Origin: Hyphomicrobiales bacterium | GTDB taxonomy: Bacteria; Pseudomonadota; Alphaproteobacteria; Rhizobiales; NORP267 | Assembly (NCBI GenBank): GCA_021775875.1 | Contig: JAJFHA010000007.1 | Location: 62,001 to 126,000 of the forward strand | Direction of reading: 5' to 3' | DNA: 64,000 bases | Shown: positions 1 to 64,000 of the stretch, piece after piece | How the letters are laid out: every line of letters starts with the position of its first letter | How positions within the stretch are numbered: position 1 is the stretch's first letter | Translations under genes and position numbers: made by a program | The notes under the pieces: model-generated | Database searches by the model: none | The model's input: only the letters and a program-made list of their open reading frames with translations | What the model was told of the DNA's origin: nothing

Positions 1-70
1 AAAAAAGAACCAGCAGCTGCAAATGGGCGGTTAGGACTAAATTAGCCGTGAAACCAGATTAGCGATTTGT

Positions 71-613
71 TCAGCCCCCGAACCCGCCATTATCAAGAAA
101 CGCCTGTTCGGCAGGACTGGTGGGGCGGCCCAAAACGTTATTGCGATGCGGGAACCGGCGAAAACGGCAAATGATATCCCGATGCACAAGCGCGTGATGC
201 ATCAGGGATTCATCCCCGGTAAGTCTGTAAAGGGCCAAACAAAAATCCTGCATGGCCAGATTTTCTGAATGCATAAACGGCAGGTAGAAAAATTGCGCTC
301 TGGTTTTCCCAACGTCACGATCAAAGCCCGCATCAACCGCAACCCGCGCCAACGTTCGTGCTTTTTCGTCGTGGGCAAAGGTGCGGGCATCGCCGCGAAA
401 CAGGTTTCGCGAAAACTGATCGAGAATAATGATCAACGCCAGCGCAGAGTCCGCCGTCTCCATCCAGCCATCGATCCCGCCATCAGCGGCAATTTCGTGG
501 ATCGCGGAAAATTTCTCCGCAATGGTCGCATCAAAGGATTTATCCTTGACCCACCATTTCTGCGGCCCGGCATCAAACCAAAAATCAAGAATGTCGTTTG
601 GCTGTATGGTCAA
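71..613 (-). CDS. DUF924 family protein
   Basis: A 180-residue protein that matches the DUF924 family along its length. It opens with a DILDFWF segment, followed by a KWWVKDKSFDATI stretch. The middle carries LDQFSRNLFRGDARTFAHD, and the second half has FFYLPFMHSENLAMQD and FPHRNNVLGR. These blocks are typical of this all-helical, TPR-like family. No enzymatic activity is established for it, so no function is given. The ATG at 613 begins MTIQPNDIL, a normal family start. It is divergent from the DDAH-like gene across about 140 bp and appears to be transcribed alone. Confidence 0.85.
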   Translation of the reverse strand: MTIQPNDILDFWFDAGPQKWWVKDKSFDATIAEKFSAIHEIAADGGIDGWMETADSALALIIILDQFSRNLFRGDARTFAHDEKARTLARVAVDAGFDRDVGKTRAQFFYLPFMHSENLAMQDFCLALYRLTGDESLMHHALVHRDIICRFRRFPHRNNVLGRPTSPAEQAFLDNGGFGG

Positions 614-751
614 ATCTAAACACCGCTTTCCTGAATATGTCTGTAAAGCGGTCTGTCATGATTTACAGACCTGCGTGAAAAACTCTAGCATCGCAATGCA
701 GGAATTACGAGATGACCAGCCGGTCAATAATTTGCACGCAGGATTGCAGAT

Positions 752-1612
752 ATGATTGAAGCAGACCCACTGAAAAAAATATTGCTCAGGGCACCCGGTG
801 CAATTGTCCAGGTTCAGCAGGATGTGACAACGCAATGGCAATCTCTGAATTATTTGCGGGAGCCGGATCTGGCCGCCGCCTCAGCTGAGCACGAAACCCT
901 TGCCTCAATAATCAGAAGCGCTGGTGCAGAAATCATCTATGCCGACAATGGCGATAACCTGTCGCTGGATGCGGTTTATGTCCGGGACGCGGCGTTGCCA
1001 TTGCCGTCAGGCATGTTGCTGGCCCGGATGGGCAAAGGGGCCCGGCACCGGGAGCCTGAAAGCCTGCGCACAATATTTGAAGCGCACAATATCGCGATTG
1101 TCGGTGCCATCGAAGCTCCCGGCACCCTGGAAGGTGGCGATTGTCTCTGGATAGACGCAAAGACGCTTCTGATCGGGCGCACCTGGCGCACCAACCAATC
1201 GGGTATCGATCAAGTGGCCGAGATATTGGGCGACGATTATCGGGTCCTCGGGTTCGATATGCCAAATTATAAAGGTGCCAATGACGTCTTCCATCTGATG
1301 TCGGTGCTAAGCCCGATCAACGCCCGGCTGGTTGTTGGATATCCGCCTCTCATGCCAGTCGCCCTGGTGAAATTCCTGCACGCGCTGAATATGACGATCC
1401 TGCCGGTGGCGGAGATCGAATTCGAATCCATGGGGTGCAATATTCTGGCCCTTGGCAATGACCAGGTGATCCTGCTTGAAGGCAACCCGCTGATAAGCAT
1501 AGCGCTAAAAAATGAGGGAATTATCGTCCACGAAACCGCCGGAGATCATATCAGTCATCCGGGTCAGGGCGGACCCACCTGCCTGACATTACCGCTTATC
1601 AGAGAAAACTGA
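752..1612 (+). CDS. dimethylarginine dimethylaminohydrolase (DDAH)-like amidinohydrolase
   Basis: A 286-residue guanidino-group-modifying enzyme. Family landmarks are visible in order: DAVYVRD near residues 73-79, the EGGD substrate-binding motif at 127-130, a catalytic-type His at about 181 in NDVFHL, and a C-terminal Cys in GGPTCLTLPL that would be the thiol nucleophile. The Asp/His/Cys set suggests an active hydrolase acting on arginine or methylated arginine, releasing citrulline plus ammonia or methylamine. The length (DDAH about 255-285, arginine deiminase about 400) favours DDAH. It stands alone, with no arc or citrulline genes nearby. The substrate (arginine versus dimethylarginine) is inferred and not visible. 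Confidence 0.8.
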   Translation: MIEADPLKKILLRAPGAIVQVQQDVTTQWQSLNYLREPDLAAASAEHETLASIIRSAGAEIIYADNGDNLSLDAVYVRDAALPLPSGMLLARMGKGARHREPESLRTIFEAHNIAIVGAIEAPGTLEGGDCLWIDAKTLLIGRTWRTNQSGIDQVAEILGDDYRVLGFDMPNYKGANDVFHLMSVLSPINARLVVGYPPLMPVALVKFLHALNMTILPVAEIEFESMGCNILALGNDQVILLEGNPLISIALKNEGIIVHETAGDHISHPGQGGPTCLTLPLIREN

Positions 1613-1614
1613 CT

Positions 1615-2697
1615 TCAAGCGCCAGGGCGAGCCACCGGCAACGGGACTTCGCTAAATGAGCGCACAGCCATGCCAGACGGCAAAGGCCCGGGCCGCAAAT
1701 CAGGCATTGGAACATTTGACAGCATCGCCACAAATTGCCGCGCATTCCGGTCAAGTTCATACGGATCGGTGCCGGCCCGATACCGACGACCGCAGACAAC
1801 CGGCCCCATATGAACCGGACGGGTGCCAAGACTCGGCATCCGCATAAATCGTTCGACACTAACAGGCAAAGCAAAAGAAGCCGTCGCCACCGGGTTGATC
1901 CAGGCATTCTGGAACCCAAGCTCCAAATTGGTCGTCGCGATATCCGCCCGCTGACCACCGGATGCCGCGCCAAGAACAACAGCAATCAATTGCCGCCCGT
2001 CGCGCGTAGCGCTGGCCACAATATTATACCCCGAAGCACAGATGAACCCGGTTTTCATACCATCCGCACCGTCAAGTGTGCGTAGCAAACTATTGTGTGA
2101 CCGCAAATTTCGACGCCCGAGGCGAAATGACGGCATACTGAACATTTCATTATATTCAGGAAATTGCTGGATGATCGTGCGTGCCAACAGAGCCTGATCC
2201 CGCGCCGTTGTCACCTGCGTTTCAGCCGGCAACCCGTTCGGGTTCACATAATGCGTCCCGGCCATACCAAGATCGAGCGCGACGCGGTTCATTTCCGCAA
2301 CAAAATCTTCCACGCTGCCCGATACATGCTCCGCCAACATATAGGCCACGTCATTTGCTGATTTGATAATCAATGCCTGGAGTGCTGTTTCCATCGGAAT
2401 CGTAACGCCGGTTGGCAAGCCAAGCTTGCTGGCCGGCTGGGCTTGGGCCAGCGGTGTGTTTCTAACCCGGGCTTCCAGATTTGTGCGCCCTTCGCGGATC
2501 GCCCTGAAGGTCAGGTAAGCAGTCATTAATTTGGTGAGAGACGCCGGAAACCAAGGGTCAAACGCGTCTTCGGAATAGAGCACGCGACCTGAGCTGACAT
2601 CCATAACGAGCAAAGGCCCGGCGTTAACCGGGCTTGTGAAAATGATCAGGCAAATTGCCAATAGAAAGATCCGGAAAATACGCAACACTCGCCTCAT
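1615..2697 (-). CDS. D-alanyl-D-alanine carboxypeptidase (peptidase S11, penicillin-binding protein 5 type)
   Basis: Serine D,D-carboxypeptidase trimming peptidoglycan pentapeptides in the periplasm. All three active-site motifs are present in order: SLTK (nucleophile Ser), SAND (SxN) and KTG in GMKTGFI. The N-terminus from the ATG at 2697 is a clear Sec signal: basic MRRVLRIFR, hydrophobic core, then PVNA before GPLLV. The ORF track starts 17 codons earlier at a TTG, which would put extra basic residues before the signal, so the ATG is preferred. The C-terminal region is Pro/Arg-rich and lacks an obvious membrane-anchor amphipathic helix. It converges on the DDAH-like gene with only 2 bp between stops. 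Confidence 0.88.
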   Translation of the reverse strand: MRRVLRIFRIFLLAICLIIFTSPVNAGPLLVMDVSSGRVLYSEDAFDPWFPASLTKLMTAYLTFRAIREGRTNLEARVRNTPLAQAQPASKLGLPTGVTIPMETALQALIIKSANDVAYMLAEHVSGSVEDFVAEMNRVALDLGMAGTHYVNPNGLPAETQVTTARDQALLARTIIQQFPEYNEMFSMPSFRLGRRNLRSHNSLLRTLDGADGMKTGFICASGYNIVASATRDGRQLIAVVLGAASGGQRADIATTNLELGFQNAWINPVATASFALPVSVERFMRMPSLGTRPVHMGPVVCGRRYRAGTDPYELDRNARQFVAMLSNVPMPDLRPGPLPSGMAVRSFSEVPLPVARPGA

Positions 2698-2902
2698 GAT
2701 TTTTGTCTGGCGTAACCTTTTCCGCAAATATCTGCAAGATGCAAACAATTCAAATATCCAAAATCAACACGCTGATCAGGCCTGAAAATCCTGCTAATCC
2801 CGGATTTTAGGCCATTTATCCCGGTTGACATAACAGAGCCTGCGCTAAAAAATGTTGCGCGGGTTCTTCAAACAAAATCGCAGAAACCTGACGGAGGAAA
2901 AC

Positions 2903-4219
2903 ATGCTAAGCGCAGAGCAGAACAAACAAATCACCGAGATTGGCCCCGGCACCCCGGCAGGCAAACTGTTGCGCAATTATTGGCAACCCGTTGCCCTTGT
3001 TGAAGAACTTGAAACCACCCGCCCGGTCAAATATGTGCGCATGTTCGGCGAAGACCTTGTTCTCTTCAAAGGTGAGGACGGCCGCTACGGATTGATGGAC
3101 CGCCATTGCCCCCATCGCGGTGCCGATCTTTGTTTCGGACGGCTTGAAGATGGCGGCCTGCGCTGCCCGTTCCACGGCTGGTTGTTTGATGTGGATGGCA
3201 ATTGTCTGGAGATGCCGGCCGAGCCGCCAGAGCGCAAATTCCATGAAAAACTCAAAGCCACCGCCTATCCGTGTATTGCCCGCAGCGGCATTATTTTTGG
3301 CTATCTGGGTGAAGGCGACGCACCGCCCCTGCCGGCATTTGATTGCCTCGATGCGCCGGAAGATTACACTTTCGCCTTCAAAGGCCTCAACGAATGTAAC
3401 TGGTTGCAGGCGGTTGAAGTTGGCATCGACCCGGCGCACGCATCTTACCTGCATCGTTTCTTTGAAGATGAAAATCCGGAAGAATCCTATGGCAAACAAT
3501 TTCGGGATTCGGTTGCCGGTTCCGGGATCCCGGCCACAAAGGTGCTGCGGGAATATTCGCGTCCTTCAATCAATGTCGAAGAAACCGATTCAGGCCTGCG
3601 GCTCACGACGCTTCGCGAACTTGAGGGCGGCCAGACCCATGTGCGGATCACAAACCTTTTATTCCCGAACGCCTTCACGATCCCTATGTCGGAAGAAATG
3701 AACATCACTCAATGGCACGTGCCGATTGATGATGTAAGCAATTACTGGTTCGCCATCTTCACCAGCTTTGGCGATAAGGTGGACCGCAAAACCATGCGCG
3801 CCCAACGGCTCGAATCCTGTTCCTTGCCGGACTATATTCCGTTCCGCAACAAGGCCAATAATTATGGTTTTGACATCGAAGAGCAAAAAACTTCGACCTA
3901 TACCGGCATGGGCCTGGACATCAACACCCATGACCAATGGGCGGTTGAATCTCTAGGTGCCATCCAGGACCGCACCCAGGAACATCTCGGCACCAGCGAT
4001 ATCGGGATCACCAAATACCGCCGCCAGCTCCTTGGCGCCATGCAAACCATGGCAGATGGTGGCGAGGTTAAAATATCAAGAACCAACGGCCACGAACTGC
4101 GCGGACCCGTCGCCATTGATGCCATCGCACCAAGCGACAATTGGGCCTCAAGTTGGAAAGAAGCCGATTTGAAGCGTCGGGAAAAATCTGGTTGGGCAAA
4201 AGACCCCTGGCAATCATAA
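2903..4219 (+). CDS. Rieske non-heme iron oxygenase, alpha subunit (phthalate dioxygenase/LigX-like)
   Basis: A 438-residue oxygenase component. The Rieske [2Fe-2S] ligands are C69-x-H71 and C88-x2-H91 (CPHRGADL and CPFHGW). The mononuclear iron triad begins at D176-x2-H179-x4-H184 (DPAHASYLH), preceded by the bridging region NWLQAVE. The start is set by GGAGG seven bases upstream of the ATG at 2903; the tracked ORF begins 17 codons earlier without such a site. Such proteins need a reductase, and none is encoded nearby. The next gene, 24 bp downstream on the same strand, is a glutamine-synthetase-like ligase, so the two are probably co-transcribed. Phthalate-type family members hydroxylate aromatics or remove O- or N-methyl groups; the substrate is unknown. 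Confidence 0.88.
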   Translation: MLSAEQNKQITEIGPGTPAGKLLRNYWQPVALVEELETTRPVKYVRMFGEDLVLFKGEDGRYGLMDRHCPHRGADLCFGRLEDGGLRCPFHGWLFDVDGNCLEMPAEPPERKFHEKLKATAYPCIARSGIIFGYLGEGDAPPLPAFDCLDAPEDYTFAFKGLNECNWLQAVEVGIDPAHASYLHRFFEDENPEESYGKQFRDSVAGSGIPATKVLREYSRPSINVEETDSGLRLTTLRELEGGQTHVRITNLLFPNAFTIPMSEEMNITQWHVPIDDVSNYWFAIFTSFGDKVDRKTMRAQRLESCSLPDYIPFRNKANNYGFDIEEQKTSTYTGMGLDINTHDQWAVESLGAIQDRTQEHLGTSDIGITKYRRQLLGAMQTMADGGEVKISRTNGHELRGPVAIDAIAPSDNWASSWKEADLKRREKSGWAKDPWQS

Positions 4220-4243
4220 TCCAGCAACAGACGGGCAAGTAAA

Positions 4244-5698
4244 ATGGTATTAACAGGCAGCAAAGCCGGTGGGTTTATAGAAAAATTTGGCCTTTGGAGC
4301 GACGAGCAGAAACGACTTGCCGGCGATATAACAGCGCGTATCGAACGCGATGGGTTGCACTCGATCCGGTTTTCGTTCCCCGATCAACACGGTATCCTGC
4401 AAGGTAAGACGGTTATGACCGCTGGCCTGAAAAGCGCGTTTTCAGCGGGCATTTCCATGACCACCACCCTGCTGGCAAAAGATACCTCCCACCGAACCGC
4501 CTATCCTGTATTTTCGTCAGGTGGCGGTTTCGACATGGACGAAATGACCGGGGCCGGGGATTTTATCATGGTCCCGGATCCATCTACGTTTCAGGTTTTA
4601 CCATGGGCAGAAAAAACCGGCTGGATGTTGTGCGATATATATTTCGGAACCGGCGCGCCCGTGCCCTTTTCCACCCGCCATCTTTACAAGCAATCACTGG
4701 ATAAACTGAACAATTCCGGGTTTGACCTGATGTCCGGGCTCGAAGTGGAATTTCACCTCTTTGTTCTTGAAGACCCGCATTTGAACCCGGAATCAAGCAC
4801 CCACCCGGCGGCGGCACCAGACGTGAGCCTGGTGACCCATGGCTTTCGATATCTGACCGAAAATCGCTACGACCAGCTCGAACCGGTGCTTGAAATCATC
4901 CGTTCCAATCTGGCGCAGCTCGACCTCGAACCACGCACCATGGAAGTGGAATTTGGTCCCAGCCAGGTTGAGATGACATTTGCGCCGTCAACCGGGGTGG
5001 CCGCAGCTGACCGCATGATCCTGTTCCGCAGCGCGGTCAAACAAATTGCCCGGCGGCACGGCCTGCACGCCACTTTCATGTGCCGACCCGGATTGCCGAA
5101 CCTGTTCTCGTCCGGCTGGCACCTGCACCAATCGCTGATTGATATGAAGACAGGCGCCAACGCATTCGTCCCGGAAAATGATGCGTTATTGTCAGATATG
5201 GGCCTGAATTATATGGGTGGCATTCTGCAACATGCTCGCGCCGCATCCGTCTTCACAACGCCTACCATCAACGGCTACAAGCGCTTCCGTCCCAATTCCC
5301 TCGCGCCCGACCGTATTGTCTGGGCCAAGGACAATCGTGGCGTGATGGTGCGCGTCATCAGCGATGGAGGTCCCGCCACCAGAATTGAGAACCGGATCGG
5401 TGAACCCGCCGCCAACCCCTATCTATATATGGCGTCTCAATTGATTGCAGGTATGGATGGAATCAAGCGCAAAACTGATCCGGGCCAACCAACCGAAACA
5501 CCCTATCAGGCCGACGCAACACCCCTCCCCCACGATCTGATGGAGGCGGTTGCCGCACTCCGCGACAGCGATCTGTACCGCGAACAATTCGGCTCAGTTT
5601 TCATTGATTACCTGATCACCCTGAAGGAATTTGAAATATCCCGCTTCCTTTCCGAAGTGACAGATTGGGAACACCGCGAATATTTTGATATCTATTAG
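4244..5698 (+). CDS. glutamine synthetase-like gamma-glutamyl ligase
   Basis: A 484-residue member of the glutamine synthetase superfamily, probably ligating glutamate to an amine with ATP. Catalytic landmarks are intact: GLEVEFHLF (metal-binding Glu pair), EFGPSQVEMTF (metal-binding Glu), SGWHLHQSL (metal-binding His), an NSLAPDR Arg and RIENRIGEP (Glu plus substrate-binding Arg). The order matches the GS fold. Assimilatory GlnA is normally about 470 residues with a Tyr adenylylation site and lies beside glnB. Here there is no glnB, and the partner is a Rieske oxygenase. That context, recalling gamma-glutamylanilide synthase in aniline oxidation and PuuA in polyamine use, suggests an amine-activating catabolic role. 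This is inference. Confidence 0.82.
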   Translation: MVLTGSKAGGFIEKFGLWSDEQKRLAGDITARIERDGLHSIRFSFPDQHGILQGKTVMTAGLKSAFSAGISMTTTLLAKDTSHRTAYPVFSSGGGFDMDEMTGAGDFIMVPDPSTFQVLPWAEKTGWMLCDIYFGTGAPVPFSTRHLYKQSLDKLNNSGFDLMSGLEVEFHLFVLEDPHLNPESSTHPAAAPDVSLVTHGFRYLTENRYDQLEPVLEIIRSNLAQLDLEPRTMEVEFGPSQVEMTFAPSTGVAAADRMILFRSAVKQIARRHGLHATFMCRPGLPNLFSSGWHLHQSLIDMKTGANAFVPENDALLSDMGLNYMGGILQHARAASVFTTPTINGYKRFRPNSLAPDRIVWAKDNRGVMVRVISDGGPATRIENRIGEPAANPYLYMASQLIAGMDGIKRKTDPGQPTETPYQADATPLPHDLMEAVAALRDSDLYREQFGSVFIDYLITLKEFEISRFLSEVTDWEHREYFDIY

Positions 5699-5724
5699 CA
5701 GCGATCAAAGTTGAAAAGTGGCGC

Positions 5725-6357
5725 TCAACGCAGCATCCAGATATTCTCTTGCGCCGCACATTTTCCCTTTAGATTTTCCGGCAAATCAATGGTCGCAATG
5801 AGTGTCAAATCATAGCTCTCGCCATAGAGTCGAGTGATCTCATCATTGCTGACCGAAAACGGAGGACCGTCCATCAGGGATTGGTCATAGGTATAGCAAA
5901 CCAGAAATTGCGGTGATTTTCCCGTGACCTTGGTCAGATGTGCGGCATAAAGGCTACGCGTATCTTTTGGCAACGCTACCAAAGCCGCTCTGTCATAAAC
6001 CGCATCAACGGAGCCAATCAGGTCAGCAGACAAATCAAAAAAGTCACCGACAAAAATATCCACATCTTTTGCGCTAAAGCGCATTAATTTACCCACCTCG
6101 GAAACTGTCGGCTCCACCCCTAGATCTTCAAATAATTGCCGCACAGCAATTTCGCTCAACTCAACACCTGCGACACGATAGCCCTCCGACAACAGCCAAC
6201 CAATATCGCGCGTTTTCCCGCACAAAGGTAGAAACACTAAGCTGCCTTCTCCCAATGAAAGTTCTTTGAAATGCGCAACCAAATGCGGATTGGCTTTGCT
6301 TTGATGAAAACCAATTTCGTTTTTCTGCCATTTCCTGTGCCAAAAATCCGTATCCAT
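5725..6357 (-). CDS. tpm: thiopurine S-methyltransferase family protein (TPMT)
   Basis: A 210-residue SAM-dependent methyltransferase of the bacterial TPMT family. It starts with DFWHRKWQKNEIGFHQ, a family hallmark, followed by VFLPLCGKTRDIGWLLSEGY and VAGVELSEIAVRQLF, which form the SAM-binding loop with the acidic ribose-binding residue. VYDRAALVALP is also conserved. Bacterial TPMTs methylate selenium and tellurium compounds and thiols and can contribute to metalloid resistance. The start is fixed by a strong AAGGAGG site ahead of the ATG at 6357. It is divergent from a MerR regulator whose likely operator-promoter reads towards this gene. Confidence 0.9.
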   Translation of the reverse strand: MDTDFWHRKWQKNEIGFHQSKANPHLVAHFKELSLGEGSLVFLPLCGKTRDIGWLLSEGYRVAGVELSEIAVRQLFEDLGVEPTVSEVGKLMRFSAKDVDIFVGDFFDLSADLIGSVDAVYDRAALVALPKDTRSLYAAHLTKVTGKSPQFLVCYTYDQSLMDGPPFSVSNDEITRLYGESYDLTLIATIDLPENLKGKCAAQENIWMLR

Positions 6358-6452
6358 AATTCCTCCTTAAAAAATCAATTGCAGATGGCTTTACTTTCAG
6401 CAACGCAGGTTTCCCATACCCCGCCCGGTTGCGCCACGAAGCTGCTATTATT

Positions 6453-6483
6453 GAGCTACAACTTCAAGTGAACTTGAGGTCAA
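6453..6483 (-). promoter_or_regulatory. MerR-type promoter with 19-bp spacer and dyad operator, driving tpm
   Basis: On the minus strand, TTGACC (6478-6483) and TAGCTC (6453-6458) are separated by exactly 19 bp. The spacer and -35 edge hold the dyad ACCTCAAGTTCACTTGAAGT. An over-long spacer containing a CTCAAGTT-type dyad is the known signature of promoters untwisted by MerR/SoxR-family activators. The MerR-family gene lies 25 bp away, divergent, and tpm lies downstream. Confidence 0.8.
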
Positions 6484-6507
6484 TAAAAAAATGAAGCGGA
6501 ACAGATA

Positions 6508-6930
6508 ATGGATATTGGCGACGTCGCATCGCATTCCGGGCTGCCCGCTTCAACATTGCGCTATTATGAAGAACGGGGCCTCATTCAATCAACCGGCCGG
6601 CACGGTTTGCGCCGACTGTTTGATGCCAACGTGTTAGAGCGGTTGGCATTGATCGCGTTGGGGCGCAATGCCGGTTTTTCCCTTGGCGAGATCGTCGCCA
6701 TGTTCACAACCGATGGCCGTCCCCAAATTGACAGAGACCAGCTATTCGCCAAAGCGGGTGAGTTGGACAAAAATATCAAGCAGCTTGTCGCCATGCGAGA
6801 CGGGCTTCGACACGCCGCCAAATGCCGGGCACCAAGTCACTTGGAATGTCCCAAATTTCAAAGGCTGCTCAGAATTGCAACGGACAAATCCATAAAGCGC
6901 CGCACAAAATTGACGGCTAAATCAGAATAA
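6508..6930 (+). CDS. MerR family transcriptional regulator
   Basis: A 140-residue regulator. The N-terminus DIGDVASHSGLPASTLRYYEERGLI is the canonical MerR winged helix-turn-helix (RYYEERGL signature, residues about 15-25). The dimerisation coiled coil follows at about 80-100. The C-terminal part contains CRAPSHLECPKF, a pair of cysteines placed as in metal- or redox-sensing members, so the effector may be a metal, metalloid or oxidant. Its own ATG lies 25 bp from the 19-bp-spacer promoter of tpm, a classic divergent activator-target layout. The C-terminal tail is very basic (KSIKRRTKLTAK). Confidence 0.9.
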   Translation: MDIGDVASHSGLPASTLRYYEERGLIQSTGRHGLRRLFDANVLERLALIALGRNAGFSLGEIVAMFTTDGRPQIDRDQLFAKAGELDKNIKQLVAMRDGLRHAAKCRAPSHLECPKFQRLLRIATDKSIKRRTKLTAKSE

Positions 6931-7192
6931 TCAGAGTGCCTGCCAGCGGCTCTCTTTTACATGGAAGCTGTATGAAATTATAAGACAAGCCTCTTGTAGT
7001 TAGGCCACGTATTCAAGTCACTGCTTGTCGCCGAAGGGCTACAGAAACTCATGAAAATTTCTATCGTCATAATCTCGTGGATTTAGCAACACAAATCATA
7101 TTGTTACTGAGCAATCTTTCTGTGGTGCCGTAAATTGCCAATACCGAGATTCCCGAACACCATTTGCGGCGCTAAGTCTCCAGGGACAAAAC

Positions 7193-8527
7193 TCATACCA
7201 ACGCCGTTCGTATGCCGATCTGTCTGTGCGCCAAATATGCCGACCAGAAAGGCCAGATGATGAATACAATAAGTACAGCAAGAGCTGCCCCAGACAGCCC
7301 CAGCCATGGAACAAAAATGGTGTTGCCCAGCACGAGAACGACAATGCTGACGGCAAAAACTGGCAGGCAATGCTTTTCCTGACCCGTCAGGGTAAGAACT
7401 TGGGTAGCTGGTCCTGCCGCAGCTCTCAGGACCTGTGCGAGCATGAGCAAGAGAAGACACCCATAGCCCGCTTTGAATTCTTCTCCAAATAATCCGAGCA
7501 AGTCTGACCCGAACGCATATATCAGGGCAAACGACACAATGCTTCCAGCAAGCGTCACCGCATTTGCATTTCGGATTATTGAGCGCACTTGGACCAACTC
7601 CGCGCTCTGGAGAGCGTCAGCGGTGTCTCGTAAAATCAGTTGATGAACAGCTTGAATGGCGAACCCGACAAGAAGGGAAATCTTCAGGCATACGCCAAAT
7701 ATTCCGGTCTGCGTTCCATCAAGGAAAAACCGGGATACCACTATGGTCAAGTCTGCAAATACTCCGATGAACAAACCTGCCAACACTAGTGGCACGGCCC
7801 GTCCTCGCCAATCAGCAACGAATTCTGGTTTAGGCACAGAACCTTGTGCGGTGCCAAAGCTTGAAATTGGGTTTCCGTCCGTGACGCGCCACAACTGCCA
7901 AACAGCAATTATAGTAGCAATTGCTCCATTGGCGATGAGAACGGCTTGAATGCTCATCTGCTCCCAGAAGAACCACAATGCCAGGACAAACAGGAGCAGA
8001 CAAAGAGGGCGCACAAAAAGTTCAGGTAAAAAACCGAGTTCAAACCGCTTCAGCGCATTGGCCAACGCCCCGTTGAGGCGCAAAAATGCAAACGCAGGCA
8101 GCATTAGGGCGGCAAAAAACAGACTATCGCGCGTACTTTGCATAATATTTGGCAACAACATCCCGCCAACAATCAACAGCCCTAAGGCAGCAACGCACAG
8201 AACAAACGTGTCCAAACGTGCACGTGCCATAAATTTTGGTAACAGTGAATTGTCTGCTCCCGCTGCAGATTGCGCGGCAATTTTAGGGACTAGGGCTGGA
8301 TAGCCCATAGTGCAAACGATGGAAAGAATTGCCGCACAGCCCGTGGAGAAGAAAAATAGCCCGATATGTTCCGCGCTCAGGAATATTGCAAGAAGCATCT
8401 GGATTAAGATGCCCAATGCCGCCCCAGCTATCCTTGCGCCAACAACCATGCTTGACGAGCGGAGTAATGAATATCTCTTCAGCGGTTCGCTGATTGGTCG
8501 TGGTTCACTCATGCCGCGATCGCCCAT
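7193..8527 (-). CDS. Wzx/MATE-superfamily polytopic exporter (flippase-like)
   Basis: A 444-residue integral membrane protein with about 12 hydrophobic segments spread evenly along the chain. The beginning (RSSSMVVGARIAGAALGILIQMLLAIFLSAEHIGLFFF) resembles polysaccharide flippases of the MOP superfamily. It is the last gene of a five-gene minus-strand operon, 10 bp after the Ldh2-like gene. Charged segments are few and no cytosolic domain is attached. An internal ATG at 8512 (MSEPRPIS) is an alternative start. No glycosyltransferases are nearby, so export of a small molecule or peptide made by the four upstream enzymes is as plausible as lipid-linked sugar flipping. The function is inferred from fold and context only. 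Confidence 0.75.
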   Translation of the reverse strand: MGDRGMSEPRPISEPLKRYSLLRSSSMVVGARIAGAALGILIQMLLAIFLSAEHIGLFFFSTGCAAILSIVCTMGYPALVPKIAAQSAAGADNSLLPKFMARARLDTFVLCVAALGLLIVGGMLLPNIMQSTRDSLFFAALMLPAFAFLRLNGALANALKRFELGFLPELFVRPLCLLLFVLALWFFWEQMSIQAVLIANGAIATIIAVWQLWRVTDGNPISSFGTAQGSVPKPEFVADWRGRAVPLVLAGLFIGVFADLTIVVSRFFLDGTQTGIFGVCLKISLLVGFAIQAVHQLILRDTADALQSAELVQVRSIIRNANAVTLAGSIVSFALIYAFGSDLLGLFGEEFKAGYGCLLLLMLAQVLRAAAGPATQVLTLTGQEKHCLPVFAVSIVVLVLGNTIFVPWLGLSGAALAVLIVFIIWPFWSAYLAHRQIGIRTALV

Positions 8528-8536
8528 TTCTGGTTC

Positions 8537-9607
8537 TCAGGCTCCTACCGCAGCAGTCTTGACAGTCCAGGGGGTCGAAACGTTCAGCTTCCTGCAAACC
8601 GATTCAACAGCATTCAGAGTGTCGCCCGAAAGCCAGACGCCCTCTCTCATGCTGCGGTTGTAGTTGCGCCAGCGGATTTCACCGGGCAAAAGCACTTCAT
8701 CTTGAGGGTTTGACGCTTTGATGAGTGCTGTAAGATGATTCAGCCGGGACTTAAATACCTCCAATGGCATGAAACATGAAATATCCAGGGCAATCATAAA
8801 ATGCCCATTCTGCCCTGGTTCGGTGACGTCCTGATACATCGAACCAACATCATCTGACACGCCGGCACCGGTGAGAACGCCAGCCAAAATCTCTACCAGA
8901 AGTGAAAGGCCATATCCCTTGGCACCCGCAGCGGGAAGAAGTGCCCCACCCGAAACTTTGGCCGGGTCTGTAATCGCACTGCCATCTGAGTTAATTGCCA
9001 GCCCTTCAGGCAATGACGAACCGCTAGCGATATATTCGCGCACGGTTGACCCGGCGAGTGCGCTCGTGGCCATATCGAAAAGCAGGCTCTCGCCATTTTC
9101 GCGAGGAGCACCAAAGGCAAGCGGATTTGTGCCAAGCACAGGTGTCAAACCATTATGTGCCGTGACCTTCGGGAAGGAATTACTCATGACCAACCCAATC
9201 ATTTCTGACTTTGCGGCTTGATTTACAAAAAACGCGCCCGTTCCAAAAAAATTGCTGTTTCGGACTCCAACCGACCCGACACCATTGATCCGCGCGATTT
9301 CAATCGCCCGGTCCATTGCGAGACCTGCGGCAAACTGGCCAAACCCACCGTCCGCATCAAGGAGTGCTGCAGACAGCGAAACGTCCTTGAATTTAGGCAC
9401 GCACGGAGTATTTAGACCCCCTTGTGCAACCCGCTCTAGATAGATTGGCAAGCGAAGCAAGCCGAAATTTTCACGACCGACGAGCTCGCTCCACACCAGG
9501 TTATCTGCGACACTGGTTGCCTGGAGATCATCTACACCTCCAGCTTTCAATATGGTCAAACACAATTCATGCAAGCGCTTGTGTTCGATAAGAATGGGCT
9601 CCTTCAT
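8537..9607 (-). CDS. Ldh2/malate-lactate dehydrogenase family protein lacking the usual active-site histidines
   Basis: A 356-residue member of the NAD(P)-dependent Ldh2 family (malate, ureidoglycolate, sulfolactate and cyclic imino acid reductases). The fold markers are present: LRLPIYLERV (Arg52, Tyr56), GTNPLAFGAP, and AKGYGLSLLVEILAGVLTGA near residues 230-250. Two positions are odd. Where relatives read DSHG, this protein reads ENFG (Phe48). Where relatives read NSxHFG, it reads NSNFFG (Phe120). Both histidines are thus replaced in otherwise normal motifs, with codons TTC and TTT and an intact frame. Its ATG overlaps the stop of the upstream ATP-grasp gene (ATGA), so translation is coupled. 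It may reduce an unusual keto or imino substrate, or have a non-redox role. Confidence 0.85.
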   Translation of the reverse strand: MKEPILIEHKRLHELCLTILKAGGVDDLQATSVADNLVWSELVGRENFGLLRLPIYLERVAQGGLNTPCVPKFKDVSLSAALLDADGGFGQFAAGLAMDRAIEIARINGVGSVGVRNSNFFGTGAFFVNQAAKSEMIGLVMSNSFPKVTAHNGLTPVLGTNPLAFGAPRENGESLLFDMATSALAGSTVREYIASGSSLPEGLAINSDGSAITDPAKVSGGALLPAAGAKGYGLSLLVEILAGVLTGAGVSDDVGSMYQDVTEPGQNGHFMIALDISCFMPLEVFKSRLNHLTALIKASNPQDEVLLPGEIRWRNYNRSMREGVWLSGDTLNAVESVCRKLNVSTPWTVKTAAVGA

Positions 9608-10833
9608 AGTCTGCCCCAGATTGCTTTGTTTACGAGAGACCCGGCAGAGCCGATAGATGGCTTCAGGTCATCTCGATCGAAGACCGGACTGATATTCGAA
9701 TGTCCGGAGAGGCTTTTCAGCCAGCCTGAAACGGAGAGCTGATTTAAACGTCTCAACTGCATAAAGGAGAGAAAATCTCTTAGCGGATACCAATAGTACA
9801 AGTTGGATTCGTAAGTTGTGAAGGTCGGAGCCTGCTGTCCGGTCAAAGCGCAATAGACAATTAAATCTAAGGGAGCGCCAGTGCGGATCGCCAGTTCCTG
9901 AGCTGCGGTAAATCTCGCATTGACCTCAATCACCTTCAGCACGCCATCGCGCGGGTCCTTTTTGAATTCTATATTCCCAAAGCCCTGAAATCCGGTATTT
10001 TGGAAAAACTTCAATCCTTCCTGCGCTGTCTCCGGCAACCAGTCCGATACGTGATATGTGGCGCCGCCACTATTGACCGGGTAGCGCCGGACTATCCGTT
10101 TCGTAAAGTGAAACAGGGGCTGACCAGTCTCATCTATATAGGTGTAGTAGCTGCTGAGAAGATCATCCGGTCCAGGAATCTGTTCAACGACTGACACATC
10201 GAATCCGGCCTCGTGGGCGATCTTAACCTTCGCTTCCAGATCTTCGAAATTCGTGGTGACAGTGAAGAATTTACACCCGAACACTTGGGCAAACTTGAAG
10301 GTATTTAACGGTTTTACCAGCAGTGGAAACTGGGCACCGTCAAAATTTTGTGGCCGTGTAGCGCCTCGCGATACCGGCCAGAATTGCGGTGCTGCGACAC
10401 CAGCCCGGGAAGCCATCTTCAGTGTTTGTTGTTTGTCAAGTAAAGCTAACTTTTGCGAGGCGGAGGCGGGATCAAAAAGGTGCCGCTTCCTTAATACTGC
10501 TTCGTGGGTGGCCAAAAATTCAAGAGCATTGTCACAACCTGGCAAGATCACATGTTTCTGTTGCACAGTCGGCTGTTCACCAAGAAGAAGTTCACCCCAG
10601 GCGTCGGCCAGTTGCTTCTCCCTCGCGACTGAAAACCGTTGCTGGCAATAACGAGAATATAGCCCCCAGCAATCGGCCTTGCCGCTTACCCTGACTGTGA
10701 TACCCGTACGCCCGAAGCTCCGGCACAATGACAAGGAATTTTCTTTGCCACCCAATATGAGAACGGGGATTGAGGTGTCTATTGCAAGATCACCGTAGGC
10801 GCCATTTTTTCTTGTTATTGTATTATTTTTCAT
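9604..10833 (-). CDS. ATP-grasp ligase, carbamoyl-phosphate-synthase-like (carboxylate-amine ligase)
   Basis: A 409-residue ATP-grasp enzyme. Residues 20-110 form a pre-ATP-grasp Rossmann-like domain (VLILGGKENSLSLCRSF; HVILPGCDNALEFL). LVKP at 172-175 supplies the ATP-binding Lys, VVEQIPG at 215-221 the adenine-binding segment, NIEFK at 287-291 the first Mg ligand, and EVNAR at 303-307 the second. The family forms amide or ester bonds through acyl-phosphates. This subtype often occurs in polysaccharide or peptide-modifying clusters as a carboxylate-amine ligase. It lies 10 bp after the other ATP-grasp gene and overlaps the Ldh2 gene by 4 bp. The substrates are unknown. Confidence 0.85.
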   Translation of the reverse strand: MKNNTITRKNGAYGDLAIDTSIPVLILGGKENSLSLCRSFGRTGITVRVSGKADCWGLYSRYCQQRFSVAREKQLADAWGELLLGEQPTVQQKHVILPGCDNALEFLATHEAVLRKRHLFDPASASQKLALLDKQQTLKMASRAGVAAPQFWPVSRGATRPQNFDGAQFPLLVKPLNTFKFAQVFGCKFFTVTTNFEDLEAKVKIAHEAGFDVSVVEQIPGPDDLLSSYYTYIDETGQPLFHFTKRIVRRYPVNSGGATYHVSDWLPETAQEGLKFFQNTGFQGFGNIEFKKDPRDGVLKVIEVNARFTAAQELAIRTGAPLDLIVYCALTGQQAPTFTTYESNLYYWYPLRDFLSFMQLRRLNQLSVSGWLKSLSGHSNISPVFDRDDLKPSIGSAGSLVNKAIWGRL

Positions 10834-10843
10834 GTGGCGTTTC

Positions 10844-12004
10844 CTAGGCGGCGATACCGGCAGATTTTGTAAACTGTGCCTTTGGGAGTTGAGCTTTGTT
10901 AAGCTCAGGTGGAGCCACGTCGCCGAGATGCATTACACCTTGATGAGCGCTGAACATATAGTCCAGAACAAGCTCTGCAACAGGGCATTTTTTGGTTTTG
11001 TCCGATACCAGATAATGGTGATGGATGCCTGGAGTTGTATTGATCTCGGTGATCAATCCGTTTTCTTGACCAAGGGGATTAGAAATATCCCGGCACATAA
11101 CGTCCAGGCCTGCAAATTTAATCCCTAATTTGTTCACGAGTTGAGCGCCGGATGAGATCGTATCGGGATGGACCTCGTTGGTCACATTGTGATTACGAAG
11201 GCTACAGTTTTCATTGACCGCTTGTTTGAGTTCAAAAATTCGATCAAGTTCCAGGCAACTCCTGACGGTAACACCATCCTCGCGCAGTTTGTTCTGGCAG
11301 TCGCGGTCAATTTTCAGTGGGCTGAGAGCCACAAATGAATCACCCTTCAAGCGGCGCTTGTTCTCCTGTGAGACGAGCTGGCGGATTGTGCGTTTCCCAT
11401 CGCCAATAATGACGGGCGGGTCACGTCTGACGGCGTCGACAAACTGCCCATTGAAATATAGGAGCCGAAATGAACCGCCTTGGAGCTGTTCTTCAACGAT
11501 GAGATCGGTATCAAAGCTAGCGGCAAGCCGGGCTGCTTTGCGGAGGTCGCTACGGGTTGTAATTCCCGTTGTAACCCCGCGGCCGCCCCCAGTTCCACTG
11601 GCTGGTTTCACAACCACCGGGGAGCTGCATCCATCGAAAAACGTTTCGCATGATCCAAAGTCTGCCATTTGAAAATGACGGTGTTTGGGGACCCGATAGC
11701 CCAGTTCCGCCATAAGATGGTAGACCATCAGCTTGTTACCGGCGATGTCTAGTGACAAATGATCATCAAGCATTACGCTCCCGTGCTTGACAAAGGTCGA
11801 CCAGCCACCTTTTGAAATTCTGGCAAAACCAAAACCCCAATCGGCATACTCGGCTTCAACGGCTGTGGCGGCCTGCTGCCAGAGTTCCCGATAGAAATCC
11901 TGACGCAGTTGCTTGAACTTCATCAGTTGCACCAGACCCGGCACATCGAGATAGAACTGTGATCGATAAGCGAGACGCTTGATTTGCTCAGTGACGAGAC
12001 GCAT
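10844..12004 (-). CDS. ATP-grasp ligase related to cyanophycin synthetase/glutathione synthetase
   Basis: About 386 residues from the ATG at 12004. The tracked ORF begins 25 codons earlier and would overlap the upstream gene by 46 bp, so the internal start is preferred. The ATP-grasp core spans roughly residues 100-350: PVVVKPASGTGGGRGV (ATP-binding Lys and Gly-rich loop), DLIVEEQLQGGSFRLL, RRDPPVIIGDGKRTI (a signature shared with cyanophycin synthetase) and ITEINTTPG (Mg-binding Glu and Asn). The first 90 residues are basic and unrecognised. The cyanophycin synthetase N-terminal and Mur-ligase domains are absent, so it is a stand-alone ligase, probably joining an amino acid or peptide. It is the second gene of the operon. 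Confidence 0.85.
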   Translation of the reverse strand: MRLVTEQIKRLAYRSQFYLDVPGLVQLMKFKQLRQDFYRELWQQAATAVEAEYADWGFGFARISKGGWSTFVKHGSVMLDDHLSLDIAGNKLMVYHLMAELGYRVPKHRHFQMADFGSCETFFDGCSSPVVVKPASGTGGGRGVTTGITTRSDLRKAARLAASFDTDLIVEEQLQGGSFRLLYFNGQFVDAVRRDPPVIIGDGKRTIRQLVSQENKRRLKGDSFVALSPLKIDRDCQNKLREDGVTVRSCLELDRIFELKQAVNENCSLRNHNVTNEVHPDTISSGAQLVNKLGIKFAGLDVMCRDISNPLGQENGLITEINTTPGIHHHYLVSDKTKKCPVAELVLDYMFSAHQGVMHLGDVAPPELNKAQLPKAQFTKSAGIAA

Positions 12005-12033
12005 TTTTTGCCTGCTGCTTGTGTAATAGGTGT

Positions 12034-12804
12034 CTAGTCGAACGTACAACCGTCTGCTTTCAGTTGTGAATCCACCCAATCGTTCGAAAAAATGCCGCGC
12101 TTGACATCCTTAATGTACTTTTTCATTTGGGCCTGGTGGGCCGTAAGCTTAAGAATTGCGCTGTGAACGAAGTGTCTTGCAACAACCACGACACCGCTGC
12201 TGTCGGCGGAGATCAAATCTCCCGGATTGACCACAATCCCACCGCAGGTGATTGCAAAGTTTAGTTCGCCGGGGCCCCGGTGGAGTGGACCAAAAGAAGT
12301 AACGCCCCGTGCATAAACCGGCAATCCGGTTTCCTTGACCCCGTCAAGGTCGCGAATAAGGCCATCGATTACAAAACCGGCGATGCCCCGATGGAGCGCT
12401 TTGTTGGCAATCAGATCACCAAAGACTGCGTTTCTGTCGCTGCCGCTGGTGTCTACAACTACGACATCTCCGGGTTGGGCTACATCAAGCGCTTTGTGCA
12501 GCATCAGATTGTCGCCAGGGTACAACTTGACCGTGATCGCGGGCCCCACAAGAGGCTTTTCGTTTACAAGGTTCCTGATGGTGTGATGCATGGTGTACAT
12601 ACGGTTGAGAAGATCAGAAATATCGGTTGTTTCAAACTTGCGGAAAACTTCGATAAGTTCTCTTGTCGGTCGGTCAATCTCCGCTCGAATCTGGAACCCC
12701 ATTCCAGGAGTCATTTCGGCCGATTTCGGCTTTGTTTGAATTTTTGTCCTCTTCCCCGGATTTGGGCGAAAATCAGTGACACGAGTATTGTTTTTTTGAC
12801 GCAT
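12034..12804 (-). CDS. RraA-like family protein (2-oxo acid aldolase/decarboxylase fold)
   Basis: A 256-residue member of the RraA/HMG-CHA aldolase family. Conserved elements: TTDISDLLNR near 60, LVGPAITVK at 85-93, PGDVVVVD at 111-118, FGDLIANKALHRGIAGFVIDG at 128-148, the catalytic-type Arg151-Asp152 pair in LIRDLDGV, and NPGDLISADSSGVVVV. Known members cleave 4-hydroxy-2-oxo acids or decarboxylate oxaloacetate; others only inhibit RNase E. AAGGA nine bases before the ATG at 12804 supports this start, giving an unusual 35-residue basic N-terminal extension. It leads the five-gene operon and may supply or consume a small 2-oxo acid used by the downstream ligases. That role is inferred. Confidence 0.83.
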   Translation of the reverse strand: MRQKNNTRVTDFRPNPGKRTKIQTKPKSAEMTPGMGFQIRAEIDRPTRELIEVFRKFETTDISDLLNRMYTMHHTIRNLVNEKPLVGPAITVKLYPGDNLMLHKALDVAQPGDVVVVDTSGSDRNAVFGDLIANKALHRGIAGFVIDGLIRDLDGVKETGLPVYARGVTSFGPLHRGPGELNFAITCGGIVVNPGDLISADSSGVVVVARHFVHSAILKLTAHQAQMKKYIKDVKRGIFSNDWVDSQLKADGCTFD

Positions 12805-13290
12805 TTGACACTTTCCTTGTGGAGTGGCTTTAGTCCGTTACCAGCAAGTGTTGTGCCAATCGGTTCGTATCAAATTCGCACGGCAGTAGAATGGCAGTTT
12901 TCCGCCGTTATTGAGCTAATTCTCGATATATTTTGGACAGTTAACGCTACGCGCGATAAATTTTTGGTGACATTTTGAGCCAAATGTCTTTCTCGTATTG
13001 TGCCAAAAAATCTTTCTACGCAGTTTGCGAAATATACTTCGTACAAAATGCGGGACACTTAAAGAGGGATGAAATGAGCATATTCAAACGTTGCCGCGGG
13101 CGTTTGATGAAGTTATTGACCACGCCATCTATTGCTTATATTCACACCATCGCTGGATCAAACGGCGGGGCCATATCATTGCAGAATTGTCACGATCTGG
13201 TTCCAGCGCTTCCACAACGCGGAGCGTGCCAGCCAGTATGATTTCAACAACCGGCATGGTCTCAACAATGGGCTTTGCCTAATTTAGCGC
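12805..13290. other. intergenic region upstream of the ATP-grasp operon
   Basis: About 490 bp with no convincing gene, AT-richer than its surroundings. The tracked ORFs here (12975-13241 plus, 13091-13282 plus, 12870-13058 minus) have no recognisable motifs, weak or TTG starts and mutual overlap. It should contain the promoter of the RraA-ATP-grasp operon, which reads leftwards. The only clear structure is a 7-bp dyad at 12969-12988, listed separately. No tandem repeats or IS ends were seen. Confidence 0.6.
12969..12988. promoter_or_regulatory. inverted repeat, possible operator of the ATP-grasp operon
   Basis: GACATTT-TGAGCC-AAATGTC is a perfect 7-bp inverted repeat with a 6-bp centre, about 165 bp upstream of the RraA-like start in an AT-rich tract. 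The size fits a dimeric regulator site. There is no T-run after either arm, so it is not an obvious terminator. Its use is unproven. Confidence 0.4.
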
Positions 13291-13554
13291 CTAGCGCCTC
13301 AAATAGCCGATGGCCTTGCCTGTAACATGGCGACACGTCTGATCGTCAGCCTCTTCAAACTGACCCGCACCTGCCCACGCCTCGTAGGTAGAGCGCTTCC
13401 CAATGAACTTTGTGATCGTTCTATAGCGGATATCAGCACCCTTAAAGCGTTCAGGGACGCCGCGCTGGTATATCCAGACCCTGTGCGGCCCTAAGGCTGC
13501 TACAGATATCTGTTGCGCACCTGCATTGCCTGTCCTTACCCATCCGGGAATAAA
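13291..13554 (-). pseudogene. startless open frame beside tRNA-Leu (gene remnant)
   Basis: On the minus strand 87 sense codons stay open between an in-frame TAA (13555-13557) and TAG (13291-13293). No ATG or GTG lies in frame, and the only TTG is three codons from the end. The reading includes RVWIYQRGVPERFKGADIRY and ends HVTGKAIGYLRR, which looks protein-like but is not recognised. An open frame without a start, beside the 3' end of a tRNA gene, fits a decayed fragment of an integrated element. Chance is not excluded. Confidence 0.35.
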
Positions 13555-13585
13555 TTAGGCTCATATTAGACACGCTACACAAGTG

Positions 13586-13608
13586 AAAACCCCAAACAAT
13601 AAGGGTTT
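13586..13608 (-). terminator. hairpin terminator downstream of tRNA-Leu
   Basis: Read on the minus strand just after the tRNA: AAACCC, a loop of about 10 nt, then GGGTTTT. This is a short stem followed by a T tract, placed 23 bases past the tRNA 3' end, as expected for an intrinsic terminator. Confidence 0.55.
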
Positions 13609-13630
13609 ACTCGCTTTTTTGTGGAAATTG

Positions 13631-13717
13631 TGGTGCCCCCGGGGAGACTCGAACTCCCACGCCCATACAGGCAACAGATTTTGAGTCTGTCGCGTCTACC
13701 AGTTCCGCCACAGGGGC
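13631..13717 (-). tRNA. tRNA-Leu (anticodon CAA)
   Basis: An 87-nt class II tRNA including an encoded CCA end. The acceptor stem GCCCCTG pairs with CGGGGGC followed by discriminator A. The D arm contains GGCGGAACTGGTAGACGC. The anticodon stem CAGA/TCTG holds the loop CTCAAAA, whose middle bases CAA read UUG leucine codons. The long variable arm and T arm (GGGAG-TTCGAGT-CTCCC) follow. The 3' end points towards the remnant frame and the ATP-grasp operon, the usual side for integrative elements. No duplicated 3' end was spotted by eye further left. Confidence 0.96.
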
Positions 13718-13790
13718 ACGCGGCGGATCATAGCGAGAACATATTTGACGTCAATCATAGAAGCCAAATTGTCCCAAGAGATTTGTCCAT

Positions 13791-14408
13791 ATGGACATGA
13801 ATAACGAACCCGGATATGGACCTGCCATGCTGCGTCGCCTCTATGATTATGTCATGACACTTTCCGCCCGCCCTCGCGCGGCGTGGGCTTTGGCATTGGT
13901 GGCCTTCGCCGAAAGTTCGTTTTTCCCGATCCCCCCCGATGTGATGCTGATCCCGATGGTTCTGGCCAAACGCGCCAGTGCCTGGGCCTATGCCACAATC
14001 TGCACAATCGCCTCCATCCTTGGTGGCGCGGCCGGATATCTGATCGGGTGGATTTTCTTCGCCACTCTCGGCCAGGGCATTTTGAATTTTTACGGCCTCA
14101 CCACCCAGTTTGACAGCTTTGCCGGACGCTATAATGATTATGGTGCCTGGATCGTCCTGTTTGCTGGTCTCACGCCGTTCCCCTTCAAGGTAATCACCAT
14201 CGCCAGCGGAGCGACCGGTCTGAATTTCTGGGTCTTCATGCTGGCCAGTCTGATTGCGCGCAGCGGACGCTTTTTTCTCGTGGCCGGTCTGCTCTATCTC
14301 TTCGGCCCACCGATCCGGGATTTCATCGAGAAGCGCCTGGTTCTGGTAACCACCGTCTTTCTTGTCATACTGTTTGGCGGATTTCTCACCGTCAAATATC
14401 TGCTCTAA
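13791..14408 (+). CDS. YqaA/DedA family inner-membrane protein
   Basis: A 205-residue membrane protein of the DedA-like YqaA subgroup. After a short amphipathic start it reads AFAESSFFPIPPDVMLIPMVL, the conserved re-entrant-type motif with Glu and two prolines. A second motif, GLTPFPFKVITIASGATGLNFWVF, follows near residues 125-148. Four to five hydrophobic spans are visible, and no cytosolic domain. DedA-superfamily proteins are linked to lipid (undecaprenyl phosphate or phospholipid) flipping and envelope homeostasis. An ATG at 13827 (MLRRLYDY) is an equally good start. dsbB follows 17 bp downstream, so they are probably co-transcribed. Confidence 0.85.
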   Translation: MDMNNEPGYGPAMLRRLYDYVMTLSARPRAAWALALVAFAESSFFPIPPDVMLIPMVLAKRASAWAYATICTIASILGGAAGYLIGWIFFATLGQGILNFYGLTTQFDSFAGRYNDYGAWIVLFAGLTPFPFKVITIASGATGLNFWVFMLASLIARSGRFFLVAGLLYLFGPPIRDFIEKRLVLVTTVFLVILFGGFLTVKYLL

Positions 14409-14425
14409 AATCAAAAGGTTGCTCC

Positions 14426-14917
14426 GTGAATTCTGACACCATTGACACCCGACTTATTCTGCTACTTCTCGCCCTTGGATTTGCGACCATCGGCGGTGCG
14501 TGGGCATTCCAGATTTACGGCGACCTTGTGCCCTGTCCTCTCTGCTTTGTTGGCCGCTGGCAATATTATGCCGGTCTGCCAATCGCGCTGGCCGCCCTTG
14601 TTTTGGCCAGCAACAACCCTAAACCCGCCGGGCAGCTTCTATTGCTTGTTGTTCTTGTTTTTCTGGCAGGTGCAATATTCTCGGTGTGGCACGCAGGTGT
14701 TGAATGGAAATTCTGGCCGGGGCCAAATTCCTGCGCCTCCGGTTCCGGGTCACCAACGCAAGCTGGTGGGCTCCTATCACAGATGCAGACAACCCGAGTG
14801 GTTCCGTGCGATGAAGCTGCATGGCGTCTGTTTGGTATTTCTCTGGCTGGATATAACGCACTGATTTCAGCTTTTATCGCAAGCTTGGCATTTTGCGCAC
14901 GACGTCAAAAATCCTGA
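14426..14917 (+). CDS. dsbB: disulfide bond formation protein B (DsbB)
   Basis: A 163-residue four-helix membrane protein that re-oxidises the periplasmic thiol oxidase DsbA and passes electrons to quinone. The first periplasmic loop has CPLCFVGRWQYY (CxxC redox pair near residue 37). The second loop has a Cys in PNSCASGSG and another in VVPCDEAAW, giving the second redox-active pair. Hydrophobic spans surround each. GTG at 14426 is used as start, 17 bp after the YqaA-like gene. No dsbA homologue lies in the window. Confidence 0.9.
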   Translation: MNSDTIDTRLILLLLALGFATIGGAWAFQIYGDLVPCPLCFVGRWQYYAGLPIALAALVLASNNPKPAGQLLLLVVLVFLAGAIFSVWHAGVEWKFWPGPNSCASGSGSPTQAGGLLSQMQTTRVVPCDEAAWRLFGISLAGYNALISAFIASLAFCARRQKS

Positions 14918-14928
14918 AATCCACTACC

Positions 14929-15522
14929 TCAGGCTTCCAGTTCGATATCCCAATAGAGAAAATCGAGCCAGCTATCATGCAGATAATTTGGCGGAAATGA
15001 TCTGCCGCGTCGGTGCAGATCGCCAATGGTTGGGCGAAAGGGTGATTGCGCCGGCCACATTTTGGCAACGCGCGGCATCTCGCCACCCTTTTTCAGATTG
15101 CATGTGGAACAGGCCGTGACCACATTGTCCCAGGTTGTCTGCCCACCGCGCGAACGCGGGATCAAATGATCAAAGGTGAGATCAGAATCCGAGCCGCAAT
15201 ATTGGCAGGAAAATTTATCCCGCAAAAACAGATTGAACCGGGTAAAAGCCGGGTGCCTGGGCGGACGCACATAAGCTTTAAGGCAAACAACGCTCGGCAG
15301 CCGCATCTCGAAATTCGGGCTATGGACCACTCGGTCATATTCAGAAACCGTGACCACACGATCGAGAAAAACAGCCTTGATCGAATCCTGCCACGGCCAG
15401 AGCGACAGCGGATAATAGCTGAGCGGACGGTAATCCGCATTCAGCACCAGCGCCGGACAGGATTCCAGTGATGCCGGAGCAATCACAATTCCACCCTCCC
15501 TGTTTTGGCCGGACGAAAACAT
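14929..15522 (-). CDS. HNH endonuclease family protein
   Basis: A 197-residue protein with an HNH nuclease domain in its C-terminal half. CQYCG provides the first zinc Cys pair, FDHLIPRSRGG the catalytic His, TWDNVVTACSTCN the Asn and second Cys pair, and NLKKGG the family tail. The N-terminal half (PALVLNADYRPLSYYPLSLWPWQDSIKAVFL) is typical of the chromosomal HNH proteins widespread in alphaproteobacteria. Their biological role is not established. There are no phage genes around it, so it looks like a core housekeeping copy and not a homing endonuclease. Confidence 0.9.
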   Translation of the reverse strand: MFSSGQNREGGIVIAPASLESCPALVLNADYRPLSYYPLSLWPWQDSIKAVFLDRVVTVSEYDRVVHSPNFEMRLPSVVCLKAYVRPPRHPAFTRFNLFLRDKFSCQYCGSDSDLTFDHLIPRSRGGQTTWDNVVTACSTCNLKKGGEMPRVAKMWPAQSPFRPTIGDLHRRGRSFPPNYLHDSWLDFLYWDIELEA

Positions 15523-15618
15523 GTTCGGCCTGACCAGGCCTTCGACCCGGTTTGCCCGAAGCCTAACTCAATCGCCGGTCATTTCAAACAGGCAGACCGG
15601 GATTATGACAATGAGGTG

Positions 15619-16062
15619 TCAGGAGCCTGATTTGCGTCGGTCCTTGAGCCAGCAATCCAGCGACCAGTGATCACGGTGGCGTAACAGCCAGAGCGCAGCA
15701 AATCCGGCAAAGGCTGCCAGTGCAATTGATGAATTCCGGTTGATCGGAAAATTATTCACAACCTCAAACGGCGCAACCAGCGTCGGCAAAATAATCGCAA
15801 CTGTTACCCCGTGCATCAAAAACCCGAGCGCATAAGTCACTACGCGCCAAAGCCCGATTGCCATCGCCGCGCAAATTACAATCTGGGCGGTGCCCATAAA
15901 ATAGGGCATTTGCTGACCGATCTCGATGTCATAGAAATAGCCCCAGATCCGGACATATTGCCCTGGTACCAGAATTTTGTTCACGGCCCATACGAACAGG
16001 AACCAGGCAAGCCCAACCCGCAAAATTAAAAGTGCCAGCGCCTCGCGTTGCCTAAGATCCAA
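15619..16062 (-). CDS. DoxX-like small integral membrane protein
   Basis: A 147-residue protein with four hydrophobic helices (LALLILRVGLAWFLFVWAV; YFMGTAQIVICAAMAIGLW; YALGFLMHGVTVAIILP; SIALAAFAGFAALWLL). The layout suits the DoxX/DoxD-like membrane family. No cofactor motif is visible and no function can be assigned. It ends in a basic tail (DRRKSGS). It is 18 bp downstream of the carboxylesterase gene on the same strand and is probably co-transcribed with it. Confidence 0.65.
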   Translation of the reverse strand: MDLRQREALALLILRVGLAWFLFVWAVNKILVPGQYVRIWGYFYDIEIGQQMPYFMGTAQIVICAAMAIGLWRVVTYALGFLMHGVTVAIILPTLVAPFEVVNNFPINRNSSIALAAFAGFAALWLLRHRDHWSLDCWLKDRRKSGS

Positions 16063-16080
16063 GATGCTATTTCCTCCACA

Positions 16081-16755
16081 TTATTCGGAGGATGCATCCC
16101 CCTTCAGCGCATTAGCGACAAATTGCGCGCCAAGTGTCAGACCGTCACCGTCGATACCGTGACCTATACCCCGGGAGATATGCCACTGAACATTCACATT
16201 CGCGTCACCAAGCGCCTGACAAGCACCGTGCAGCGCATCTACCGGGATCATCTCGTCCATATCACCATGGATCAGCATGACCGGCGGCCGCACCTTGATT
16301 TCATTTTTGAGATTTTCTGGTCCGGCCAGCATTCCCGAATAGCCAAGAATTCCGGCCACAGCCTTGTCACGCCGTAGCCCGGCATGGAGTGCCATCATTG
16401 TTCCCTGGCTGAATCCAACCAGAAGCAAATTTGAAATATCAAGTTCATGGGCGGCCAGTTCCGCGTCCAGAAACGCATTCAATATGGGCGCGGCATCATT
16501 GACCCCGTTCCAGAATTCATCCTGACTGCGAAAGGTAATGGGAAACCATTGTCGCCCCATCGGCGCGCCGGCGCATGGTTCCGGCGCGTTGGGCGAAACA
16601 AAGGCCGCGTCCGGCAACAAGGATTGCCATTGGCTGCCAAGCCCGATCAGGTCGTTTCCGTCCGCGCCATAGCCGTGCAGGAACACAATTAGTTGCTTCG
16701 CAGGCCCACCAGAAGCCGGTGCAAGGCGCGGCCCGTCAAGTTTGTTATCGGTCAA
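16081..16755 (-). CDS. phospholipase/carboxylesterase family alpha/beta hydrolase
   Basis: A 224-residue alpha/beta hydrolase of the acyl-protein thioesterase/YpfH type. LIVFLHGYGADGNDLIGL near residues 24-41 supplies the oxyanion HG. GFSQGTMMAL near 114 holds the nucleophile Ser. HGDMDEMIPV carries the catalytic Asp, and GHGIDGDGL the catalytic His. The triad is complete and there is no signal peptide, so the enzyme is cytosolic. It hydrolyses carboxylic or thio-esters; the physiological substrate is unknown. Confidence 0.88.
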   Translation of the reverse strand: MTDNKLDGPRLAPASGGPAKQLIVFLHGYGADGNDLIGLGSQWQSLLPDAAFVSPNAPEPCAGAPMGRQWFPITFRSQDEFWNGVNDAAPILNAFLDAELAAHELDISNLLLVGFSQGTMMALHAGLRRDKAVAGILGYSGMLAGPENLKNEIKVRPPVMLIHGDMDEMIPVDALHGACQALGDANVNVQWHISRGIGHGIDGDGLTLGAQFVANALKGDASSE

Positions 16756-16862
16756 AATCCAACCCCGTTTTCATTTTACACCAAACCGCCAATCTAACGC
16801 GATCCGGACCCTATGACAAAGATCAATAGAAGAAGAAAATTGCCCTTGATTTAAGTCCAGAC

Positions 16863-17507
16863 TTAAACGGGAATGCCACTGTCGGGCCGTCGGCAAACAG
16901 CATAATAAGCCCAAAATGCCCGCGCCGCGACCGCTCGCCAGGGCCGCCATTGTTCCGCAATTTTGATGGTGTCCCCTGCGCTCGGGCGGTTGGAAAGCGC
17001 ATAGGCATCCTGCACCGCAATTTGCAGGGCGAGGTCGCCCGATGGCCAGATGTCACCATGCCCAAGACAGAACATCAGGTAAATCTCCGCTGTCCACGGA
17101 CCGACCCCCTTGACCTGACAAAGGTGGGATATCGCTTCCTCCACGGGCATCTCGCCAAGACCGTCCAGAGCAAGGTCACCGGATTTAAGCGCTGCACATA
17201 AATGGCGCGCCGTCCTGATTTTGGGACTGGAAAACCCGCAAGCCCGCAAGGCATCATCCGGTACACTGGAAATTGCTTCAGGCGTCATGGGATCAAATTG
17301 CAGGCACAGTTTTTTCCAGATCGAAGCGGCCGCCGCAACCGAAAGCTGTTGCCCGGCAATAATCCGCATCAACCCGGCAAAACCCGGGTCGCGAAGCCGC
17401 AACGGCGGTGTCCCGGTCGCAGCCAAAACCTGCTTCATCACCGGGTCGGCCAATGCCAATGCCTGCGAACCTTTCACAATGTCCGCGTCTGACTCTATTA
17501 TGTGCAT
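16863..17507 (-). CDS. DNA-3-methyladenine glycosylase II (AlkA-like, HhH-GPD)
   Basis: About 214 residues from the ATG at 17507, which has AGGA ten bases upstream. The longer tracked ORF would run through the divergent gluQ start at 17532. FAGLMRIIAGQQLSVAAAASIW is the family entry motif. The helix-hairpin-helix is LCQVKGVGPWTAEIYLMFCLG, followed by WPSGDLALQ, whose Asp is the catalytic residue. It excises alkylated purines in base excision repair. The Ada-type regulatory domain of some homologues is absent. Only about 24 bp separate it from gluQ, so the promoters must overlap. Confidence 0.9.
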   Translation of the reverse strand: MHIIESDADIVKGSQALALADPVMKQVLAATGTPPLRLRDPGFAGLMRIIAGQQLSVAAAASIWKKLCLQFDPMTPEAISSVPDDALRACGFSSPKIRTARHLCAALKSGDLALDGLGEMPVEEAISHLCQVKGVGPWTAEIYLMFCLGHGDIWPSGDLALQIAVQDAYALSNRPSAGDTIKIAEQWRPWRAVAARAFWAYYAVCRRPDSGIPV

Positions 17508-17531
17508 GTACGCAATTCCTGAAAGATTCTC

Positions 17532-18461
17532 GTGGCGAACCATAATCCTCAAAATCCTGGCGACAAAGCAACCTTTCGTTTTCGCTTCGCCCCAAGCCCG
17601 AACGGCTGGCTGCATCTGGGGCATGCCTATTCCGCCCTTTTCACGGAACGCGCTGCCCGTGCCGCTGGTGCTGAATTGCTGTTACGGATCGAAGATATCG
17701 ACCAGACCCGAAGCCGACAGGAATATTACGACGGCATCCGCGAGGATATGAATTGGCTTGGTATCAATTTCGCCCCTAACATTCGCTTCCAGTCCAACCA
17801 TTTTGCGGACTATAAAAAAGCCCTCGACCAACTCGCAGGCCTTGGCATTCTTTACCCTTGCGCTGCGACCCGGAAAGATATCGACGCAGAAATTTCACGC
17901 AAAGCAACACCAGATACCTGGCCCCGCGACCCGGACGGCGGCCCGCTTTACCCGGGAATTTGGCGGGATCGAAGCGACGCTGATTATGCCCGCTTGACCG
18001 AAAGCGGTGTCCCGCTAGCGATCCGTCTTGATATGGCAAAGGCGGTGGCACTATACAAAAACCGAAATACTTTTCCACTTACCTTTGAAGAGCAAGGGAC
18101 CGGCCCCGACGGCCAGTCAGGGAAAATTCAACCCGACCCGCAAATTTGGGGTGACGTGGTGCTGGTCCGCAAAGACACCCCCACCAGCTACCATCTCAGC
18201 GTCGTTGTCGATGATGCCGATCAGGGCATTACCCACATCACACGCGGGCAGGACTTGTTCCACGCAACGGCCATTCACCGCTTGCTGCAAATATTGCTCG
18301 AACTTCCTGAACCGGTTTATTGTCACCACCGCCTGATCCGTGCCGGAGATGACCGCAAATTATCAAAAAGCGCAATGGATGCCAGTCTGAAATCATTGCG
18401 CCAATCGGGAACAAGTGCAGAAGAAGTGCGGCACATGCTGGGCTTTGATAATCCCGATTGA
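17532..18461 (+). CDS. gluQ: glutamyl-Q tRNA(Asp) synthetase
   Basis: A 309-residue class I synthetase-like enzyme that glutamylates queuosine in tRNA-Asp. It has the Rossmann catalytic core but no anticodon-binding domain; full GluRS is about 470 residues. RFAPSPNGWLHLGHAY contains the HIGH-like motif, LLRIEDIDQTRSR follows, ITHITRGQDL is typical, and KLSKS is the KMSKS-like loop. The start is GTG at 17532. It converges on the AEC transporter with 3 bp between stops. Confidence 0.92.
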   Translation: MANHNPQNPGDKATFRFRFAPSPNGWLHLGHAYSALFTERAARAAGAELLLRIEDIDQTRSRQEYYDGIREDMNWLGINFAPNIRFQSNHFADYKKALDQLAGLGILYPCAATRKDIDAEISRKATPDTWPRDPDGGPLYPGIWRDRSDADYARLTESGVPLAIRLDMAKAVALYKNRNTFPLTFEEQGTGPDGQSGKIQPDPQIWGDVVLVRKDTPTSYHLSVVVDDADQGITHITRGQDLFHATAIHRLLQILLELPEPVYCHHRLIRAGDDRKLSKSAMDASLKSLRQSGTSAEEVRHMLGFDNPD

Positions 18462-18464
18462 AGC

Positions 18465-19406
18465 CTAATCGGCACCGATCACCCACAGCCAGAATGGAAT
18501 GGTGATCAGGCAAAGCCCGGTGCCAATTGCGATCGCGCCTGAAACCGCCCCGCGGGCAACGCCGAAATGGGTTGCCAGAATATGATTGTTGATACCGGGC
18601 GGAGCGGCTGCAAACAAAACAGCTACCATGGCCCACAACCGGGGCAGGTCAAAAACATGGACGGCCAGCAACCAGACGGCCAACGGGTGAACGATCAATT
18701 TGAAGAAAAGAATGAGGGCAATCCCGGATTTATCCCCACCAACCCCGTAACGCCGAACCGTAATTCCCATCGCAACTAGCGCGCAAGGGACAGCCGTATC
18801 TGCGATCATATTGATGAAACCGGTGGCAATGTCCGGTATTTCAAATCCGGTAAAGCGCCAGATAAAACCGATGATAATAGCTATGATAACCGGGTTGCCA
18901 AAAATCCCCCGGCCAACTTCAGCGATCATTGGCCGGGTAATTGCCAGACGACCAGACCGGGCGCTCTCGCCCGCAAAAATCGCCGCGAACATCATCACCG
19001 GCAGATGCACGGTGATCAGCAAAAATAACGGCACTTCAGCCCGGTCGCCAAAAACCGTCAGCACCAGCGGCAGGCCGAGCAACATGGTATTTGAATAGGA
19101 GCCAGTGCACCCGATTACTACATTGCTTAACACCGACCCGCCAAGAATAATCCTCCCTAACAAACCGCAAACCAGCCAGACAAAAGCGGCGCCAAAAAAA
19201 TAAGAGAGCCAATAGCCCCACGGCGATGCATCCGGCAGGTTTGCCAGAGCCATTGCCCTGAATACCAGAAAAGGAACCGCCAGATTGAGGATGTAGCTGG
19301 TCAGTCCTTCACCGACCCTTTCACGGAAAATTCCCGCCCAGGCGAACACATAGCCAAACCCGATTAAAACAAAAACCGGAATAATTACCTGCAAAGATCC
19401 GTACAT
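18465..19406 (-). CDS. AEC family transporter (auxin efflux carrier type)
   Basis: A 313-residue membrane protein with about ten hydrophobic segments. It begins VIIPVFVLIGFGYVFAWAG, has the central GCTGSYSNTMLLGLPLVLTVFG motif (the NxxxxGLP region of AEC/MDC permeases) and ends AAAPPGINNHILATHFGV followed by a last span. The N and C halves look like the two bundles of the BART superfamily. Bacterial members include malonate and other carboxylate permeases; the substrate cannot be read here. It is monocistronic between gluQ and the histidine kinase. Confidence 0.88.
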   Translation of the reverse strand: MYGSLQVIIPVFVLIGFGYVFAWAGIFRERVGEGLTSYILNLAVPFLVFRAMALANLPDASPWGYWLSYFFGAAFVWLVCGLLGRIILGGSVLSNVVIGCTGSYSNTMLLGLPLVLTVFGDRAEVPLFLLITVHLPVMMFAAIFAGESARSGRLAITRPMIAEVGRGIFGNPVIIAIIIGFIWRFTGFEIPDIATGFINMIADTAVPCALVAMGITVRRYGVGGDKSGIALILFFKLIVHPLAVWLLAVHVFDLPRLWAMVAVLFAAAPPGINNHILATHFGVARGAVSGAIAIGTGLCLITIPFWLWVIGAD

Positions 19407-19571
19407 TCGCTTACCTGAATTGCCTCGTTAATTTTTTGCTTACGATAATCGTGCTGCGTGAATCTATTATTTAGTCTAACTTTAACAGCCTACTGGCATT
19501 ATCCCCATATCGATTGCTGCAGGCAGGGAAATGCAATCGGAAATTTTGTGCAAGCTTGAAGGAAGTGGACA

Positions 19572-20816
19572 TTGAGCAATTCAGCAATGAGTGAAATTTC
19601 CCGTCTTAAAAAAGAGCTCGAAGAAAGCCGTGCAGCCCTGAAGCATGCCGAACTCGAAAATCAGTCGAAATCCGAGTTATTGTCAACGGTCAGCCACGAA
19701 TTACGCACCCCGATGGGCGCAATCATTTCGATGGCCGATCTGCTGCTGACCACCCCCCTCGATCCAACCCAGCGCAAATATGCCGATACCCTGCAACAAT
19801 CCACGCGGGGGTTATTGTCGGTCCTCAATGATATTCTCGATTATGCCAAACTTGATGCGCATGCCTTCCGGCTTAATCTCGAACCGTTCGATTTGTATTC
19901 GTTTCTGGAAAGTATCGCTGTCGCGCTCAAGGCTCATGCGGCGACCAAAGATATCCTGATCGAAGTCCAGCATGGCCAAAATATGCCCCAACATATCATT
20001 GCCGACCAGACCCGGATCCGACAAGTCCTGAACAATCTGGTGTCGAATGCTGTAAAATTTACCGATGTCGGCACCATCACACTCAGCATAGATTGTACCA
20101 GTGATGCAAATGATGGTGGGCTCATCCGCTTCGAAGTGTCCGATACAGGGATTGGCATCACAGAACTTGAACGAACGCGCCTGTTCAAGCGCTTCTCCCA
20201 GGGTGATGGCTTTCTCACCGGACATCGCGGTGGTACGGGCCTCGGTCTCGCCATTGCCCGCGGCCTTGCAGAGAAAATGGGCGGCAATCTGGATTTCAGC
20301 AGCATCCCCGGATCGGGCAGTACATTCTGGTTCACCGCCCGCTATAAAGACGTACAGGAAATTGGGTCGAGCGAACCTACACCGGATACAGGGATCGAAA
20401 ATCTACCGGCAAAAGCAGAAAACCGAATCCTTATTGTTGACGACAACAAAGTCAACCAGATGCTGATTTCAGCTTTTCTGGAAAATTTCGGCTACGGATT
20501 TGATATCGCTGACAATGGCGGACAAGCGCTTGATATGGCAATTGCTAATAATTATGACTTGATCCTGATGGATATCCGCATGCCCGGTATGGACGGTATG
20601 GAAACCACTAAACGCCTGCATCGTTATCAGCGAAATCAGGCTAAGACCCCGGTCATCGCCCTCACCGCTCATGCTATTGACGGCGCCCGCAACGCCTGCT
20701 TGGTGGCTGGCATGTCGGGCTTTGTCACCAAACCGATTGACCCACGGTCTCTGGCGGCAGCCATTATGGATGTGCTTGATCCGGGCGAAGAAAATACCAA
20801 TAATCCCGCCGCCTGA
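19572..20816 (+). CDS. soluble hybrid histidine kinase with C-terminal receiver
   Basis: A 414-residue signalling protein. Residues 8-35 are a short coiled coil. The HisKA domain has phospho-accepting His42 in STVSHELRTPMGAI. The HATPase domain shows N box LNNLVSNAVKF (153-163), G1 DTGIG (191-195) and G2 GGTGLGLAI (220-228). The receiver domain starts near 284 (RILIVDD), with phospho-acceptor Asp334 in LILMDIRMPGMDG and Lys in FVTKPID. There is no transmembrane segment and no sensor domain, so input must come from a partner. GAAGGAAG six bases before the TTG at 19572 supports a TTG start. No Hpt or output regulator is adjacent. Confidence 0.92.
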   Translation: MSNSAMSEISRLKKELEESRAALKHAELENQSKSELLSTVSHELRTPMGAIISMADLLLTTPLDPTQRKYADTLQQSTRGLLSVLNDILDYAKLDAHAFRLNLEPFDLYSFLESIAVALKAHAATKDILIEVQHGQNMPQHIIADQTRIRQVLNNLVSNAVKFTDVGTITLSIDCTSDANDGGLIRFEVSDTGIGITELERTRLFKRFSQGDGFLTGHRGGTGLGLAIARGLAEKMGGNLDFSSIPGSGSTFWFTARYKDVQEIGSSEPTPDTGIENLPAKAENRILIVDDNKVNQMLISAFLENFGYGFDIADNGGQALDMAIANNYDLILMDIRMPGMDGMETTKRLHRYQRNQAKTPVIALTAHAIDGARNACLVAGMSGFVTKPIDPRSLAAAIMDVLDPGEENTNNPAA

Positions 20817-20829
20817 TTATGCGCCCTGG

Positions 20830-22806
20830 TTATTCAATCCCGGCTTCGACGATCCCGATCACGTCACTCATTATTGCGTTTAACTCAAAATCCTTGGGCG
20901 TATAAACCGCTGTAACGCCGGCATCACGAAGGCGGGCAACGTCTTCATCAGGAATAATTCCACCCACAATGATCGGGCGGTCTGAGAGACCTTTCTCTTT
21001 GAGCAATTCCATAATGTCTGCGACCAGAGATATGTGGCTGCCGGACAAAACCGACAATCCGAAAACATGTGCGTCAGACTTTTTAAATCGTTCGACCAAT
21101 TGTTCCGGCGTCAGCCGGATACCGTCATAGACAACATCCATACCGGCATCGCGGGCACGAACCGCAATTTGCTCGGCCCCGTTTGAATGCCCGTCCAGCC
21201 CCGGCTTTCCGACAAGAAAAGTAAGCCGCCGACCGAGTTTTCCCGATACTGCGTCAACGCGAGCGCGCAATTCATCAAGCTGCTCGTTAGATACATTGCG
21301 GACCCCGGAGCCAACGCCTGTGGGTGCGCGATATTCACCAAAATCCGCCCGCAACGTCGCTGCCCATTCACCGGTGGTGACGCCCATTTTTGCGCAGGCA
21401 ATCGATGGCGGCATTATATTTTCGCCTTTGGCGGCTGCGTGCGCCAGCGCTGCGAGAGCCTCTTGCACAGCCTGATTATCACGCCCTTTGCGCCATGCCT
21501 CCAGCCGCTCAATCGCAGCTTGTTCCACATCGTCGCTCACGGTCAGCACCATATCGGTGCCGCCAGACAAAGGTGATTTTTCGCTTGCCTGAAACGAATT
21601 GACGCCGACCACAACCTGTTCTCCGGTTTCGATCCGTCCAATTCGCTCGGAATTCGAGATCACCAGTTGTTGTTTCATATAACCTGAATCGATCGCTGCC
21701 ACCGCGCCACCCATATCTTCGATATGGCGCATTTCGGCGCGGGTTTCCTGTTTCAGCTCTTCAACCTTGCGCTCGATTTCTTTAGAGCCATCAAAGATAT
21801 CGCCATATTCAAGCAGATCAGTTTCAAAGGCCAGAATCTGCTGCGACCGTAACGACCATTGCTGATCCCATGGACGCGGCAATCCGTGCGCTTCGTTCCA
21901 TGCCGGCAATTGGACAGCGCGGGCGCGGGCATTTTTGGAAAGCACCACAGCAAGCATTTCCAGCATCACCCGGTAAACATTATTTTCCGGCTGCTGCTCG
22001 GTAAGCCCAAGCGAATTGACCTGGACCCCATATCTGAAACGGCGATATTTCGGGTCTTCAACCCCGTAGCGCTCCGCAACAATCTCATCCCACAATTCAG
22101 TGAAGGCTCGCATTTTGCACATCTCAGTAATGAACCGCAGACCAGCATTCACGAAAAACGAAATCCGCCCGACAAGGCGGGGAAAATCGGCGTCCGGCAC
22201 AGCGCCGGAATTTTTCACATTGTCCAGAATCGCAATCGCATTGGCGAGCGCAAAGGCAAGCTCCTGCACCGGTGTCGCTCCGGCTTCCTGCAAATGATAC
22301 GAGCAGACATTGACCGGATTCCAGCGCGGCATTTCGCGCGCTGTATAGGTAATCATATCGGTGGTTAACCTGAGCGATGGTTTGGGCGGAAACGCATAGG
22401 TGCCACGCGACAGATATTCCTTGATGATATCATTCTGGACCGTGCCAGTGAGTGATGCCACTTCCGCACCTTGTTCCTCAGCAACCGTAATATACAGCGA
22501 CAGCAACCACGCTGCCGTCGCATTGATCGTCATCGACGTATTCATCTGGTCCAGGGGAATTTGGTCAAACAGAGCCCGCATGTCACCCAGATGAGAGACA
22601 GGCACCCCGACTTTGCCAACTTCGCCGCGCGCCAGCGGGTGATCCGGATCATAACCGGTCTGGGTTGGCAGATCGAACGCCACCGACAACCCTGTCTGGC
22701 CTTTTTTAAGGTTGCTCCGGTAAAGCCGGTTCGAGGCTTTAGCCGTTGAATGACCCGCATAGGTACGGAAAATCCATGGCCGGTCGTGGCTTATTTCTTC
22801 AGACAT
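20830..22806 (-). CDS. ecm: ethylmalonyl-CoA mutase
   Basis: A 658-residue adenosylcobalamin-dependent mutase converting (2R)-ethylmalonyl-CoA to methylsuccinyl-CoA. The N-terminal TIM-barrel begins PWIFRTYAGHSTAKASNRLYRSN and contains DLPTQTGYDPDHPLARGEVGKVGV. The C-terminal B12 domain has the DxHxxG ligand loop in GKPGLDGHSNGAEQIA, then LSVLSGSH and the GG of IIVGGIIP. Methylmalonyl-CoA mutase is similar in layout, but the divergent crotonyl-CoA carboxylase/reductase 264 bp away and mcd nearby argue for the MeaA/Ecm type. A PduO-type adenosyltransferase at 32.9 kb could provide its cofactor. Confidence 0.9.
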   Translation of the reverse strand: MSEEISHDRPWIFRTYAGHSTAKASNRLYRSNLKKGQTGLSVAFDLPTQTGYDPDHPLARGEVGKVGVPVSHLGDMRALFDQIPLDQMNTSMTINATAAWLLSLYITVAEEQGAEVASLTGTVQNDIIKEYLSRGTYAFPPKPSLRLTTDMITYTAREMPRWNPVNVCSYHLQEAGATPVQELAFALANAIAILDNVKNSGAVPDADFPRLVGRISFFVNAGLRFITEMCKMRAFTELWDEIVAERYGVEDPKYRRFRYGVQVNSLGLTEQQPENNVYRVMLEMLAVVLSKNARARAVQLPAWNEAHGLPRPWDQQWSLRSQQILAFETDLLEYGDIFDGSKEIERKVEELKQETRAEMRHIEDMGGAVAAIDSGYMKQQLVISNSERIGRIETGEQVVVGVNSFQASEKSPLSGGTDMVLTVSDDVEQAAIERLEAWRKGRDNQAVQEALAALAHAAAKGENIMPPSIACAKMGVTTGEWAATLRADFGEYRAPTGVGSGVRNVSNEQLDELRARVDAVSGKLGRRLTFLVGKPGLDGHSNGAEQIAVRARDAGMDVVYDGIRLTPEQLVERFKKSDAHVFGLSVLSGSHISLVADIMELLKEKGLSDRPIIVGGIIPDEDVARLRDAGVTAVYTPKDFELNAIMSDVIGIVEAGIE

Positions 22807-22852
22807 CTGTTTTCACCATCGAAATGATATCGGATGTCCGTAACACAGAATG

Positions 22853-22863
22853 CTGCAATGCAA
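22853..22863. promoter_or_regulatory. TGC-N3-GCA palindrome upstream of ecm
   Basis: CTGCAATGCAA, 47 bp from the ecm start in the ecm-ccr intergenic region. It shares the TGC-N3-GCA core with sites before ccr, mcd, etfB, phaA and phaR. PhaR-family repressors are known to bind TGC-rich DNA, so this is a candidate PhaR-type site. Confidence 0.5.
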
Positions 22864-22965
22864 AATAGCCCTTAGTCTGATCGACAGCAGGGAACTCCAC
22901 TGAATAGAATGGAAACCAGCATGAAACGGAGTTTATCTGGATACGGTCTCTGCTGAATATTTTTG

Positions 22966-22975
22966 TTGCAACGCA
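22966..22975. promoter_or_regulatory. TGC-N3-GCA palindrome upstream of ccr
   Basis: TTGCAACGCA, 96 bp from the ccr ATG. It is the second copy of the core palindrome inside the same divergent promoter region and lies on the ccr side. Confidence 0.5.
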
Positions 22976-23070
22976 TCAAATTATCTTGCGCCGCACCGTA
23001 AAAATCTCTTAGGTTCCTTGGAAATAGCTGGACAGCCCCCGGCAGGGACTACATTGAACAGGAGTTCGAC

Positions 23071-24375
23071 ATGGCCAGAATAGAAGCCGAAATTGAAGCG
23101 GGCCCGCCATTATACGACGCCCCCGTCAAGGACCTCTATGAAATCGGTGAGATCCCACCCCTCGGCCATGTCCCAGCAAACATGTATGCTTGGACTGTGC
23201 GCAAAGAGCGCCACGGACCGCCTGAAGAGGCCATGGAGGTCGAGGTTGTTCCCACCTGGGAAATTGACAGCCACGAAGTGCTCGTCCTGGTGATGGCGGC
23301 TGGGGTGAATTTCAACGGTGTTTGGGCAGCCCTTGGCGAGCCAATCTCGGTGATCGACGCCCACAAGCACCCCTATCATATTGGTGGCTCGGACGCGTCA
23401 GGCATCGTCTGGGCAGTGGGTTCCAAAGTCACCCGCTGGAAGGTCGGCGACGAGATTGTTGTCCATTGCAACCAGGACGATGGCGACGATGAAGAATGCA
23501 ATGGTGGCGACCCGATGTTCTCCTCCACCCAGCGGATCTGGGGGTACGAGACACCGGACGGTTCCTTCGCCCAATTTGCAAGAGTTCAAGCCCAACAGCT
23601 CATGCCTCGACCCCAGCATCTGAGCTGGGAAGAATCCGCCTGCTATACCCTGACACTGGCGACTGCCTATCGGATGCTGTTCGGCCATCGCCCGCATATT
23701 TTACGCCCAGGCCACAATGTCCTCATATGGGGTGCGTCCGGTGGCCTTGGTTCCATGGCAGTGCAACTTTGCGCCGCCGCTGGTGCCAACGCCATCGGTG
23801 TTCTGTCCGACGAAGCCAACCGCGATTATGTCATGCAGCTTGGCGCGCGCGGTGTCATCAACCGCAAGGATTTTGACTGCTGGGGACAGATGCCCCAGGT
23901 CAACAGTGAAGAATATGGCGCATGGACCAAATCGGCCCGCGCTTTCGGCAAAGCCATCTGGGAAATTACCGGCAAGGGCAAGGACGTCGATTTCGTCTTT
24001 GAACATCCGGGCGAAGCAACCTTCCCTGTCTCCTGTCTGGTTGTGAAGCGCGGCGGCATGGTGGTCTTTTGCGCCGGCACAACAGGTTACAACCTTACTT
24101 TCGATGCGCGATATGTCTGGATGCGCCAGAAGCGTATCCAGGGCTCCCATTTTGCCCATCTGAAACAGGCCAGTCAGGCCAACCAGATGGTACTGGAACA
24201 GCGCATTGATCCGAGCATGTCGGAAGTTTTCCCGTGGGACAAAATACCCAAAGCCCATACCAAGATGTGGGAAAACAAGCACCAGCCCGGCAACATGGCA
24301 GTTCTGGTATCAGCGCCGGAACCCGGATTGCATACGTTTGAAGATACGATTGAAGCCAGCCAGGGCCGTCTCTGA
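23071..24375 (+). CDS. ccr: crotonyl-CoA carboxylase/reductase
   Basis: A 434-residue medium-chain dehydrogenase/reductase that reductively carboxylates crotonyl-CoA to ethylmalonyl-CoA with NADPH, the committing step of the ethylmalonyl-CoA pathway. VPANMYAWTVRKERHGPPEEAM is a Ccr N-terminal signature. HIGGSDASGIVWAVGSKV, WGYETPDGSFAQFARVQ and the nucleotide loop WGASGGLGSMAVQL follow. VFEHPGEATFPVSCLVVKRGG and RIQGSHFAHLKQA are Ccr-specific and distinguish it from plain quinone reductases. AGGAG precedes the ATG. It is divergent from ecm, with the DMT transporter and mcd downstream. Confidence 0.95.
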   Translation: MARIEAEIEAGPPLYDAPVKDLYEIGEIPPLGHVPANMYAWTVRKERHGPPEEAMEVEVVPTWEIDSHEVLVLVMAAGVNFNGVWAALGEPISVIDAHKHPYHIGGSDASGIVWAVGSKVTRWKVGDEIVVHCNQDDGDDEECNGGDPMFSSTQRIWGYETPDGSFAQFARVQAQQLMPRPQHLSWEESACYTLTLATAYRMLFGHRPHILRPGHNVLIWGASGGLGSMAVQLCAAAGANAIGVLSDEANRDYVMQLGARGVINRKDFDCWGQMPQVNSEEYGAWTKSARAFGKAIWEITGKGKDVDFVFEHPGEATFPVSCLVVKRGGMVVFCAGTTGYNLTFDARYVWMRQKRIQGSHFAHLKQASQANQMVLEQRIDPSMSEVFPWDKIPKAHTKMWENKHQPGNMAVLVSAPEPGLHTFEDTIEASQGRL

Positions 24376-24488
24376 ACAACAGCACCAACGGAACTTTTCC
24401 CGGTTTCACCTGTTTAATTGACGGCCTGGATGCCGATGCGGGGGGCGGCCTATTGCTCTTGCGCGCCTAAAGGCTTATCGCCAAAGGC

Positions 24489-25880
24489 ATGAATAAAAAT
24501 TCACGCAACGATTTGTGGGTTACCCTGACCCCGGCCATTTTTGTCCTGTTATGGGCAACCGGGTTTATCGGCGCAAAATACGGCTTGCCTTACGCCGAAC
24601 CGATGACGTTTCTTGTCTGGCGCTTTGCGATTGTCTGCGTCATTCTTTTTGCAATTTCCCTGATCATGAAAGCCCCCTGGCCGAAAACACCAGTGGATGT
24701 GCTTCACAACATCATTACGGGATCCCTGCTCCACGGCCTATATCTGGGTGGCGTATTCTGGGCCATTGCACGGGGCATGCCTGCTGGCATCAGCGCCCTG
24801 ATCGTTGGCTTCCAGCCGCTCATTACCGCAGTTTTCGCCAGTCTCCTGCTTGGTGAAAAAATCACCGCCCGGCAATGGACCGGATTACTGATCGGGATGG
24901 CTGGCCTTGGTCTGGTTCTGGGCCCACGATTACCAGACGGCGGCCTTGCCTGGGGAGACAATATCGCGCTGATGCTCAATATTGCCGCGCTTGCCGGCAT
25001 TACGTTTGGCACGATTTATCAAAAAGCTTTTATATCGGGCGCTGATTTGAGAACCGGCGTATTTCTACAATATGTCGGCGGGGTGCTTGTTACCGGTACC
25101 GCCATGTATTTTTTCGAAGAAGGCCGCATCGAATGGAGTCCGGAACTGATTGGCACCATGGCATGGCTAATCATCGCGCTCTCCCTTGGCGCCATCTCGT
25201 TATTGATGTTGATGATCCGGCGCGGCGCATTATCCAAGGTCGCCACGCTGTTTTACCTTGTGCCCGCAGTGACCAGTCTGATGGCGTGGTTCCTGTTTGA
25301 TGAAACCCTCTCCCCGTGGCAATTGGCCGGGGTTGGCGTCATCATGTTTGCAGTTTGGCTGGCAACCAGCACAGGCAAGGCAAATGCGCGGTGGCGAACC
25401 GGGAAAAATGGAATACATCATTTATTGTATGGATTGGGCGCAATTTTGATCGCCTGGGGTGTAAGCGACTTTGCACTGAATTTCAGCGAAAACGGCGTGC
25501 TCCCCTTGATTGTCACCTATGGCGGGGTATCCAATATCACCATCGGGTTCATCATGATCGGCCTTGGTCGCTGCATCCAGCTCTTGCAAAACCTCCGGAG
25601 CGGCGCGTCCATCCGGCCCGTGACCGCTAGATTGAAATCAATAGAAACGCCCGAAGCGAATGAACCGGTTGAGCCCAAAATCGCGGAAGAGATTGTTGAT
25701 CCCCAGGACGACATTGCTAATTCCTCCCCAGGCAAAATCATCAAGGAAGGTGATATTCGCGGTTATCCATTCCGGATTTATGAAAACGGCGAGATTGAAC
25801 TGGAAACAAAGTCCGGTTGGCATGTCTTCAAAACCATTGAAGAGGTCCAGGCGCATATCTCCGCCGAAACATCTGGCTGA
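24489..25880 (+). CDS. EamA/DMT-family transporter with extra C-terminal membrane and soluble segments
   Basis: A 463-residue protein. Residues 1-300 are a standard ten-helix EamA transporter (WATGFIGAKYGLPYAEPMTFL; second repeat ending AGVGVIMFAVWLAT). About 160 further residues are unusual. Residues 310-375 hold two more hydrophobic spans (LLYGLGAILIAWGVSDFAL; NITIGFIMIGLGRCIQLL). An acidic, Pro-rich linker follows, then a compact tail of about 45 residues (GYPFRIYENGEIELETKSGW). Ordinary DMT permeases end near residue 300. It lies between ccr and mcd, so it might move a metabolite of that pathway. The substrate is unknown. Confidence 0.82.
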   Translation: MNKNSRNDLWVTLTPAIFVLLWATGFIGAKYGLPYAEPMTFLVWRFAIVCVILFAISLIMKAPWPKTPVDVLHNIITGSLLHGLYLGGVFWAIARGMPAGISALIVGFQPLITAVFASLLLGEKITARQWTGLLIGMAGLGLVLGPRLPDGGLAWGDNIALMLNIAALAGITFGTIYQKAFISGADLRTGVFLQYVGGVLVTGTAMYFFEEGRIEWSPELIGTMAWLIIALSLGAISLLMLMIRRGALSKVATLFYLVPAVTSLMAWFLFDETLSPWQLAGVGVIMFAVWLATSTGKANARWRTGKNGIHHLLYGLGAILIAWGVSDFALNFSENGVLPLIVTYGGVSNITIGFIMIGLGRCIQLLQNLRSGASIRPVTARLKSIETPEANEPVEPKIAEEIVDPQDDIANSSPGKIIKEGDIRGYPFRIYENGEIELETKSGWHVFKTIEEVQAHISAETSG

Positions 25881-25925
25881 ACGGACCCGAATGAAGCATT
25901 GCACTGACGGACACATGGTTTATTG

Positions 25926-25934
25926 TGCGCTGCA
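25926..25934. promoter_or_regulatory. TGC-N3-GCA palindrome upstream of mcd
   Basis: TGCGCTGCA inside the larger near-palindrome TATTGTGCGCTGCAATA, 17-25 bp before the mcd ATG. It overlaps the expected ribosome-binding or promoter zone, a position suited to repression. Confidence 0.45.
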
Positions 25935-25950
25935 ATAAGTGGAGCCGCCA

Positions 25951-27621
25951 ATGACCTCATCACCAAACCCGTTGCCAAATCTGGATAGCCTGCTGGCGGC
26001 CGCCGTTCCTGCCGCAGACCGCGTGCTGGAACTGGCTCGTGCTGGCGTTGCAGCGTTGGTGATCGAAGACGATAAAATTTCAAGCGCGGCCATTGAGCGC
26101 GAACAACGCGCCGTCCACGGCCTGTCCTGGTTTGCGACCTATACAGAAGCGCTGCGCCAGATTGCCCGCTATGCCGACCGGATGATTGGCGATGGGGGAT
26201 TTGGAGAGATGGAAGCCCTGCTTTGCCAGATCGGGGCCGGGGAATATCTGTCCCAGATGTTTACCGGCATTCCCATGAGCCAGACCGAAATTGCCCGTCC
26301 GCAGGATTTAGGCATTGATCCGGGCGATCTGGCGGGTTGCATGAATGAAGCCGCCACCAGCTTGATCATGTCTGGCAATACCAGCAAAACCCGCGCCCGG
26401 CTCGCGGCGTTAATCACCGCAAGCGACGGCGCCGATATGTATGGCGATGCCGGGCTTAACGATACGCTGGAAGCATTTCGCAGCGAGATGCGTCGGTTTG
26501 CCAACGAAAAAGTTCTGCCTGAAGCCCATGAATGGCATCTGAAGAATGATTATATTCCCCTGGAGATTATTGCCCAGCTTTCTGAGCTTGGCGTGTTCGG
26601 CCTCACCATTCCGGAAGAATATGGCGGCCTCGGCATGGGCAAAGAATCCATGTGTGTGGTCTCAGAAGAATTATCGCGTGGCTATATCGGCGTCGGGTCC
26701 CTCGGCACCCGGTCTGAAATTGCCGCTGAATTGATCCTTGGAGGCGGCACCAACGAACAAAAGCAAAAATGGCTACCAAAAATTGCCTCCGGTGAAATTT
26801 TACCCACCGCCGTATTCACCGAACCAAATACCGGCTCCGATCTGGCATCCCTCAAAACCCGCGCCGTGCGTGACGGCGACGTCTACCGGATCACCGGCAA
26901 CAAGACCTGGATCACCCATGCCGCCAGGGCCGATGTGATGACCCTGTTGGTACGTACCGGCGACGGCGACAGCGGCTATCGCGGCCTCTCCATGTTTCTC
27001 GCCGAAAAACCACGTGGCGACGACGCGGACCCGTTCCCGATCAACGGCATGTCCGGCAGCGAGATCGAAGTGCTCGGCTATCGCGGCATGAAGGAATATG
27101 AAATCGGCTTTGACGGTTTTGAAGTGAAAGCCGAAAACCTGCTTGGCGGCATCGAGGGCGCAGGTTTCAAACAATTGATGCAGACATTTGAATCTGCCCG
27201 TATCCAGACCGCAGCCCGGGCCATCGGTGTGGCTCAATCTGCCATGGATCTGGGATTGCGCTACGCCAATGAACGCATCCAGTTCGGCAAACCAATCGCT
27301 GAATTTCCACGCGTCGCCGACAAAATTGTGATGATGGCAGCCGAAATCATGATGGTGCGCCAGTTGACTTATTTTGCCGCCCGGGAAAAAGACCAGGACC
27401 GGCGCTGCGACCTGGAAGCTGGCATGGCCAAACTGTTGGCTGCCCGTATTGCCTGGTCATCCGCCGACAATGCCCTGCAAATCCACGGCGGCAACGGTTT
27501 CGCGCTCGAATACCCGATCAGCCGGGTGCTGTGCGACGCCCGCATCCTGAACATCTTCGAAGGCGCCGCCGAAATCCAGGCCCAGGTAATCGCCCGTCGC
27601 TTGCTGGAAAAAGGCAATTAG
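25951..27621 (+). CDS. mcd: (2S)-methylsuccinyl-CoA dehydrogenase
   Basis: An acyl-CoA dehydrogenase of about 556 residues. The ACAD core (residues about 170-555) shows LGVFGLTIPEEYGGLGM, AVFTEPNTGSDLASLKT, GNKTWITHAARAD and the C-terminal QIHGGNGFALEYPISR. The extra N-terminal domain of about 150 residues, ending before LNDTLEAFRSEMRRF, is what separates Mcd from ordinary 380-residue dehydrogenases. It oxidises methylsuccinyl-CoA to mesaconyl-CoA, passing electrons to EtfAB, which is encoded at 37.2 kb. GTGGAG seven bases upstream supports the ATG at 25951; a GTG at 25939 is the alternative. Mesaconyl-CoA hydratase is not in the window. Confidence 0.88.
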   Translation: MTSSPNPLPNLDSLLAAAVPAADRVLELARAGVAALVIEDDKISSAAIEREQRAVHGLSWFATYTEALRQIARYADRMIGDGGFGEMEALLCQIGAGEYLSQMFTGIPMSQTEIARPQDLGIDPGDLAGCMNEAATSLIMSGNTSKTRARLAALITASDGADMYGDAGLNDTLEAFRSEMRRFANEKVLPEAHEWHLKNDYIPLEIIAQLSELGVFGLTIPEEYGGLGMGKESMCVVSEELSRGYIGVGSLGTRSEIAAELILGGGTNEQKQKWLPKIASGEILPTAVFTEPNTGSDLASLKTRAVRDGDVYRITGNKTWITHAARADVMTLLVRTGDGDSGYRGLSMFLAEKPRGDDADPFPINGMSGSEIEVLGYRGMKEYEIGFDGFEVKAENLLGGIEGAGFKQLMQTFESARIQTAARAIGVAQSAMDLGLRYANERIQFGKPIAEFPRVADKIVMMAAEIMMVRQLTYFAAREKDQDRRCDLEAGMAKLLAARIAWSSADNALQIHGGNGFALEYPISRVLCDARILNIFEGAAEIQAQVIARRLLEKGN

Positions 27622-27630
27622 CGCACCACC

Positions 27631-27780
27631 CGTCATCCCGGCCAAGTGCCGGCGAAGCCGAAGCGCCGAGCCGGGATCCAGCGCAATAAGTGCCGTTAGG
27701 CTCTAAATAGCGGCTTCGCCAAATATTACGCTGGATCCCGGATCACGTGATGCGCTACGCGCACACTGTCCGGGATGACG
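27631..27780. repeat. 150-bp palindromic intergenic repeat (REP/MITE-like)
   Basis: The element starts CGTCATCCCG and ends with its exact inverse CGGGATGACG. Inside, GCCGGGATCCAGCG and CGCTGGATCCCGGA form a second inverted pair around an AT-rich centre. It fills the convergent gap between mcd and cysK. Elements with this CGTCATCCCGG...GGATCCAGCG architecture are commonly dispersed in alphaproteobacterial intergenic DNA. No other full copy was noticed in this window. It could also act as a bidirectional terminator. Confidence 0.85.
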
Positions 27781-27802
27781 ACATGGAATAGATCAATCCC
27801 CC

Positions 27803-28849
27803 TCAAGCCAGATGAAAACCCGGGGTTGAATGGGACAAGGCCACTTCTTCGTCCGTCATATCAACCGCGATATCGGCAAAGAGCGGCGTGCTGAGATAGC
27901 GTTCGCCGGTATCCGGCAGCATGCACAGGATGGTTGAGCCGTCTGGTGCGTCTTTGGCGACCTGCAACGCGGCGGCAAAAGTTGCGCCGCTGGAAATACC
28001 GACAAAGATACCTTCCTTTGCCGCCAGCTCCTGGCTGCAGCGAATGGCGTCTGGTCCGGCAATTGTCAGGACTTTGTCGATCACGCCGGCATCAACCGCA
28101 TCGCCGGTGATTTTCGGAATGAAATCCGGGCTCCAGCCCTGCATCGGATGCGGAGAAAAGGCCGGATGACTACCGCCCGGTGATCCGTCATCGTTGCGCA
28201 CCTGGCCATCCCCGCTTGTCAGCAACGCCGCGACTTCTGGCTCCGCAACAATAATTTTTGTGTCCGGGCTTTCCTTGGCCAGAACCCGTGATACCCCGTG
28301 CAGGGTGCCGCCAGTGCCAAACCCGGTTACCCAATAATCGAGCTTTTCGCCTTTGAAATCTTCGAGAATTTCAACAGCCGTGGTGCGCGAGTGAACATCC
28401 GGATTGGAATCATTTTCAAACTGACGCGTCAGAAACCATCCGTTCGCCACCGCCAGTTCTTTTGCCTTGTTGACCATTCCAAGGCCCTTTTCGGTGGCTG
28501 GCGTCAAAACCACCTTGGCACCGAGAAACCGCATCAGCTTGCGCCGCTCAATGCTAAAACTCTCGGCCATTGTGAGCACCAGCGGATAGCCTTTTTGGGC
28601 GCAGACCATGGCAAGACCGATACCGGTATTACCGCTGGTTGCTTCGATCACCGTTTGTCCCGGCTTCAACGCACCGGATTTTTCTGCGTCTTCGATAATA
28701 CCGAGCGCCAACCGGTCCTTGACCGATCCAAGGGGGTTGAAAGCTTCCATCTTCACATACAGATTGACGTGAGACGGTGCCAGTTTGCCAATTTTCACAA
28801 CCGGCGTATTGCCCACGGTTTCAAGAATATTATTGTATTTACGCGCCAT
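27803..28849 (-). CDS. cysK: cysteine synthase A (O-acetylserine sulfhydrylase)
   Basis: A 348-residue PLP enzyme making cysteine from O-acetylserine and sulfide. NPLGSVKDRLAL carries the PLP Lys near residue 44. EATSGNTGIGLAMVCA is the Ser/Thr substrate loop, GTGGTLHGVSRVL the phosphate-binding Gly-rich loop, and EGIFVGISSGATFAA the C-terminal PLP-nitrogen Ser region. It is about 30 residues longer than E. coli CysK, with a small acidic C-terminal extension ending GFHLA. No regulatory CBS domains are present. It converges on mcd across the palindromic repeat. Confidence 0.9.
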   Translation of the reverse strand: MARKYNNILETVGNTPVVKIGKLAPSHVNLYVKMEAFNPLGSVKDRLALGIIEDAEKSGALKPGQTVIEATSGNTGIGLAMVCAQKGYPLVLTMAESFSIERRKLMRFLGAKVVLTPATEKGLGMVNKAKELAVANGWFLTRQFENDSNPDVHSRTTAVEILEDFKGEKLDYWVTGFGTGGTLHGVSRVLAKESPDTKIIVAEPEVAALLTSGDGQVRNDDGSPGGSHPAFSPHPMQGWSPDFIPKITGDAVDAGVIDKVLTIAGPDAIRCSQELAAKEGIFVGISSGATFAAALQVAKDAPDGSTILCMLPDTGERYLSTPLFADIAVDMTDEEVALSHSTPGFHLA

Positions 28850-29026
28850 CTGAATGCCCTCTTTGTTGACCAGGTTTTCCCAACACTACGTATACACCCT
28901 TTTTTGGACATATCATTCAGGAATTTTTACGCCAACCGGCATGGATATTTCTTCGATTGTCGCCGAATGTTTCGCAGCGGTCGTAATCCGCTCATTCATC
29001 ATGCCGATTTGCAATATTCTTGTCTC

Positions 29027-29653
29027 ATGGACCAGAGCATTGAAGCTGATTTCGATTTCAAACGCGGGCAAGGCAATATCCTGATGATTGCCTGCGGCGC
29101 GCTTGGCCGTGAAATTATCGACCTTATTGAGCGCAATGAATGGCGGCATCTCGATGTTACCTGCCTGCCTGCAAAATTGCATCACAACCCGCATCTTATT
29201 CCAGAAGCGATCCGCCGGAAAATTCAGGATGCGAAAGACGCTTACGAAAAAATTTATGTACTCTATGGCGATTGCGGGACCGCTGGTGAACTCGACAGGG
29301 TTCTCGCCGAAGAAGGCAATATCGAACGTATCCCCGGGCCGCATTGTTTCTCTTTTTATACCGGCAACGACCAATTTGCGGAAAATGCCGAAGATGAAAT
29401 CACCACGTTTTTTCTGACCGATTATTTCTGTCGCCATTTCGACAAGTTTGTCTGGGAAGCGCTGGGTCTGCACAAGCATGAAAGCATGCTGGAATTCGTT
29501 TTCGGGAATTACAAAAAAGTGCTGTTCATGCCTCAGGTGAAAGATGAAGCGCTCGAACAAAAGGCGCAGGAAATAGCGACCCGGCTCGGTCTTGAATATG
29601 AATGCCGCCATTGCGGCTATGGTGACCTGGCAAGCTTCATGGCCCGGGCCTGA
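29027..29653 (+). CDS. DUF1638 domain-containing protein
   Basis: About 208 residues from ATG 29027. The tracked ORF runs 243 codons further upstream only because the antisense of cysK is open, so that extension is rejected. The family landmarks are ILMIACGALGREI near the start, VLYGDCGTAGELDRVL, GPHCFSFYTG, and CRHCGYGDL near the end. Cysteines in these motifs suggest a metal or cofactor site. DUF1638 proteins are often found near corrinoid methyltransferase systems, but none lies here and the function is unknown. An in-frame ATG at 28968 is possible. No good Shine-Dalgarno sequence is visible. Confidence 0.8.
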   Translation: MDQSIEADFDFKRGQGNILMIACGALGREIIDLIERNEWRHLDVTCLPAKLHHNPHLIPEAIRRKIQDAKDAYEKIYVLYGDCGTAGELDRVLAEEGNIERIPGPHCFSFYTGNDQFAENAEDEITTFFLTDYFCRHFDKFVWEALGLHKHESMLEFVFGNYKKVLFMPQVKDEALEQKAQEIATRLGLEYECRHCGYGDLASFMARA

Positions 29654-29661
29654 CCCGGGCC
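29641..29661 (+). terminator. GC-rich hairpin spanning the DUF1638 stop codon
   Basis: GGCCCGGG-CCTGA-CCCGGGCC is a perfect 8-bp stem with a 5-nt loop containing the TGA stop. There is no T-run, so it is at most an mRNA-stabilising or pausing structure. Confidence 0.35.
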
Positions 29662-29765
29662 TGAATTGCATCAGATTTCGGATTGATACATCATCAGGGC
29701 CTTGATTTATCCAGCCATTGTCATGAACATATCCAAATCATTTGACAGCAACAGGAGCCGGGCTA

Positions 29766-30527
29766 ATGGCCAATCTGAAAACTGAAGACCTTGGAGACGG
29801 CATCCGCCTGCTCACCCTGTCACGTGCCCCGGTCAACGCTTTAAATGCCGGGTTTCTTGGCGAGCTGGAAGTGGCCTTTCGGGACGCGAATGAAGATGAT
29901 GCCGTCCGCGTTCTTCTCCTCAACAGCGATCTCAAGGTGCTGTCCGCCGGGATGGACCTGAAAGAGGCCAGCGAATTTACCGATGCCGACCAGACCGCAA
30001 TTGTCGACGGGTTGAACGCCACCTATCTGGAATTGTACCGAATGCCGAAACCGGTCATCACTGTCGTCAACCGGGCTGCAATCGCTGGCGGCATGTTCTT
30101 TGTGCTGGCGTCAGATTTCAGCCTGGCCGATACCGGCGCAGTCCTTGGTTTGACGGAGGTACGGGTTGGCGTTGATTTCCCCATCTGCGCCATGGAAATT
30201 GCCCGCGCCGAGATGCCACCGCTTACATTCAAGCGGATTGTCTTGTCCGGCCAGAATGTTGTCGCAGAAGATGCCGTCCCCATGGGCCTGATCAATGAAG
30301 TGATCGCGCCGGATGCGTTGATGGACCGGGCACTTGAAATTGCCCACGAATATGCCCGCATTCCGCAACTCACTTTTGCCAGTGTCAAAACCCAGATGCG
30401 CAAATCAATTGTAGACAAAGTCACCAAGGTCGTTGCCGATAAATCCGACCCGAAACGACATGGCTGGTTCAATGAAGAAACGCTGGATGCCATGAGCGCA
30501 TTGTTGGCCGCAGCAACAAAGAAATAA
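29766..30527 (+). CDS. enoyl-CoA hydratase/isomerase family protein
   Basis: A 253-residue crotonase-fold protein. AGGAG eight bases upstream fixes the ATG at 29766; the ORF track starts eight codons earlier at a TTG. RAPVNALNAGFL and LLNSDLKVLSAGMDLKEASEF form the first oxyanion-hole strand. RAAIAGGMFFVLASDFSLAD forms the second, where a catalytic Glu would normally lie slightly further on. LTEVRVGVDFP is typical of the isomerase/hydratase superfamily. Without clear catalytic acid positions, hydratase and isomerase cannot be told apart. It probably acts in beta-oxidation-type CoA metabolism. Confidence 0.82.
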   Translation: MANLKTEDLGDGIRLLTLSRAPVNALNAGFLGELEVAFRDANEDDAVRVLLLNSDLKVLSAGMDLKEASEFTDADQTAIVDGLNATYLELYRMPKPVITVVNRAAIAGGMFFVLASDFSLADTGAVLGLTEVRVGVDFPICAMEIARAEMPPLTFKRIVLSGQNVVAEDAVPMGLINEVIAPDALMDRALEIAHEYARIPQLTFASVKTQMRKSIVDKVTKVVADKSDPKRHGWFNEETLDAMSALLAAATKK

Positions 30528-30559
30528 GTCAGGAACGACCGACCGGTTTCGTGATATTT

Positions 30560-31708
30560 TTAAGCGTCCGCCGCAAGCGCCTGTTGCAAATCGCCGATCA
30601 GGTCTTCCACATGCTCAACACCAACGGAAAGCCGGAGCAGGTCTTCAGGCACTGGCGTTGAAGGTCCTTCCATCGAGGCGCGGTGCTCAATAAGGCTTTC
30701 AACCCCGCCAAGCGAGGTGGCGCGCTTCCAGATTTTCACGTTGGCCGCCACCTGTATCGCTGCCGCCGCCCCGCCCTTGATCCGCAACGACAGCATGGCG
30801 CCAAAGCCGCCCTGCATTTGCCGTACCGCTATATCATGGCCGGGATGATTTTCCAGACCCGGATAAAGCACCTCGACGATGTTGGGATGGCCTTCAAAAT
30901 GCGCCGCGATTTTGAGCGCCGCCTCGCTCGCCGACCGCACACGCAAATGCAGGGTCCGCATGCCGCGCACCAGCAATGCTGCTTGCTGAGGTCCGAGAAT
31001 CGCACCGCCGCTTGCGCGCGCCGACGAAATTTTTTCCCAAATCTCATCGGCCTCGCGGGTCACCAATATCCCGGCCAGAACATCCGAATGACCATTGAGA
31101 TATTTGGTTGCCGAATGCATGACAATATCTGCGCCAAGCGCCAACGGGTTGGTAAAAACCGGCGTGGCAACGGTGGAATCCACGACCAAAATCGCCCCGG
31201 CACCGTGCGCCTTATTCGCGACGCGGGCAATATCGGTGATGGTCCAAAGCGGATTTGCCGGGGTCTCGATCCAGACTATTTTTGTCGATCCTTTAGCCAG
31301 AACCGCTTCAAGCGCCGCCGGATCGGACATATCAACAAAGCTAACTTTGACACCCCGCGCCACCAACCGGACAGCAAGCCAATCGCGCAACGCCCAATAC
31401 ATCACTTTGGGCGCGATCACATGGTCACCGTTTGTGAGGTTTTCAAAGACCGCCACAGCCGCCGCCATCCCGGAGGCAAATGCTAAAGCACCCGCCCCAC
31501 CTTCAAGTGCCGCCACAACATTTTCAGCCAACCGGGTGGTCGGGTTATGTGGGCGCCCGTAGATCAACCCGTTTGGATATTGATTGTCGGCATCCCGTTC
31601 ATAGGTGGTTGCAACATGGATCGCCTGAACAAGACCGCCGCTCGGCACATCCCCCTGCCCAAGGGCCTGGGCCGAGATGGTTTCCGGGTGCGGTGGCTTG
31701 TTGCTCAT
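30560..31708 (-). CDS. cystathionine gamma-synthase/lyase family PLP enzyme (trans-sulfuration)
   Basis: About 382 residues from the ATG at 31708 (a TTG lies five codons upstream). Fold-type I PLP enzyme of the Cys/Met metabolism family: IYGRPHNPTTRLAENVVAALEGG (substrate and phosphate region), ALAFASGMAAAVAVF (PLP phosphate loop), VVDSTVATPVFTNPLALGAD (the Asp that pairs with the pyridine N) and MHSATKYLNGHSDVLAG with the Schiff-base Lys. Residues deciding between cystathionine synthase, beta- or gamma-lyase and O-acylhomoserine sulfhydrylase cannot be resolved by eye. It is divergent from an SDR gene across 109 bp holding a tandem repeat. Confidence 0.85.
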   Translation of the reverse strand: MSNKPPHPETISAQALGQGDVPSGGLVQAIHVATTYERDADNQYPNGLIYGRPHNPTTRLAENVVAALEGGAGALAFASGMAAAVAVFENLTNGDHVIAPKVMYWALRDWLAVRLVARGVKVSFVDMSDPAALEAVLAKGSTKIVWIETPANPLWTITDIARVANKAHGAGAILVVDSTVATPVFTNPLALGADIVMHSATKYLNGHSDVLAGILVTREADEIWEKISSARASGGAILGPQQAALLVRGMRTLHLRVRSASEAALKIAAHFEGHPNIVEVLYPGLENHPGHDIAVRQMQGGFGAMLSLRIKGGAAAAIQVAANVKIWKRATSLGGVESLIEHRASMEGPSTPVPEDLLRLSVGVEHVEDLIGDLQQALAADA

Positions 31709-31773
31709 ATCAATTATGTCCAATTTCGATCTTGTCGATTGTCTGCCTCTTTATCAGAAACTATAATGGCCCA

Positions 31774-31800
31774 GAAAATTCATTCTACGAAAATTCATTC
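31774..31800. repeat. two tandem copies of GAAAATTCATTC
   Basis: GAAAATTCATTC occurs twice (31774-31785 and 31789-31800) with a 3-bp gap, giving a 15-bp period, in the 109-bp region between the divergent PLP enzyme and SDR genes. The spacing of about one and a half helical turns could suit tandem regulator binding. It could also be chance slippage. Confidence 0.5.
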
Positions 31801-31817
31801 GGGCGAACCTGGAATCC

Positions 31818-32651
31818 ATGAAAAACAAATCCATCCTGATTACCGGCTGCTCAACCGGGATTGGCCGCCATTGTGCAATGGCGCTCAAAGCTCGTGGCTG
31901 GCGGATCTTTGCAACCGCCCGCAACGAAAAAGACCTGGCGGACCTCGCCAAGGAGGGCCTCGAAGCGGTCCATCTGGATTATGCCGATCCATCTTCAATC
32001 GCGGCCTGTGCCGACCATGTTCTGAATGCAACCGAAGGCAAGCTATATGCGCTCTTCAACAATGGCGCCTATGGGCAGCCGGGGGCTGTTGAAGATTTGA
32101 GCGTTGATGCATTGCGCGCCCAGTTCGAAGCTAATTTTTTCGGCTGGCACGACCTGACCACCCGATTGATCCCGGCCATGCGGCAAAATGGTGAAGGGCG
32201 GATCGTACAATGTTCGTCCGTACTCGGGTTGATCGCGATCAGGTTCCGGGGCGCTTATTCAGCGTCAAAATTTGCCCTTGAAGGATTGAGCGATTCTCTA
32301 CGTCTGGAATTACAGGACACTAATATTCATATTTCACTGATCGAACCTGGACCCATTGAAAGCCGGTTCCGTGATAACGCGCTGATAAAATTCAAGGCCA
32401 ATATTGATATCGATACATCCCCTCATCGCGACACCTATCGTGAAACGCTTGAACGGCTCAATGCCAGTGCGCCACCAAACAAATTCAAACTTGGACCGGA
32501 CGCAGTTTTCAAAAAGTTGGTACATGCGCTTGAAAGCCCAAGCCCACGCGCCCGCTATTTTGTTACTGTCAGCACCTGGATGGCGGTACTTGGTCGGCGG
32601 TTCCTGCCAACAAAAATTTACGATATGCTGCTGGTCCGGCAATCAGGATAA
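31818..32651 (+). CDS. short-chain dehydrogenase/reductase (SDR)
   Basis: A 277-residue classical-type SDR. The N-terminal nucleotide loop is GCSTGIGRHCA, with NNGAYG as the NNAG variant. IVQCSSVLG holds the catalytic Ser, and YSASKFALEGLSDSLRLEL the Tyr-x3-Lys pair. The C-terminal 80 residues resemble retinol-dehydrogenase-like SDRs acting on lipophilic alcohols. The substrate is unknown. The following HIG1 and adenosyltransferase genes are on the same strand at short distances, but a functional link is not evident. Confidence 0.88.
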   Translation: MKNKSILITGCSTGIGRHCAMALKARGWRIFATARNEKDLADLAKEGLEAVHLDYADPSSIAACADHVLNATEGKLYALFNNGAYGQPGAVEDLSVDALRAQFEANFFGWHDLTTRLIPAMRQNGEGRIVQCSSVLGLIAIRFRGAYSASKFALEGLSDSLRLELQDTNIHISLIEPGPIESRFRDNALIKFKANIDIDTSPHRDTYRETLERLNASAPPNKFKLGPDAVFKKLVHALESPSPRARYFVTVSTWMAVLGRRFLPTKIYDMLLVRQSG

Positions 32652-32699
32652 TTCCTGTCGAATTTCAATTGTTTCAATTTTTTTCAGGAGCCGTCGCCT

Positions 32700-32891
32700 A
32701 TGTCTGTTCTACTTGAATATGCCGTGCCCCTCGCCCTTGGTGCCGTACTCCTCGTATTGTTGATGGGCTTGTGGAACATGATGCGGGGTGGCGATTCAAA
32801 TCGGTCGCAAAAGCTGATGCGGTGGCGGGTCGGCCTCCAGTTTCTGGCCGTTATCCTGATCATGGGCACACTCTATTTCACCAGCCAATAG
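32700..32891 (+). CDS. HIG1 domain (twin transmembrane) small protein
   Basis: A 63-residue protein with two membrane helices (YAVPLALGAVLLVLLMGLWNMM and LQFLAVILIMGTLYFTS) joined by a short basic loop. The loop reads QKLMRWRVGLQ, an exact fit to the HIG1 motif Q-x3-R-x-R-x3-Q. HIG1 proteins associate with respiratory complexes in mitochondria; bacterial members have been tied to cytochrome oxidase assembly or are uncharacterised. AGGAG sits nine bases before the ATG. It ends 10 bp before the adenosyltransferase gene, so the two are co-transcribed, a common alphaproteobacterial pairing. Confidence 0.88.
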   Translation: MSVLLEYAVPLALGAVLLVLLMGLWNMMRGGDSNRSQKLMRWRVGLQFLAVILIMGTLYFTSQ

Positions 32892-32901
32892 GCAATCTGC
32901 A

Positions 32902-33486
32902 ATGGTCAAACTCAACAAGATTTATACCCGCACCGGAGATGACGGCACCACCGGTCTTGGCACCGGCGAGCGGGTTGCCAAACATGACCTGCGTATCGCG
33001 GCGGTTGGAACGGTAGATGAAACCAATTCCTGCATCGGCCTGGCGCGGCTGCATACCGGCACCGATGGTATCGCAAATCTGGACGCCATGCTGGCCCGGA
33101 TCCAGAATGACCTGTTTGATCTGGGTGCTGACCTGACGACCCCTGATCGGGGCGCAAAGCTGGAATTTGAACCGCTCAGGATCGTCGCCGGGCAAGTAGC
33201 GCGGCTGGAAACCGAGATTGATCAATTGAATTCCGATCTCGCCCCTCTCAAATCTTTCGTACTTCCGGGCGGCATGCCCGCCGCCGCCAATCTACATCTG
33301 GCCCGCGCCATCTCGCGCCGCGCTGAGCGGATTATGGTTGAACTGGGCGAGACAGACGGCGAAACCGTGAGCGAAGCAGCGCTTCACTATATTAACCGGC
33401 TCTCAGATTTTCTGTTTGTCGCCAGCAGGTACGTCAACGCCCAAGGCAGCGGCGACATTCTCTGGGTGCCGGGGGAAAATCGCTAG
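32902..33486 (+). CDS. cob(I)yrinic acid a,c-diamide adenosyltransferase, PduO type
   Basis: A 194-residue ATP:cob(I)alamin adenosyltransferase. KIYTRTGDDGTTGLGTGERVAK at residues 4-25 is the ATP-binding N-terminal motif. VGTVDETNSCIGLAR follows, and the C-terminal RRAERIMVEL near residue 145 contains the conserved Arg pair. The protein is a trimer in the PduO family and makes the coenzyme B12 needed by the mutase Ecm encoded in this window. Length and motifs are normal for the family. A strong convergent hairpin lies just after its stop. Confidence 0.93.
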   Translation: MVKLNKIYTRTGDDGTTGLGTGERVAKHDLRIAAVGTVDETNSCIGLARLHTGTDGIANLDAMLARIQNDLFDLGADLTTPDRGAKLEFEPLRIVAGQVARLETEIDQLNSDLAPLKSFVLPGGMPAAANLHLARAISRRAERIMVELGETDGETVSEAALHYINRLSDFLFVASRYVNAQGSGDILWVPGENR

Positions 33487-33488
33487 GA

Positions 33489-33523
33489 CCCTCGCAGGAC
33501 CCGAATTTTGGACCCTGCAAGGG
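33489..33523. terminator. bidirectional hairpin between adenosyltransferase and SDR genes
   Basis: CCCTCGCAGG pairs over 10 bp (one G-T) with CCTGCAAGGG around a 15-nt loop containing AATTTTG, located between two convergent stops. It has no long T-run on either side. Confidence 0.55.
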
Positions 33524-33545
33524 ATAGCCATACGCTTGGCTTAAT

Positions 33546-34316
33546 CTAATTCCGACCGGCCATAACGCCGCCATCGACCGGTAAAATGGTACCGGTAATC
33601 CATGCAGCTTCATCTGACGCCATAAACAAAAGCGCGCTAACCACGTCTCCAGGCAATCCGTTCCGCGCAAGCGGGTGCATGCTGGCAAATTGCGGCAACG
33701 CCACATTGATTTCTTCGTCGGTCAGAAAGGTTTGATAAACCGGCGTCTCAACGATTGCTGGCGCGATAGTGTTGATGCGGATATTGTGCTCAGCCAATTC
33801 CAGAGCAAGATTTTTTGTCATCTGATGCACTCCTGCTTTTGCGGCGGAATAGGCACTGGATGGTGTCGCACCAATGGCTTGCATAGCCCACATCGAACCG
33901 GTTTGAACAATAGCCCCGCCGCCACGCTTGATCATAGCTTTGGCGGCAGCCTGGTTGGCAAAAAATTTGCCCTTGAGGATGGTGTCTTGGAATTGGTCAT
34001 ATTCGGCCTCCGTGACATCGAGAAATGGTTTCGGTGTAAAAATACCGGCATTGTTAAGCAGAATATCCAAACCACCAAAGGTCTCTTCAGCATGGGCCAC
34101 CAAACCATTGGCAACGCCGGTATCGCTGATATCACCAGCGTAAATTGAAACGGATTTTCCAGTCGCGTCAATTTCCTGCGCCGCACGCGCCAGTTTTCCC
34201 GCATCGCGGCCATTGATAACCACTTTGGCCCCTTCGGCCACCAATTGAATAGCGGCTGCTTTGCCGATCCCCGAACCACCACCGGTCACAATCGTTACTT
34301 TGTTTTCAAAACGCAT
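33546..34316 (-). CDS. SDR family oxidoreductase under a divergent TetR regulator
   Basis: A 256-residue classical SDR. TGGGSGIGKAAA is the cofactor loop and Arg37 in INGRDAGK suggests NADP. NNAGIF is present, GSMWAMQAIGATPSSAYSAAKAG contains the Ser and Tyr-x3-Lys catalytic residues, and the C-terminus WITGTILPVDGG is typical of glucose-dehydrogenase/FabG-like SDRs. The gene faces a TetR gene across 129 bp that carries two copies of a palindromic operator, so it is probably derepressed by the TetR ligand. The substrate is unknown; it may detoxify or metabolise that ligand. Confidence 0.9.
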   Translation of the reverse strand: MRFENKVTIVTGGGSGIGKAAAIQLVAEGAKVVINGRDAGKLARAAQEIDATGKSVSIYAGDISDTGVANGLVAHAEETFGGLDILLNNAGIFTPKPFLDVTEAEYDQFQDTILKGKFFANQAAAKAMIKRGGGAIVQTGSMWAMQAIGATPSSAYSAAKAGVHQMTKNLALELAEHNIRINTIAPAIVETPVYQTFLTDEEINVALPQFASMHPLARNGLPGDVVSALLFMASDEAAWITGTILPVDGGVMAGRN

Positions 34317-34341
34317 TTTCTGTCTCCTTGAATTTATTTAT

Positions 34342-34359
34342 CTATCTATCGATAGGTCA
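34342..34359. promoter_or_regulatory. TetR operator copy 1
   Basis: CTATCTAT-CG-ATAGGTCA. The left half-site is identical to that of copy 2 and the right half keeps ATAG. It lies 26-43 bp upstream of the SDR start. Confidence 0.65.
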
Positions 34360-34397
34360 GAAATACATATATCTGTTGATTTCCTATTGTCAACAAA

Positions 34398-34415
34398 CTA
34401 TCTATCAATAGATAG
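34398..34415. promoter_or_regulatory. TetR operator copy 2
   Basis: CTATCTAT-CA-ATAGATAG is a perfect 8-bp inverted repeat with a 2-bp centre, 31 bp upstream of the TetR start. Its centre is 56 bp from that of copy 1, consistent with autoregulation plus control of the SDR. Confidence 0.75.
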
Positions 34416-34445
34416 ACATCAGGATGCGAAGATGGATTTTGACCA

Positions 34446-35027
34446 ATGAATACCGGCTCAAAAGCTCATGAAATTATGATCGCTGCTAAAAAAATGATCC
34501 AGACGAGCGGCTATAACGGTTTTAGTTTCCGGGATTTGTCTCGGGAAATCGGAATCAAAAGCGCGAGCATTCACTATCATTTTCCGACAAAAGGTGACCT
34601 GGCGGTGGCCGTCGCCACCGCATACAGGGAAGGCTTTTCCGAAACTCTTCTGGATTTGGAAAATGGCGCGGCAACCACTCAACAAGCGTTGCAAAAATAT
34701 GCAGCATTGTTTCAGAAAACTCTGGATACAGATCAGCGAATTTGCCTTTGCGGCATGCTAGCCAGCGAGACCGAAAGCCTGCCGGAAAAAGTGCGGATGG
34801 AGACAATTCGCTTCTTCGAAGAGCAGGAACAATGGCTGGCGAAAATGCTCTCGAAAGGGATAATCGCCGGTGAATTACCCGCTGATACCAATGTGACGGC
34901 AAGCGCGAAATTAATCCTCTCCACTCTGGAAGGCGCGATGATTATCGTGCGCAACACCGGCCGGAGAAACGATTTCAGCACGGTCTCGGATCAGCTATTT
35001 ACTTTGATCAGCGGACCTAAAATCTAA
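34446..35027 (+). CDS. TetR/AcrR family transcriptional regulator
   Basis: A 193-residue repressor. Residues 5-60 form the TetR DNA-binding domain: AAKKMIQTSGYNGFSFRDLSREIGIKSASIHYHFPTKGDLAVAV, with the HYHF recognition-helix signature. The remaining all-alpha part is the ligand and dimer domain, containing LCGMLASETESLP, a Cys-containing segment seen in a subset of TetR proteins. The divergent SDR and the paired palindromes in between give its likely target and an autoregulatory loop. The ligand is unknown. Confidence 0.92.
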   Translation: MNTGSKAHEIMIAAKKMIQTSGYNGFSFRDLSREIGIKSASIHYHFPTKGDLAVAVATAYREGFSETLLDLENGAATTQQALQKYAALFQKTLDTDQRICLCGMLASETESLPEKVRMETIRFFEEQEQWLAKMLSKGIIAGELPADTNVTASAKLILSTLEGAMIIVRNTGRRNDFSTVSDQLFTLISGPKI

Positions 35028-35052
35028 TTCTGGAAGGCGACAAGGCTTGAAT

Positions 35053-35661
35053 TCAGGAGATGCCTGCGTCTCCAAGCAAGGCATGCCGGAACCGGTTTTT
35101 CAAATGCACCCCGTCTTTTGGCGGCAATACAAAATCCAGCTTTTCAGCACGCACTTTGATGACGTGATAAACCGGACCCGGCGCGTCAAGAATATCCGGC
35201 AAAGCGGCATCCAGATCGGTCTGGTTTTGCACCAACCCCACGGTCTGAATACCACTGGCACGTGCAATTCCTGCAAGATCAGTGTCAGCCGCCGTATGGG
35301 TCGATTGCATCCCGGTTTCCCCGTAACGCTCATTATCAAATGTGCAGATCGAGAGATTTTGCGGGGCCTGCAAAGCAACCGTTGCAAAGCTACCCATCCC
35401 CATCAGGGTTTCGCCGTCTCCCGTAATCACCAGAACCCGCCGATCCGGTTGCGCCAGCGCCAAGCCGAGCCCCATCGCGATGGCACCCCCCATCGCACCC
35501 CAAAGCGGGAAATTCAGATCCCGATCACCAGCCGATGTTATGTCCCACGCGGTAGATCCGAGACCCGCAATAACCAGCAAATCGTCGCGCGTCCCTGTTA
35601 ACAATTTCACCACCTCGCGACGGCGCAGGGGATAATCATCTGATCTTGGGGATTGCGGCAT
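35053..35661 (-). CDS. TPP-dependent decarboxylase, beta subunit (sulfopyruvate/phosphonopyruvate decarboxylase-like)
   Basis: A 202-residue C-terminal-type TPP-binding subunit. The TPP/Mg motif is GDGETLMGMGSFATVALQ ending about 25 residues later in the Asn of CTFDNERYGETG. AWDITSAGDRDLNFPLWGAMGGAIAMGLGLAL precedes it, as in sulfopyruvate decarboxylase ComE. It follows the alpha subunit gene after 14 bp. The substrate may be sulfopyruvate, phosphonopyruvate or another 3-substituted pyruvate. No sulfonate or phosphonate genes are adjacent, so the identity stays open. Confidence 0.82.
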   Translation of the reverse strand: MPQSPRSDDYPLRRREVVKLLTGTRDDLLVIAGLGSTAWDITSAGDRDLNFPLWGAMGGAIAMGLGLALAQPDRRVLVITGDGETLMGMGSFATVALQAPQNLSICTFDNERYGETGMQSTHTAADTDLAGIARASGIQTVGLVQNQTDLDAALPDILDAPGPVYHVIKVRAEKLDFVLPPKDGVHLKNRFRHALLGDAGIS

Positions 35662-35675
35662 TGCTCAGACCTCAC

Positions 35676-36182
35676 TCATTCAAACGTTTTGACCGGCATC
35701 AGCCGTTGGTGAAGCAACAGGGCCGACATGCCGTCGCCTGTAAAAGCTTGCGCCAGGGTTGCTGCGGCCATCGGGCCAACATCATCTGGTGTCTGAGCTG
35801 TCAGGGTCTGCGCTCCCGCCAATTTCAAATGGTCATCCAGCGTCTGCCCCATCGCGGTCTGCCAGGGGTTAAATTCATGCCATTGGCCGCGCATGGTCAC
35901 GAACATCGCCAGCGGAAACCGGCACGTTGACGCCAGCGACAACATATTGATGCAATTGCCGACGCCGGATGATTGCATCAAAAGAACCCCACGCTCACCG
36001 CCAAGCCAGGCACCGGAGAGCACAGCAATGCCCTCCTCCTCAGTTGTCAGGGCAATAGCGCGCATATTCTTGTCTTTGATACAGGATTCAATGAGCGAAG
36101 CATGACCAGCATCGGGCACGTAAACGACCTGCCGGATATCCGCCTGCTTGAAAGCATCGAATATCTGCGTCCACCACTCCAT
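35676..36182 (-). CDS. TPP-dependent decarboxylase, alpha subunit (ComD-like)
   Basis: A 168-residue N-terminal (PYR-domain) TPP subunit. VVYVPDAGHASLIESC is at residues 19-34. ALTTEEEGIAVLSGAWLGGERGVLLMQSSGVGNCINML contains the conserved Glu that activates TPP (TEEEG) and the QSSGVGN loop typical of sulfopyruvate and phosphonopyruvate decarboxylases. The small size and partner gene match the split ComD-ComE arrangement rather than the fused single-chain enzyme. The pair forms its own minus-strand operon. Confidence 0.82.
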   Translation of the reverse strand: MEWWTQIFDAFKQADIRQVVYVPDAGHASLIESCIKDKNMRAIALTTEEEGIAVLSGAWLGGERGVLLMQSSGVGNCINMLSLASTCRFPLAMFVTMRGQWHEFNPWQTAMGQTLDDHLKLAGAQTLTAQTPDDVGPMAAATLAQAFTGDGMSALLLHQRLMPVKTFE

Positions 36183-36341
36183 CCTCGCGCCTTTCAGAAA
36201 TTTTCAGTTACCAGAAGCTGACGACTTTTTGCCCAAATGCCAAGAGAAAATGGTGATCAATAAAACATCTCCACTTGCGTAGCCATCTGCAAACCGGGCC
36301 GTTAAGCTTGCCGTTCAAGATTTCATCAAAAGGTGCCCGGC

Positions 36342-37052
36342 ATGTTTGTACCCCTGCACGACCACAACCCTCTCGATCATGTCCGGGTCCAATATGTCAC
36401 GATAGCAATCATCATCACCAACGTGATTGTATTCCTGCTGACATTTGCCGCCGCCTCTGATGCTACCACCAACGGCGTTGCTTATGGCTACGGTGTCACC
36501 CCGGCGGTATTGTTCGATTTAAGCGAATTGCCGCTGCACTATCAGGTCGTGCCCGAACAACTGACCCTGGTCAGCTACATGTTCCTCCATGGTGGCTGGA
36601 TGCATTTGCTTGGCAACATGGCGTTCCTGTGGGTGTTTGGTGACAATGTAGAAGATGCGCTTGGCCACATGAAGTTTCTGTTCTTCTATCTTGCCTGCGG
36701 CATTTTCGCCGGATTGCTCCATTCCTGGATGAACCCCGCATCCGAAATGCCACTGGTTGGCGCATCCGGCGCGGTGGCTGGCGTCATCGCTGCCTATCTG
36801 ATGCTGCATCCAAAGGTCAAAGTCTGGGTGTTGATCCTGATGCGCATCCCGCTCCGCCTGTCGGCCATGTGGGTTCTGGGATTCTGGGTCATTATGCAGA
36901 TATTCAGCCTTCTCATGGCGGCTCCGGAAGATCATGTTGCCTGGTGGGCCCATATTGGCGGACTTGGAGCTGGGGCTGTTTTAGTGGTTTTTCTGCGCCG
37001 CGACGGGGTTCAGCTTTTCGATCGCGGCCTTGAAGAAAACGTGAGTGGATAA
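36342..37052 (+). CDS. rhomboid family intramembrane serine protease
   Basis: About 236 residues from ATG 36342 (AAGG at -8; the track starts at a GTG three codons earlier). Six hydrophobic helices are visible. MFLHGGWMHLLGNMAFLWVFGDNVED is the conserved HxxxN region in helix 2. GASGAVAGVIAAY has the catalytic Ser in GxSG. AHIGGLGAGAVL has the catalytic His in the last helix, completing the Ser-His dyad. Substrates are unknown. It sits alone upstream of etfBA. Confidence 0.92.
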   Translation: MFVPLHDHNPLDHVRVQYVTIAIIITNVIVFLLTFAAASDATTNGVAYGYGVTPAVLFDLSELPLHYQVVPEQLTLVSYMFLHGGWMHLLGNMAFLWVFGDNVEDALGHMKFLFFYLACGIFAGLLHSWMNPASEMPLVGASGAVAGVIAAYLMLHPKVKVWVLILMRIPLRLSAMWVLGFWVIMQIFSLLMAAPEDHVAWWAHIGGLGAGAVLVVFLRRDGVQLFDRGLEENVSG

Positions 37053-37101
37053 AGCTCTTTTTCTCAGCCTTCAGGTCTTCGCACAGGCACATTATATCCC
37101 G

Positions 37102-37130
37102 TTGACACCCCGTTTAAGCGGCATTACGGT
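37102..37130 (+). promoter_or_regulatory. candidate sigma70 promoter of etfBA
   Basis: TTGACA (37102-37107) is followed after 17 bp by TACGGT (37125-37130). The -35 is perfect and the -10 weak. It lies 68 bp before the etfB start, with the TGC-N3-GCA palindrome downstream of it. Confidence 0.45.
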
Positions 37131-37162
37131 CGCTCGATTGCAGACGATATTCCCGTAGACAG

Positions 37163-37171
37163 TGCGGTGCA
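37163..37171. promoter_or_regulatory. TGC-N3-GCA palindrome upstream of etfB
   Basis: TGCGGTGCA followed by ATAT, 27 bp before the etfB ATG and downstream of a candidate promoter. The string TGCGGTGCAATAT is shared exactly with the site before phaA. Confidence 0.5.
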
Positions 37172-37197
37172 ATATACGCCCCAAGGAGGCTTTTAGA

Positions 37198-37947
37198 ATG
37201 AAAGTTGTGGTCCCTGTAAAACGGGTGGTCGACTATACCCAGAAAATTCGGGTCAAGAGCGATGGCTCTGGTGTCGAACTCGCCAATATCAAGATGTCGA
37301 TGAACCCGTTCGACGAGATCGCGATCGAAGAAGCTATCCGCCTGAAGGAAAACGGCACGGCCAGCGAAATCATTGCCGTTTCAATCGGCCCGCAACAAGC
37401 CCAGGAGACCATCCGTACCGCTCTTGCCATGGGAGCCGACAGGGGTATTCTGGTCCAGTCTGACGATATCGTGGAGCCGCTCGGCGTCGCAAAAATCCTG
37501 AAAGCCATTACCGACGAAGAAGGCCCGACCCTGGTCATTCTCGGCAAACAGGCCATCGATGACGATTCCAACCAGACCGGACAAATGCTCGCCGCCCTGC
37601 TCGGATGGCCCCAGGCCACGTTCGTCTCCGAAGTAACCCCCGATGGCGACAAGGCCAGGGTGGTACGTGAAATCGACGGTGGTCTCCAGACCATCCAGAT
37701 CAATTTGCCGGCGATTGTAACCACCGACCTGCGCCTCAACGAGCCGCGTTATGCGTCATTGCCGAACATCATGAAGGCCAAGAAAAAGCCAATCGACATG
37801 AAAACCCCGGATGATTACGGCGTCGATATTTCTCCGCGCGTCAAAATCATCACCACGGTCGCGCCGAAAGGCCGCGAAGCCGGGATCATGGTTGAATCGG
37901 TAGCTGAACTTGTCGACAAACTCAAAAACGAAGCGGGGGTCATCTAA
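37198..37947 (+). CDS. etfB: electron transfer flavoprotein beta subunit
   Basis: A 249-residue EtfB starting [26 protein letters not shown] lies ahead of the ATG at 37198; the tracked ORF adds 12 spurious codons. [16 protein letters not shown] and [12 protein letters not shown] (AMP-binding region) are typical, and [26 protein letters not shown] is the ETF beta signature containing the dehydrogenase recognition loop. It takes electrons from acyl-CoA dehydrogenases such as Mcd. It overlaps etfA by 1 bp (TAATG), giving coupled translation. Confidence 0.95.
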
Positions 37948-38888
37948 TGACAATCCTGGTATTAGCCGAACACGATAATGCTGAACTCAAAGACGCCACC
38001 GCGCGGGCCTTGACCGCTGCTGCCGCTATCGGCGGTGACATCCATATCCTTGTTGCCGGTAAAGGCTCCAAATCGGTTGCCGACCAGGCCGCCGCGCTTG
38101 ATGGCGCCGCAAAAGTGTTGCATTGCGACAATGATTTATATGCCCATGGATTGGCCGAACCTTTGGCCCTGCTGATCACCGGGCTGATGGCGAATTACGA
38201 TGCAGTCGTTGCACCCGCCACAACCAGTGCCAAAAATACCATGCCGCGGGTAGCCGCCCTGCTGGATGTCATGCAGGTCTCAGACATTCTCTCGGTTGAA
38301 AGCGCTGATACGTTTACCCGTCCGATTTATGCCGGCAACGCCATCCAGACCGTACAGGCGACGGATGCCAAAAAGGTTATCACGGTCCGCACAACAGCCT
38401 TTGCCGCAGCAGGCGACGGCGGCTCAGCTTCAATCGAAGATATAGCAGCAGCCGAAGATCCCGGCCTCTCGTCATTTGTCGGCGAGGAGCTATCCAAATC
38501 CGATCGCCCGGAACTGACATCCGCCAAGATCATCGTATCCGGTGGACGCGGCGTTGCATCTGGCGAGAATTTTGGCAAATATATCGAACCGGTCGCTGAT
38601 GCGCTTGGTGCCGCAATCGGTGCCAGCCGGGCAGCGGTTGACGCGGGCTACATGTCGAACGACTATCAGGTTGGCCAGACCGGCAAGGTGGTTGCGCCAG
38701 AATTGTACATCGCGGTCGGCATTTCAGGCGCGATCCAGCATCTGGCCGGCATGAAAGATTCAAAGGTAATCGTGGCGATCAACAAAGACGAAGAAGCCCC
38801 GATTTTCCAGATTGCCGATTATGGCCTTGTCGCGGACTTGTTTAAAGCGATGCCGGAACTGGCCGAAGAATTGGGTAAAGCGTCCTGA
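37947..38888 (+). CDS. etfA: electron transfer flavoprotein alpha subunit
   Basis: A 313-residue EtfA, the FAD-carrying partner of EtfB. The N-terminal domain begins [20 protein letters not shown]. The C-terminal FAD domain shows [67 protein letters not shown] and [20 protein letters not shown], all family signatures. Electrons would leave to ETF-quinone oxidoreductase, which is not in this window. hbd follows 30 bp later. Confidence 0.95.
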
Positions 38889-38918
38889 ATAAAACGCAAA
38901 TTTGGAGAAGATGATCAG

Positions 38919-39800
38919 GTGACCAGCGCAATCAAGAAAGTTGGCGTTATCGGCGCCGGGCAGATGGGCAACGGCATTGCCCATGTTTGCGCGATGGCCG
39001 GGTACGATGTTTGCCTGAATGATATCAGTGCAGAGCGGATTGAAGCTGGTCTTGCCACCATAAACGGCAATCTTGCCCGCCAGGTCGGCTCCGGCAAGAT
39101 CAAGGAAGACGAGCGCCAGAATATTTTGAACCGGATTTCAGCAACACCGGATATGTCGGCAATCGGAAAATGCGATCTTGTCATTGAATCCGCCGTCGAA
39201 GACGAACAGATAAAGCGCAAGATTTTCGAGGAACTTGCCCCTCATCTGGGCGATGAAACCCTTCTGGCCACCAACACATCATCAATTTCAATCACCCGCC
39301 TTGCAGCTGCAACTGACCGACCGGAAAAATTCATGGGCATCCATTTCATGAACCCGGTTCCTATCATGAAATTGATCGAACTGGTTCGTGGCATCGCCAC
39401 CGACGAGAAAACTTACACAATCGCCCGCGAATTTTCAGATTCGCTTGGCAAAACGGTTGCCGTTTCCGAAGATTTCCCCGCTTTCATGGTGAATCGCATT
39501 CTGCTCCCCATGATCAACGAAGCCGTCTACACTCTGTATGAAGGCGTTGGTTCGGTAGAAGGCATCGACACCGCCATGAAGCTTGGTGCCAATCACCCGA
39601 TGGGGCCGTTGCAACTTGCAGATTTTATCGGGCTCGATACCTGCCTCTCGATCATGCAGGTGCTCTATGAAGGCCTGGCCGACACCAAATACCGACCTTG
39701 CCCACTTCTGGTTAAATATGTCGAAGCCGGATGGCTCGGGCGCAAAACCCAGCGTGGCTTCTACGATTATCGCGGCGACACTCCGGTCCCGACCAGATAG
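38919..39800 (+). CDS. hbd: 3-hydroxybutyryl-CoA dehydrogenase
   Basis: A 293-residue NAD-dependent 3-hydroxyacyl-CoA dehydrogenase. GVIGAGQMGNGIAHVCAMAGYDV is the dinucleotide fold. ATNTSSISITRLAAATDRPEKFMGIHFMNPVPIMKLIELVRG contains the catalytic Ser and His, and DFPAFMVNRILLPMINEA opens the C-terminal domain. The single-domain length indicates a short-chain (S)-specific enzyme. The GTG start at 38919 has GGAG upstream and follows etfA, so an etfB-etfA-hbd operon is likely. Confidence 0.93.
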   Translation: MTSAIKKVGVIGAGQMGNGIAHVCAMAGYDVCLNDISAERIEAGLATINGNLARQVGSGKIKEDERQNILNRISATPDMSAIGKCDLVIESAVEDEQIKRKIFEELAPHLGDETLLATNTSSISITRLAAATDRPEKFMGIHFMNPVPIMKLIELVRGIATDEKTYTIAREFSDSLGKTVAVSEDFPAFMVNRILLPMINEAVYTLYEGVGSVEGIDTAMKLGANHPMGPLQLADFIGLDTCLSIMQVLYEGLADTKYRPCPLLVKYVEAGWLGRKTQRGFYDYRGDTPVPTR

Positions 39801-39804
39801 CCTG

Positions 39805-40458
39805 CTATTGGCTCGCCCCAATCGCGGCTTCGATTAATTTTACAGCATCGTCCGACGCCCATTCGGCAGGTCCGGCAAGCCTGGCCACTTCCCGTCCCTC
39901 ACGATCAAGCAACAAAGTCGTCGGCATCCCGATCACGCTTAGTTCGCGGACAATGCCGGGCTGGGTACCGTCATAATAAAAACCGAGATTTTTCAAGCCG
40001 ATTTCTGTGTAAAACGCTTCCCCTTTGGCGGGCCCGCCCCGGTCCACGTTGATCGCCACCACTTCGAAATCTGCACCACCAAGTTGCGCCTGAAGCCGGT
40101 CCAGAGCTGGCATCTCGGCCCGGCATGGCGGACACCATGTGGCCCAGAGGTTGACGAGAACAACCCTTCCCTGCCAATCAGCGACCGATATCTGTTCCCC
40201 TGCACGGTTCTGGAAACCAAGACTATTACGGTCAGAATTATCCTCAGACACAAAAAGAGCGGCCATTTCGCCAACGGCAAAAGGCTGCAATATCTGTTGT
40301 ATACCCTGATCTGCTGGTAAGGCTGTTTGCGTTTCGCCGTTGCCATCCGGCGTCATCGTCACGTATATCGCTCCTGCAACAAGTCCCGCGACCAAAACGG
40401 CCGACGCAAAAATGGTTTTTGCTGAAAAGCGGGCAGGGTTTTTATCGGTATTATTCAT
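39805..40458 (-). CDS. TlpA family membrane-anchored thiol:disulfide reductase
   Basis: A 217-residue thioredoxin-like protein. One N-terminal membrane anchor ([19 protein letters not shown]) is followed by a periplasmic thioredoxin fold with the active site [29 protein letters not shown] and [14 protein letters not shown] (cis-Pro) are conserved. Homologues reduce apocytochrome c or copper-chaperone thiols for oxidase assembly. It is divergent from argH with only 19 bp between start codons, an arrangement often seen in alphaproteobacteria. Confidence 0.9.
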
Positions 40459-40477
40459 TCAGGCCTCGGATAATAAA

Positions 40478-41893
40478 ATGACTGAGAAAAAAAACAGCAA
40501 TACCATGTGGGGTGGCCGGTTTGGTTCCGGCCCGGCTACAATAATGGAACAAATCAATGCGTCCGTCGATTTCGATTGGCAATTGTATGCCCATGACATT
40601 GCAGGCTCAAGGGCTCATGCTGAAATGCTTGTGGTCCAGGGCATAATTTCTGCAGAAGACGGCACCCGGATTGCCGAGGGCTTGAATACGATTCTTGCTG
40701 AAATCGAAAACGGCACATTTGAATTTTCACGCAGCCTGGAAGATATCCATATGAATATCGAAGCCAGGCTCGCCACGCTGATCGGTGATGCCGCCGGGCG
40801 GCTGCATACAGCGCGGTCGAGAAACGATCAGGTAGCGACAGATTTCAAATTATATGTCCGCGCCGCCATCGACCGGATCGACGCGCTGCTCGCCGATTAC
40901 CAATCTGCACTCGCCGACAAAGCAGTTAAATTTGCTGGCACCGTCATGCCAGGCTTCACCCATCTGCAATCAGCCCAGCCGGTCACCTTCGGCCACCATT
41001 GTCTGGCCTATGTGGAAATGGCGGCGCGGGACCGGGGCCGGTTTCAAGATGCCCGCAAACGGCTCAACGAAAGCCCACTTGGGGCGGCAGCACTTGCTGG
41101 CACATCGTTCCCGATTGACCGGGATATGACGGCGACGGCGCTTGGGTTTGATCGCCCCGCCGCCAATTCACTTGATGCGGTTGCAGACCGGGATTTTGTT
41201 CTGGAATCTTTGGCGGCTGCTTCAATCACCGCCATTCATCTGTCGCGTTATGCTGAAGAACTGGTGCTTTGGTCCACGCCACAATTTGGTTTCATCCGCC
41301 TGTCGGATCAATTCTCAACCGGGTCTTCGATCATGCCGCAAAAGCGCAATCCGGATGCGGCTGAATTGGTACGGGCCAAAACCGGCCGGATCGCAGGTGC
41401 GCTCACAAGCCTGATGATTGTCATGAAAGGCCTGCCGCTCGCTTATTCAAAAGATATGCAGGAAGACAAGGAACCGGCATTCGACGCCTTTGCCAATATT
41501 GAGCTGGCCCTCAAAGCCATGACCGGCATGGTCACCGATCTGGAACCTGATGTAAAAGCCATGAAGCGGGCAGCCGGTGCCGGATTTGCAACCGCGACCG
41601 ACCTTGCCGACTGGATCGTCCGGGTGCTTGGCAAACCGTTCCGTGAAGCCCATCACATTACCGGTGAGCTTGTGGCTATGGCTGAAGGTCTGAATTTGCC
41701 TCTGCACCGGCTTACAATTGAAGATATGCAATCCATAGAGCCAGCCATTACGGACGATATTTTTTCGGTTTTGACGGTTGCGAGTTCGGTGAAAAGCCGG
41801 GCCAGCCTTGGCGGCACGGCACCGGCAAACGTGCGCAAACAGGCAAAGAAATGGCAAACCAAGCTCGCCCGTGAAGCCGCCAAACGAAATTAG
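40478..41893 (+). CDS. argH: argininosuccinate lyase
   Basis: A 471-residue enzyme splitting argininosuccinate to arginine and fumarate. The start [19 protein letters not shown] at 40478 matches the family; the tracked ORF is 46 codons too long. [37 protein letters not shown] (catalytic His region) and the superfamily signature [12 protein letters not shown] (Ser-loop) are intact. It heads the order argH-lptM-lysA-TIGR02302, well known in alphaproteobacteria. Confidence 0.96.
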
Positions 41894-41978
41894 CACCTGA
41901 TCGCCATGAAATTGGCGAATTGGGGGTGCAATTGCCAAAACTGAAATGTAGTATGGCGCAACTTCAGGAGAACAGCCT

Positions 41979-42188
41979 GTGACAGGGACAATGTGGAGAT
42001 TGATTGGGAAACCGGCTTTTTTGCTGGCCGCCATAATGGTGGTTGGTCTCTCCGCATGTGGCCGGAGAGGTCCACTTGAACCGCCGCCCAACGCCAATGT
42101 TGTGCAAGGCGAGACGGAACAAGGGGCAGATAGCGCCGAACAGGCACCGCGAGAAAAACGTTCCTTCTTTCTCGATTTTCTTCTTTAA
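41979..42188 (+). CDS. lptM: LptM-like small lipoprotein (YifL family)
   Basis: A 69-residue lipoprotein starting at GTG 41979, with AGGAG eight bases upstream. A signal peptide core (FLLAAIMVVGLS) leads to the lipobox LSAC, then GRRGPLEPPP, the invariant LptM motif. LptM assists maturation of the LPS translocon LptD/E in the outer membrane. The tail is short and charged. It lies between argH and lysA as in most alphaproteobacteria. Confidence 0.88.
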   Translation: MTGTMWRLIGKPAFLLAAIMVVGLSACGRRGPLEPPPNANVVQGETEQGADSAEQAPREKRSFFLDFLL

Positions 42189-42244
42189 GCGATATTCCCC
42201 GGACCTGAATGAAGGCCGGATTGCAAACGGCTCCCGGATAAAAC

Positions 42245-43513
42245 ATGCATCATTTCAGCTATAAAAATGGCGTCCTCTACGCAGAAGACGTGACCCTTGA
42301 CCAATTGGCGGACGAAGTTGGCACCCCGTTTTATTGTTATTCAAGCGCAACATTAGAGCGCCATTACAGGGTTTTTTCGGAAGAATTTTCCGACCTGTCT
42401 TCGATGGTCTGTTACGCCATGAAAGCAAATTCCAACCAGGCTGTTCTGACAACGCTGGCTCGTCTTGGCGCAGGCGCCGACGTGGTATCTGAAGGTGAAT
42501 TGCACCGGGCATTGGCGGCAGGCATTCCGGCTGAGCGGATATTATTTTCCGGCGTCGGCAAGACCAGACGCGAAATGCGGCTCGCGCTCGACGTTGGTAT
42601 CCATTGTTTCAATGTGGAATCTGAACCCGAACTCGCCGTCCTGAATGAAGTTGCCGGAGAAATGGGCAAGGTCGCGCCCATTTCGATCCGCATCAACCCC
42701 GATGTGGATGCGCGCACCCACGCCAAAATCTCTACCGGCAAATCCGAGAACAAATTCGGCATTCCCTGGACCCGCGCCCGCGACGTTTACGGCCACGCCG
42801 CCGCCATGCCCAATCTGCGCGTGGTCGGCATAGACACCCATATCGGCAGTCAGATCACCGAACTGGAGCCCTTCGACGCTGCCTTTGCGCGGCTCGCTAC
42901 ATTGATCGGGAATTTGCGCGAAGACGGCCACACAATCGAGCATATCGATCTCGGTGGTGGCCTTGGCATCCCCTACGGACAGGGCAGCGAAGAGCCACCC
43001 ACACCATCGGCCTACGCTGAAATTGTGCGCCGGAATGTGAGAGATCTCGATTGCCAGGTGATTTTTGAGCCCGGCAGATTGATCGCCGGCAATGCGGGTA
43101 TTCTTGTCACCGAAGTAATTTATGTAAAAGCCGGAGCGGACAAAACCTTCGTCATTGTCGATGCCGCCATGAATGATCTGATACGCCCGACATTATACAA
43201 CGCAGAACATGATTTTCAGCCGGTCACCGAGCCAAACCCGGACGGTCCTAAAATCCGCGCTGATATTGTCGGACCGGTTTGCGAAACTGGTGATTATCTG
43301 GCGCTAGACCGCACCATGCCTGAAGTTAAAGCTGGCGACCGGTTGGCGTTCATGACCGCAGGAGCTTACGGGGCGGTTCAATCCTCCACCTATAATGGCC
43401 GCTTGCTGATACCGGAAGTCATGGTCAAGGACGCAGCGCATCACATCGTTCGGCCACGGCCAAGTTTTGATGACCTGATCGCACTTGATTCTGTTCCCGA
43501 CTGGCTCAGCTGA
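42245..43513 (+). CDS. lysA: diaminopimelate decarboxylase
   Basis: A 422-residue PLP enzyme of fold type III producing lysine from meso-diaminopimelate. VCYAMKANSNQAVL holds the PLP Lys near residue 60. GADVVSEGELHRAL, INPDVDARTHAKISTGKSENKFGI, GIDTHIGSQI and the glycine loop DLGGGLGI follow. FEPGRLIAGNAG binds phosphate, and VGPVCETGDYLA carries the active-site Cys from the partner subunit. All are intact and the length is normal. Confidence 0.96.
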   Translation: MHHFSYKNGVLYAEDVTLDQLADEVGTPFYCYSSATLERHYRVFSEEFSDLSSMVCYAMKANSNQAVLTTLARLGAGADVVSEGELHRALAAGIPAERILFSGVGKTRREMRLALDVGIHCFNVESEPELAVLNEVAGEMGKVAPISIRINPDVDARTHAKISTGKSENKFGIPWTRARDVYGHAAAMPNLRVVGIDTHIGSQITELEPFDAAFARLATLIGNLREDGHTIEHIDLGGGLGIPYGQGSEEPPTPSAYAEIVRRNVRDLDCQVIFEPGRLIAGNAGILVTEVIYVKAGADKTFVIVDAAMNDLIRPTLYNAEHDFQPVTEPNPDGPKIRADIVGPVCETGDYLALDRTMPEVKAGDRLAFMTAGAYGAVQSSTYNGRLLIPEVMVKDAAHHIVRPRPSFDDLIALDSVPDWLS

Positions 43514-43597
43514 ACCAAACTATGCTAGCCTGTTTTTTGGGGAGCGGAGACAAATAATGACGCGGTGACGTTAAAACCCGGCACCGGCGGGAAATCC

Positions 43598-46114
43598 ATG
43601 AGCATGCCTCGACCAGACGAAACACAATCGGCACCTGATCTGTCATCGCCTGATCTGTTGGGCCAACATAAATTGGCGCGGCGGATAGGTATGACCCGGT
43701 TGGCGCTTTTCTGGGAACGTTTATGGCCCACCTTCTGGCCAGTCATGCTGGTGATCGGGCTGTTTCTGATATCCGCGCTGTTTGGATTGTGGGACACCCT
43801 GCAGCCAACGATCCGCATGATCGGCATGGCCATATTTGCACTGTCCCTGATCGCAGCCCTTGTTCCGGTATTTCGCACCCAGATCCCATCACGCGAAAAA
43901 GCGCTTCGCCGTATCGAGCAACGGTCCGGCATCCAGCATCGCCCGGCATCATCTTATGAAGACCCACTGACACTAGGTGAGGATAGTCCCCAGGCTCAAA
44001 AATTGTGGCGAGCACACAAGGCCCGATTGGCAGACCAGATGGCGCGGTTGAAGGCGGTCTGGCCGCGCTCTGAATTTGCCAGCAGCGACCCCTATGCCAT
44101 GCGCGTGCCGCTGGCCATGATGCTTATTATCGGGTTTTTATTCGCAGGCTCCAGCTGGTCGGATCAGATATCCAGCCCCTTCAGTTTTGCCGACCGATCA
44201 CCCGCCAGCCCGATCCAGATTGATGCCTGGATTACGCCGCCGGATTATACCGGGCGGCCACCACTATTTTTGACCGGTCCGGCTTCCGCCCGCCCGGACG
44301 AAGAGAGCGGGACTTATAAAATCCCTGCCAACAGTGAATTTATTTTGCGAGCGCAGGGCGACCGGAAAATTTCGATCGGAATGCGCCCTATCAATGGCGC
44401 GCCGGCAGACCCGACCTCGTCCGGCAGCGATTTTGCCATTACCGCTCCAGATGAGAATGTGCGGGAATATCGCGGCAACATTGCCGACAATCGACAAATC
44501 ACAATCCTCGACGGCGAGATCATTATCGGTCAATGGCGGCTCGATATCATCCATGATCAAATTCCAAAAATCGTGCTGCTCGGCCCGCCTGAATCCTCCA
44601 ATGCCGGTGTCCTGCGCCTTGGCTATAGGGTCAGCGATGATTACGGCGTCATTGCCGGGGAAGGCCTGATTGAGCGCGCCCCGGTTTACGAAGACGATCA
44701 AACCGGCCAGGACACAACGTCACCATTGTTTGATGCGCCGCGCTTTCCCCTGGCCCTGCCGCAATCCAGAACCCGCGATGGTGAAGCTCAGGTTTATCAG
44801 GACCTGACCTCCCACCCCTGGGCCGGGACGCAGGTTCTGTTGCGCTTGCAGGTTTATGACGATGCCGGTCAGATCGGCGAGAGCGCCGAAGTAGCATTCA
44901 CCCTGCCCGTGCGCACCTTCACCGACCCGTTGGCTCGCGCCATCATCGAGCAACGTCACAAGCTCGCCGTCACACCGTCTGAATATGCGACCGTCGGCCG
45001 GGCACTGGATGCTTTGTCAATTGCGCCGGAGACATTCATCCCTGATCTTCAGATATTTTTGGCCCTGCGCGCCGCCCGCTGGCGGCTTGGGTTGCGGCAA
45101 GACAATGAAACCCTGATCAGCGTGATCGAGCAACTTTGGCAAATCGCACTGAAGCTTGAAAATGGCGACCTGTCGGAAGCCGAACAGCAATTGCGCGCCG
45201 CCCAGGAAGCCCTGCAACAGGCCTTGGCCCGAGACGCATCAACGCAAGAGATTGAGCAACGAATCGAAGACCTTCGCCAGGCCTTGAGCGACTATTTACA
45301 GGCTTTGTCTCAAGATGCCCAGAATAGCGATCCTTCCGGGGACACGCAGCAATCTTCGCAGGATGACGCCCTCACCTCGCAGGACCTGTCCCGCATGCTC
45401 GACAATATCCAGAATATGGCCCGCAACGGTGCCCGCGATCAGGCCCAACAGATGTTGAGCCAGTTGCAGGACCTGCTGGAAAATCTGCGCATGGGCCAGA
45501 TGCAGCAACAAACCGGGCAGCAGCGGCAAATGTCAGAATCGCTCGAACAACTCGGCGACATGATCGACCAGCAGCGCGAATTGATGGACGAAAGTTTCCG
45601 CATGGACCAACAGGATGAGCCCAATGGTTCAGATAGCGACCGCCGCGCCGAACTTGGTGACATGCAACAACGCCAGGCCGATTTGCAGGCCACCCTTGAA
45701 CAATTGATGGAGCAATTGAACAACCTGAATTCTGATTCCGGCGAGGAGTTTGACGACGCCAAAGGAAATATGGGCGACGCCATCAACGCGCTCGGCGAAG
45801 GCAGCACTGGTCAGGCAACAGAAGATCAGGGTGAAGCACTGCAGAATTTGCGCGAAGGTGCAGGCGCTCTGGCTGAACAATTAGCCGAGAGCCTCGCCCA
45901 GAGCGGTAGCCGCCAGGGTAACCAGACCACCGATCCGCTGGGCCGCCCCCGGCCAACAAACGATCCCGATCTGGGTATGAATGTACAGGTGCCAGATGAA
46001 ATTGAGATACAACGCGCAAGGGAAATTCTTGAAGAATTGCGTCGCCGTTATGGCGAGCGTCACCGCCCTCGTATCGAGCTGGATTATTTTGAGCGTCTGC
46101 TACGGCGGTTCTAG
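43598..46114 (+). CDS. TIGR02302/DUF4175 family large membrane protein
   Basis: About 838 residues. The start at 43598 (GGCGGGAA upstream) is chosen; GTG 43565 is the alternative. Two N-terminal hydrophobic helices (FWPVMLVIGLFLISALFGLW; MIGMAIFALSLIAALVPVF) and a third near residue 180 anchor it. A beta-rich central region follows (IDAWITPPDYTGRPPLFL). From about residue 530 it is strongly helical, Gln/Asp/Glu-rich and coiled-coil-like (QQQTGQQRQMSESLEQL). It ends RRRYGERHRPRIELDYFERLLRRF, the conserved family tail. The family is alphaproteobacterial and of unknown, probably envelope-related, function. Confidence 0.9.
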   Translation: MSMPRPDETQSAPDLSSPDLLGQHKLARRIGMTRLALFWERLWPTFWPVMLVIGLFLISALFGLWDTLQPTIRMIGMAIFALSLIAALVPVFRTQIPSREKALRRIEQRSGIQHRPASSYEDPLTLGEDSPQAQKLWRAHKARLADQMARLKAVWPRSEFASSDPYAMRVPLAMMLIIGFLFAGSSWSDQISSPFSFADRSPASPIQIDAWITPPDYTGRPPLFLTGPASARPDEESGTYKIPANSEFILRAQGDRKISIGMRPINGAPADPTSSGSDFAITAPDENVREYRGNIADNRQITILDGEIIIGQWRLDIIHDQIPKIVLLGPPESSNAGVLRLGYRVSDDYGVIAGEGLIERAPVYEDDQTGQDTTSPLFDAPRFPLALPQSRTRDGEAQVYQDLTSHPWAGTQVLLRLQVYDDAGQIGESAEVAFTLPVRTFTDPLARAIIEQRHKLAVTPSEYATVGRALDALSIAPETFIPDLQIFLALRAARWRLGLRQDNETLISVIEQLWQIALKLENGDLSEAEQQLRAAQEALQQALARDASTQEIEQRIEDLRQALSDYLQALSQDAQNSDPSGDTQQSSQDDALTSQDLSRMLDNIQNMARNGARDQAQQMLSQLQDLLENLRMGQMQQQTGQQRQMSESLEQLGDMIDQQRELMDESFRMDQQDEPNGSDSDRRAELGDMQQRQADLQATLEQLMEQLNNLNSDSGEEFDDAKGNMGDAINALGEGSTGQATEDQGEALQNLREGAGALAEQLAESLAQSGSRQGNQTTDPLGRPRPTNDPDLGMNVQVPDEIEIQRAREILEELRRRYGERHRPRIELDYFERLLRRF

Positions 46115-46132
46115 AACCAACCGTCTTGTTGT

Positions 46133-46687
46133 CTAATCGTCGTCAGTATGAACCACGCCGACAAACGGCAATTCGCGAAACGAATGAGCCATATCGATCC
46201 CGTAGCCGACAACAAAAAGGTCCGGGCATTCAAAGCCCACATAATCCGCCTGCAAATCAACAACTCGTTTGTCCGGCTTATCAAGCAACACACAGGTCTT
46301 GACGCTTTTTGCCTTGCGGGCGACCAGCAGGTCTTTTGCAAATGCCAAAGTGCGCCCGGATTCCAGAATATCATCGATCAGAAGTACATTGAGATCTGCG
46401 ACATCGGTCTCCACGTCTCGCAATATCTTCACATCACCGCTGGATTTTGTGCCCGCGCCATAGCTGGAAAGTGAAAAGAAATCCACTTCCGGCGCAAGCC
46501 CTGCGTGATGTAACGCCCGCAATAAATCAGCGGCAAACACAAAGCTACCCTTGAGCACAGGAACCACCAGCAGGTTTTCGGTATCACCCGCTGCTATTTC
46601 AACTGCCAATTCCAGATTGCGCGCGGCAATTTTCTCAGCTTCAAACAGAACGTCAATTCTGGTTGCCGGATGACCCTTGGTCCTCAT
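46133..46687 (-). CDS. hpt: hypoxanthine phosphoribosyltransferase
   Basis: A 184-residue type I phosphoribosyltransferase for purine salvage. VLKGSFVFAADLLRAL is the PPi loop region, FFSLSSYGAGTKSSGDVKI the flexible loop, VLLIDDILESGRTLAFAKDLL the PRPP-binding motif with the acidic pair, and YVGFECPDLFVVGYGID the purine pocket. The start at ATG 46687 is normal. It ends about 18 bp from the convergent TIGR02302 gene. Confidence 0.93.
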   Translation of the reverse strand: MRTKGHPATRIDVLFEAEKIAARNLELAVEIAAGDTENLLVVPVLKGSFVFAADLLRALHHAGLAPEVDFFSLSSYGAGTKSSGDVKILRDVETDVADLNVLLIDDILESGRTLAFAKDLLVARKAKSVKTCVLLDKPDKRVVDLQADYVGFECPDLFVVGYGIDMAHSFRELPFVGVVHTDDD

Positions 46688-46695
46688 AAATGAAT

Positions 46696-47580
46696 TTACC
46701 TTGCAAACCGTACCAGTATTTCCTGCGCTGCCGGCGGCGACGCAAGCCGTGTCTCAAAGGGCACAGCACCAGAAGGTAACAGCAAATCGCGCCCCGCGCT
46801 TCCGGACCAGTGATAAATTTCCTGCTCATGGCCATTGCGCAGAGAAAACCTTATCATGGGAAGTTCAACCGGCGCATCGGTAATATTGACTATTTCCCCA
46901 CGTACTGTCAGCACGGTCAGCCCGTCTTCATAGGCCCGGGCATAGGCAATATCGCGAAATTCAAGACCGCGCAAATTGACCTCAATTCCAACAAGCGCGT
47001 AAAGCCGAGCCATGCCGGGCGCAAGGCGTACCATCGGATCTTGAAACATTACCAGGCCGCTGACGACAAGTAGGATTGCAGCCGCGATCGCAGCAAATTT
47101 TTGAATTTTTGAAACCTGCAATGCCAGGGCAGCACCGGAAATGCGGGATCGTGCCCTTTCCCGTGACGCCAGCTTTTCAATATCAACTGTCGCAGCAGCA
47201 ATCTCGTCAGCACCGGCATCCCTATCCGGCGTTTCGATAGTTTCCTCTGTTTCGGTCTCTGTTGAGATTTCAGCATCCGGGACTTCCACCGCCTCGCCAA
47301 AATCATCTGGATCAGAAGAAAAATTCGGGACCGGGTCAGTTTCAAATCCTGAATTGGGATCCGGGTCCATTTCAGCGCTTGCCACATCTATTTCCGGATC
47401 GTGTTCAATTTCCGGGTTCGGTACGAACTCAATTTCATCAGCCATATCCTCAACAGGCACATCTCTGGTGACCATCCAGATATTGCTGCAATTATGGCAT
47501 TTAACCTTACGTCCGGTCGGCCCCAGAAGGGCGTCATCCGCTTCGTAGCTGGTTGTACATTCTGGACAGGTCAGGATCAT
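46696..47580 (-). CDS. zinc-ribbon/DUF3426 membrane protein
   Basis: A 294-residue protein. Its N-terminus is a two-CxxC zinc ribbon of the MJ0042 type (CPECTTSYEADDALL ... KVKCHNCSNIW). Residues 45-145 are very acidic and Asp/Glu/Pro-rich, probably disordered. A single transmembrane helix (FAAIAAAILLVVSGLVMFQD) follows near residue 165. The C-terminal DUF3426-type domain (VNLRGLEFRDIAYARAYEDGLTVLTVRGEIVN) would be periplasmic. The function is unknown. It is divergent from ftsE, the standard alphaproteobacterial position. hpt follows 8 bp downstream. Confidence 0.87.
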   Translation of the reverse strand: MILTCPECTTSYEADDALLGPTGRKVKCHNCSNIWMVTRDVPVEDMADEIEFVPNPEIEHDPEIDVASAEMDPDPNSGFETDPVPNFSSDPDDFGEAVEVPDAEISTETETEETIETPDRDAGADEIAAATVDIEKLASRERARSRISGAALALQVSKIQKFAAIAAAILLVVSGLVMFQDPMVRLAPGMARLYALVGIEVNLRGLEFRDIAYARAYEDGLTVLTVRGEIVNITDAPVELPMIRFSLRNGHEQEIYHWSGSAGRDLLLPSGAVPFETRLASPPAAQEILVRFAR

Positions 47581-47764
47581 TGTAGAGGCTCTTCATACTC
47601 GGAACGGAATTGCCGCATATCCATCCTGGAACAAGGCGTACATACCGTCGGCCAATGATTGCCTCATTTACGCTTAAGATCGCGTTAAAACTAGTTCGAC
47701 ATAACTAAGGTCTGGACCCTAAAGTCTGGTTCCATATTTTGCAGGTAATGAAAGGGTTTGCGCA

Positions 47765-48424
47765 GTGATTCGCTTCGAAAATGTTGGCCTGCGTTACGGC
47801 ATGGGGCCGGAAATTTTGCGCAACATCTCATTCCATGTGGCGCCAGGTTCTTTTCATTTCCTGACCGGACCGTCTGGTGCCGGTAAAACTACATTGTTGC
47901 GCCTGCTCTTCATGGCTCTCAAACCAACCCGTGGCCTCGTCAATTTATTCGGTCAGGATGTAGCCTCGCTGTCGTCAACTGATCTGCCTGAATTACGACG
48001 CAAGGTTGGGGTCGTATTTCAGGATTTCAGGTTACTGAACCATTTGACCACCTTTGAAAATGTCGCCCTTCCCCTGCGCGCCACCGAACAACCTGAACAG
48101 GATTATCGGGCCAACGTGGTTGAATTGCTGAAATGGGTCGGGCTTGGTGATCGTATGCGAGCCAGCCCGGAGGTTTTGTCGGGCGGTGAAAAACAACGCG
48201 CCGCGATCGCCCGTGCCGTAGTCGGCCAGCCTCAACTTTTGCTCGCCGATGAACCAACCGGCAATGTGGACCCGAGCATGGCCAAACGGCTGCTCGGTCT
48301 GTTTGAAGAACTCAACAAGCTCGGCACCACAGTTATTATCGCCACCCATGATGTTGAATTGATGCGCTTGTCCGATGCCCCCCACATGATCCTCGAAGAT
48401 GGTCATTTAGGGATCGAATCCTGA
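47765..48424 (+). CDS. ftsE: cell division ATP-binding protein FtsE
   Basis: A 219-residue ABC ATPase. Walker A is GPSGAGKTTLL, the Q-loop VGVVFQDFRLL, the signature LSGGEKQRAAIARAVV, Walker B LLLADEPTGNVD, and the switch His lies in IIATHDVELM. The start is GTG at 47765. With FtsX it controls septal peptidoglycan hydrolases. ftsX begins 8 bp after the stop. Confidence 0.95.
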   Translation: MIRFENVGLRYGMGPEILRNISFHVAPGSFHFLTGPSGAGKTTLLRLLFMALKPTRGLVNLFGQDVASLSSTDLPELRRKVGVVFQDFRLLNHLTTFENVALPLRATEQPEQDYRANVVELLKWVGLGDRMRASPEVLSGGEKQRAAIARAVVGQPQLLLADEPTGNVDPSMAKRLLGLFEELNKLGTTVIIATHDVELMRLSDAPHMILEDGHLGIES

Positions 48425-48432
48425 AAAACGCC

Positions 48433-49440
48433 ATGAGCCGCAAACCACAAAAACCCGTCATCCCTCCCGGTAAACCGAAATCGCGTCCAAAAGCCACACC
48501 TGCACCTGCCGGTTGGTTACAGCGTTATTTTGACCGTATCACCCATAAATCAACACCGATTGTACCGGTTGAAAATGTAATTGGCCGGGCTTTGGTTCTG
48601 GTCACTGCGATCATGTGTTTTTTAGCCTGTCTGGCGCTTGGTACGGCTTGGGCCGTCCACCGGGCCTCCGTTGCATGGACAAGCGAGGCCGCCAGCGAGC
48701 TGACTCTACAGATCAAGCCTGTTGAGGGCCTCAATATGACAGACGAAGTCACCAAGGCGATGCGCCATCTGGGAAATGTGAACGGTGTTGTACGCGCCGA
48801 ACCGATTTCAAACGAAGAGACCCGGAAATTGCTTGAACCATGGCTGGGAGCTGAACTGAATTTCGAGGAACTTCCGGTGCCGCAATTGATTACGGTCGAA
48901 ATTGATCGCCGCAACCCTCCAAATTTGCAGGTTTTGGCATCAGACCTGATCGCCATTGTCCCAGGCGCCAGGCTTGACGATCATCGGGTTTGGCAAAATC
49001 AGGTCCGGTCGGCGGCAAACTGGATCAAATGGACAAGTTTCCTGGTCCTCATTCTGATGTTAGGGGCGACAATTGCAATCATTGTCTTCGCGACCCAAGG
49101 TGCCATGTCATCAAACCGCGATGTGGTGAATGTGCTGCATTTGGTTGGCGCCCGCGACAAATTTATTGTTCGGGAATTTGAGCGTCATTTCCTGGTGCTT
49201 GGCTTGAAAGGCGGACTTGCCGGCGGATTGCTGGCGGCGACTGCGTTCATTGTGGCCCGTTACGCGCTTGAGCAAATCGCCCCGCGCAGCCTGGACGGCG
49301 AGTTCAACAACCTCATTCACGCGGTTTCAATTGGATGGAGTGGTTTTGCCGCTATCGCCGGAATTGTTGCGTTTCTCGCAATCCTTACTTCACGCACCTC
49401 CAGATATACAGTTTATCGATACCTCAAAAGTGTTGAGTAA
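48433..49440 (+). CDS. ftsX: cell division protein FtsX
   Basis: A 335-residue permease partner of FtsE. A basic, Pro-rich cytosolic N-terminus of about 55 residues precedes TM1 (ALVLVTAIMCFLACLALGTAWAV). A periplasmic domain of about 120 residues follows, then three further helices (FLVLILMLGATIAIIVFA; GGLAGGLLAATAFIVA; AIAGIVAFLAILTS). The cytosolic coupling segment NVLHLVGARDKFIVREFERHF is the FtsX-family signature. Expression is coupled to ftsE. Confidence 0.92.
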   Translation: MSRKPQKPVIPPGKPKSRPKATPAPAGWLQRYFDRITHKSTPIVPVENVIGRALVLVTAIMCFLACLALGTAWAVHRASVAWTSEAASELTLQIKPVEGLNMTDEVTKAMRHLGNVNGVVRAEPISNEETRKLLEPWLGAELNFEELPVPQLITVEIDRRNPPNLQVLASDLIAIVPGARLDDHRVWQNQVRSAANWIKWTSFLVLILMLGATIAIIVFATQGAMSSNRDVVNVLHLVGARDKFIVREFERHFLVLGLKGGLAGGLLAATAFIVARYALEQIAPRSLDGEFNNLIHAVSIGWSGFAAIAGIVAFLAILTSRTSRYTVYRYLKSVE

Positions 49441-49514
49441 ATTCACAATTGAATTTAGTTTGGTGCCGGATGCAGCAACATCAGGAACTGGCATAATTGG
49501 CCAATTCAGGATCA

Positions 49515-50192
49515 ATGCAAAAATTGTCGAATTCAGAACCGGATAACCCGGCTACACCAGAAAAACAGCGCACCGGTCCCTACCGGACTTTGCGTACATT
49601 CGCGTTTTTGTGCGGGCTGTTAGTGGCTTTGTTTCTCGGCGGGTTTCTTATTTTCATAAATGAAATCCCGAAAACCGGAACAGACAATTTACCTCAGGCT
49701 GATGGGATTGTAGCATTAACAGGGGCCGCCGACAGGGTCGAAATCGCGGTCGGATTGTTACATGCAGGCAAAGGTAGAAGGCTTCTTATATCAGGCGTAA
49801 ATACAGCAACTACCAGAGGTGCGTTGGGCCGCTCGATGCCGCAATTTGCAGACCTGTTCGAATGCTGTATCGATCTCGACTATCAGGCCCTCAATACAGT
49901 CGGCAATGCCGATGAGACCCAAAAATGGGTCGAGGATCAGGGTTTCTCGTCGGTCATTATAGTTACCAGTAATTATCATATGCCACGCAGCCTTATCGAA
50001 ATTGAACGGGCCATGCCAAATATCATGTTCATTCCTTATCCAGTTGTGACCGAACGGGTAAAAATTGATCAATGGTGGTCGAACCCTGGATCGCTAAAAT
50101 TGCTCGCGTCCGAATATCTGAAATATCTCGAAGCAATTCTGCGCAGCAATTTTCATAGTGCTACGGCAACAATTATGGGCAGTGCGTATTAA
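49515..50192 (+). CDS. YdcF family (DUF218) membrane-anchored protein
   Basis: About 225 residues from ATG 49515; the track starts six codons earlier at a TTG. One N-terminal helix (FAFLCGLLVALFLGGFLIFI) is followed by a periplasmic DUF218 domain: ADGIVALTGAADRVEIAVGLLHAGKGRRLLISG, LDYQALNTVGNADETQKWV and VIIVTSNYHMPRSLIEIERAM, where the SNYHM segment is the family hallmark. SanA/YdcF relatives act in envelope integrity. The stop overlaps the plsC start (TAATG), so it is in the ftsEX-plsC operon. Confidence 0.87.
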   Translation: MQKLSNSEPDNPATPEKQRTGPYRTLRTFAFLCGLLVALFLGGFLIFINEIPKTGTDNLPQADGIVALTGAADRVEIAVGLLHAGKGRRLLISGVNTATTRGALGRSMPQFADLFECCIDLDYQALNTVGNADETQKWVEDQGFSSVIIVTSNYHMPRSLIEIERAMPNIMFIPYPVVTERVKIDQWWSNPGSLKLLASEYLKYLEAILRSNFHSATATIMGSAY

Positions 50193-50938
50193 TGGCGCCG
50201 GGCAACGGGATAGAACCATCTTCCGCCGTCCGGGCGTTTGCGTTCAATATTATTTTCTACCTCAATTTGGTCAGCTTTATTTTGGCGGCCATGCCTCTGC
50301 TCATTTTTCCAAGACAATATATCAGGGCCTTCGTCCACTTGTGGTCCCACACAAGCCTGTGGTGGTTGAAGGTTCTGACCGGAACAAATTATGAGATCAG
50401 GGGACAGCAGAATATTCCGCAAGGGGCGCTTCTGGTTGCCGCCAAGCATCAGTCTTTTTGGGAGACATTTGCCCTGATGCCGTTATTTGCTGATCCGGTC
50501 ATTGTTTTGAAGCGTGAATTGACATGGATCCCTCTATTGGGATGGATTCTGCGCAAATATGGCTGCATTCCGGTTGATCGCAATGGTGCTTCAAAAGCGC
50601 TCCGCGCCATGCTTGAACAGGCGCGGCTGTCGGCAAAGGAAAACCGCCAAATCATCATTTTCCCGGAAGGAACCCGCCAGGACCCGGATGCGGCACCAGA
50701 CTATAAACCCGGGGTCGGCCTGCTCTATGTGGATCTGAAAATTCCCTGCCTGCCAATAGCTCTGAATTCTGGGTTATACTGGCCGCGCCGTCGCCCGGAA
50801 CGCCATCCTGGCACTATCCTTGTTGATATTTTGTCCCCTATCCCCCCCGGTCTCACGCGAAAACGGTTCTTGCCCCGTATCGAAGCCGAAATTGAAACCG
50901 CCACCGCCAAGCTGGTTGTTGAAGCGCGGGGCGCATAG
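50192..50938 (+). CDS. plsC: 1-acyl-sn-glycerol-3-phosphate acyltransferase
   Basis: A 248-residue membrane acyltransferase completing phosphatidic acid synthesis. Hydrophobic N-terminal segment (AFNIIFYLNLVSFILAAMPLLIF), motif I AKHQSFWE, motif II region LGWILRKYGCIPVDRNGASKALRAM, motif III IIFPEGTRQDPDA and motif IV CLPIALNSG. Motif I reads H-x4-E instead of the classic H-x4-D, a known variant in alphaproteobacterial homologues. It is the last gene of the ftsE-ftsX-YdcF-plsC block. Confidence 0.9.
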   Translation: MAPGNGIEPSSAVRAFAFNIIFYLNLVSFILAAMPLLIFPRQYIRAFVHLWSHTSLWWLKVLTGTNYEIRGQQNIPQGALLVAAKHQSFWETFALMPLFADPVIVLKRELTWIPLLGWILRKYGCIPVDRNGASKALRAMLEQARLSAKENRQIIIFPEGTRQDPDAAPDYKPGVGLLYVDLKIPCLPIALNSGLYWPRRRPERHPGTILVDILSPIPPGLTRKRFLPRIEAEIETATAKLVVEARGA

Positions 50939-51013
50939 TCTGTCAGGGCAGACGGGACAATCGAAATGTACAACATAACCTGCACCACATCAGGCAATGT
51001 TAAAAAATTTTAG

Positions 51014-51041
51014 TTGACATTTCTGATTTTTGTTCTAGTTT
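51014..51041 (+). promoter_or_regulatory. promoter of the SOS-box gene
   Basis: TTGACA (51014-51019), a 16-bp spacer, then TAGTTT (51036-51041). The -10 lies inside the first LexA box, so LexA binding would block RNA polymerase. A start site about seven bases after the -10 falls at the first ATG, making a leaderless message possible. Confidence 0.6.
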
Positions 51042-51046
51042 TGTTC
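51032..51046 (+). promoter_or_regulatory. LexA (SOS) box 1, GTTC-N7-GTTC
   Basis: GTTC-TAGTTTT-GTTC is an exact match to the alphaproteobacterial LexA direct-repeat consensus GTTC-N7-GTTC. It overlaps the -10 element of the promoter and ends two bases before the first ATG. Confidence 0.8.
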
Positions 51047-51048
51047 TC

Positions 51049-51498
51049 ATGGTGATACAAGAACAAAAAATGAACGAACAACCCGCATTCCTGTCCGATC
51101 TAGGCCCATCCAGCCTTGGTCAGCCCAATCTCGGATTATATGATGTGGGCTATTGCTATTGGTTCGGGGCCTCGGGCCGGAAATATGTCCATTCGGTTTA
51201 TCGCCTGGATGCGTGGCCCGGTCATGTAGACGCCAATATTATGCTGGTGCGTAATTGCCCAACCGAAGGCCGACAAATTCTCTGGGCTGGTCAGGCCGGC
51301 AAGGTTCCAGGACAATTGTCCAAACAGGGCATTCTCTCGTGGGCCCGTGCAAATAACGCCAATGAAGTGCATGTGCATCTGCTCGGTGGGTCAGCAAATA
51401 TGCGCGACCAAATCACCAAAGACCTGCAACGGATTGCCCGCATTGGGTCTGCCGGTCTTGTGCGCGATATCAGCCTTGCAGACTCAGGCGGCGTTTAA
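51049..51498 (+). CDS. conserved-looking small protein of unknown function, probable LexA target
   Basis: A 149-residue soluble protein (142 from the second ATG at 51070, MNEQPAF). I do not recognise the family. The centre has aromatic-rich LYDVGYCYWFGASGRKYVHSVYRL and NIMLVRNCP, then ILWAGQAG, EVHVHLLGG and a helical C-terminal part DQITKDLQRIARIG. There is no signal peptide or membrane span. Its promoter carries two perfect LexA boxes flanking the start, so DNA damage should induce it. Neither start has a good Shine-Dalgarno sequence. Its last 15 bp overlap the convergent ChaC gene. A role in damage response or division control is inference. Confidence 0.72.
   Translation: MVIQEQKMNEQPAFLSDLGPSSLGQPNLGLYDVGYCYWFGASGRKYVHSVYRLDAWPGHVDANIMLVRNCPTEGRQILWAGQAGKVPGQLSKQGILSWARANNANEVHVHLLGGSANMRDQITKDLQRIARIGSAGLVRDISLADSGGV
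51061..51075 (-). promoter_or_regulatory. LexA (SOS) box 2, reverse orientation
   Basis: GAAC-AAAAAAT-GAAC is an exact GTTC-N7-GTTC box on the minus strand, 14 bp after box 1 and covering the second in-frame ATG (51070). Together the two boxes form a 44-bp inverted arrangement. Confidence 0.75.
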
Positions 51499-52017
51499 AG
51501 CAAGCTGCGCGGCCAGTTTTTCCAGTTGGCGATCGCGAATATCCATCTCTTTCAAACACCCGACCGTCTGGTGTACATATTCTTCATTGTCACCTGACTT
51601 GCCAATGTTCCCGCGGATGCGCGCAACTTGTTCTTCAATTGTCAGACGACCGGCAAATTGTTCGTGGCGAGGATCAGCCATATAGCAAAGCGCTGATACT
51701 TTTTTACGCGGACTTTCCAGCAGATGGATTTGCCGCCACCGCTCAAGATAGACCAGCGTCACCTGTTCCCTTTCGCGCAGATAGGCAATCACGCTATCAC
51801 GGTCAATTCCATTTACCCTGAACGCCATTCCGCGACACGCACCGCCGGCCGCAAGTCCTAACACCAACCCTGGTCTGGAGGGCGTACCGCGATGATGGTA
51901 GCTGTGAACACATAACGCCCGGTGTGCACCCGATAATTTGGCCTGCGCACTTTTTGCGAACGGAAATCCTGGTCGCCACATCAGCGAGCCATAGCCAAAT
52001 ACCCAGAAATCATCCAT
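51484..52017 (-). CDS. gamma-glutamylcyclotransferase, ChaC type
   Basis: About 177 residues from ATG 52017; the tracked ORF adds 33 codons that overlap the divergent DUF2125 frame. VFGYGSLMWRPGFPF is the GCT substrate-loop signature, FCVHSYHHRGTPSRPGLVLGLAAGG-like sequence follows, and the Glu in LREREQVTLVYLERW is placed as the catalytic acid. ChaC enzymes cleave glutathione to 5-oxoproline and Cys-Gly in the cytosol. The C-terminus is helical (RQLEKLAAQLALNAA). The gene is often next to DUF2125 and tyrC in alphaproteobacteria. Confidence 0.88.
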   Translation of the reverse strand: MDDFWVFGYGSLMWRPGFPFAKSAQAKLSGAHRALCVHSYHHRGTPSRPGLVLGLAAGGACRGMAFRVNGIDRDSVIAYLREREQVTLVYLERWRQIHLLESPRKKVSALCYMADPRHEQFAGRLTIEEQVARIRGNIGKSGDNEEYVHQTVGCLKEMDIRDRQLEKLAAQLALNAA

Positions 52018-52059
52018 AACAACCGCCAGAATTTCAAATTCCAGCCCGATTAACAGGGC

Positions 52060-53202
52060 TTGCGATTGAACGCAACAACAGGTCCAGGAACCAACAAAAT
52101 CAGCACCCGACAACAATCACCCGGCCGACGCCCGTGGCGCATGGCTCTGCCGCTGGGGCTGGTAATTGTCCTGTCGATTGGCTGGGTGGCTTATTGGTTT
52201 ATTGCCAGCCAGGTAGCAAATGCGGGGATCGATCGGTTCATCCGGCAAAATTTAGCGCGCGGCATCGAAATCACCTGCGCTGAGCGAACCCTCGACGGAT
52301 TCCCGTTCCGCTTTATCGTGACCTGTCGCAATACTCGGATTGCGGTCAACCGATCCGGGCGCGTTGTTATAATTGATCTACCGAAATTGCGCGGCGTTGT
52401 TCAGGCCTATAATCCCACACATATAATTGCCGAACCATCTGGTCCGATCGACATAGCTGTTCGCCAACCGGGCCAGGCAGACCGGTTTGCCCGTGCGAGT
52501 TGGGCGGAAATGCGTTTCAGCCTGCGCCTTTCCGGATTTAATTTTTCCAGTGGCGACATGACCGCGACAGAGATGAGTTTCTGGCGCGGAGCGTCAAGCG
52601 CGGCCCTAACCAGCACTCCTTTTCTTGCAATAAAGAATTACGAAGGTCATATCCGTCAGGCCATATCCGGTTCAGGTCAAAGCCCCTTGCCGGATTTTGA
52701 TTTCGCGGCCAACGCTACTGATCTCGTTCACCAGCCCATCACGCCGGGAGGTGATCCGATTGCCATCAATGATATTTCGACAATCGGTACGGTTTTTGAT
52801 CTGCCATTGCGAGAAATCGGAGACCGGCCTAATTTTTTCCGTGCGTGGCAACAGGCTGGCGGCAAGCTGCAAATCGACAAATTATGGATCGACGGCCCGG
52901 ATACCGCTGCCAACATTGCCGGGTCGCTGACGCTTACCCCAACCGGGCGGCCCCAGGGCGCAATCGCAATTGATATTGTCGACATCGAACAATTATCCCG
53001 GCACATCGACAACGCTTCAACCGGATCAGGCTTGAATATCGTCAGTTTCATGCTTCAGATGGTCCGCAACATAGCAACGCCATCGACAGTTGATGGCACG
53101 CCATCGGTGCGGCTCGATATCGATATCGACGACGGCATCATCAAGGTTCAAGGCACCCCGGTCACACGAATCGACCCGCTCTTCCCAAATCCTCGAAGTT
53201 GA
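52060..53202 (+). CDS. DUF2125 domain-containing envelope protein
   Basis: A 380-residue protein with one N-terminal helix (LPLGLVIVLSIGWVAYWFIA) after the basic stretch RRPWR. The DUF2125 domain begins ITCAERTLDGFPFRFIVTCRNTRI, the family hallmark with two Cys, and continues as a long beta-rich region (repeated IDIAV/LDIDIDDG elements) likely to be periplasmic. The function is unknown. The track start is a TTG at 52060; ATG 52141 inside the hydrophobic region would remove the basic anchor and is less attractive. It abuts tyrC, convergent. Confidence 0.82.
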   Translation: MRLNATTGPGTNKISTRQQSPGRRPWRMALPLGLVIVLSIGWVAYWFIASQVANAGIDRFIRQNLARGIEITCAERTLDGFPFRFIVTCRNTRIAVNRSGRVVIIDLPKLRGVVQAYNPTHIIAEPSGPIDIAVRQPGQADRFARASWAEMRFSLRLSGFNFSSGDMTATEMSFWRGASSAALTSTPFLAIKNYEGHIRQAISGSGQSPLPDFDFAANATDLVHQPITPGGDPIAINDISTIGTVFDLPLREIGDRPNFFRAWQQAGGKLQIDKLWIDGPDTAANIAGSLTLTPTGRPQGAIAIDIVDIEQLSRHIDNASTGSGLNIVSFMLQMVRNIATPSTVDGTPSVRLDIDIDDGIIKVQGTPVTRIDPLFPNPRS

Positions 53203-54135
53203 TCAGTCCGATCCGGATCCGGTTGTGTGACGGCCAAAATCGGGCGCTTCGGTTTCCTGACCAGCATCAATAATGCGCCGGCGGATTGAGCGGGTTTTAG
53301 TGAAAATTTCAAACAGCCGGTCGGCATCACCGCGCCGGATCGCCCGTTGCAGATCGGTCAAATCTTCGGTGAAGCGGCCCAGCATTTCAAGGACGGCGTC
53401 TTTGTTATGGACAAAAACATCCCGCCACATGGTCGGGTCTGACGCTGCGATCCGGGTAAAATCCCGGAACCCGCCCGCTGAATATTTGATAACCTCACTC
53501 CGAGTAACTTGTTCCAAGTCATCTGCGGTGCCTACAATATTATAGGCAATCAGATGGGGGATATGACTGGTAATCGCCAACACCAGATCATGATGATCCG
53601 GTGTCATGATTTCCACATTGCTGCCGCAACCTTCCCAAAACCGAACAAGCGATTTGAATGCGGCTTCGTCCACATCATCCGGTGGGGTTAGAATGACCCA
53701 GCGATTATCAAACAAATCTGCAAAACCGGATTCAGGTCCTGATTGCTCAGTTCCCGCAACCGGATGTCCCGGGATCAGGTGAACTCCGGCCGGCATGAAT
53801 GGCGCACAATCGCGCACGACCGCTTCTTTAACCGATCCCACATCGGTCACGATGGCACCGGGTTTCAGTACCGGACCGATCTCGGCGGCAACCACCTTAA
53901 ACGCACCGACAGGCGTGCATAAAATAATCAGATCCGCGCCCTTTGCAGCATCCGCCGCATTATCGTGGATCTCATCAACGATTTTTAACTGAATGGCTTT
54001 GTCGCGCGTCGCGGAAGATTTTGCGAAACCGCTAACATGTCCAGCCAGACCATTTTGGCGCATTATATGACCGAGCGACGAGCCGATTAACCCGATCCCG
54101 ATCAGGGCAACATGCCTGAAAACAGGTTCAGCCAT
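53203..54135 (-). CDS. tyrC: prephenate/arogenate dehydrogenase
   Basis: A 310-residue TyrA-family dehydrogenase for tyrosine synthesis. HVALIGIGLIGSSLGHIMRQNG is the NAD(P) loop, VTDVGSVKEAVV and HLIPGHPVAGTEQSGPESG (catalytic His in GHP) follow, and ITSHIPHLIAYNIVGTADD is the C-terminal signature. No chorismate mutase or ACT domain is fused. It overlaps hisC by 1 bp in the order chorismate mutase-hisC-tyrC, so aromatic amino acid synthesis is clear. NAD-prephenate versus NADP-arogenate specificity is not decidable here. Confidence 0.9.
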   Translation of the reverse strand: MAEPVFRHVALIGIGLIGSSLGHIMRQNGLAGHVSGFAKSSATRDKAIQLKIVDEIHDNAADAAKGADLIILCTPVGAFKVVAAEIGPVLKPGAIVTDVGSVKEAVVRDCAPFMPAGVHLIPGHPVAGTEQSGPESGFADLFDNRWVILTPPDDVDEAAFKSLVRFWEGCGSNVEIMTPDHHDLVLAITSHIPHLIAYNIVGTADDLEQVTRSEVIKYSAGGFRDFTRIAASDPTMWRDVFVHNKDAVLEMLGRFTEDLTDLQRAIRRGDADRLFEIFTKTRSIRRRIIDAGQETEAPDFGRHTTGSGSD

Positions 54136-55250
54136 TATTGCTTGCCGCCGTTTTTCATAAAATTACCCAGCACATCAACCAAAAGCCTGTTGGCTTCTTC
54201 GGTGCCAATCGTCAAACGCAGAGAATTTGGCAACCCGTAATTTCCAACCCGGCGCAAAATGAGCCCGTGCCTTTTCAGCTCTTCATCGGCATGGGCCATG
54301 TCGTGCACGCCATCATCCGGAAAATCGACCAGCAGGAAATTCCCAACAGACGGCGTGACGCCCAGACCCAACCCGGTAAGTTTTTCGATCAGCCAAGGCA
54401 ACCATTTGTCATTATGCGCAATGGCTTTTTCCAGATGATCTTTGTCTGCCAGTGCCGCGATACCAGCAGCGATAGCCGGACCGGTCAGGTTAAACGGGCC
54501 GCGGATCCGGTTCAGGATACCGGCAATTTCAGCAGGGCAATATACCCAGCCAAGGCGCAAATTTGCTAACCCGTAAATCTTGGAAAATGTCCGCGTCATG
54601 ACAACATTGTCGCTGGAAGATACCAGTTCAATTCCAGCCTCATAATCATTGCGACGAACATATTCCGCGTATGCCGCGTCCAGAACCAACACCACATTTG
54701 ATGGTAACCCGGCATGAAGTCGGCGCACCTCGTCGATCGGGGTAAAAGTGCCGGTCGGGTTGTTGGGATTGGCAAGAAACACAATTTTTGTGCGCTCTGT
54801 CACACAATCAAGTATCGCATCGACACTTGCTTTACGGTCGGTTTCCCGTGCCACGACTGGAGTCGCCCCCCGCGCCTGAATCGTGATCGGATAGACCAGA
54901 AATCCGTGCGTTGTGTAAATCGCTTCGTCCCCTGGGCCGAGAAACGCGCAAGCCAGCAAATTAAGCAATTCGTCCGACCCGGCACCACACACTATATACG
55001 CCGGGTTGAGGCCGTACCGCGCCCCTATCGCCTGACGCAGGTCGGTCGCTGATCCGTCTGGATAATAGCCGATCTCTGCGGCGTTTTCCTGATAGGCCGC
55101 AATCGCTTTCGGACTTGGTCCAAGCGGAGATTCGTTTGCTGAAAGTTTGTAGACCGGTCCCTCACCCGGCTCCCCGGATTCGCCGGGAATATAAGGATCG
55201 ATACCAAGAATGCCCGGCCGCGGTTCTGGTCGCTGCTTGTCGTTACTCAT
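54135..55250 (-). CDS. hisC: histidinol-phosphate/aromatic aminotransferase
   Basis: A 371-residue PLP aminotransferase (fold type I). [19 protein letters not shown] at residues 33-51 is the HisC entry. [42 protein letters not shown] and [17 protein letters not shown] with the Schiff-base Lys follow. The gene sits between chorismate mutase and tyrC, so it may mainly act on prephenate, phenylpyruvate or hydroxyphenylpyruvate. HisC enzymes often serve both pathways. Overlap with tyrC and a 5-bp gap from the upstream gene show one operon. Confidence 0.9.
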
Positions 55251-55255
55251 GGTCT

Positions 55256-56059
55256 TTAGTCCCTGCCTTCGCTGATGCGGGCATAGCCCCCCAGATATTC
55301 ATATTTTGTTTCCGCGCCACTCCGGGCAACTATATCTTCGCTGGTGAAATAGCCATCTATTCCGGTCAGGATCAATAGCTTTCCGTCCACGCTCGCCCGG
55401 TCAAGCTCAGTCGCATCACACCCAAATGCAGCGACATCGTTTTCATCACGCAAAACGAGCAAAGTGCAATCGTCGCCCGATGGTTCAAACGGTGCCTGAC
55501 TGACAATCCATGAGGCATCCCCGTCTCCGGTCAAAAATGGATAATGCGCAACGATACGCGCATTCCTGTTTTCCGTCAGCGCCAAGTTGGTCCACCACGG
55601 CATTTTGGATATTTGAGCAACCGGTTCCAGCAAAAACCCAACCGCATGGATATCGTTTTGCACCTTGGTCAAAACCTCTTCCGCTGTCGCCAGATAATGC
55701 ACCGGTGACGAAACACCAAAATAGAAGCTCGCGGATTCCGCCAGCGCCGCCTGATCCGACCCCGCAGCATAAACTTCAAATTGAGCCTGCAACTGGGTGA
55801 AGGCAGCAATAATCTCGCGCCAGATCCGCTCCACCGCACCAAGTGGGAACGGCCCCTGATGACGGTTTTGAATAGCGCGCATCATGCGGGCTTCCCGCGC
55901 CGGGCGCATGGCGCCCGAGCCTTTGGCCGCGCCAACACCTTTGGCCGCCTGAAGAGCGGAAATCATCCGCCCCCGCTCCATCAACAATTCATGCATGGAC
56001 CGGTCGACCCGGTCTATTTCGCTGCGGAGCCTGGCCAGTTCCGCCTGTTCGTCAGCCAT
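55256..56059 (-). CDS. AroQ-type chorismate mutase with a diverged C-terminal region
   Basis: About 267 residues from ATG 56059 ([11 protein letters not shown]); the tracked ORF adds ten codons. Residues 1-90 are an AroQ chorismate mutase: [31 protein letters not shown], with [13 protein letters not shown] and [12 protein letters not shown]. The remaining 175 residues ([33 protein letters not shown], later [14 protein letters not shown]) look like a diverged prephenate-dehydratase-like plus ACT-like layout, but the dehydratase TRF motif is not visible, so activity is doubtful. It heads the operon with hisC and tyrC. Confidence 0.8.
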
Positions 56060-56190
56060 GATAGTTGCCTCTGAAACGCAAAATTTCATTTTGATGGTTC
56101 AATCCACCAACAATTACAAACGCGTATACATACGGAGCGAGCTTCACAAAATCAAAGGAAAGATTACCGTCCCGGTTTAGCCCCGGCGAC

Positions 56191-56946
56191 TCACCCCAAT
56201 CGATCCTGATCTGTATAGGCGATTGTTCGTCCCAAATTGGGTTCAAGAACCGGTTTGATCTGTCGCCCAAGCCGCCTGCGCCCAACAGCGATCGGGGCAA
56301 AAACCTGCTTTGTAGCTTCGACCACAATGACACCTGAAAATCCCGGCCAGAACCATCCCCCAATCCGCTCCCATACGGACGCCGACTTCAGTAAAAACCT
56401 GTAATTGAAAGGCGGCATATGCAGCGCACCGAACCACCCGACCGGGCTGAACATGGCATCGCGCAATAACCGTGTCAGTTGCACCTTGCTAAACGGCTGA
56501 CCAAACCCGAAGGGCGTTGAATCGACCCGCGCCCAAAGCCCGCGCCGGTTGGAGACCACAATCATCATCCGCCCGCCCGGGGCCAACACCCGCCACGCTT
56601 CCCGCAACAAAGCTTCCGGCGCCTCGGATACTTCAAGCGCATGAACCACCAGCAACCGGTCGATTGACCCGTCTGCCAGTGGCATCTCAAATTCATCAAC
56701 CAATGCCGTCTTAAAAGGCGCTTTGGACGGCCAGTTCACGGCTCCCTGACCAGCCGGCATCAACGCGGATGTCTCAGCCTCATCGGAAAAAGCTTCAAGA
56801 AACGGGCAGGCATAACCAAGACCGACCATCACGTCGCCAGCAACTTTTGGCCAGCGACGGCGCAAATGGCGGGTCAGAACCCGGCGCACCACACGACCAG
56901 GGTCGCTTGTGTAAAAATCCCGCAATTCCACAATATCAAGATACAT
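56191..56946 (-). CDS. class I SAM-dependent methyltransferase
   Basis: About 251 residues from ATG 56946 (MYLDIVELRDFY); the longer tracked ORF would run into the divergent gloB promoter. VAGDVMVGLGYACPFLEAF is a degenerate motif I (SAM loop), FEMPLADGSIDRLLVVHALEVSE is the motif II-III region, and EAWRVLAPGGRMMIVVSNRRGLWAR follows, as in Methyltransf_11-like enzymes. This family sits beside gloB throughout alphaproteobacteria. The substrate is not known. The C-terminal tail is basic (GRRRLGRQIKP). Confidence 0.83.
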   Translation of the reverse strand: MYLDIVELRDFYTSDPGRVVRRVLTRHLRRRWPKVAGDVMVGLGYACPFLEAFSDEAETSALMPAGQGAVNWPSKAPFKTALVDEFEMPLADGSIDRLLVVHALEVSEAPEALLREAWRVLAPGGRMMIVVSNRRGLWARVDSTPFGFGQPFSKVQLTRLLRDAMFSPVGWFGALHMPPFNYRFLLKSASVWERIGGWFWPGFSGVIVVEATKQVFAPIAVGRRRLGRQIKPVLEPNLGRTIAYTDQDRLG

Positions 56947-57039
56947 CGGCTTCAAATCTGCTTTGCTGACCGCATGGTTTCTCGTTCTACCTGATAATGC
57001 TAGGTTGTCCGCAACCAAGAATCATCAGGAATTTTCAAA

Positions 57040-57804
57040 ATGGCTGAATTTATCGTCCACCAGTTTCCCTGTCTATCCGACAATTATGGCCTGTTGGTCC
57101 ATGATCCCGCAACCGGCGATACAGCGAGTATCGACACGCCAGAAGCCGGACCGATCATGGCGGCGCTTGCCGAGAAGGGCTGGACCCTGACCCATATTCT
57201 GAACACCCATCATCATGGCGACCATACCGGCGGCAATATGGCGTTGAAAGAAGCAACCGGGTGCAAGATTATCGGTCCCCATGGCGGCGGTATTCCCGGC
57301 ATCGACCAGGCTGTTGCCGAGGGCGATATTGTAAATTTCGGGTCCTTCACCGCAAAAATTATTGAAACCCCAGGCCATACACTTGATCACATTATTTTCT
57401 GGTTCGAAGACCAGAACACGGCCTTTGTCGGCGACACCTTGTTTGCCCTTGGCTGTGGCCGGGTTTTTGAAGGCACATTTGATCAAATGTGGGCATCGCT
57501 CGCCAAGGTCAAGGCGTTGCCGCCTGAAACGGTTATTTATTGCGCCCATGAATATACCACTGCCAACGCAAATTTTGCGCTTTCCGTTGACCCGGATAAT
57601 CAGGCGCTAAAAGCCCGAACCAAAAAAATCGCGGCTTTGCGCGATGCCGGTAAACCAACCGTGCCGACAATTCTTGCGGTTGAGCTTGAAACCAACCCGT
57701 TTCTGCGCCCCGACGATCCAGGCCTTCAACAGGCTGTTGGATTGGCAGGAGCTCCAATTTCGGAAGTCTTTGCAGAAGTTCGCCGGCGTAAGGACAACTT
57801 TTAA
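57040..57804 (+). CDS. gloB: hydroxyacylglutathione hydrolase (glyoxalase II)
   Basis: A 254-residue metallo-beta-lactamase-fold thioesterase hydrolysing S-lactoylglutathione. The metal site THHHGDHTGG is at residues 54-63. Further ligands are His in ETPGHTLDH, Asp in FVGDTLFALGCGRVFEG and His in VIYCAHEYT. NARF-type C-terminal helices end EVFAEVRRRKDNF. All ligands are present and the length is standard. It is divergent from the methyltransferase. Confidence 0.95.
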   Translation: MAEFIVHQFPCLSDNYGLLVHDPATGDTASIDTPEAGPIMAALAEKGWTLTHILNTHHHGDHTGGNMALKEATGCKIIGPHGGGIPGIDQAVAEGDIVNFGSFTAKIIETPGHTLDHIIFWFEDQNTAFVGDTLFALGCGRVFEGTFDQMWASLAKVKALPPETVIYCAHEYTTANANFALSVDPDNQALKARTKKIAALRDAGKPTVPTILAVELETNPFLRPDDPGLQQAVGLAGAPISEVFAEVRRRKDNF

Positions 57805-57810
57805 GCTTTG

Positions 57811-57840
57811 AGTTGCCGGACTGTATTCAGCCCGGCAACT
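57811..57840. terminator. hairpin between convergent gloB and phaB
   Basis: AGTTGCCGG pairs perfectly with CCGGCAACT over 9 bp around a 12-nt loop, six bases after the gloB stop and nine before the phaB stop. It is well placed to terminate both transcripts, although no long T-run follows. Confidence 0.65.
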
Positions 57841-57848
57841 TCTAGGCA

Positions 57849-58574
57849 TCACACCATATATTGTCCGCCATTCGCGGTCAGGGTCGCGCCGGTGATAAAA
57901 CCGGAATCATCGGACGCCAGAAAAACAACGCACCGCGCAACTTCTTCCGGCTCCCCCAACCGGCCCACAGGGATGTGGGGAAGGATGGATTTTTCCAGAA
58001 CTTCCTGGGGCACAGCCTTCACCATTTCGGTGCCGATATAGCCCGGGCAAATAGCATTGACGGTGATACCCTTGCGCGCACCTTCCTGCGCCAGCGCCTT
58101 GGTGAAGCCAAGATCGCCCGCTTTGGCAGCGGAATAATTGACCTGGCCCATTTGGCCTTTCTGACCATTGATCGAAGAAATACTGATAACCCGACCAAAG
58201 CCGCGTTCGCGCATGCCATTCCAAAGGGGGTGCGCCATATTGAATAGCCCGGACAGGTTGGTGTTAATCACCGCATCCCATTGATCCCGGGTCATTTTAT
58301 GGAACATGCCATCGCGCGTGATCCCGGCATTATTGACCAGAATATCAACGGCTCCAAGCTCAGCTTCAACCCTGGCGATGCCGGCAACGCAGGAATCGTA
58401 ATCCGACACATCCCATTTGAAGACGGCAATGCCGTGTTCCTTGTTAAAGCCATTCGCGGCTTCGTCGTTCCCCGCATAATTCGCGGCAACCACATAACCT
58501 GCCGCTTTTAACGCGACCGAAATGGCGCTCCCAATGCCACGGGTGCCTCCTGTAACAATTGCAACGCGAGCCAT
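57849..58574 (-). CDS. phaB: acetoacetyl-CoA reductase (PhaB)
   Basis: A 241-residue SDR reducing acetoacetyl-CoA to (R)-3-hydroxybutyryl-CoA with NADPH. VTGGTRGIGSAISVAL is the cofactor loop, NNAGITRDGMFHKM and ISISSINGQKGQMGQVNYSAAKAG carry the Ser and Tyr-x3-Lys, and the Gln-rich GQKGQMGQ segment is typical of PhaB. The C-terminus FITGATLTANGGQYMV also fits. It follows phaA by 34 bp on the minus strand. Confidence 0.93.
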   Translation of the reverse strand: MARVAIVTGGTRGIGSAISVALKAAGYVVAANYAGNDEAANGFNKEHGIAVFKWDVSDYDSCVAGIARVEAELGAVDILVNNAGITRDGMFHKMTRDQWDAVINTNLSGLFNMAHPLWNGMRERGFGRVISISSINGQKGQMGQVNYSAAKAGDLGFTKALAQEGARKGITVNAICPGYIGTEMVKAVPQEVLEKSILPHIPVGRLGEPEEVARCVVFLASDDSGFITGATLTANGGQYMV

Positions 58575-58608
58575 CAGCCTCTCTCCCTAGTTAAAATAAT
58601 ATTCTGGT

Positions 58609-59790
58609 TCAGTCGCGCTCGACGCACATCGCGATACCCATGCCACCACCAATACAAAGCGTAGCCAGGCCTTTCTTGGCGTCGCGCCGCTCCATCTCAA
58701 AAAGCAAGGTGTTGAGAACCCGCGCGCCAGATGCACCAATCGGATGCCCAATCGCAATGGCTCCGCCATTGACGTTCACCTTGTCGGTATCCCAGCCCAT
58801 ATCCTTGTTGACAGCGCAGGCCTGCGCCGCGAAGGCTTCATTGGCTTCAACCAGATCGAGATCGCCAGCTTTCCAGCCTGCTTTCTCCAGCGCCCGACGG
58901 GACGCAGGGATCGGACCGGTGCCCATGATAGAGGGGTCAACGCCGGCCTGAGCCCAGGATACAATCCGCGCCATCGGCTTGAGTCCGCGTTTTTCAGCTT
59001 CCGCACTGCTCATCAACGCGACGGCTGCAGCGCCGTCATTGATACCGCTGGCATTGCCGGCCGTAACTGTGCCGTCTTTCTGGAAAGCTGAACGCAACTT
59101 GGTCATATCTTCAAGCGCAACACCGTGGCGAATATATTCGTCTTCAGACACAATTGTATCGCCGCGACGCGACGAGATCGTCACTGGCACAATTTCATCT
59201 TTGAAATTCCCGGCCTTCTGGGCGGCTTCAGCCTTATTCTGCGAGGCAAGCGCAAATGCATCCTGCTGGTCACGGGTGATCTGCCATTGGCTGGCAACAT
59301 TCTCCGCCGTAGTACCCATGTGATAGCCATTAAAGGCATCCCAAAGGCCATCCTTGATCATGGTGTCGACAAATTCGACATTGCCCATTTTGGCACCACC
59401 CCTGAGATACGCAGCGTGCGGTGCCTGACTCATGCTTTCCTGGCCACCGGCGATAACAATATCAGAATCGCCATTGAGAATGGCCTGAGCTCCAAGGGCC
59501 ACTGCCCGCAGGCCCGAACCACAAAGCTGGTTCATGTTCCAGGCCGGAACTTCAACCGGGATTCCGGCATTGACTGAAGCCTGTCGGGCCGGGTTCTGGC
59601 CCTGCGCTCCGGTGAGGATTTGCCCCATAATTACTTCAGAAATTTCTGCGGGCGCAATGCCACTGCGGGTGAGCACACCGCGAATGGCAGTCTCTCCAAG
59701 GAAGGTTGCGCTGACCTTGCCGAACGCGCCGTTGAACGAGCCAACAGGTGTCCGTGCGGCACTTACGATTACGACCCCACCATTATCCAT
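58609..59790 (-). CDS. phaA: acetyl-CoA acetyltransferase (beta-ketothiolase)
   Basis: A 393-residue thiolase condensing two acetyl-CoA. AAAGGA six bases upstream selects the ATG at 59790 ([17 protein letters not shown]); the track starts 16 codons too early. [14 protein letters not shown] has the nucleophile Cys, [19 protein letters not shown] the catalytic His, and [10 protein letters not shown] the second Cys. The order phaA-phaB with divergent phaR is the typical alphaproteobacterial locus. The PHB synthase phaC is not in the window. Confidence 0.95.
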
Positions 59791-59828
59791 AGTCATTCCT
59801 TTCTGCGAAAAAACCTGCATCCGTCTAT

Positions 59829-59837
59829 TGCGGTGCA
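59829..59837. promoter_or_regulatory. TGC-N3-GCA palindrome upstream of phaA
   Basis: TGCGGTGCA within the larger dyad ATTGCGGTGCAAT, 39 bp before the phaA start. Together with the following ATAT it is identical over 13 bases to the site before etfB. Confidence 0.55.
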
Positions 59838-59949
59838 ATATTCTTCGAGCAACATAACAGTTATTCCAAAACGGAGAAACGGTAGAATGTGGGTCAAATA
59901 GCCGAAACCCATGATTAATTAGTAGCAGAGCCCAAAATTACTATTTCGC

Positions 59950-59958
59950 TGCTTTGCA
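59950..59958. promoter_or_regulatory. TGC-N3-GCA palindrome upstream of phaR
   Basis: TGCTTTGCA preceded by CGC, 100 bp before the phaR start in the phaA-phaR divergent region. It would fit autoregulation by PhaR. Confidence 0.5.
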
Positions 59959-60057
59959 CAATTTTGTGGCGATGCTCCGGCAAATTTTCTAAGATCAATC
60001 AACCAAACCGCGATCCTTCCTGAAATTCAGGCAGTATCCTCAGCTCAGGATGAAATT

Positions 60058-60648
60058 GTGTCAGATCCGAAAACCAGCGACGACCCTATAGTCATCAAGA
60101 AATACGCCAACCGCCGCCTCTACAACACAGATTCAAGTAGTTATGTGACCCTTGAAGATCTGGCGGATATGGTCAAAGCTGACCGTGATTTTATTGTCCA
60201 GGAAGCCAAGAGCGGCGATGATATTACCCGCTCGGTTCTGACCCAGATTATTTTTGAACAGGAGGCCAAGGGCGAGACCCTTCTCCCCATCGGGTTCCTG
60301 CGCCAGTTAATTGGTTTTTACGACACCAATATGAAAAACCTGGTGCCGAGTTATCTCGAATTCAGCCTCGAATCCCTGACCAGTGAACAAGAAAAGCTGA
60401 ACCGGCAGCTTATGGACAATTGGGGTAAAAATCCGTTCGAAGCAATCCAGGAACAAGTCAAGACCAACATGGAGACATTTGAACAGGCCCTTGGTTCATT
60501 CACGCCTTTTGGGACACCAGGTGCGGCTCAATCCCGGCCCGCTCCTGAACCTGCATCAAAAGCAGGGGATGATTTTGATGAGCTCAAAAGCCAATTATCG
60601 GATTTGCAGACCAAACTGGATTCTTTAGTGCGCGACCGCACGAAATAA
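60058..60648 (+). CDS. phaR: polyhydroxyalkanoate synthesis repressor PhaR
   Basis: A 196-residue regulator. The N-terminal DNA-binding domain (PHB_acc_N) reads VIKKYANRRLYNTDSSSYVTLEDLADMVK, strongly conserved in PhaR/AniA. The PHB-accumulation domain QIIFEQEAKGETLLPIGFLRQLIGFYDTNMKNLVPSYLEF follows, and the C-terminus is a helical, Asp/Leu-rich coiled coil. PhaR senses PHB granules and represses phasin and other genes through TGC-rich sites. Start GTG at 60058 with AGGA upstream. It is divergent from phaAB and probably controls the palindrome-marked genes listed here. Confidence 0.95.
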   Translation: MSDPKTSDDPIVIKKYANRRLYNTDSSSYVTLEDLADMVKADRDFIVQEAKSGDDITRSVLTQIIFEQEAKGETLLPIGFLRQLIGFYDTNMKNLVPSYLEFSLESLTSEQEKLNRQLMDNWGKNPFEAIQEQVKTNMETFEQALGSFTPFGTPGAAQSRPAPEPASKAGDDFDELKSQLSDLQTKLDSLVRDRTK

Positions 60649-60652
60649 CCGA

Positions 60653-62419
60653 TCAGGCAGAAATCGCCTGGTCAGTCACCTCGGTAACCCGATATTTTTC
60701 CGGCAATTGCAATTCCGGCGTCCCGTATAGAAATCCCTGTAGAAAATCCACATTCCAGGATTTCAACATCGCCGCGTCTTCTTCATCTTCGACCCATTCA
60801 GCAACTGTTGCGAGGCCAAAATTGCGAGCCAAGTCGATAAAAGTTTTCACAAAAAACTGATTGTCAGGTTCGTTGCGAAGGTTGGCGACAAACGCACCAT
60901 CGAGCTTCACCATATCCACTTTCAGCAGTTTCAGATTGCGAAACGAAGTATACCCGGCGCCAAAATCATCCAGCGCCACCTTGCATCCAAGATCATGAAG
61001 TGATTCTACAAACCGGGTGGATTCGCCCACATCGCCAATCATGGTGGTTTCTGTAATTTCCACAATCAAGCGCTTGGCAAGTTCCGGGTTGGTTTGCATA
61101 TAGGCGCGCAGATGATCCAGCCAGACAGAATCAATAGCCGTCGCGCCGGATATGTTGATGGCCAGATTAACACCTGGTGTCTCCATCAAAGAGGCAATGG
61201 CCAGTTCCAGAACCCGCAGATCAAGAAGCCGCATCAATCCGAGCCGCTCCGCAGCCGGAACAAAGGCTTCGGCACCAATTAATTCGCCCTCCGAAGATTC
61301 CATACGCACCAGACATTCAAACAAAGCCGGTTGGCAAGAACCTGCAAAAACAATCGGCTGATAGGCAATCCTGATACGCCCGTCATTCAGCGCGGAGATA
61401 ATCTTGTCCGCAACGAGGATGTTGCCCCTTCGGGTAGATTCTCGCTGGCTCGACTGATGATAGGCAACAAACGAATCGCGACGTCCAGTTTTTGCTTCTT
61501 CCAGTGCTTCCTGAGCACAAGTCATGGCATTTTGCGTTGTCGTCGCATAGCGCGGCAGAGATACGCCACCTACAGACACGGTAACAGACACAGGACCAAC
61601 GCCGGTCTCAATCGGCGCATCACGAACAGCCGACATCAACCGCTTGGCGGCCACTTCCATATCGCCTTCTTTGCAATTTGTCAGAACGATTCCGAACTTG
61701 TTACCAGAATGCCGTCCGATCGAATCCTTACGACGAAGCTTGTTATGCAGCCGCTCGGCCACTTCGCGAATAACTTCGTCGCTCTTGTCGAACCCAAACG
61801 CTTCATTGAGCATTGCCAGATTGTCGATTGCAACGATCAGGAACGCGCATGTGGGTTGCTGGCTTTGGGTTGAATTTTTTAAAGCGGTTTCCAGGGTTTC
61901 ATTGAGGCTGGCCCGGTTAAGCTGCCCGGTCAACTCATCATGACGGCCAAGGAATGCGAGCTTCATTTCGCGCTCATATCGCTCGGTGACAACCCGGATC
62001 AGACCTTCAGCCTGTACCGGCTGACCATCCGGCCCCGCATACCAACGGCCGAAATCTTCAAGCCAAAGCATTTTGTGATCACCACGGCCCTTTGGGAACA
62101 GCGCATAATACAATTCATAAGGCACACCCTTGCCGTTATCCACGGCTTTGCTCTTCATGATCGTGTTATAAAGACTGTTCGGATTATTCTTGGCGAACAA
62201 TCGGCCCATTTGTCGACCCGTCGCAATCACATCCAGGCCATCAACCTGCAAAAGTCGAGGCCCACTTTCGGACCAATCCACTTTATCGCTTGCGATGTCC
62301 CAATTATACGCAGCTTCACCAATCGCACCCATAACAGAAGACAGGTCCAGATGTGATTCCGGATCGCCCGGCGCATCTTTTTCTTCAATTTGACTGAATA
62401 TTTTCTGTTCCAAAGTCAC
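60653..62419 (-). CDS. EAL-domain c-di-GMP phosphodiesterase with degenerate GGDEF
   Basis: A 588-residue cytosolic protein. Residues 1-150 look like a PAS-type sensor (GAIGEAAYNWDIASDKVDWSESG). The GGDEF domain starts RHDELTGQLNRASL near 160, but its active loop is SGNKF, so it cannot be a cyclase. The EAL domain (about 330-580) reads FECLVRM for the EAL motif (Cys for Ala, Glu kept). NISG, EITET, DDFGAGYTSF, VKLDG, AEWVED and LQGFLYG retain the metal and catalytic residues, so phosphodiesterase activity is likely. No transmembrane helix is present. It converges on phaR with a 4-bp gap. Confidence 0.9.
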   Translation of the reverse strand: MTLEQKIFSQIEEKDAPGDPESHLDLSSVMGAIGEAAYNWDIASDKVDWSESGPRLLQVDGLDVIATGRQMGRLFAKNNPNSLYNTIMKSKAVDNGKGVPYELYYALFPKGRGDHKMLWLEDFGRWYAGPDGQPVQAEGLIRVVTERYEREMKLAFLGRHDELTGQLNRASLNETLETALKNSTQSQQPTCAFLIVAIDNLAMLNEAFGFDKSDEVIREVAERLHNKLRRKDSIGRHSGNKFGIVLTNCKEGDMEVAAKRLMSAVRDAPIETGVGPVSVTVSVGGVSLPRYATTTQNAMTCAQEALEEAKTGRRDSFVAYHQSSQRESTRRGNILVADKIISALNDGRIRIAYQPIVFAGSCQPALFECLVRMESSEGELIGAEAFVPAAERLGLMRLLDLRVLELAIASLMETPGVNLAINISGATAIDSVWLDHLRAYMQTNPELAKRLIVEITETTMIGDVGESTRFVESLHDLGCKVALDDFGAGYTSFRNLKLLKVDMVKLDGAFVANLRNEPDNQFFVKTFIDLARNFGLATVAEWVEDEEDAAMLKSWNVDFLQGFLYGTPELQLPEKYRVTEVTDQAISA

Positions 62420-62683
62420 ACGTTAATCCCATATCCCGGCTTTGAATGTGCCGGAAAAAACCCGCGCTCCCGCCCAATTGGAGCCAATTCATGCTCAACA
62501 TTGAGTCAAATTTCTTAATTTTCAGGATATTTTCCATCGCAAACGAGGGAAAAAAGGCTTTTTTCGATCTATTCCTCTACGGAATTACCAGTTTTTCCGT
62601 AGACATGGTTAATGCTACATTGAAAGAATGGCACGGCGCTTGCCTATCACTGATACAAAGTTTCAAAACGAGACAGGCGTCAA

Positions 62684-63070
62684 ATGCAGATCAACGACCG
62701 AAACACTCAACGTCATTTGCGGCAAAAAGCCAAAAAGGTTGCAAAGATTGCCCGGATTGAAAATCGGGAGTTTCTTCCCCACCCACAGGGCGAACCAGCA
62801 ATTCGCCTGGTCAAAACCGAAGCCAAATTGCCAACCCACCGCGCTCTGGTGCCGGTTGGTGGATATACATCAAGTCAGACAATGCCCAAGGTCCGCGCCA
62901 ACAGGGTTTCAGCACCACTCGTTACCCACCTGGTCGCAACCAGAATGGGAATGCCCCAAACCCGGGCACGTCGCCGGGCACCCGCAGACTATGCCTGCAA
63001 TATGTATAGCGACATTAACAGGGCACCGGATATGCCTAAAACAGGCACACACGCCAGTAAATATTTTTAG
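62684..63070 (+). CDS. small basic conserved protein of unknown function
   Basis: A 128-residue protein, very rich in Arg and Lys, preceded by AGACAGG. Its centre reads SAPLVTHLVATRMGMPQTRARRRA followed by PADYACNMY. An xxFLAxLIAxxxxxPQTRxRRRAxPxxAxxxY pattern recurs in short uncharacterised alphaproteobacterial proteins, which is why I accept this ORF. There is no signal, membrane span or catalytic motif. It stands between two minus-strand genes, preceded by 264 bp of AT-rich DNA that could hold its promoter. Confidence 0.6.
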   Translation: MQINDRNTQRHLRQKAKKVAKIARIENREFLPHPQGEPAIRLVKTEAKLPTHRALVPVGGYTSSQTMPKVRANRVSAPLVTHLVATRMGMPQTRARRRAPADYACNMYSDINRAPDMPKTGTHASKYF

Positions 63071-63078
63071 AAGAAATT

Positions 63079-64000
63079 CTAAAAACCAAGCGACGATCCG
63101 TCTTTGCGCGGGTCGCTGCCACCAATCAAAATGCCCCGGTCCCAATCCAGATAAACGCCCTGTCCACCACCCCGTGGGCTTTCATCTTCGGTCAAGGTAT
63201 GACCCATCTTGATCAGGCCTTCGCGCGTTGCTTCCGGAATACCCCGTTCATACGCCGCCCGCTCGCCTTCGCCAAACATTCGCGGGTGATCGAACGCTTC
63301 CTGGATATCCATCCCAAAATTAAAAATATTAGTGAAAGCATGTGCCTGGCCCACAGGTTGATACGCAGCTCCCATCACCCCATAGGATAATTCCGCCCGC
63401 CCGTTTTTCATTACCATGGCCGGGATGATCGTATGCATCGGACGTTTCGACGGCCCAACACAGTTCGGATGGTCAGGGTCAACCACAAAACAATTGCCCC
63501 GGCTATGGAACAATATCCCTGTCTCAGGATCTGTTTGGCAAGAACCAAACCCATGATAGATCGAATTGATAAAGGACACAGCGTTCCAATTCGCATCCAC
63601 CACACTGAGATAGATCGTATCGGAGCCTTTCGGCAAGGACACGGGTCCAAGGTCAGCAGAGCGGCGCTGCGGATCAATATGGCTTGCCAGTTGGCGTGCC
63701 AGCTTTTCTGAAATCAATTCTTCAGACGTTGCAACCATGAATTCAGGATCGGCGAGAAACGCATTTCTGAACCGATAGGCACTACGGGCGGCTTCGAGTT
63801 CCAGATGGAAGCGTTGTGCACCCGTTGGATCCATGTCTTTCAGATCAAACTGCGCTATAATCTTGAGCAGCAATTGCGCCGTAATACCCTGTGTCGGGGG
63901 TGGGATTTCAAAAAGCTGTCTGCCGCCCAGTTCGCAACCGATTGGATCGACATAATCGGCAGCAACAACTGCGAAATCCTGTTCTGTATGAACCCCGCCA
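63079..64000 (-). CDS. gamma-glutamyltransferase family protein (5' end beyond window)
   Basis: At least 307 codons; the frame stays open to the window edge, where it reads ADYVDPIGCELGGRQLFEIPPPTQG, so the N-terminal part lies outside. The gamma-glutamyltransferase small-subunit region is visible. SDTIYLSVVDANWNAVSFINSIY contains the Thr placed as the autoprocessing nucleophile (T-x3-SVVD), and VGPSKRPMHTIIPAMV and FNFGMDIQEAFDHPR are family motifs. The C-terminus GGGQGVYLDWDRGILIGGSDPRKDGS is typical. GGT-like enzymes process glutathione or act as acylases; specificity is not readable. Confidence 0.9.
   Translation of the reverse strand, partial: GGVHTEQDFAVVAADYVDPIGCELGGRQLFEIPPPTQGITAQLLLKIIAQFDLKDMDPTGAQRFHLELEAARSAYRFRNAFLADPEFMVATSEELISEKLARQLASHIDPQRRSADLGPVSLPKGSDTIYLSVVDANWNAVSFINSIYHGFGSCQTDPETGILFHSRGNCFVVDPDHPNCVGPSKRPMHTIIPAMVMKNGRAELSYGVMGAAYQPVGQAHAFTNIFNFGMDIQEAFDHPRMFGEGERAAYERGIPEATREGLIKMGHTLTEDESPRGGGQGVYLDWDRGILIGGSDPRKDGSSLGF

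Follow-up and report, generated by a model that had tools for sequence, protein, structure and literature searches.

Catalysis in the Ldh2 family has been described for AllD, the (S)-ureidoglycolate dehydrogenase of E. coli, in which His116 is the proposed general base (PMC3527362). The AllD variants R48A and H116A showed no activity, and H44A lowered kcat/Km from 54.3 to 0.10, a loss of about 500-fold (PMC3527362). The authors described both histidines as invariant family-wide and suggested that every member relies on one of the two, with Thr156, Pro158, Asp174, Lys224, and Gly306 as the conserved NADH contacts other than the two histidines (PMC3527362). The active-site role that the first-pass annotation had given for this histidine pair agrees with that study, which assigns both residues to catalysis in AllD.

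We analysed a 64,000-nucleotide stretch of alphaproteobacterial DNA (the window) that carries an Ldh2 gene in which both positions encode phenylalanine. The focal gene and its altered sites are:

8537 to 9607, minus strand: Ldh2-family oxidoreductase, the focal gene (Pfam Ldh_2, PDB relatives, and fold match)
9464 to 9466, minus strand: codon of Phe48, at the position of AllD His44 (alignment)
9248 to 9250, minus strand: codon of Phe120, at the position of AllD His116, the proposed general base (alignment; PMC3527362)
9167 to 9175, minus strand: codons of the clade-specific Phe145-Pro146-Lys147, beside the substrate-contacting Ser and Asp of AllD (Asp141 = Phe145, Met143 = Lys147)

The open reading frame encodes 356 residues and its translation reads ...GRENFGLLRLPIYL... 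and ...GVRNSNFFGTG..., with ENFG at residues 46-49 and NSNFFG at residues 117-122. Phe48 and Phe120, called at these codons in the first pass, were borne out by the translation. The alignment further equates Asn47 with AllD Ser43, Arg52 with Arg48, and Tyr56 with Tyr52. Alignment to the solved relatives and AllD showed no displaced or alternative active-site histidine near Phe48 or Phe120.

The focal protein matched Pfam Ldh_2 (PF02615) over its full length (E 8.8e-97, profile positions 2-331 of 333), and its PDB relatives were 1vbi, 1v9n, AllD, 2x06 (sulfolactate dehydrogenase), DpkA, and YiaK. The cluster orthologues were used to build an AlphaFold model, in which confidence was low near the cofactor site (pLDDT under 50 for residues 145-153, 181-187, 225-236, and 243-266). 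It matched 27 structures at E values of 0.001 or better, all of them Ldh2, the best being 1vbi (E 3.5e-29, TM 0.76). The protein fell under every curated NCBIfam equivalog cut-off among the Ldh2 subfamilies tested, scoring 234.1 bits against a cut-off of 356 for PRK15025, 222.6 against 496.2 for AllD, 219.7 against 500 for sulfolactate dehydrogenase, 153.2 against 336 for PRK10098, and 110.7 against 316 for PRK13260 (3-dehydro-L-gulonate 2-dehydrogenase). Judged from its sequence, it is an Ldh2 protein by descent that lies outside the published catalytic definition of the family (PMC3527362). The window genome encodes a second Ldh2 paralogue, which retains both histidines (LCHSHG and MFHIA), and a scan of genome contigs from a single sequence returned two ordinary Ldh2 loci only. 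A pseudogene was ruled out by the intact reading frames of the focal gene and its partners.

Related genomes were searched using two proteins of the cluster described below, Ldh2 and ATP-grasp 1. Orthologous Ldh2 genes were found in 13 other genomes, 12 from the same order as the window and one (G976) from another order of the class. The clade therefore comprised 15 Ldh2 sequences, the window protein and 14 orthologues; counts over 14 clade rows leave out G976, which is added separately. Across the 15 sequences the second site, equivalent to His116, was always aromatic (14 Phe, 1 Tyr), and the first, equivalent to His44, lacked histidine in 14 (11 Phe, 2 Tyr, 1 Gln, 1 His) and was not invariantly aromatic. 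The 14 rows paired the first and second sites as Phe/Phe in 11, and as Tyr/Tyr, Tyr/Phe, and Gln/Phe in one each; G976 was His/Phe. Both of the histidines published as invariant were thus absent from 14 of the 15 proteins, and the fifteenth lacked the His116 equivalent only. Chance or sequencing error was ruled out, as 14 orthologues share the second-site change and 13 of those 14 also lack the first histidine.

The comparison set was 113 other Ldh2 proteins, which were the matches to the focal protein within the class and order and are a sample of the family. These were paired His/His in 94 cases, His/Asn in 11, His/Ala in one, and His/Ser in one; five lacked both histidines (two Val/Ala, and one each of Gln/Asp, Gln/Gly, and Cys/Thr), and one row was cut at the first site. 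Ordinary Ldh2 enzymes with phenylalanine at these sites would have undercut the first-pass observation, and Phe or Tyr at either site occurred in none of the 113. A frequent substitution across Ldh2 was ruled out on this basis, although non-aromatic double loss does occur. The Ldh2 proteins with such non-aromatic replacements (L078, L079, L119, L122, and L125) were separate from the clade.

An earlier tree used all alignment columns. When the signature columns were taken out, all 15 proteins grouped as a single branch (bootstrap 100, SH-aLRT 99). Residues that distinguish the clade include R45, N47, F145, K147, G186, S187, and T188, among which Asn47, Phe145, and Lys147 are clade gains around the substrate site. 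Phe145 was present in 13 of the 14 clade rows versus 1% of the 113 others, and Lys147 in 13 of the 14 rows and in G976 versus 0%. At 47-70% identity, conservation of the clade Ldh2 proteins was similar to that of their cluster partners.

The first-pass annotation also described the neighbouring residues as kept, which held for Arg52 and the cofactor contacts. The equivalents of the AllD NAD(H) contacts Thr156, Pro158, Asp174, Lys224, and Gly306 and of the substrate-binding Arg48 (Arg52 here) were invariant in all 14 clade rows. Tyr56, however, was kept in the window protein and varied across the clade (5 Tyr, 4 His, 3 Leu, 1 Gln, and 1 Phe). Variation at this position is expected, since the hydrogen-bond partner of Tyr52 in AllD, His116, is gone.

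The focal gene is the fourth of five on the minus strand, in the order RraA-like, ATP-grasp 2, ATP-grasp 1, Ldh2, flippase. Its neighbours are:

12034 to 12804, minus strand: RraA-like aldolase/decarboxylase, first gene (Pfam RraA-like, E 3.5e-47)
10844 to 12079, minus strand: ATP-grasp ligase 2, cyanophycin-synthetase-like (NCBIfam cya_phycin_syn, E 9.9e-52)
9604 to 10833, minus strand: ATP-grasp ligase 1, CPSase-like (NCBIfam PRK12767-type, E 2.7e-8)
7193 to 8527, minus strand: Wzx/Polysacc_synt-type flippase, last gene (Pfam matches of its orthologues)

The RraA-like protein exceeded the cut-off of NCBIfam PRK06201 and matched PDB 3noj, a 4-carboxy-4-hydroxy-2-oxoadipate aldolase (E 2.7e-40). 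It carries Asp130-X20-Arg151-Asp152, with D130, R151, and D152 invariant across 12 homologues; we take Asp-X20-Arg-Asp to be the metal/substrate motif of HMG/CHA aldolases. ATP-grasp 2, whose start is uncertain (TTG at 12079 or ATG at 12004), matched cyanophycin synthase 7lgm (E 2.2e-40) and has conserved GTGGGRGV and EINTTPG motifs. The model of ATP-grasp 1 (pLDDT 87) matched the folds of ATP-grasp enzymes, including L-amino acid ligases, and its ATP-grasp residues were conserved across 15 homologues. Its gene overlaps that of Ldh2 by 4 nt. The window copy of the flippase gave no match in the Pfam search, while five of nine orthologues matched Polysacc_synt (best E 1.4e-8).

PADLOC returned no match for any of the five cluster proteins, and a defence system was rejected on that search. 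Promoter and terminator hits were no commoner than in shuffled sequence, and the Rfam search near the cluster found nothing except one tRNA (13634-13717, minus strand, RF00005, 56.8 bits), which lies some 0.8 kb upstream of the RraA-like gene and may be an integration point. Elsewhere in the window, 752-5698 on the plus strand carries three genes that look like a small catabolic operon of their own: one arginine-deiminase-like, one for a LigXa_C-like Rieske oxygenase and, about 25 bp from the oxygenase gene, one for a glutamine-synthetase-like ligase.

Eleven of the 13 other genomes had RraA, ATP-grasp 2, ATP-grasp 1, and Ldh2 in this order, usually with the flippase next, and several showed a 4-nt overlap between the Ldh2 start and the ATP-grasp stop codon. 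The flanking genes varied between genomes, so the core is a unit. Genome G003 had no adjacent RraA and an extra ATP-grasp 1. In G188 the Ldh2 gene was duplicated in tandem and ATP-grasp 1 lay several kb off. One G188 copy read NQG/SNFLAAA with K147 and the other NYG/SNFFGAA with N147; the copies (L169:8868-9932 and L169:10413-11441, both minus strand) thus differ in their sites and may form a heteromer. G976, which also has RraA and both ATP-grasps, encodes an Ldh2 (L190:9338-10375, minus strand) reading NHG/NSNFYG, in which the His44 equivalent is retained and the His116 equivalent is gone. Its neighbours were a glycosyltransferase, a GINT1-like protein, and a GNAT (Acetyltransf_6) protein. 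Beyond G976, no further orthologues were found among 385 genomes of the class, 399 of the phylum, and 126 of the G976 order, which marks the cluster as rare.

A GINT1-like gene (Pfam GINT1_N) lay near the cluster in G003, G188, and G976, three of the more divergent cases, with a second Polysacc_synt-type flippase in G003 and G188 and the glycosyltransferase in G976. These neighbours hint at a role in envelope glycans. Distant ATP-grasp 1 homologues (about 27% identity) adjoined distant flippase homologues at L184:8447-11068 (plus strand) and L185:9970-12730 (minus strand), where neither Ldh2 nor RraA was present and L185 was adjoined by a FemAB/GNAT-like gene; ATP-grasp and flippase genes are thus found together elsewhere as well. 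Immediately downstream of the cluster in G082 (L044:2834-8259, minus strand), a gene for a caspase-domain and FGE-sulfatase protein sat beside one for a large WD40 protein, and a caspase-domain gene lay near the cluster in G204 (L045:14621-16414). Among open-licence PMC papers we found none on this cluster. One match to RraA in a capsule locus was set aside, as rraA there was merely a boundary gene.

The sequences establish a loss of histidine in one conserved clade that keeps its cofactor residues and is linked to RraA, two ATP-grasp ligases, and mostly a flippase. Changed chemistry, an apolar substrate, and a non-catalytic role had been offered together in the first pass, and these are three separate claims. 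The last is disfavoured by the retained NAD site, carboxylate-binding Arg, and conserved new residues. The clade Ldh2 is probably not dead, and the partner enzymes retain their own catalytic motifs. As to apolarity, the conserved new Lys147 means that the pocket may not be simply apolar. Since the cluster relatives share the change, this undescribed cluster probably uses the enzyme for altered chemistry. In falling order of likelihood we would place C=N reduction, then C=O reduction with Lys147, and then a non-redox or C=C reaction, or a silent partner.

We favour, tentatively, an active NAD(P)H-dependent oxidoreductase of Ldh2 fold that has dropped the histidine acid/base, its likeliest substrate a C=N compound and its proposed outcome an amide-linked exported product or decoration. 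Redox activity, the C=N substrate, the order of steps, and the product are what we infer. The substrate would have no need of the acid/base catalysis of the family, which would have been dropped for that reason; the likeliest candidate is an imine or iminium that arises from an amine and a 2-oxo acid. The 2-oxo acid could come from the RraA-like aldolase of the cluster, and Arg52 would still hold its carboxylate. The nicotinamide face would be lined by Phe48, Phe120, and Phe145, which could stabilise a positively charged substrate, and any proton or hydrogen bond still required would come from Lys147 or Asn47. The two ATP-grasp ligases would then join the reduced product to other carboxylates or amines, and the flippase would move a small amide-linked metabolite or envelope-glycan decoration across the membrane. 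It is conceivable, if doubtful, that in Alphaproteobacteria the five genes form a biosynthetic module for a novel compound, amide-linked and exported, or for a novel surface decoration, with the Ldh2 fold turned into a reductase that can do without an acid/base residue.

The imine reading draws on the invariant cofactor contacts and Arg48 equivalent, on the single clade (100/99), on sequence conservation close to that of the cluster partners, and on the catalytic motifs kept by those partners. The Ldh2 member DpkA is itself an imine reductase (PMC6110843), and plant alcohol dehydrogenases without a proton relay reduce iminium and not aldehyde (PMC9828224); one of them, geissoschizine synthase, has Phe at one proton-relay position (PMC9828224). 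However, DpkA retains both histidines according to the AllD paper (PMC3527362), so imine reduction alone does not demand losing them. G976, outside the order of the window, keeps the first-site histidine. A cationic iminium would be disfavoured by a conserved Lys beside the site, unless that Lys is neutral; negative potential is described in imine-reducing sites (PMC7540600).

That same lysine is the core of a rather unlikely alternative, an ordinary 2-hydroxy/2-oxo acid dehydrogenase whose proton transfer would have moved to a new residue, most likely Lys147 (beside AllD Ser140/Asp141), with help from Asn47. The restriction of Lys147 to 13 of 14 clade rows and G976, against 0 of 113 others, speaks for it, as do the role of Lys as proton donor in beta-hydroxyacid dehydrogenases (PMC7540600), the retention of Arg52 and the cofactor site, and a neighbouring RraA-like aldolase that would make or use 2-oxo acids. 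However, one of the tandem copies in G188 has Asn at this site, and the changes at Phe145, Phe48, and Phe120 exceed the relocation of one proton donor.

One reading that appears improbable is of an Ldh2 without catalysis, which would bind NAD(H) or a carboxylate and serve the ATP-grasp ligase of the overlapping gene as its partner or sensor. Loss of the two proposed catalytic histidines and variability of the Tyr52 equivalent fit it, but the cofactor residues and Arg52 are invariant and the site has been rebuilt with conserved new residues, not merely degraded. The 4-nt start/stop overlap seen in several genomes would suit a partnership but indicates translational coupling only, and the G188 duplication with diverged sites fits a heteromer, yet ATP-grasp 1 sits apart from the Ldh2 pair there. 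We likewise give little credence to use of the nicotinamide without net redox (epimerisation, isomerisation, or transhydrogenation) or to C=C reduction, for although the NAD site is retained and the acid/base pair gone, plant ADHs catalyse 1,4-iminium reduction without a proton relay (PMC9828224), and a paper on the Veillonella malate-lactate transhydrogenase discusses Ldh2, no relative that combines this kind of reaction with the altered site was found.

On the alignment evidence, the clade is a real, conserved, and new version of the known Ldh2 family. It is a natural conserved exception to the rule of the AllD paper (PMC3527362), as both histidines are gone in most members and the cofactor site stays, which makes the catalytic rule of the family directly testable. 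It also points to a small gene cluster whose chemistry could be solved by expressing five genes.

Compared with known systems, the likeness of ATP-grasp 2 to cyanophycin synthetase is restricted to the ATP-grasp region of that much longer enzyme, and the cyanophycin gene set is absent alongside it. The plant medium-chain ADHs DPAS, geissoschizine synthase, and THAS have lost the relay, kept the cofactor, and reduce iminium (PMC9828224); their fold is unrelated to Ldh2, and the likeness is a functional analogy with no homology claimed. The type 2 malate/lactate dehydrogenase of Thermus thermophilus (1vbi, 1x0a) is the closest solved relative in both sequence and fold and, unlike the focal protein, has both histidines (SHG and STHFG). 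AllD (4fju, 4h8a, 1xrh) shares full-length homology and fold at about 32% identity in the fold match, and its Arg48, Thr156, Pro158, Asp174, Lys224, and Gly306 all have equivalents, whereas His44 and His116 are replaced by Phe, Ser43 by Asn, Asp141 by Phe, and Met143 by Lys. DpkA has the fold and family of the focal protein (E 3.3e-62) and carries out, in D-lysine degradation (PMC6110843), the imine chemistry proposed here; it does so with both histidines, invariant in the family alignment (PMC3527362), where the focal protein has neither.

Follow-up and report, generated by a model that had tools for sequence, protein, structure and literature searches.

The putative operator region and its gene

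A gene encoding a protein of 149 amino acids, with two putative LexA boxes around its start, has been identified in the window, which is the whole stretch of DNA analysed (64 kb, from a bacterium of the order Hyphomicrobiales). The features recognised at the locus are as follows.

51014..51019, + strand: -35 element TTGACA, read from the sequence; TTGAC recurs in most of the box-bearing orthologues
51032..51046, + strand: putative LexA box 1 (main operator), GTTCTAGTTTTGTTC, exact match to GTTC-N7-GTTC
51036..51041, + strand: probable -10 element TAGTTT by direct reading, inside box 1, with a spacer of 16
51049..51498, + strand: open reading frame of the 149-residue protein, starting at ATG 51049
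51061..51075, - strand: putative LexA box 2, GTTCATTTTTTGTTC, within codons 5-9, exact match to GTTC-N7-GTTC
51070..51072, + strand: alternative ATG inside box 2, a less likely start, found in the window's genus only
51160..51201, + strand: conserved N-terminal W-x-G-x-x-G-x-x-Y motif, residues 38-51, with W38, G40, G43 and Y46 unchanged across 24 sequences
51232..51432, + strand: probable degenerate GIY-YIG-like core, residues 62-128, by homology to a relative with canonical residues (L111), with G81, E106, H108 and D125 kept

The positions and the orientations of the two exact boxes, as given in a preliminary description of this DNA, have been confirmed. The boxes are separated by 14 bp and box 1 ends 2 nt before the ATG at 51049. 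That description had placed box 1 over the -10 of a TTGACA promoter and box 2 across an alternative ATG. TAGTTT can indeed serve as a -10 element, as judged from its sequence and position, and the ATG at 51070 lies inside box 2. The pair TTGACA/TAGTTT is not listed by a generic consensus promoter scan. The ATG at 51070 is considered the less likely start since it is confined to the genus of the window, in contrast to the ATG next to box 1, which is kept across families. Box 2 is kept in the 3 genomes of this genus and is missing from the 2 other gene-bearing members of the family; as it overlaps codons for conserved residues, the fact that it is kept says little when taken alone. The differences to orthologues fall mostly at third codon positions (8/6/31 and 38/33/69 over the three positions), which indicates that the reading frame is a real gene.

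The pattern GTTC-N7-GTTC is known as the alphaproteobacterial LexA operator (PMC8565304; PMC12700426), and the operators of the Caulobacter LexA regulon have been described by da Rocha et al. 2008 (cited in PMC9578287). The assignment of the pattern to LexA in the preliminary description agrees with these three reports. The gene was not found named among the members of the LexA regulon in the papers searched, and no report on it was found in the open-access literature on SOS/LexA, leaderless mRNA and the operator; it is also not named in the passages on Brucella LexA in PMC6813329.

Chance occurrence and genome-wide ranking of the boxes

Two exact matches to the pattern are observed in the window, where 1.67 are expected by chance. 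The genome (3.1 Mb in 28 contigs) was scanned and the surroundings of all the exact boxes were examined; 79 exact boxes are present as against 88 matches to the reversed control pattern. The significance of a single box has been rejected as evidence because of this lack of genome-wide enrichment. In simulations of 64-kb sequences, about 0.3% contain two boxes within 60 bp. The earlier remark that two such boxes are unlikely by chance thus stands for the pair, the lone pattern being uninformative.

A weight matrix trained only on the boxes of orthologues from other families gives box 1 and box 2 the first and second scores in the window (26.8 and 20.1), followed by a site scoring 13.7. Among the 79 exact boxes of the genome the two boxes rank 1 and 8, and the top of this ranking also holds the boxes of lexA, recA, uvrA/ssb, imuA and comM. 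The score drops below the lexA box, from 14.5 to 11.9 for the next one. The lexA (L047) and recA (L104) genes are encoded in the same genome, each with a box of its own. The genes at the boxes of lexA, recA, uvrA/ssb, comM and uvrB have been identified by Pfam, and imuA, which has no Pfam match, was recognised by eye.

A few other boxes of the genome have also been observed. The box GTTCCTATAATGTTC (1501-1515 of L083, G000:C15:41380-44394) lies between the divergent genes of uvrB and a C5-cytosine DNA methylase. The box ranked 2 of 79 (1501-1515 of L045, G000:C3:204176-207190) is situated upstream of dnaE, and an open reading frame of 33 amino acids with a hydrophobic stretch (1555-1656, + strand), possibly a SidA-like SOS division inhibitor, is found between the box and dnaE. 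The box ranked 4 of 79 (1501-1515 of L067, G000:C10:115622-118636) precedes the gene of a radical SAM protein. The strong box ranked 5 of 79 (1501-1515 of L070, G000:C12:100384-103398) is found between genes of a phage tail tube protein and GTA-gp10, and is followed by two reading frames with no Pfam match (1741-2013 and 2047-2697). The arrangement looks like a gene-transfer-agent-like cluster into which a segment carrying an SOS box has been inserted.

Conservation of the box and of the promoter layout

A homologue of the gene is present in 148 of the 297 genomes of the order, the other half giving no protein match. The family occurs mainly in this order with few matches elsewhere in the class, in which respect it differs from the alphaproteobacterial LexA regulon. 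The upstream DNA was read for 110 orthologues, and a box was counted if it was exact and at most 400 bp upstream of the codon of the conserved tryptophan. About two thirds of the orthologues (72/110) have such a box, as against 0-4 of 110 for seven control patterns comprising reversed, permuted and other-spacing versions. This conservation is the decisive evidence for the boxes of the window. All five orthologues of the window's family carry the box, and its presence is nearly all-or-none within each family. The box is seen in f1 (5/5), f20 (12/12), f22 (7/7), f14 (5/5), f50 (5/5) and f31 (11/12), and is absent from f2 (0/11), f33 (0/8), f34 (0/7) and f12 (0/4). On the protein tree, many forks of which are weakly supported, the distribution of the box needs four state changes. 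Absence of the boxes in all the orthologues had been named as grounds for refuting the proposal; the box is kept in most of them, and it is only box 2 that turned out to be specific to the genus.

PlsC upstream and/or ChaC downstream are retained as neighbours in many families, including the box-less f33 and f34, and the genes of these two families are therefore orthologues that have no box. A matrix search of the box-less families revealed no weak box at a consistent place, with partial boxes seen only at L172 and L239. The lexA gene keeps the standard box in most of the box-less families, so the operator itself is unchanged in them. Since many families keep the box and a few lack it, the role of the gene could be approached by a comparison of species in which it is under SOS control with species in which it is not. 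In five genomes of f20 (L182, L185, L200, L204 and L207) a second, oppositely oriented box begins 19 bp downstream of the first, and its core differs from that of box 2 of the window.

The promoter layout also recurs among the box-bearing orthologues. The ATG follows the box by 1-2 nt in 44 of the 72, position 5 of the box is usually preceded by TTGAC at a distance of 16-18 nt, and the positions from 5 onwards read T-A-n-n-T-T in most of the orthologues, which corresponds to the -10 site. A transcription start 5-8 nt after the -10 falls at the ATG, and the mRNA is hence predicted to be leaderless, starting in the window from about the ATG at 51049. Given this usual layout, in which the -10 lies within the box and the ATG directly behind it, the promoter of the leaderless mRNA should be blocked by LexA. 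Family f31 is arranged differently: 82-93 nt separate the box from the ATG downstream, and the box mostly has a TTGAC of its own.

The GTTC repeats could in principle be a constrained promoter, that is a -10 region that does not bind LexA. The overlap of box 1 with the -10 and the lack of genome-wide enrichment of the pattern are in keeping with such a possibility. A sigma-70 promoter, however, does not include the GTTC flanks, the distant box of f31 is not accounted for, the controls at other spacings are as rare as stated above, and a single matrix ranks the boxes of lexA, recA and imuA together with that of the window. A promoter constraint of this kind is therefore regarded as very improbable.

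The gene is, on the basis of these comparisons, very probably under the control of LexA. As in the alphaproteobacterial SOS regulon, the same operator is placed over the promoter, and lexA, recA and imuA of the same genome have their boxes. The earlier proposal of a new member of the SOS regulon is thus favoured by the boxes of the orthologues and by those of lexA and recA. In the undamaged cell LexA would occupy box 1, over the -10 and ending just before the start codon, and would block RNA polymerase; in the genus of the window, box 2 at the beginning of the coding region may serve as an additional LexA site. Upon DNA damage, RecA filaments would promote the self-cleavage of LexA, and the leaderless mRNA would then be made and translated. 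If this is true, the gene is an SOS gene conserved across much of a large order, the Hyphomicrobiales, and unnamed in the literature searched, and the placing of the box at the start codon of a predicted leaderless mRNA represents a simple and testable design.

The protein and its probable relationship to GIY-YIG nucleases

The protein had been described as uncharacterised and without a known family, and the searches agree with this: no Pfam, NCBIfam or defence-library family has been found for it, the matches in PHROGs and Pfam being weak. The Pfam families DUF6610 and DUF7443 were rejected, as their matches are below the cut-off and limited to one or two members. No relatives were found among the viral contigs and phages searched or among the solved structures. 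The AlphaFold2 models from a single sequence and from two sequences have mean pLDDT of 42.5 and 37.1 and are too poor for a fold search. In an alignment of 24 sequences the residues G81, E106, H108 and D125 are invariant along with the four of the N-terminal motif.

The relationship to the GIY-YIG superfamily has been recognised through intermediates. Profile A1 finds L111 at 2.5e-19, and L111, which keeps the canonical GIY-YIG residues, finds the gene of the window at an E-value of 1.2e-7. L111 and two further canonical relatives, L032 and L152, match the GIY-YIG profiles with E-values of about 1e-6 and probabilities of 88-91% (hhalign), and form a bridge to the protein of the window. The profile of the family alone is not significant against the GIY-YIG profiles (probability about 1%, hhalign), so that the assignment rests on these intermediates; against the UvrC profile its probability is 0.3% (hhalign). 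In the alignment with the superfamily (PF01541, PF20815) a strand, the YIG-like strand, a helix, a strand and a helix follow one another in the same order. The protein of the window differs from the superfamily in having no Pfam match and in the loss of the catalytic Tyr, Arg and Asn. These comparisons make a degenerate homologue of GIY-YIG proteins the probable identity of the protein.

The canonical relatives carry Tyr, Tyr/Phe, Arg, Glu and Asn. Nearly all of the 110 orthologues have lost the tyrosine of YIG, the arginine of the helix and the asparagine, and 40 still have the glutamate, while the YIG glycine, the E-x-H and the helix aspartate are retained. In the protein of the window the helix glutamate is replaced by lysine. 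It therefore has neither the catalytic Tyr, Arg, Glu and Asn of an active GIY-YIG nuclease nor the residues of a GIY-YIG domain of the Cho/UvrC type. Since the Tyr, Arg and Asn of the canonical relatives are almost all gone, the protein is probably a GIY-YIG-like protein that does not cut.

Cho (YdjQ) of E. coli is an SOS-induced GIY-YIG nuclease related to UvrC. The protein of the window is likewise probably SOS-controlled with a GIY-YIG-type core; Cho, in contrast, keeps the catalytic residues, and the N-terminal motif of the window protein is different. An active nuclease under LexA control with a Cho-like SOS role would need a rearranged site built on E106-x-H108 and D125. The near-invariance of these three residues, the glutamate of the last helix kept in a part of the orthologues and the existence of relatives with canonical residues are consistent with such a site. 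Nearly all members, however, have lost the tyrosine of YIG as well as the arginine of the helix and the asparagine, and the window protein has lysine at the position of the helix glutamate; this argues against an active nuclease and makes it quite unlikely.

Small effectors such as SidA of Caulobacter are present in the SOS regulons of alphaproteobacteria. On this general ground the product may, instead of being a repair factor, inhibit cell division or growth or counteract foreign GIY-YIG nucleases; such a role is also favoured by one of the relatives with canonical residues, whose gene is flanked by transposase genes on a conjugative plasmid. The family has no conserved neighbouring gene besides PlsC and ChaC, and the window protein has no match in the defence library, and a LexA-controlled effector of this type is hence held to be unlikely.

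A non-cutting role in the damage response is suggested tentatively. Most likely the product would bind DNA structures or a repair nuclease without cutting, and it could, for example, regulate UvrC or shield branched DNA. Taken as a whole, and with the weight on its regulatory and homology parts, the reading of the gene as a member of the SOS regulon with a degenerate GIY-YIG-like product of non-cutting role is considered moderately probable. A catalytically dead GIY-YIG domain related to mobile GIY-YIG nucleases might have been recruited to the SOS response in much of the order to act without cutting, from a leaderless promoter blocked by LexA; this is put forward as a possibility. If true, a nuclease fold would have been put to an unusual use.

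The relative from a plasmid (pCC829_3) of Bradyrhizobium barranii (L032, WP_231146028.1) is annotated as a GIY-YIG nuclease. It is homologous to the protein of the window over the W-x-G-x-x-G-x-x-Y motif and the core, with 27.5% identity and an E-value of 4e-4. It differs in keeping the canonical residues and in the location of its gene between transposase genes, and no exact LexA box is found in the 300 bases upstream. The annotated coding sequence (3049-3363) omits the conserved W-x-G-x-x-G-x-x-Y motif, and the open frame (2887-3363) reaches upstream of it.
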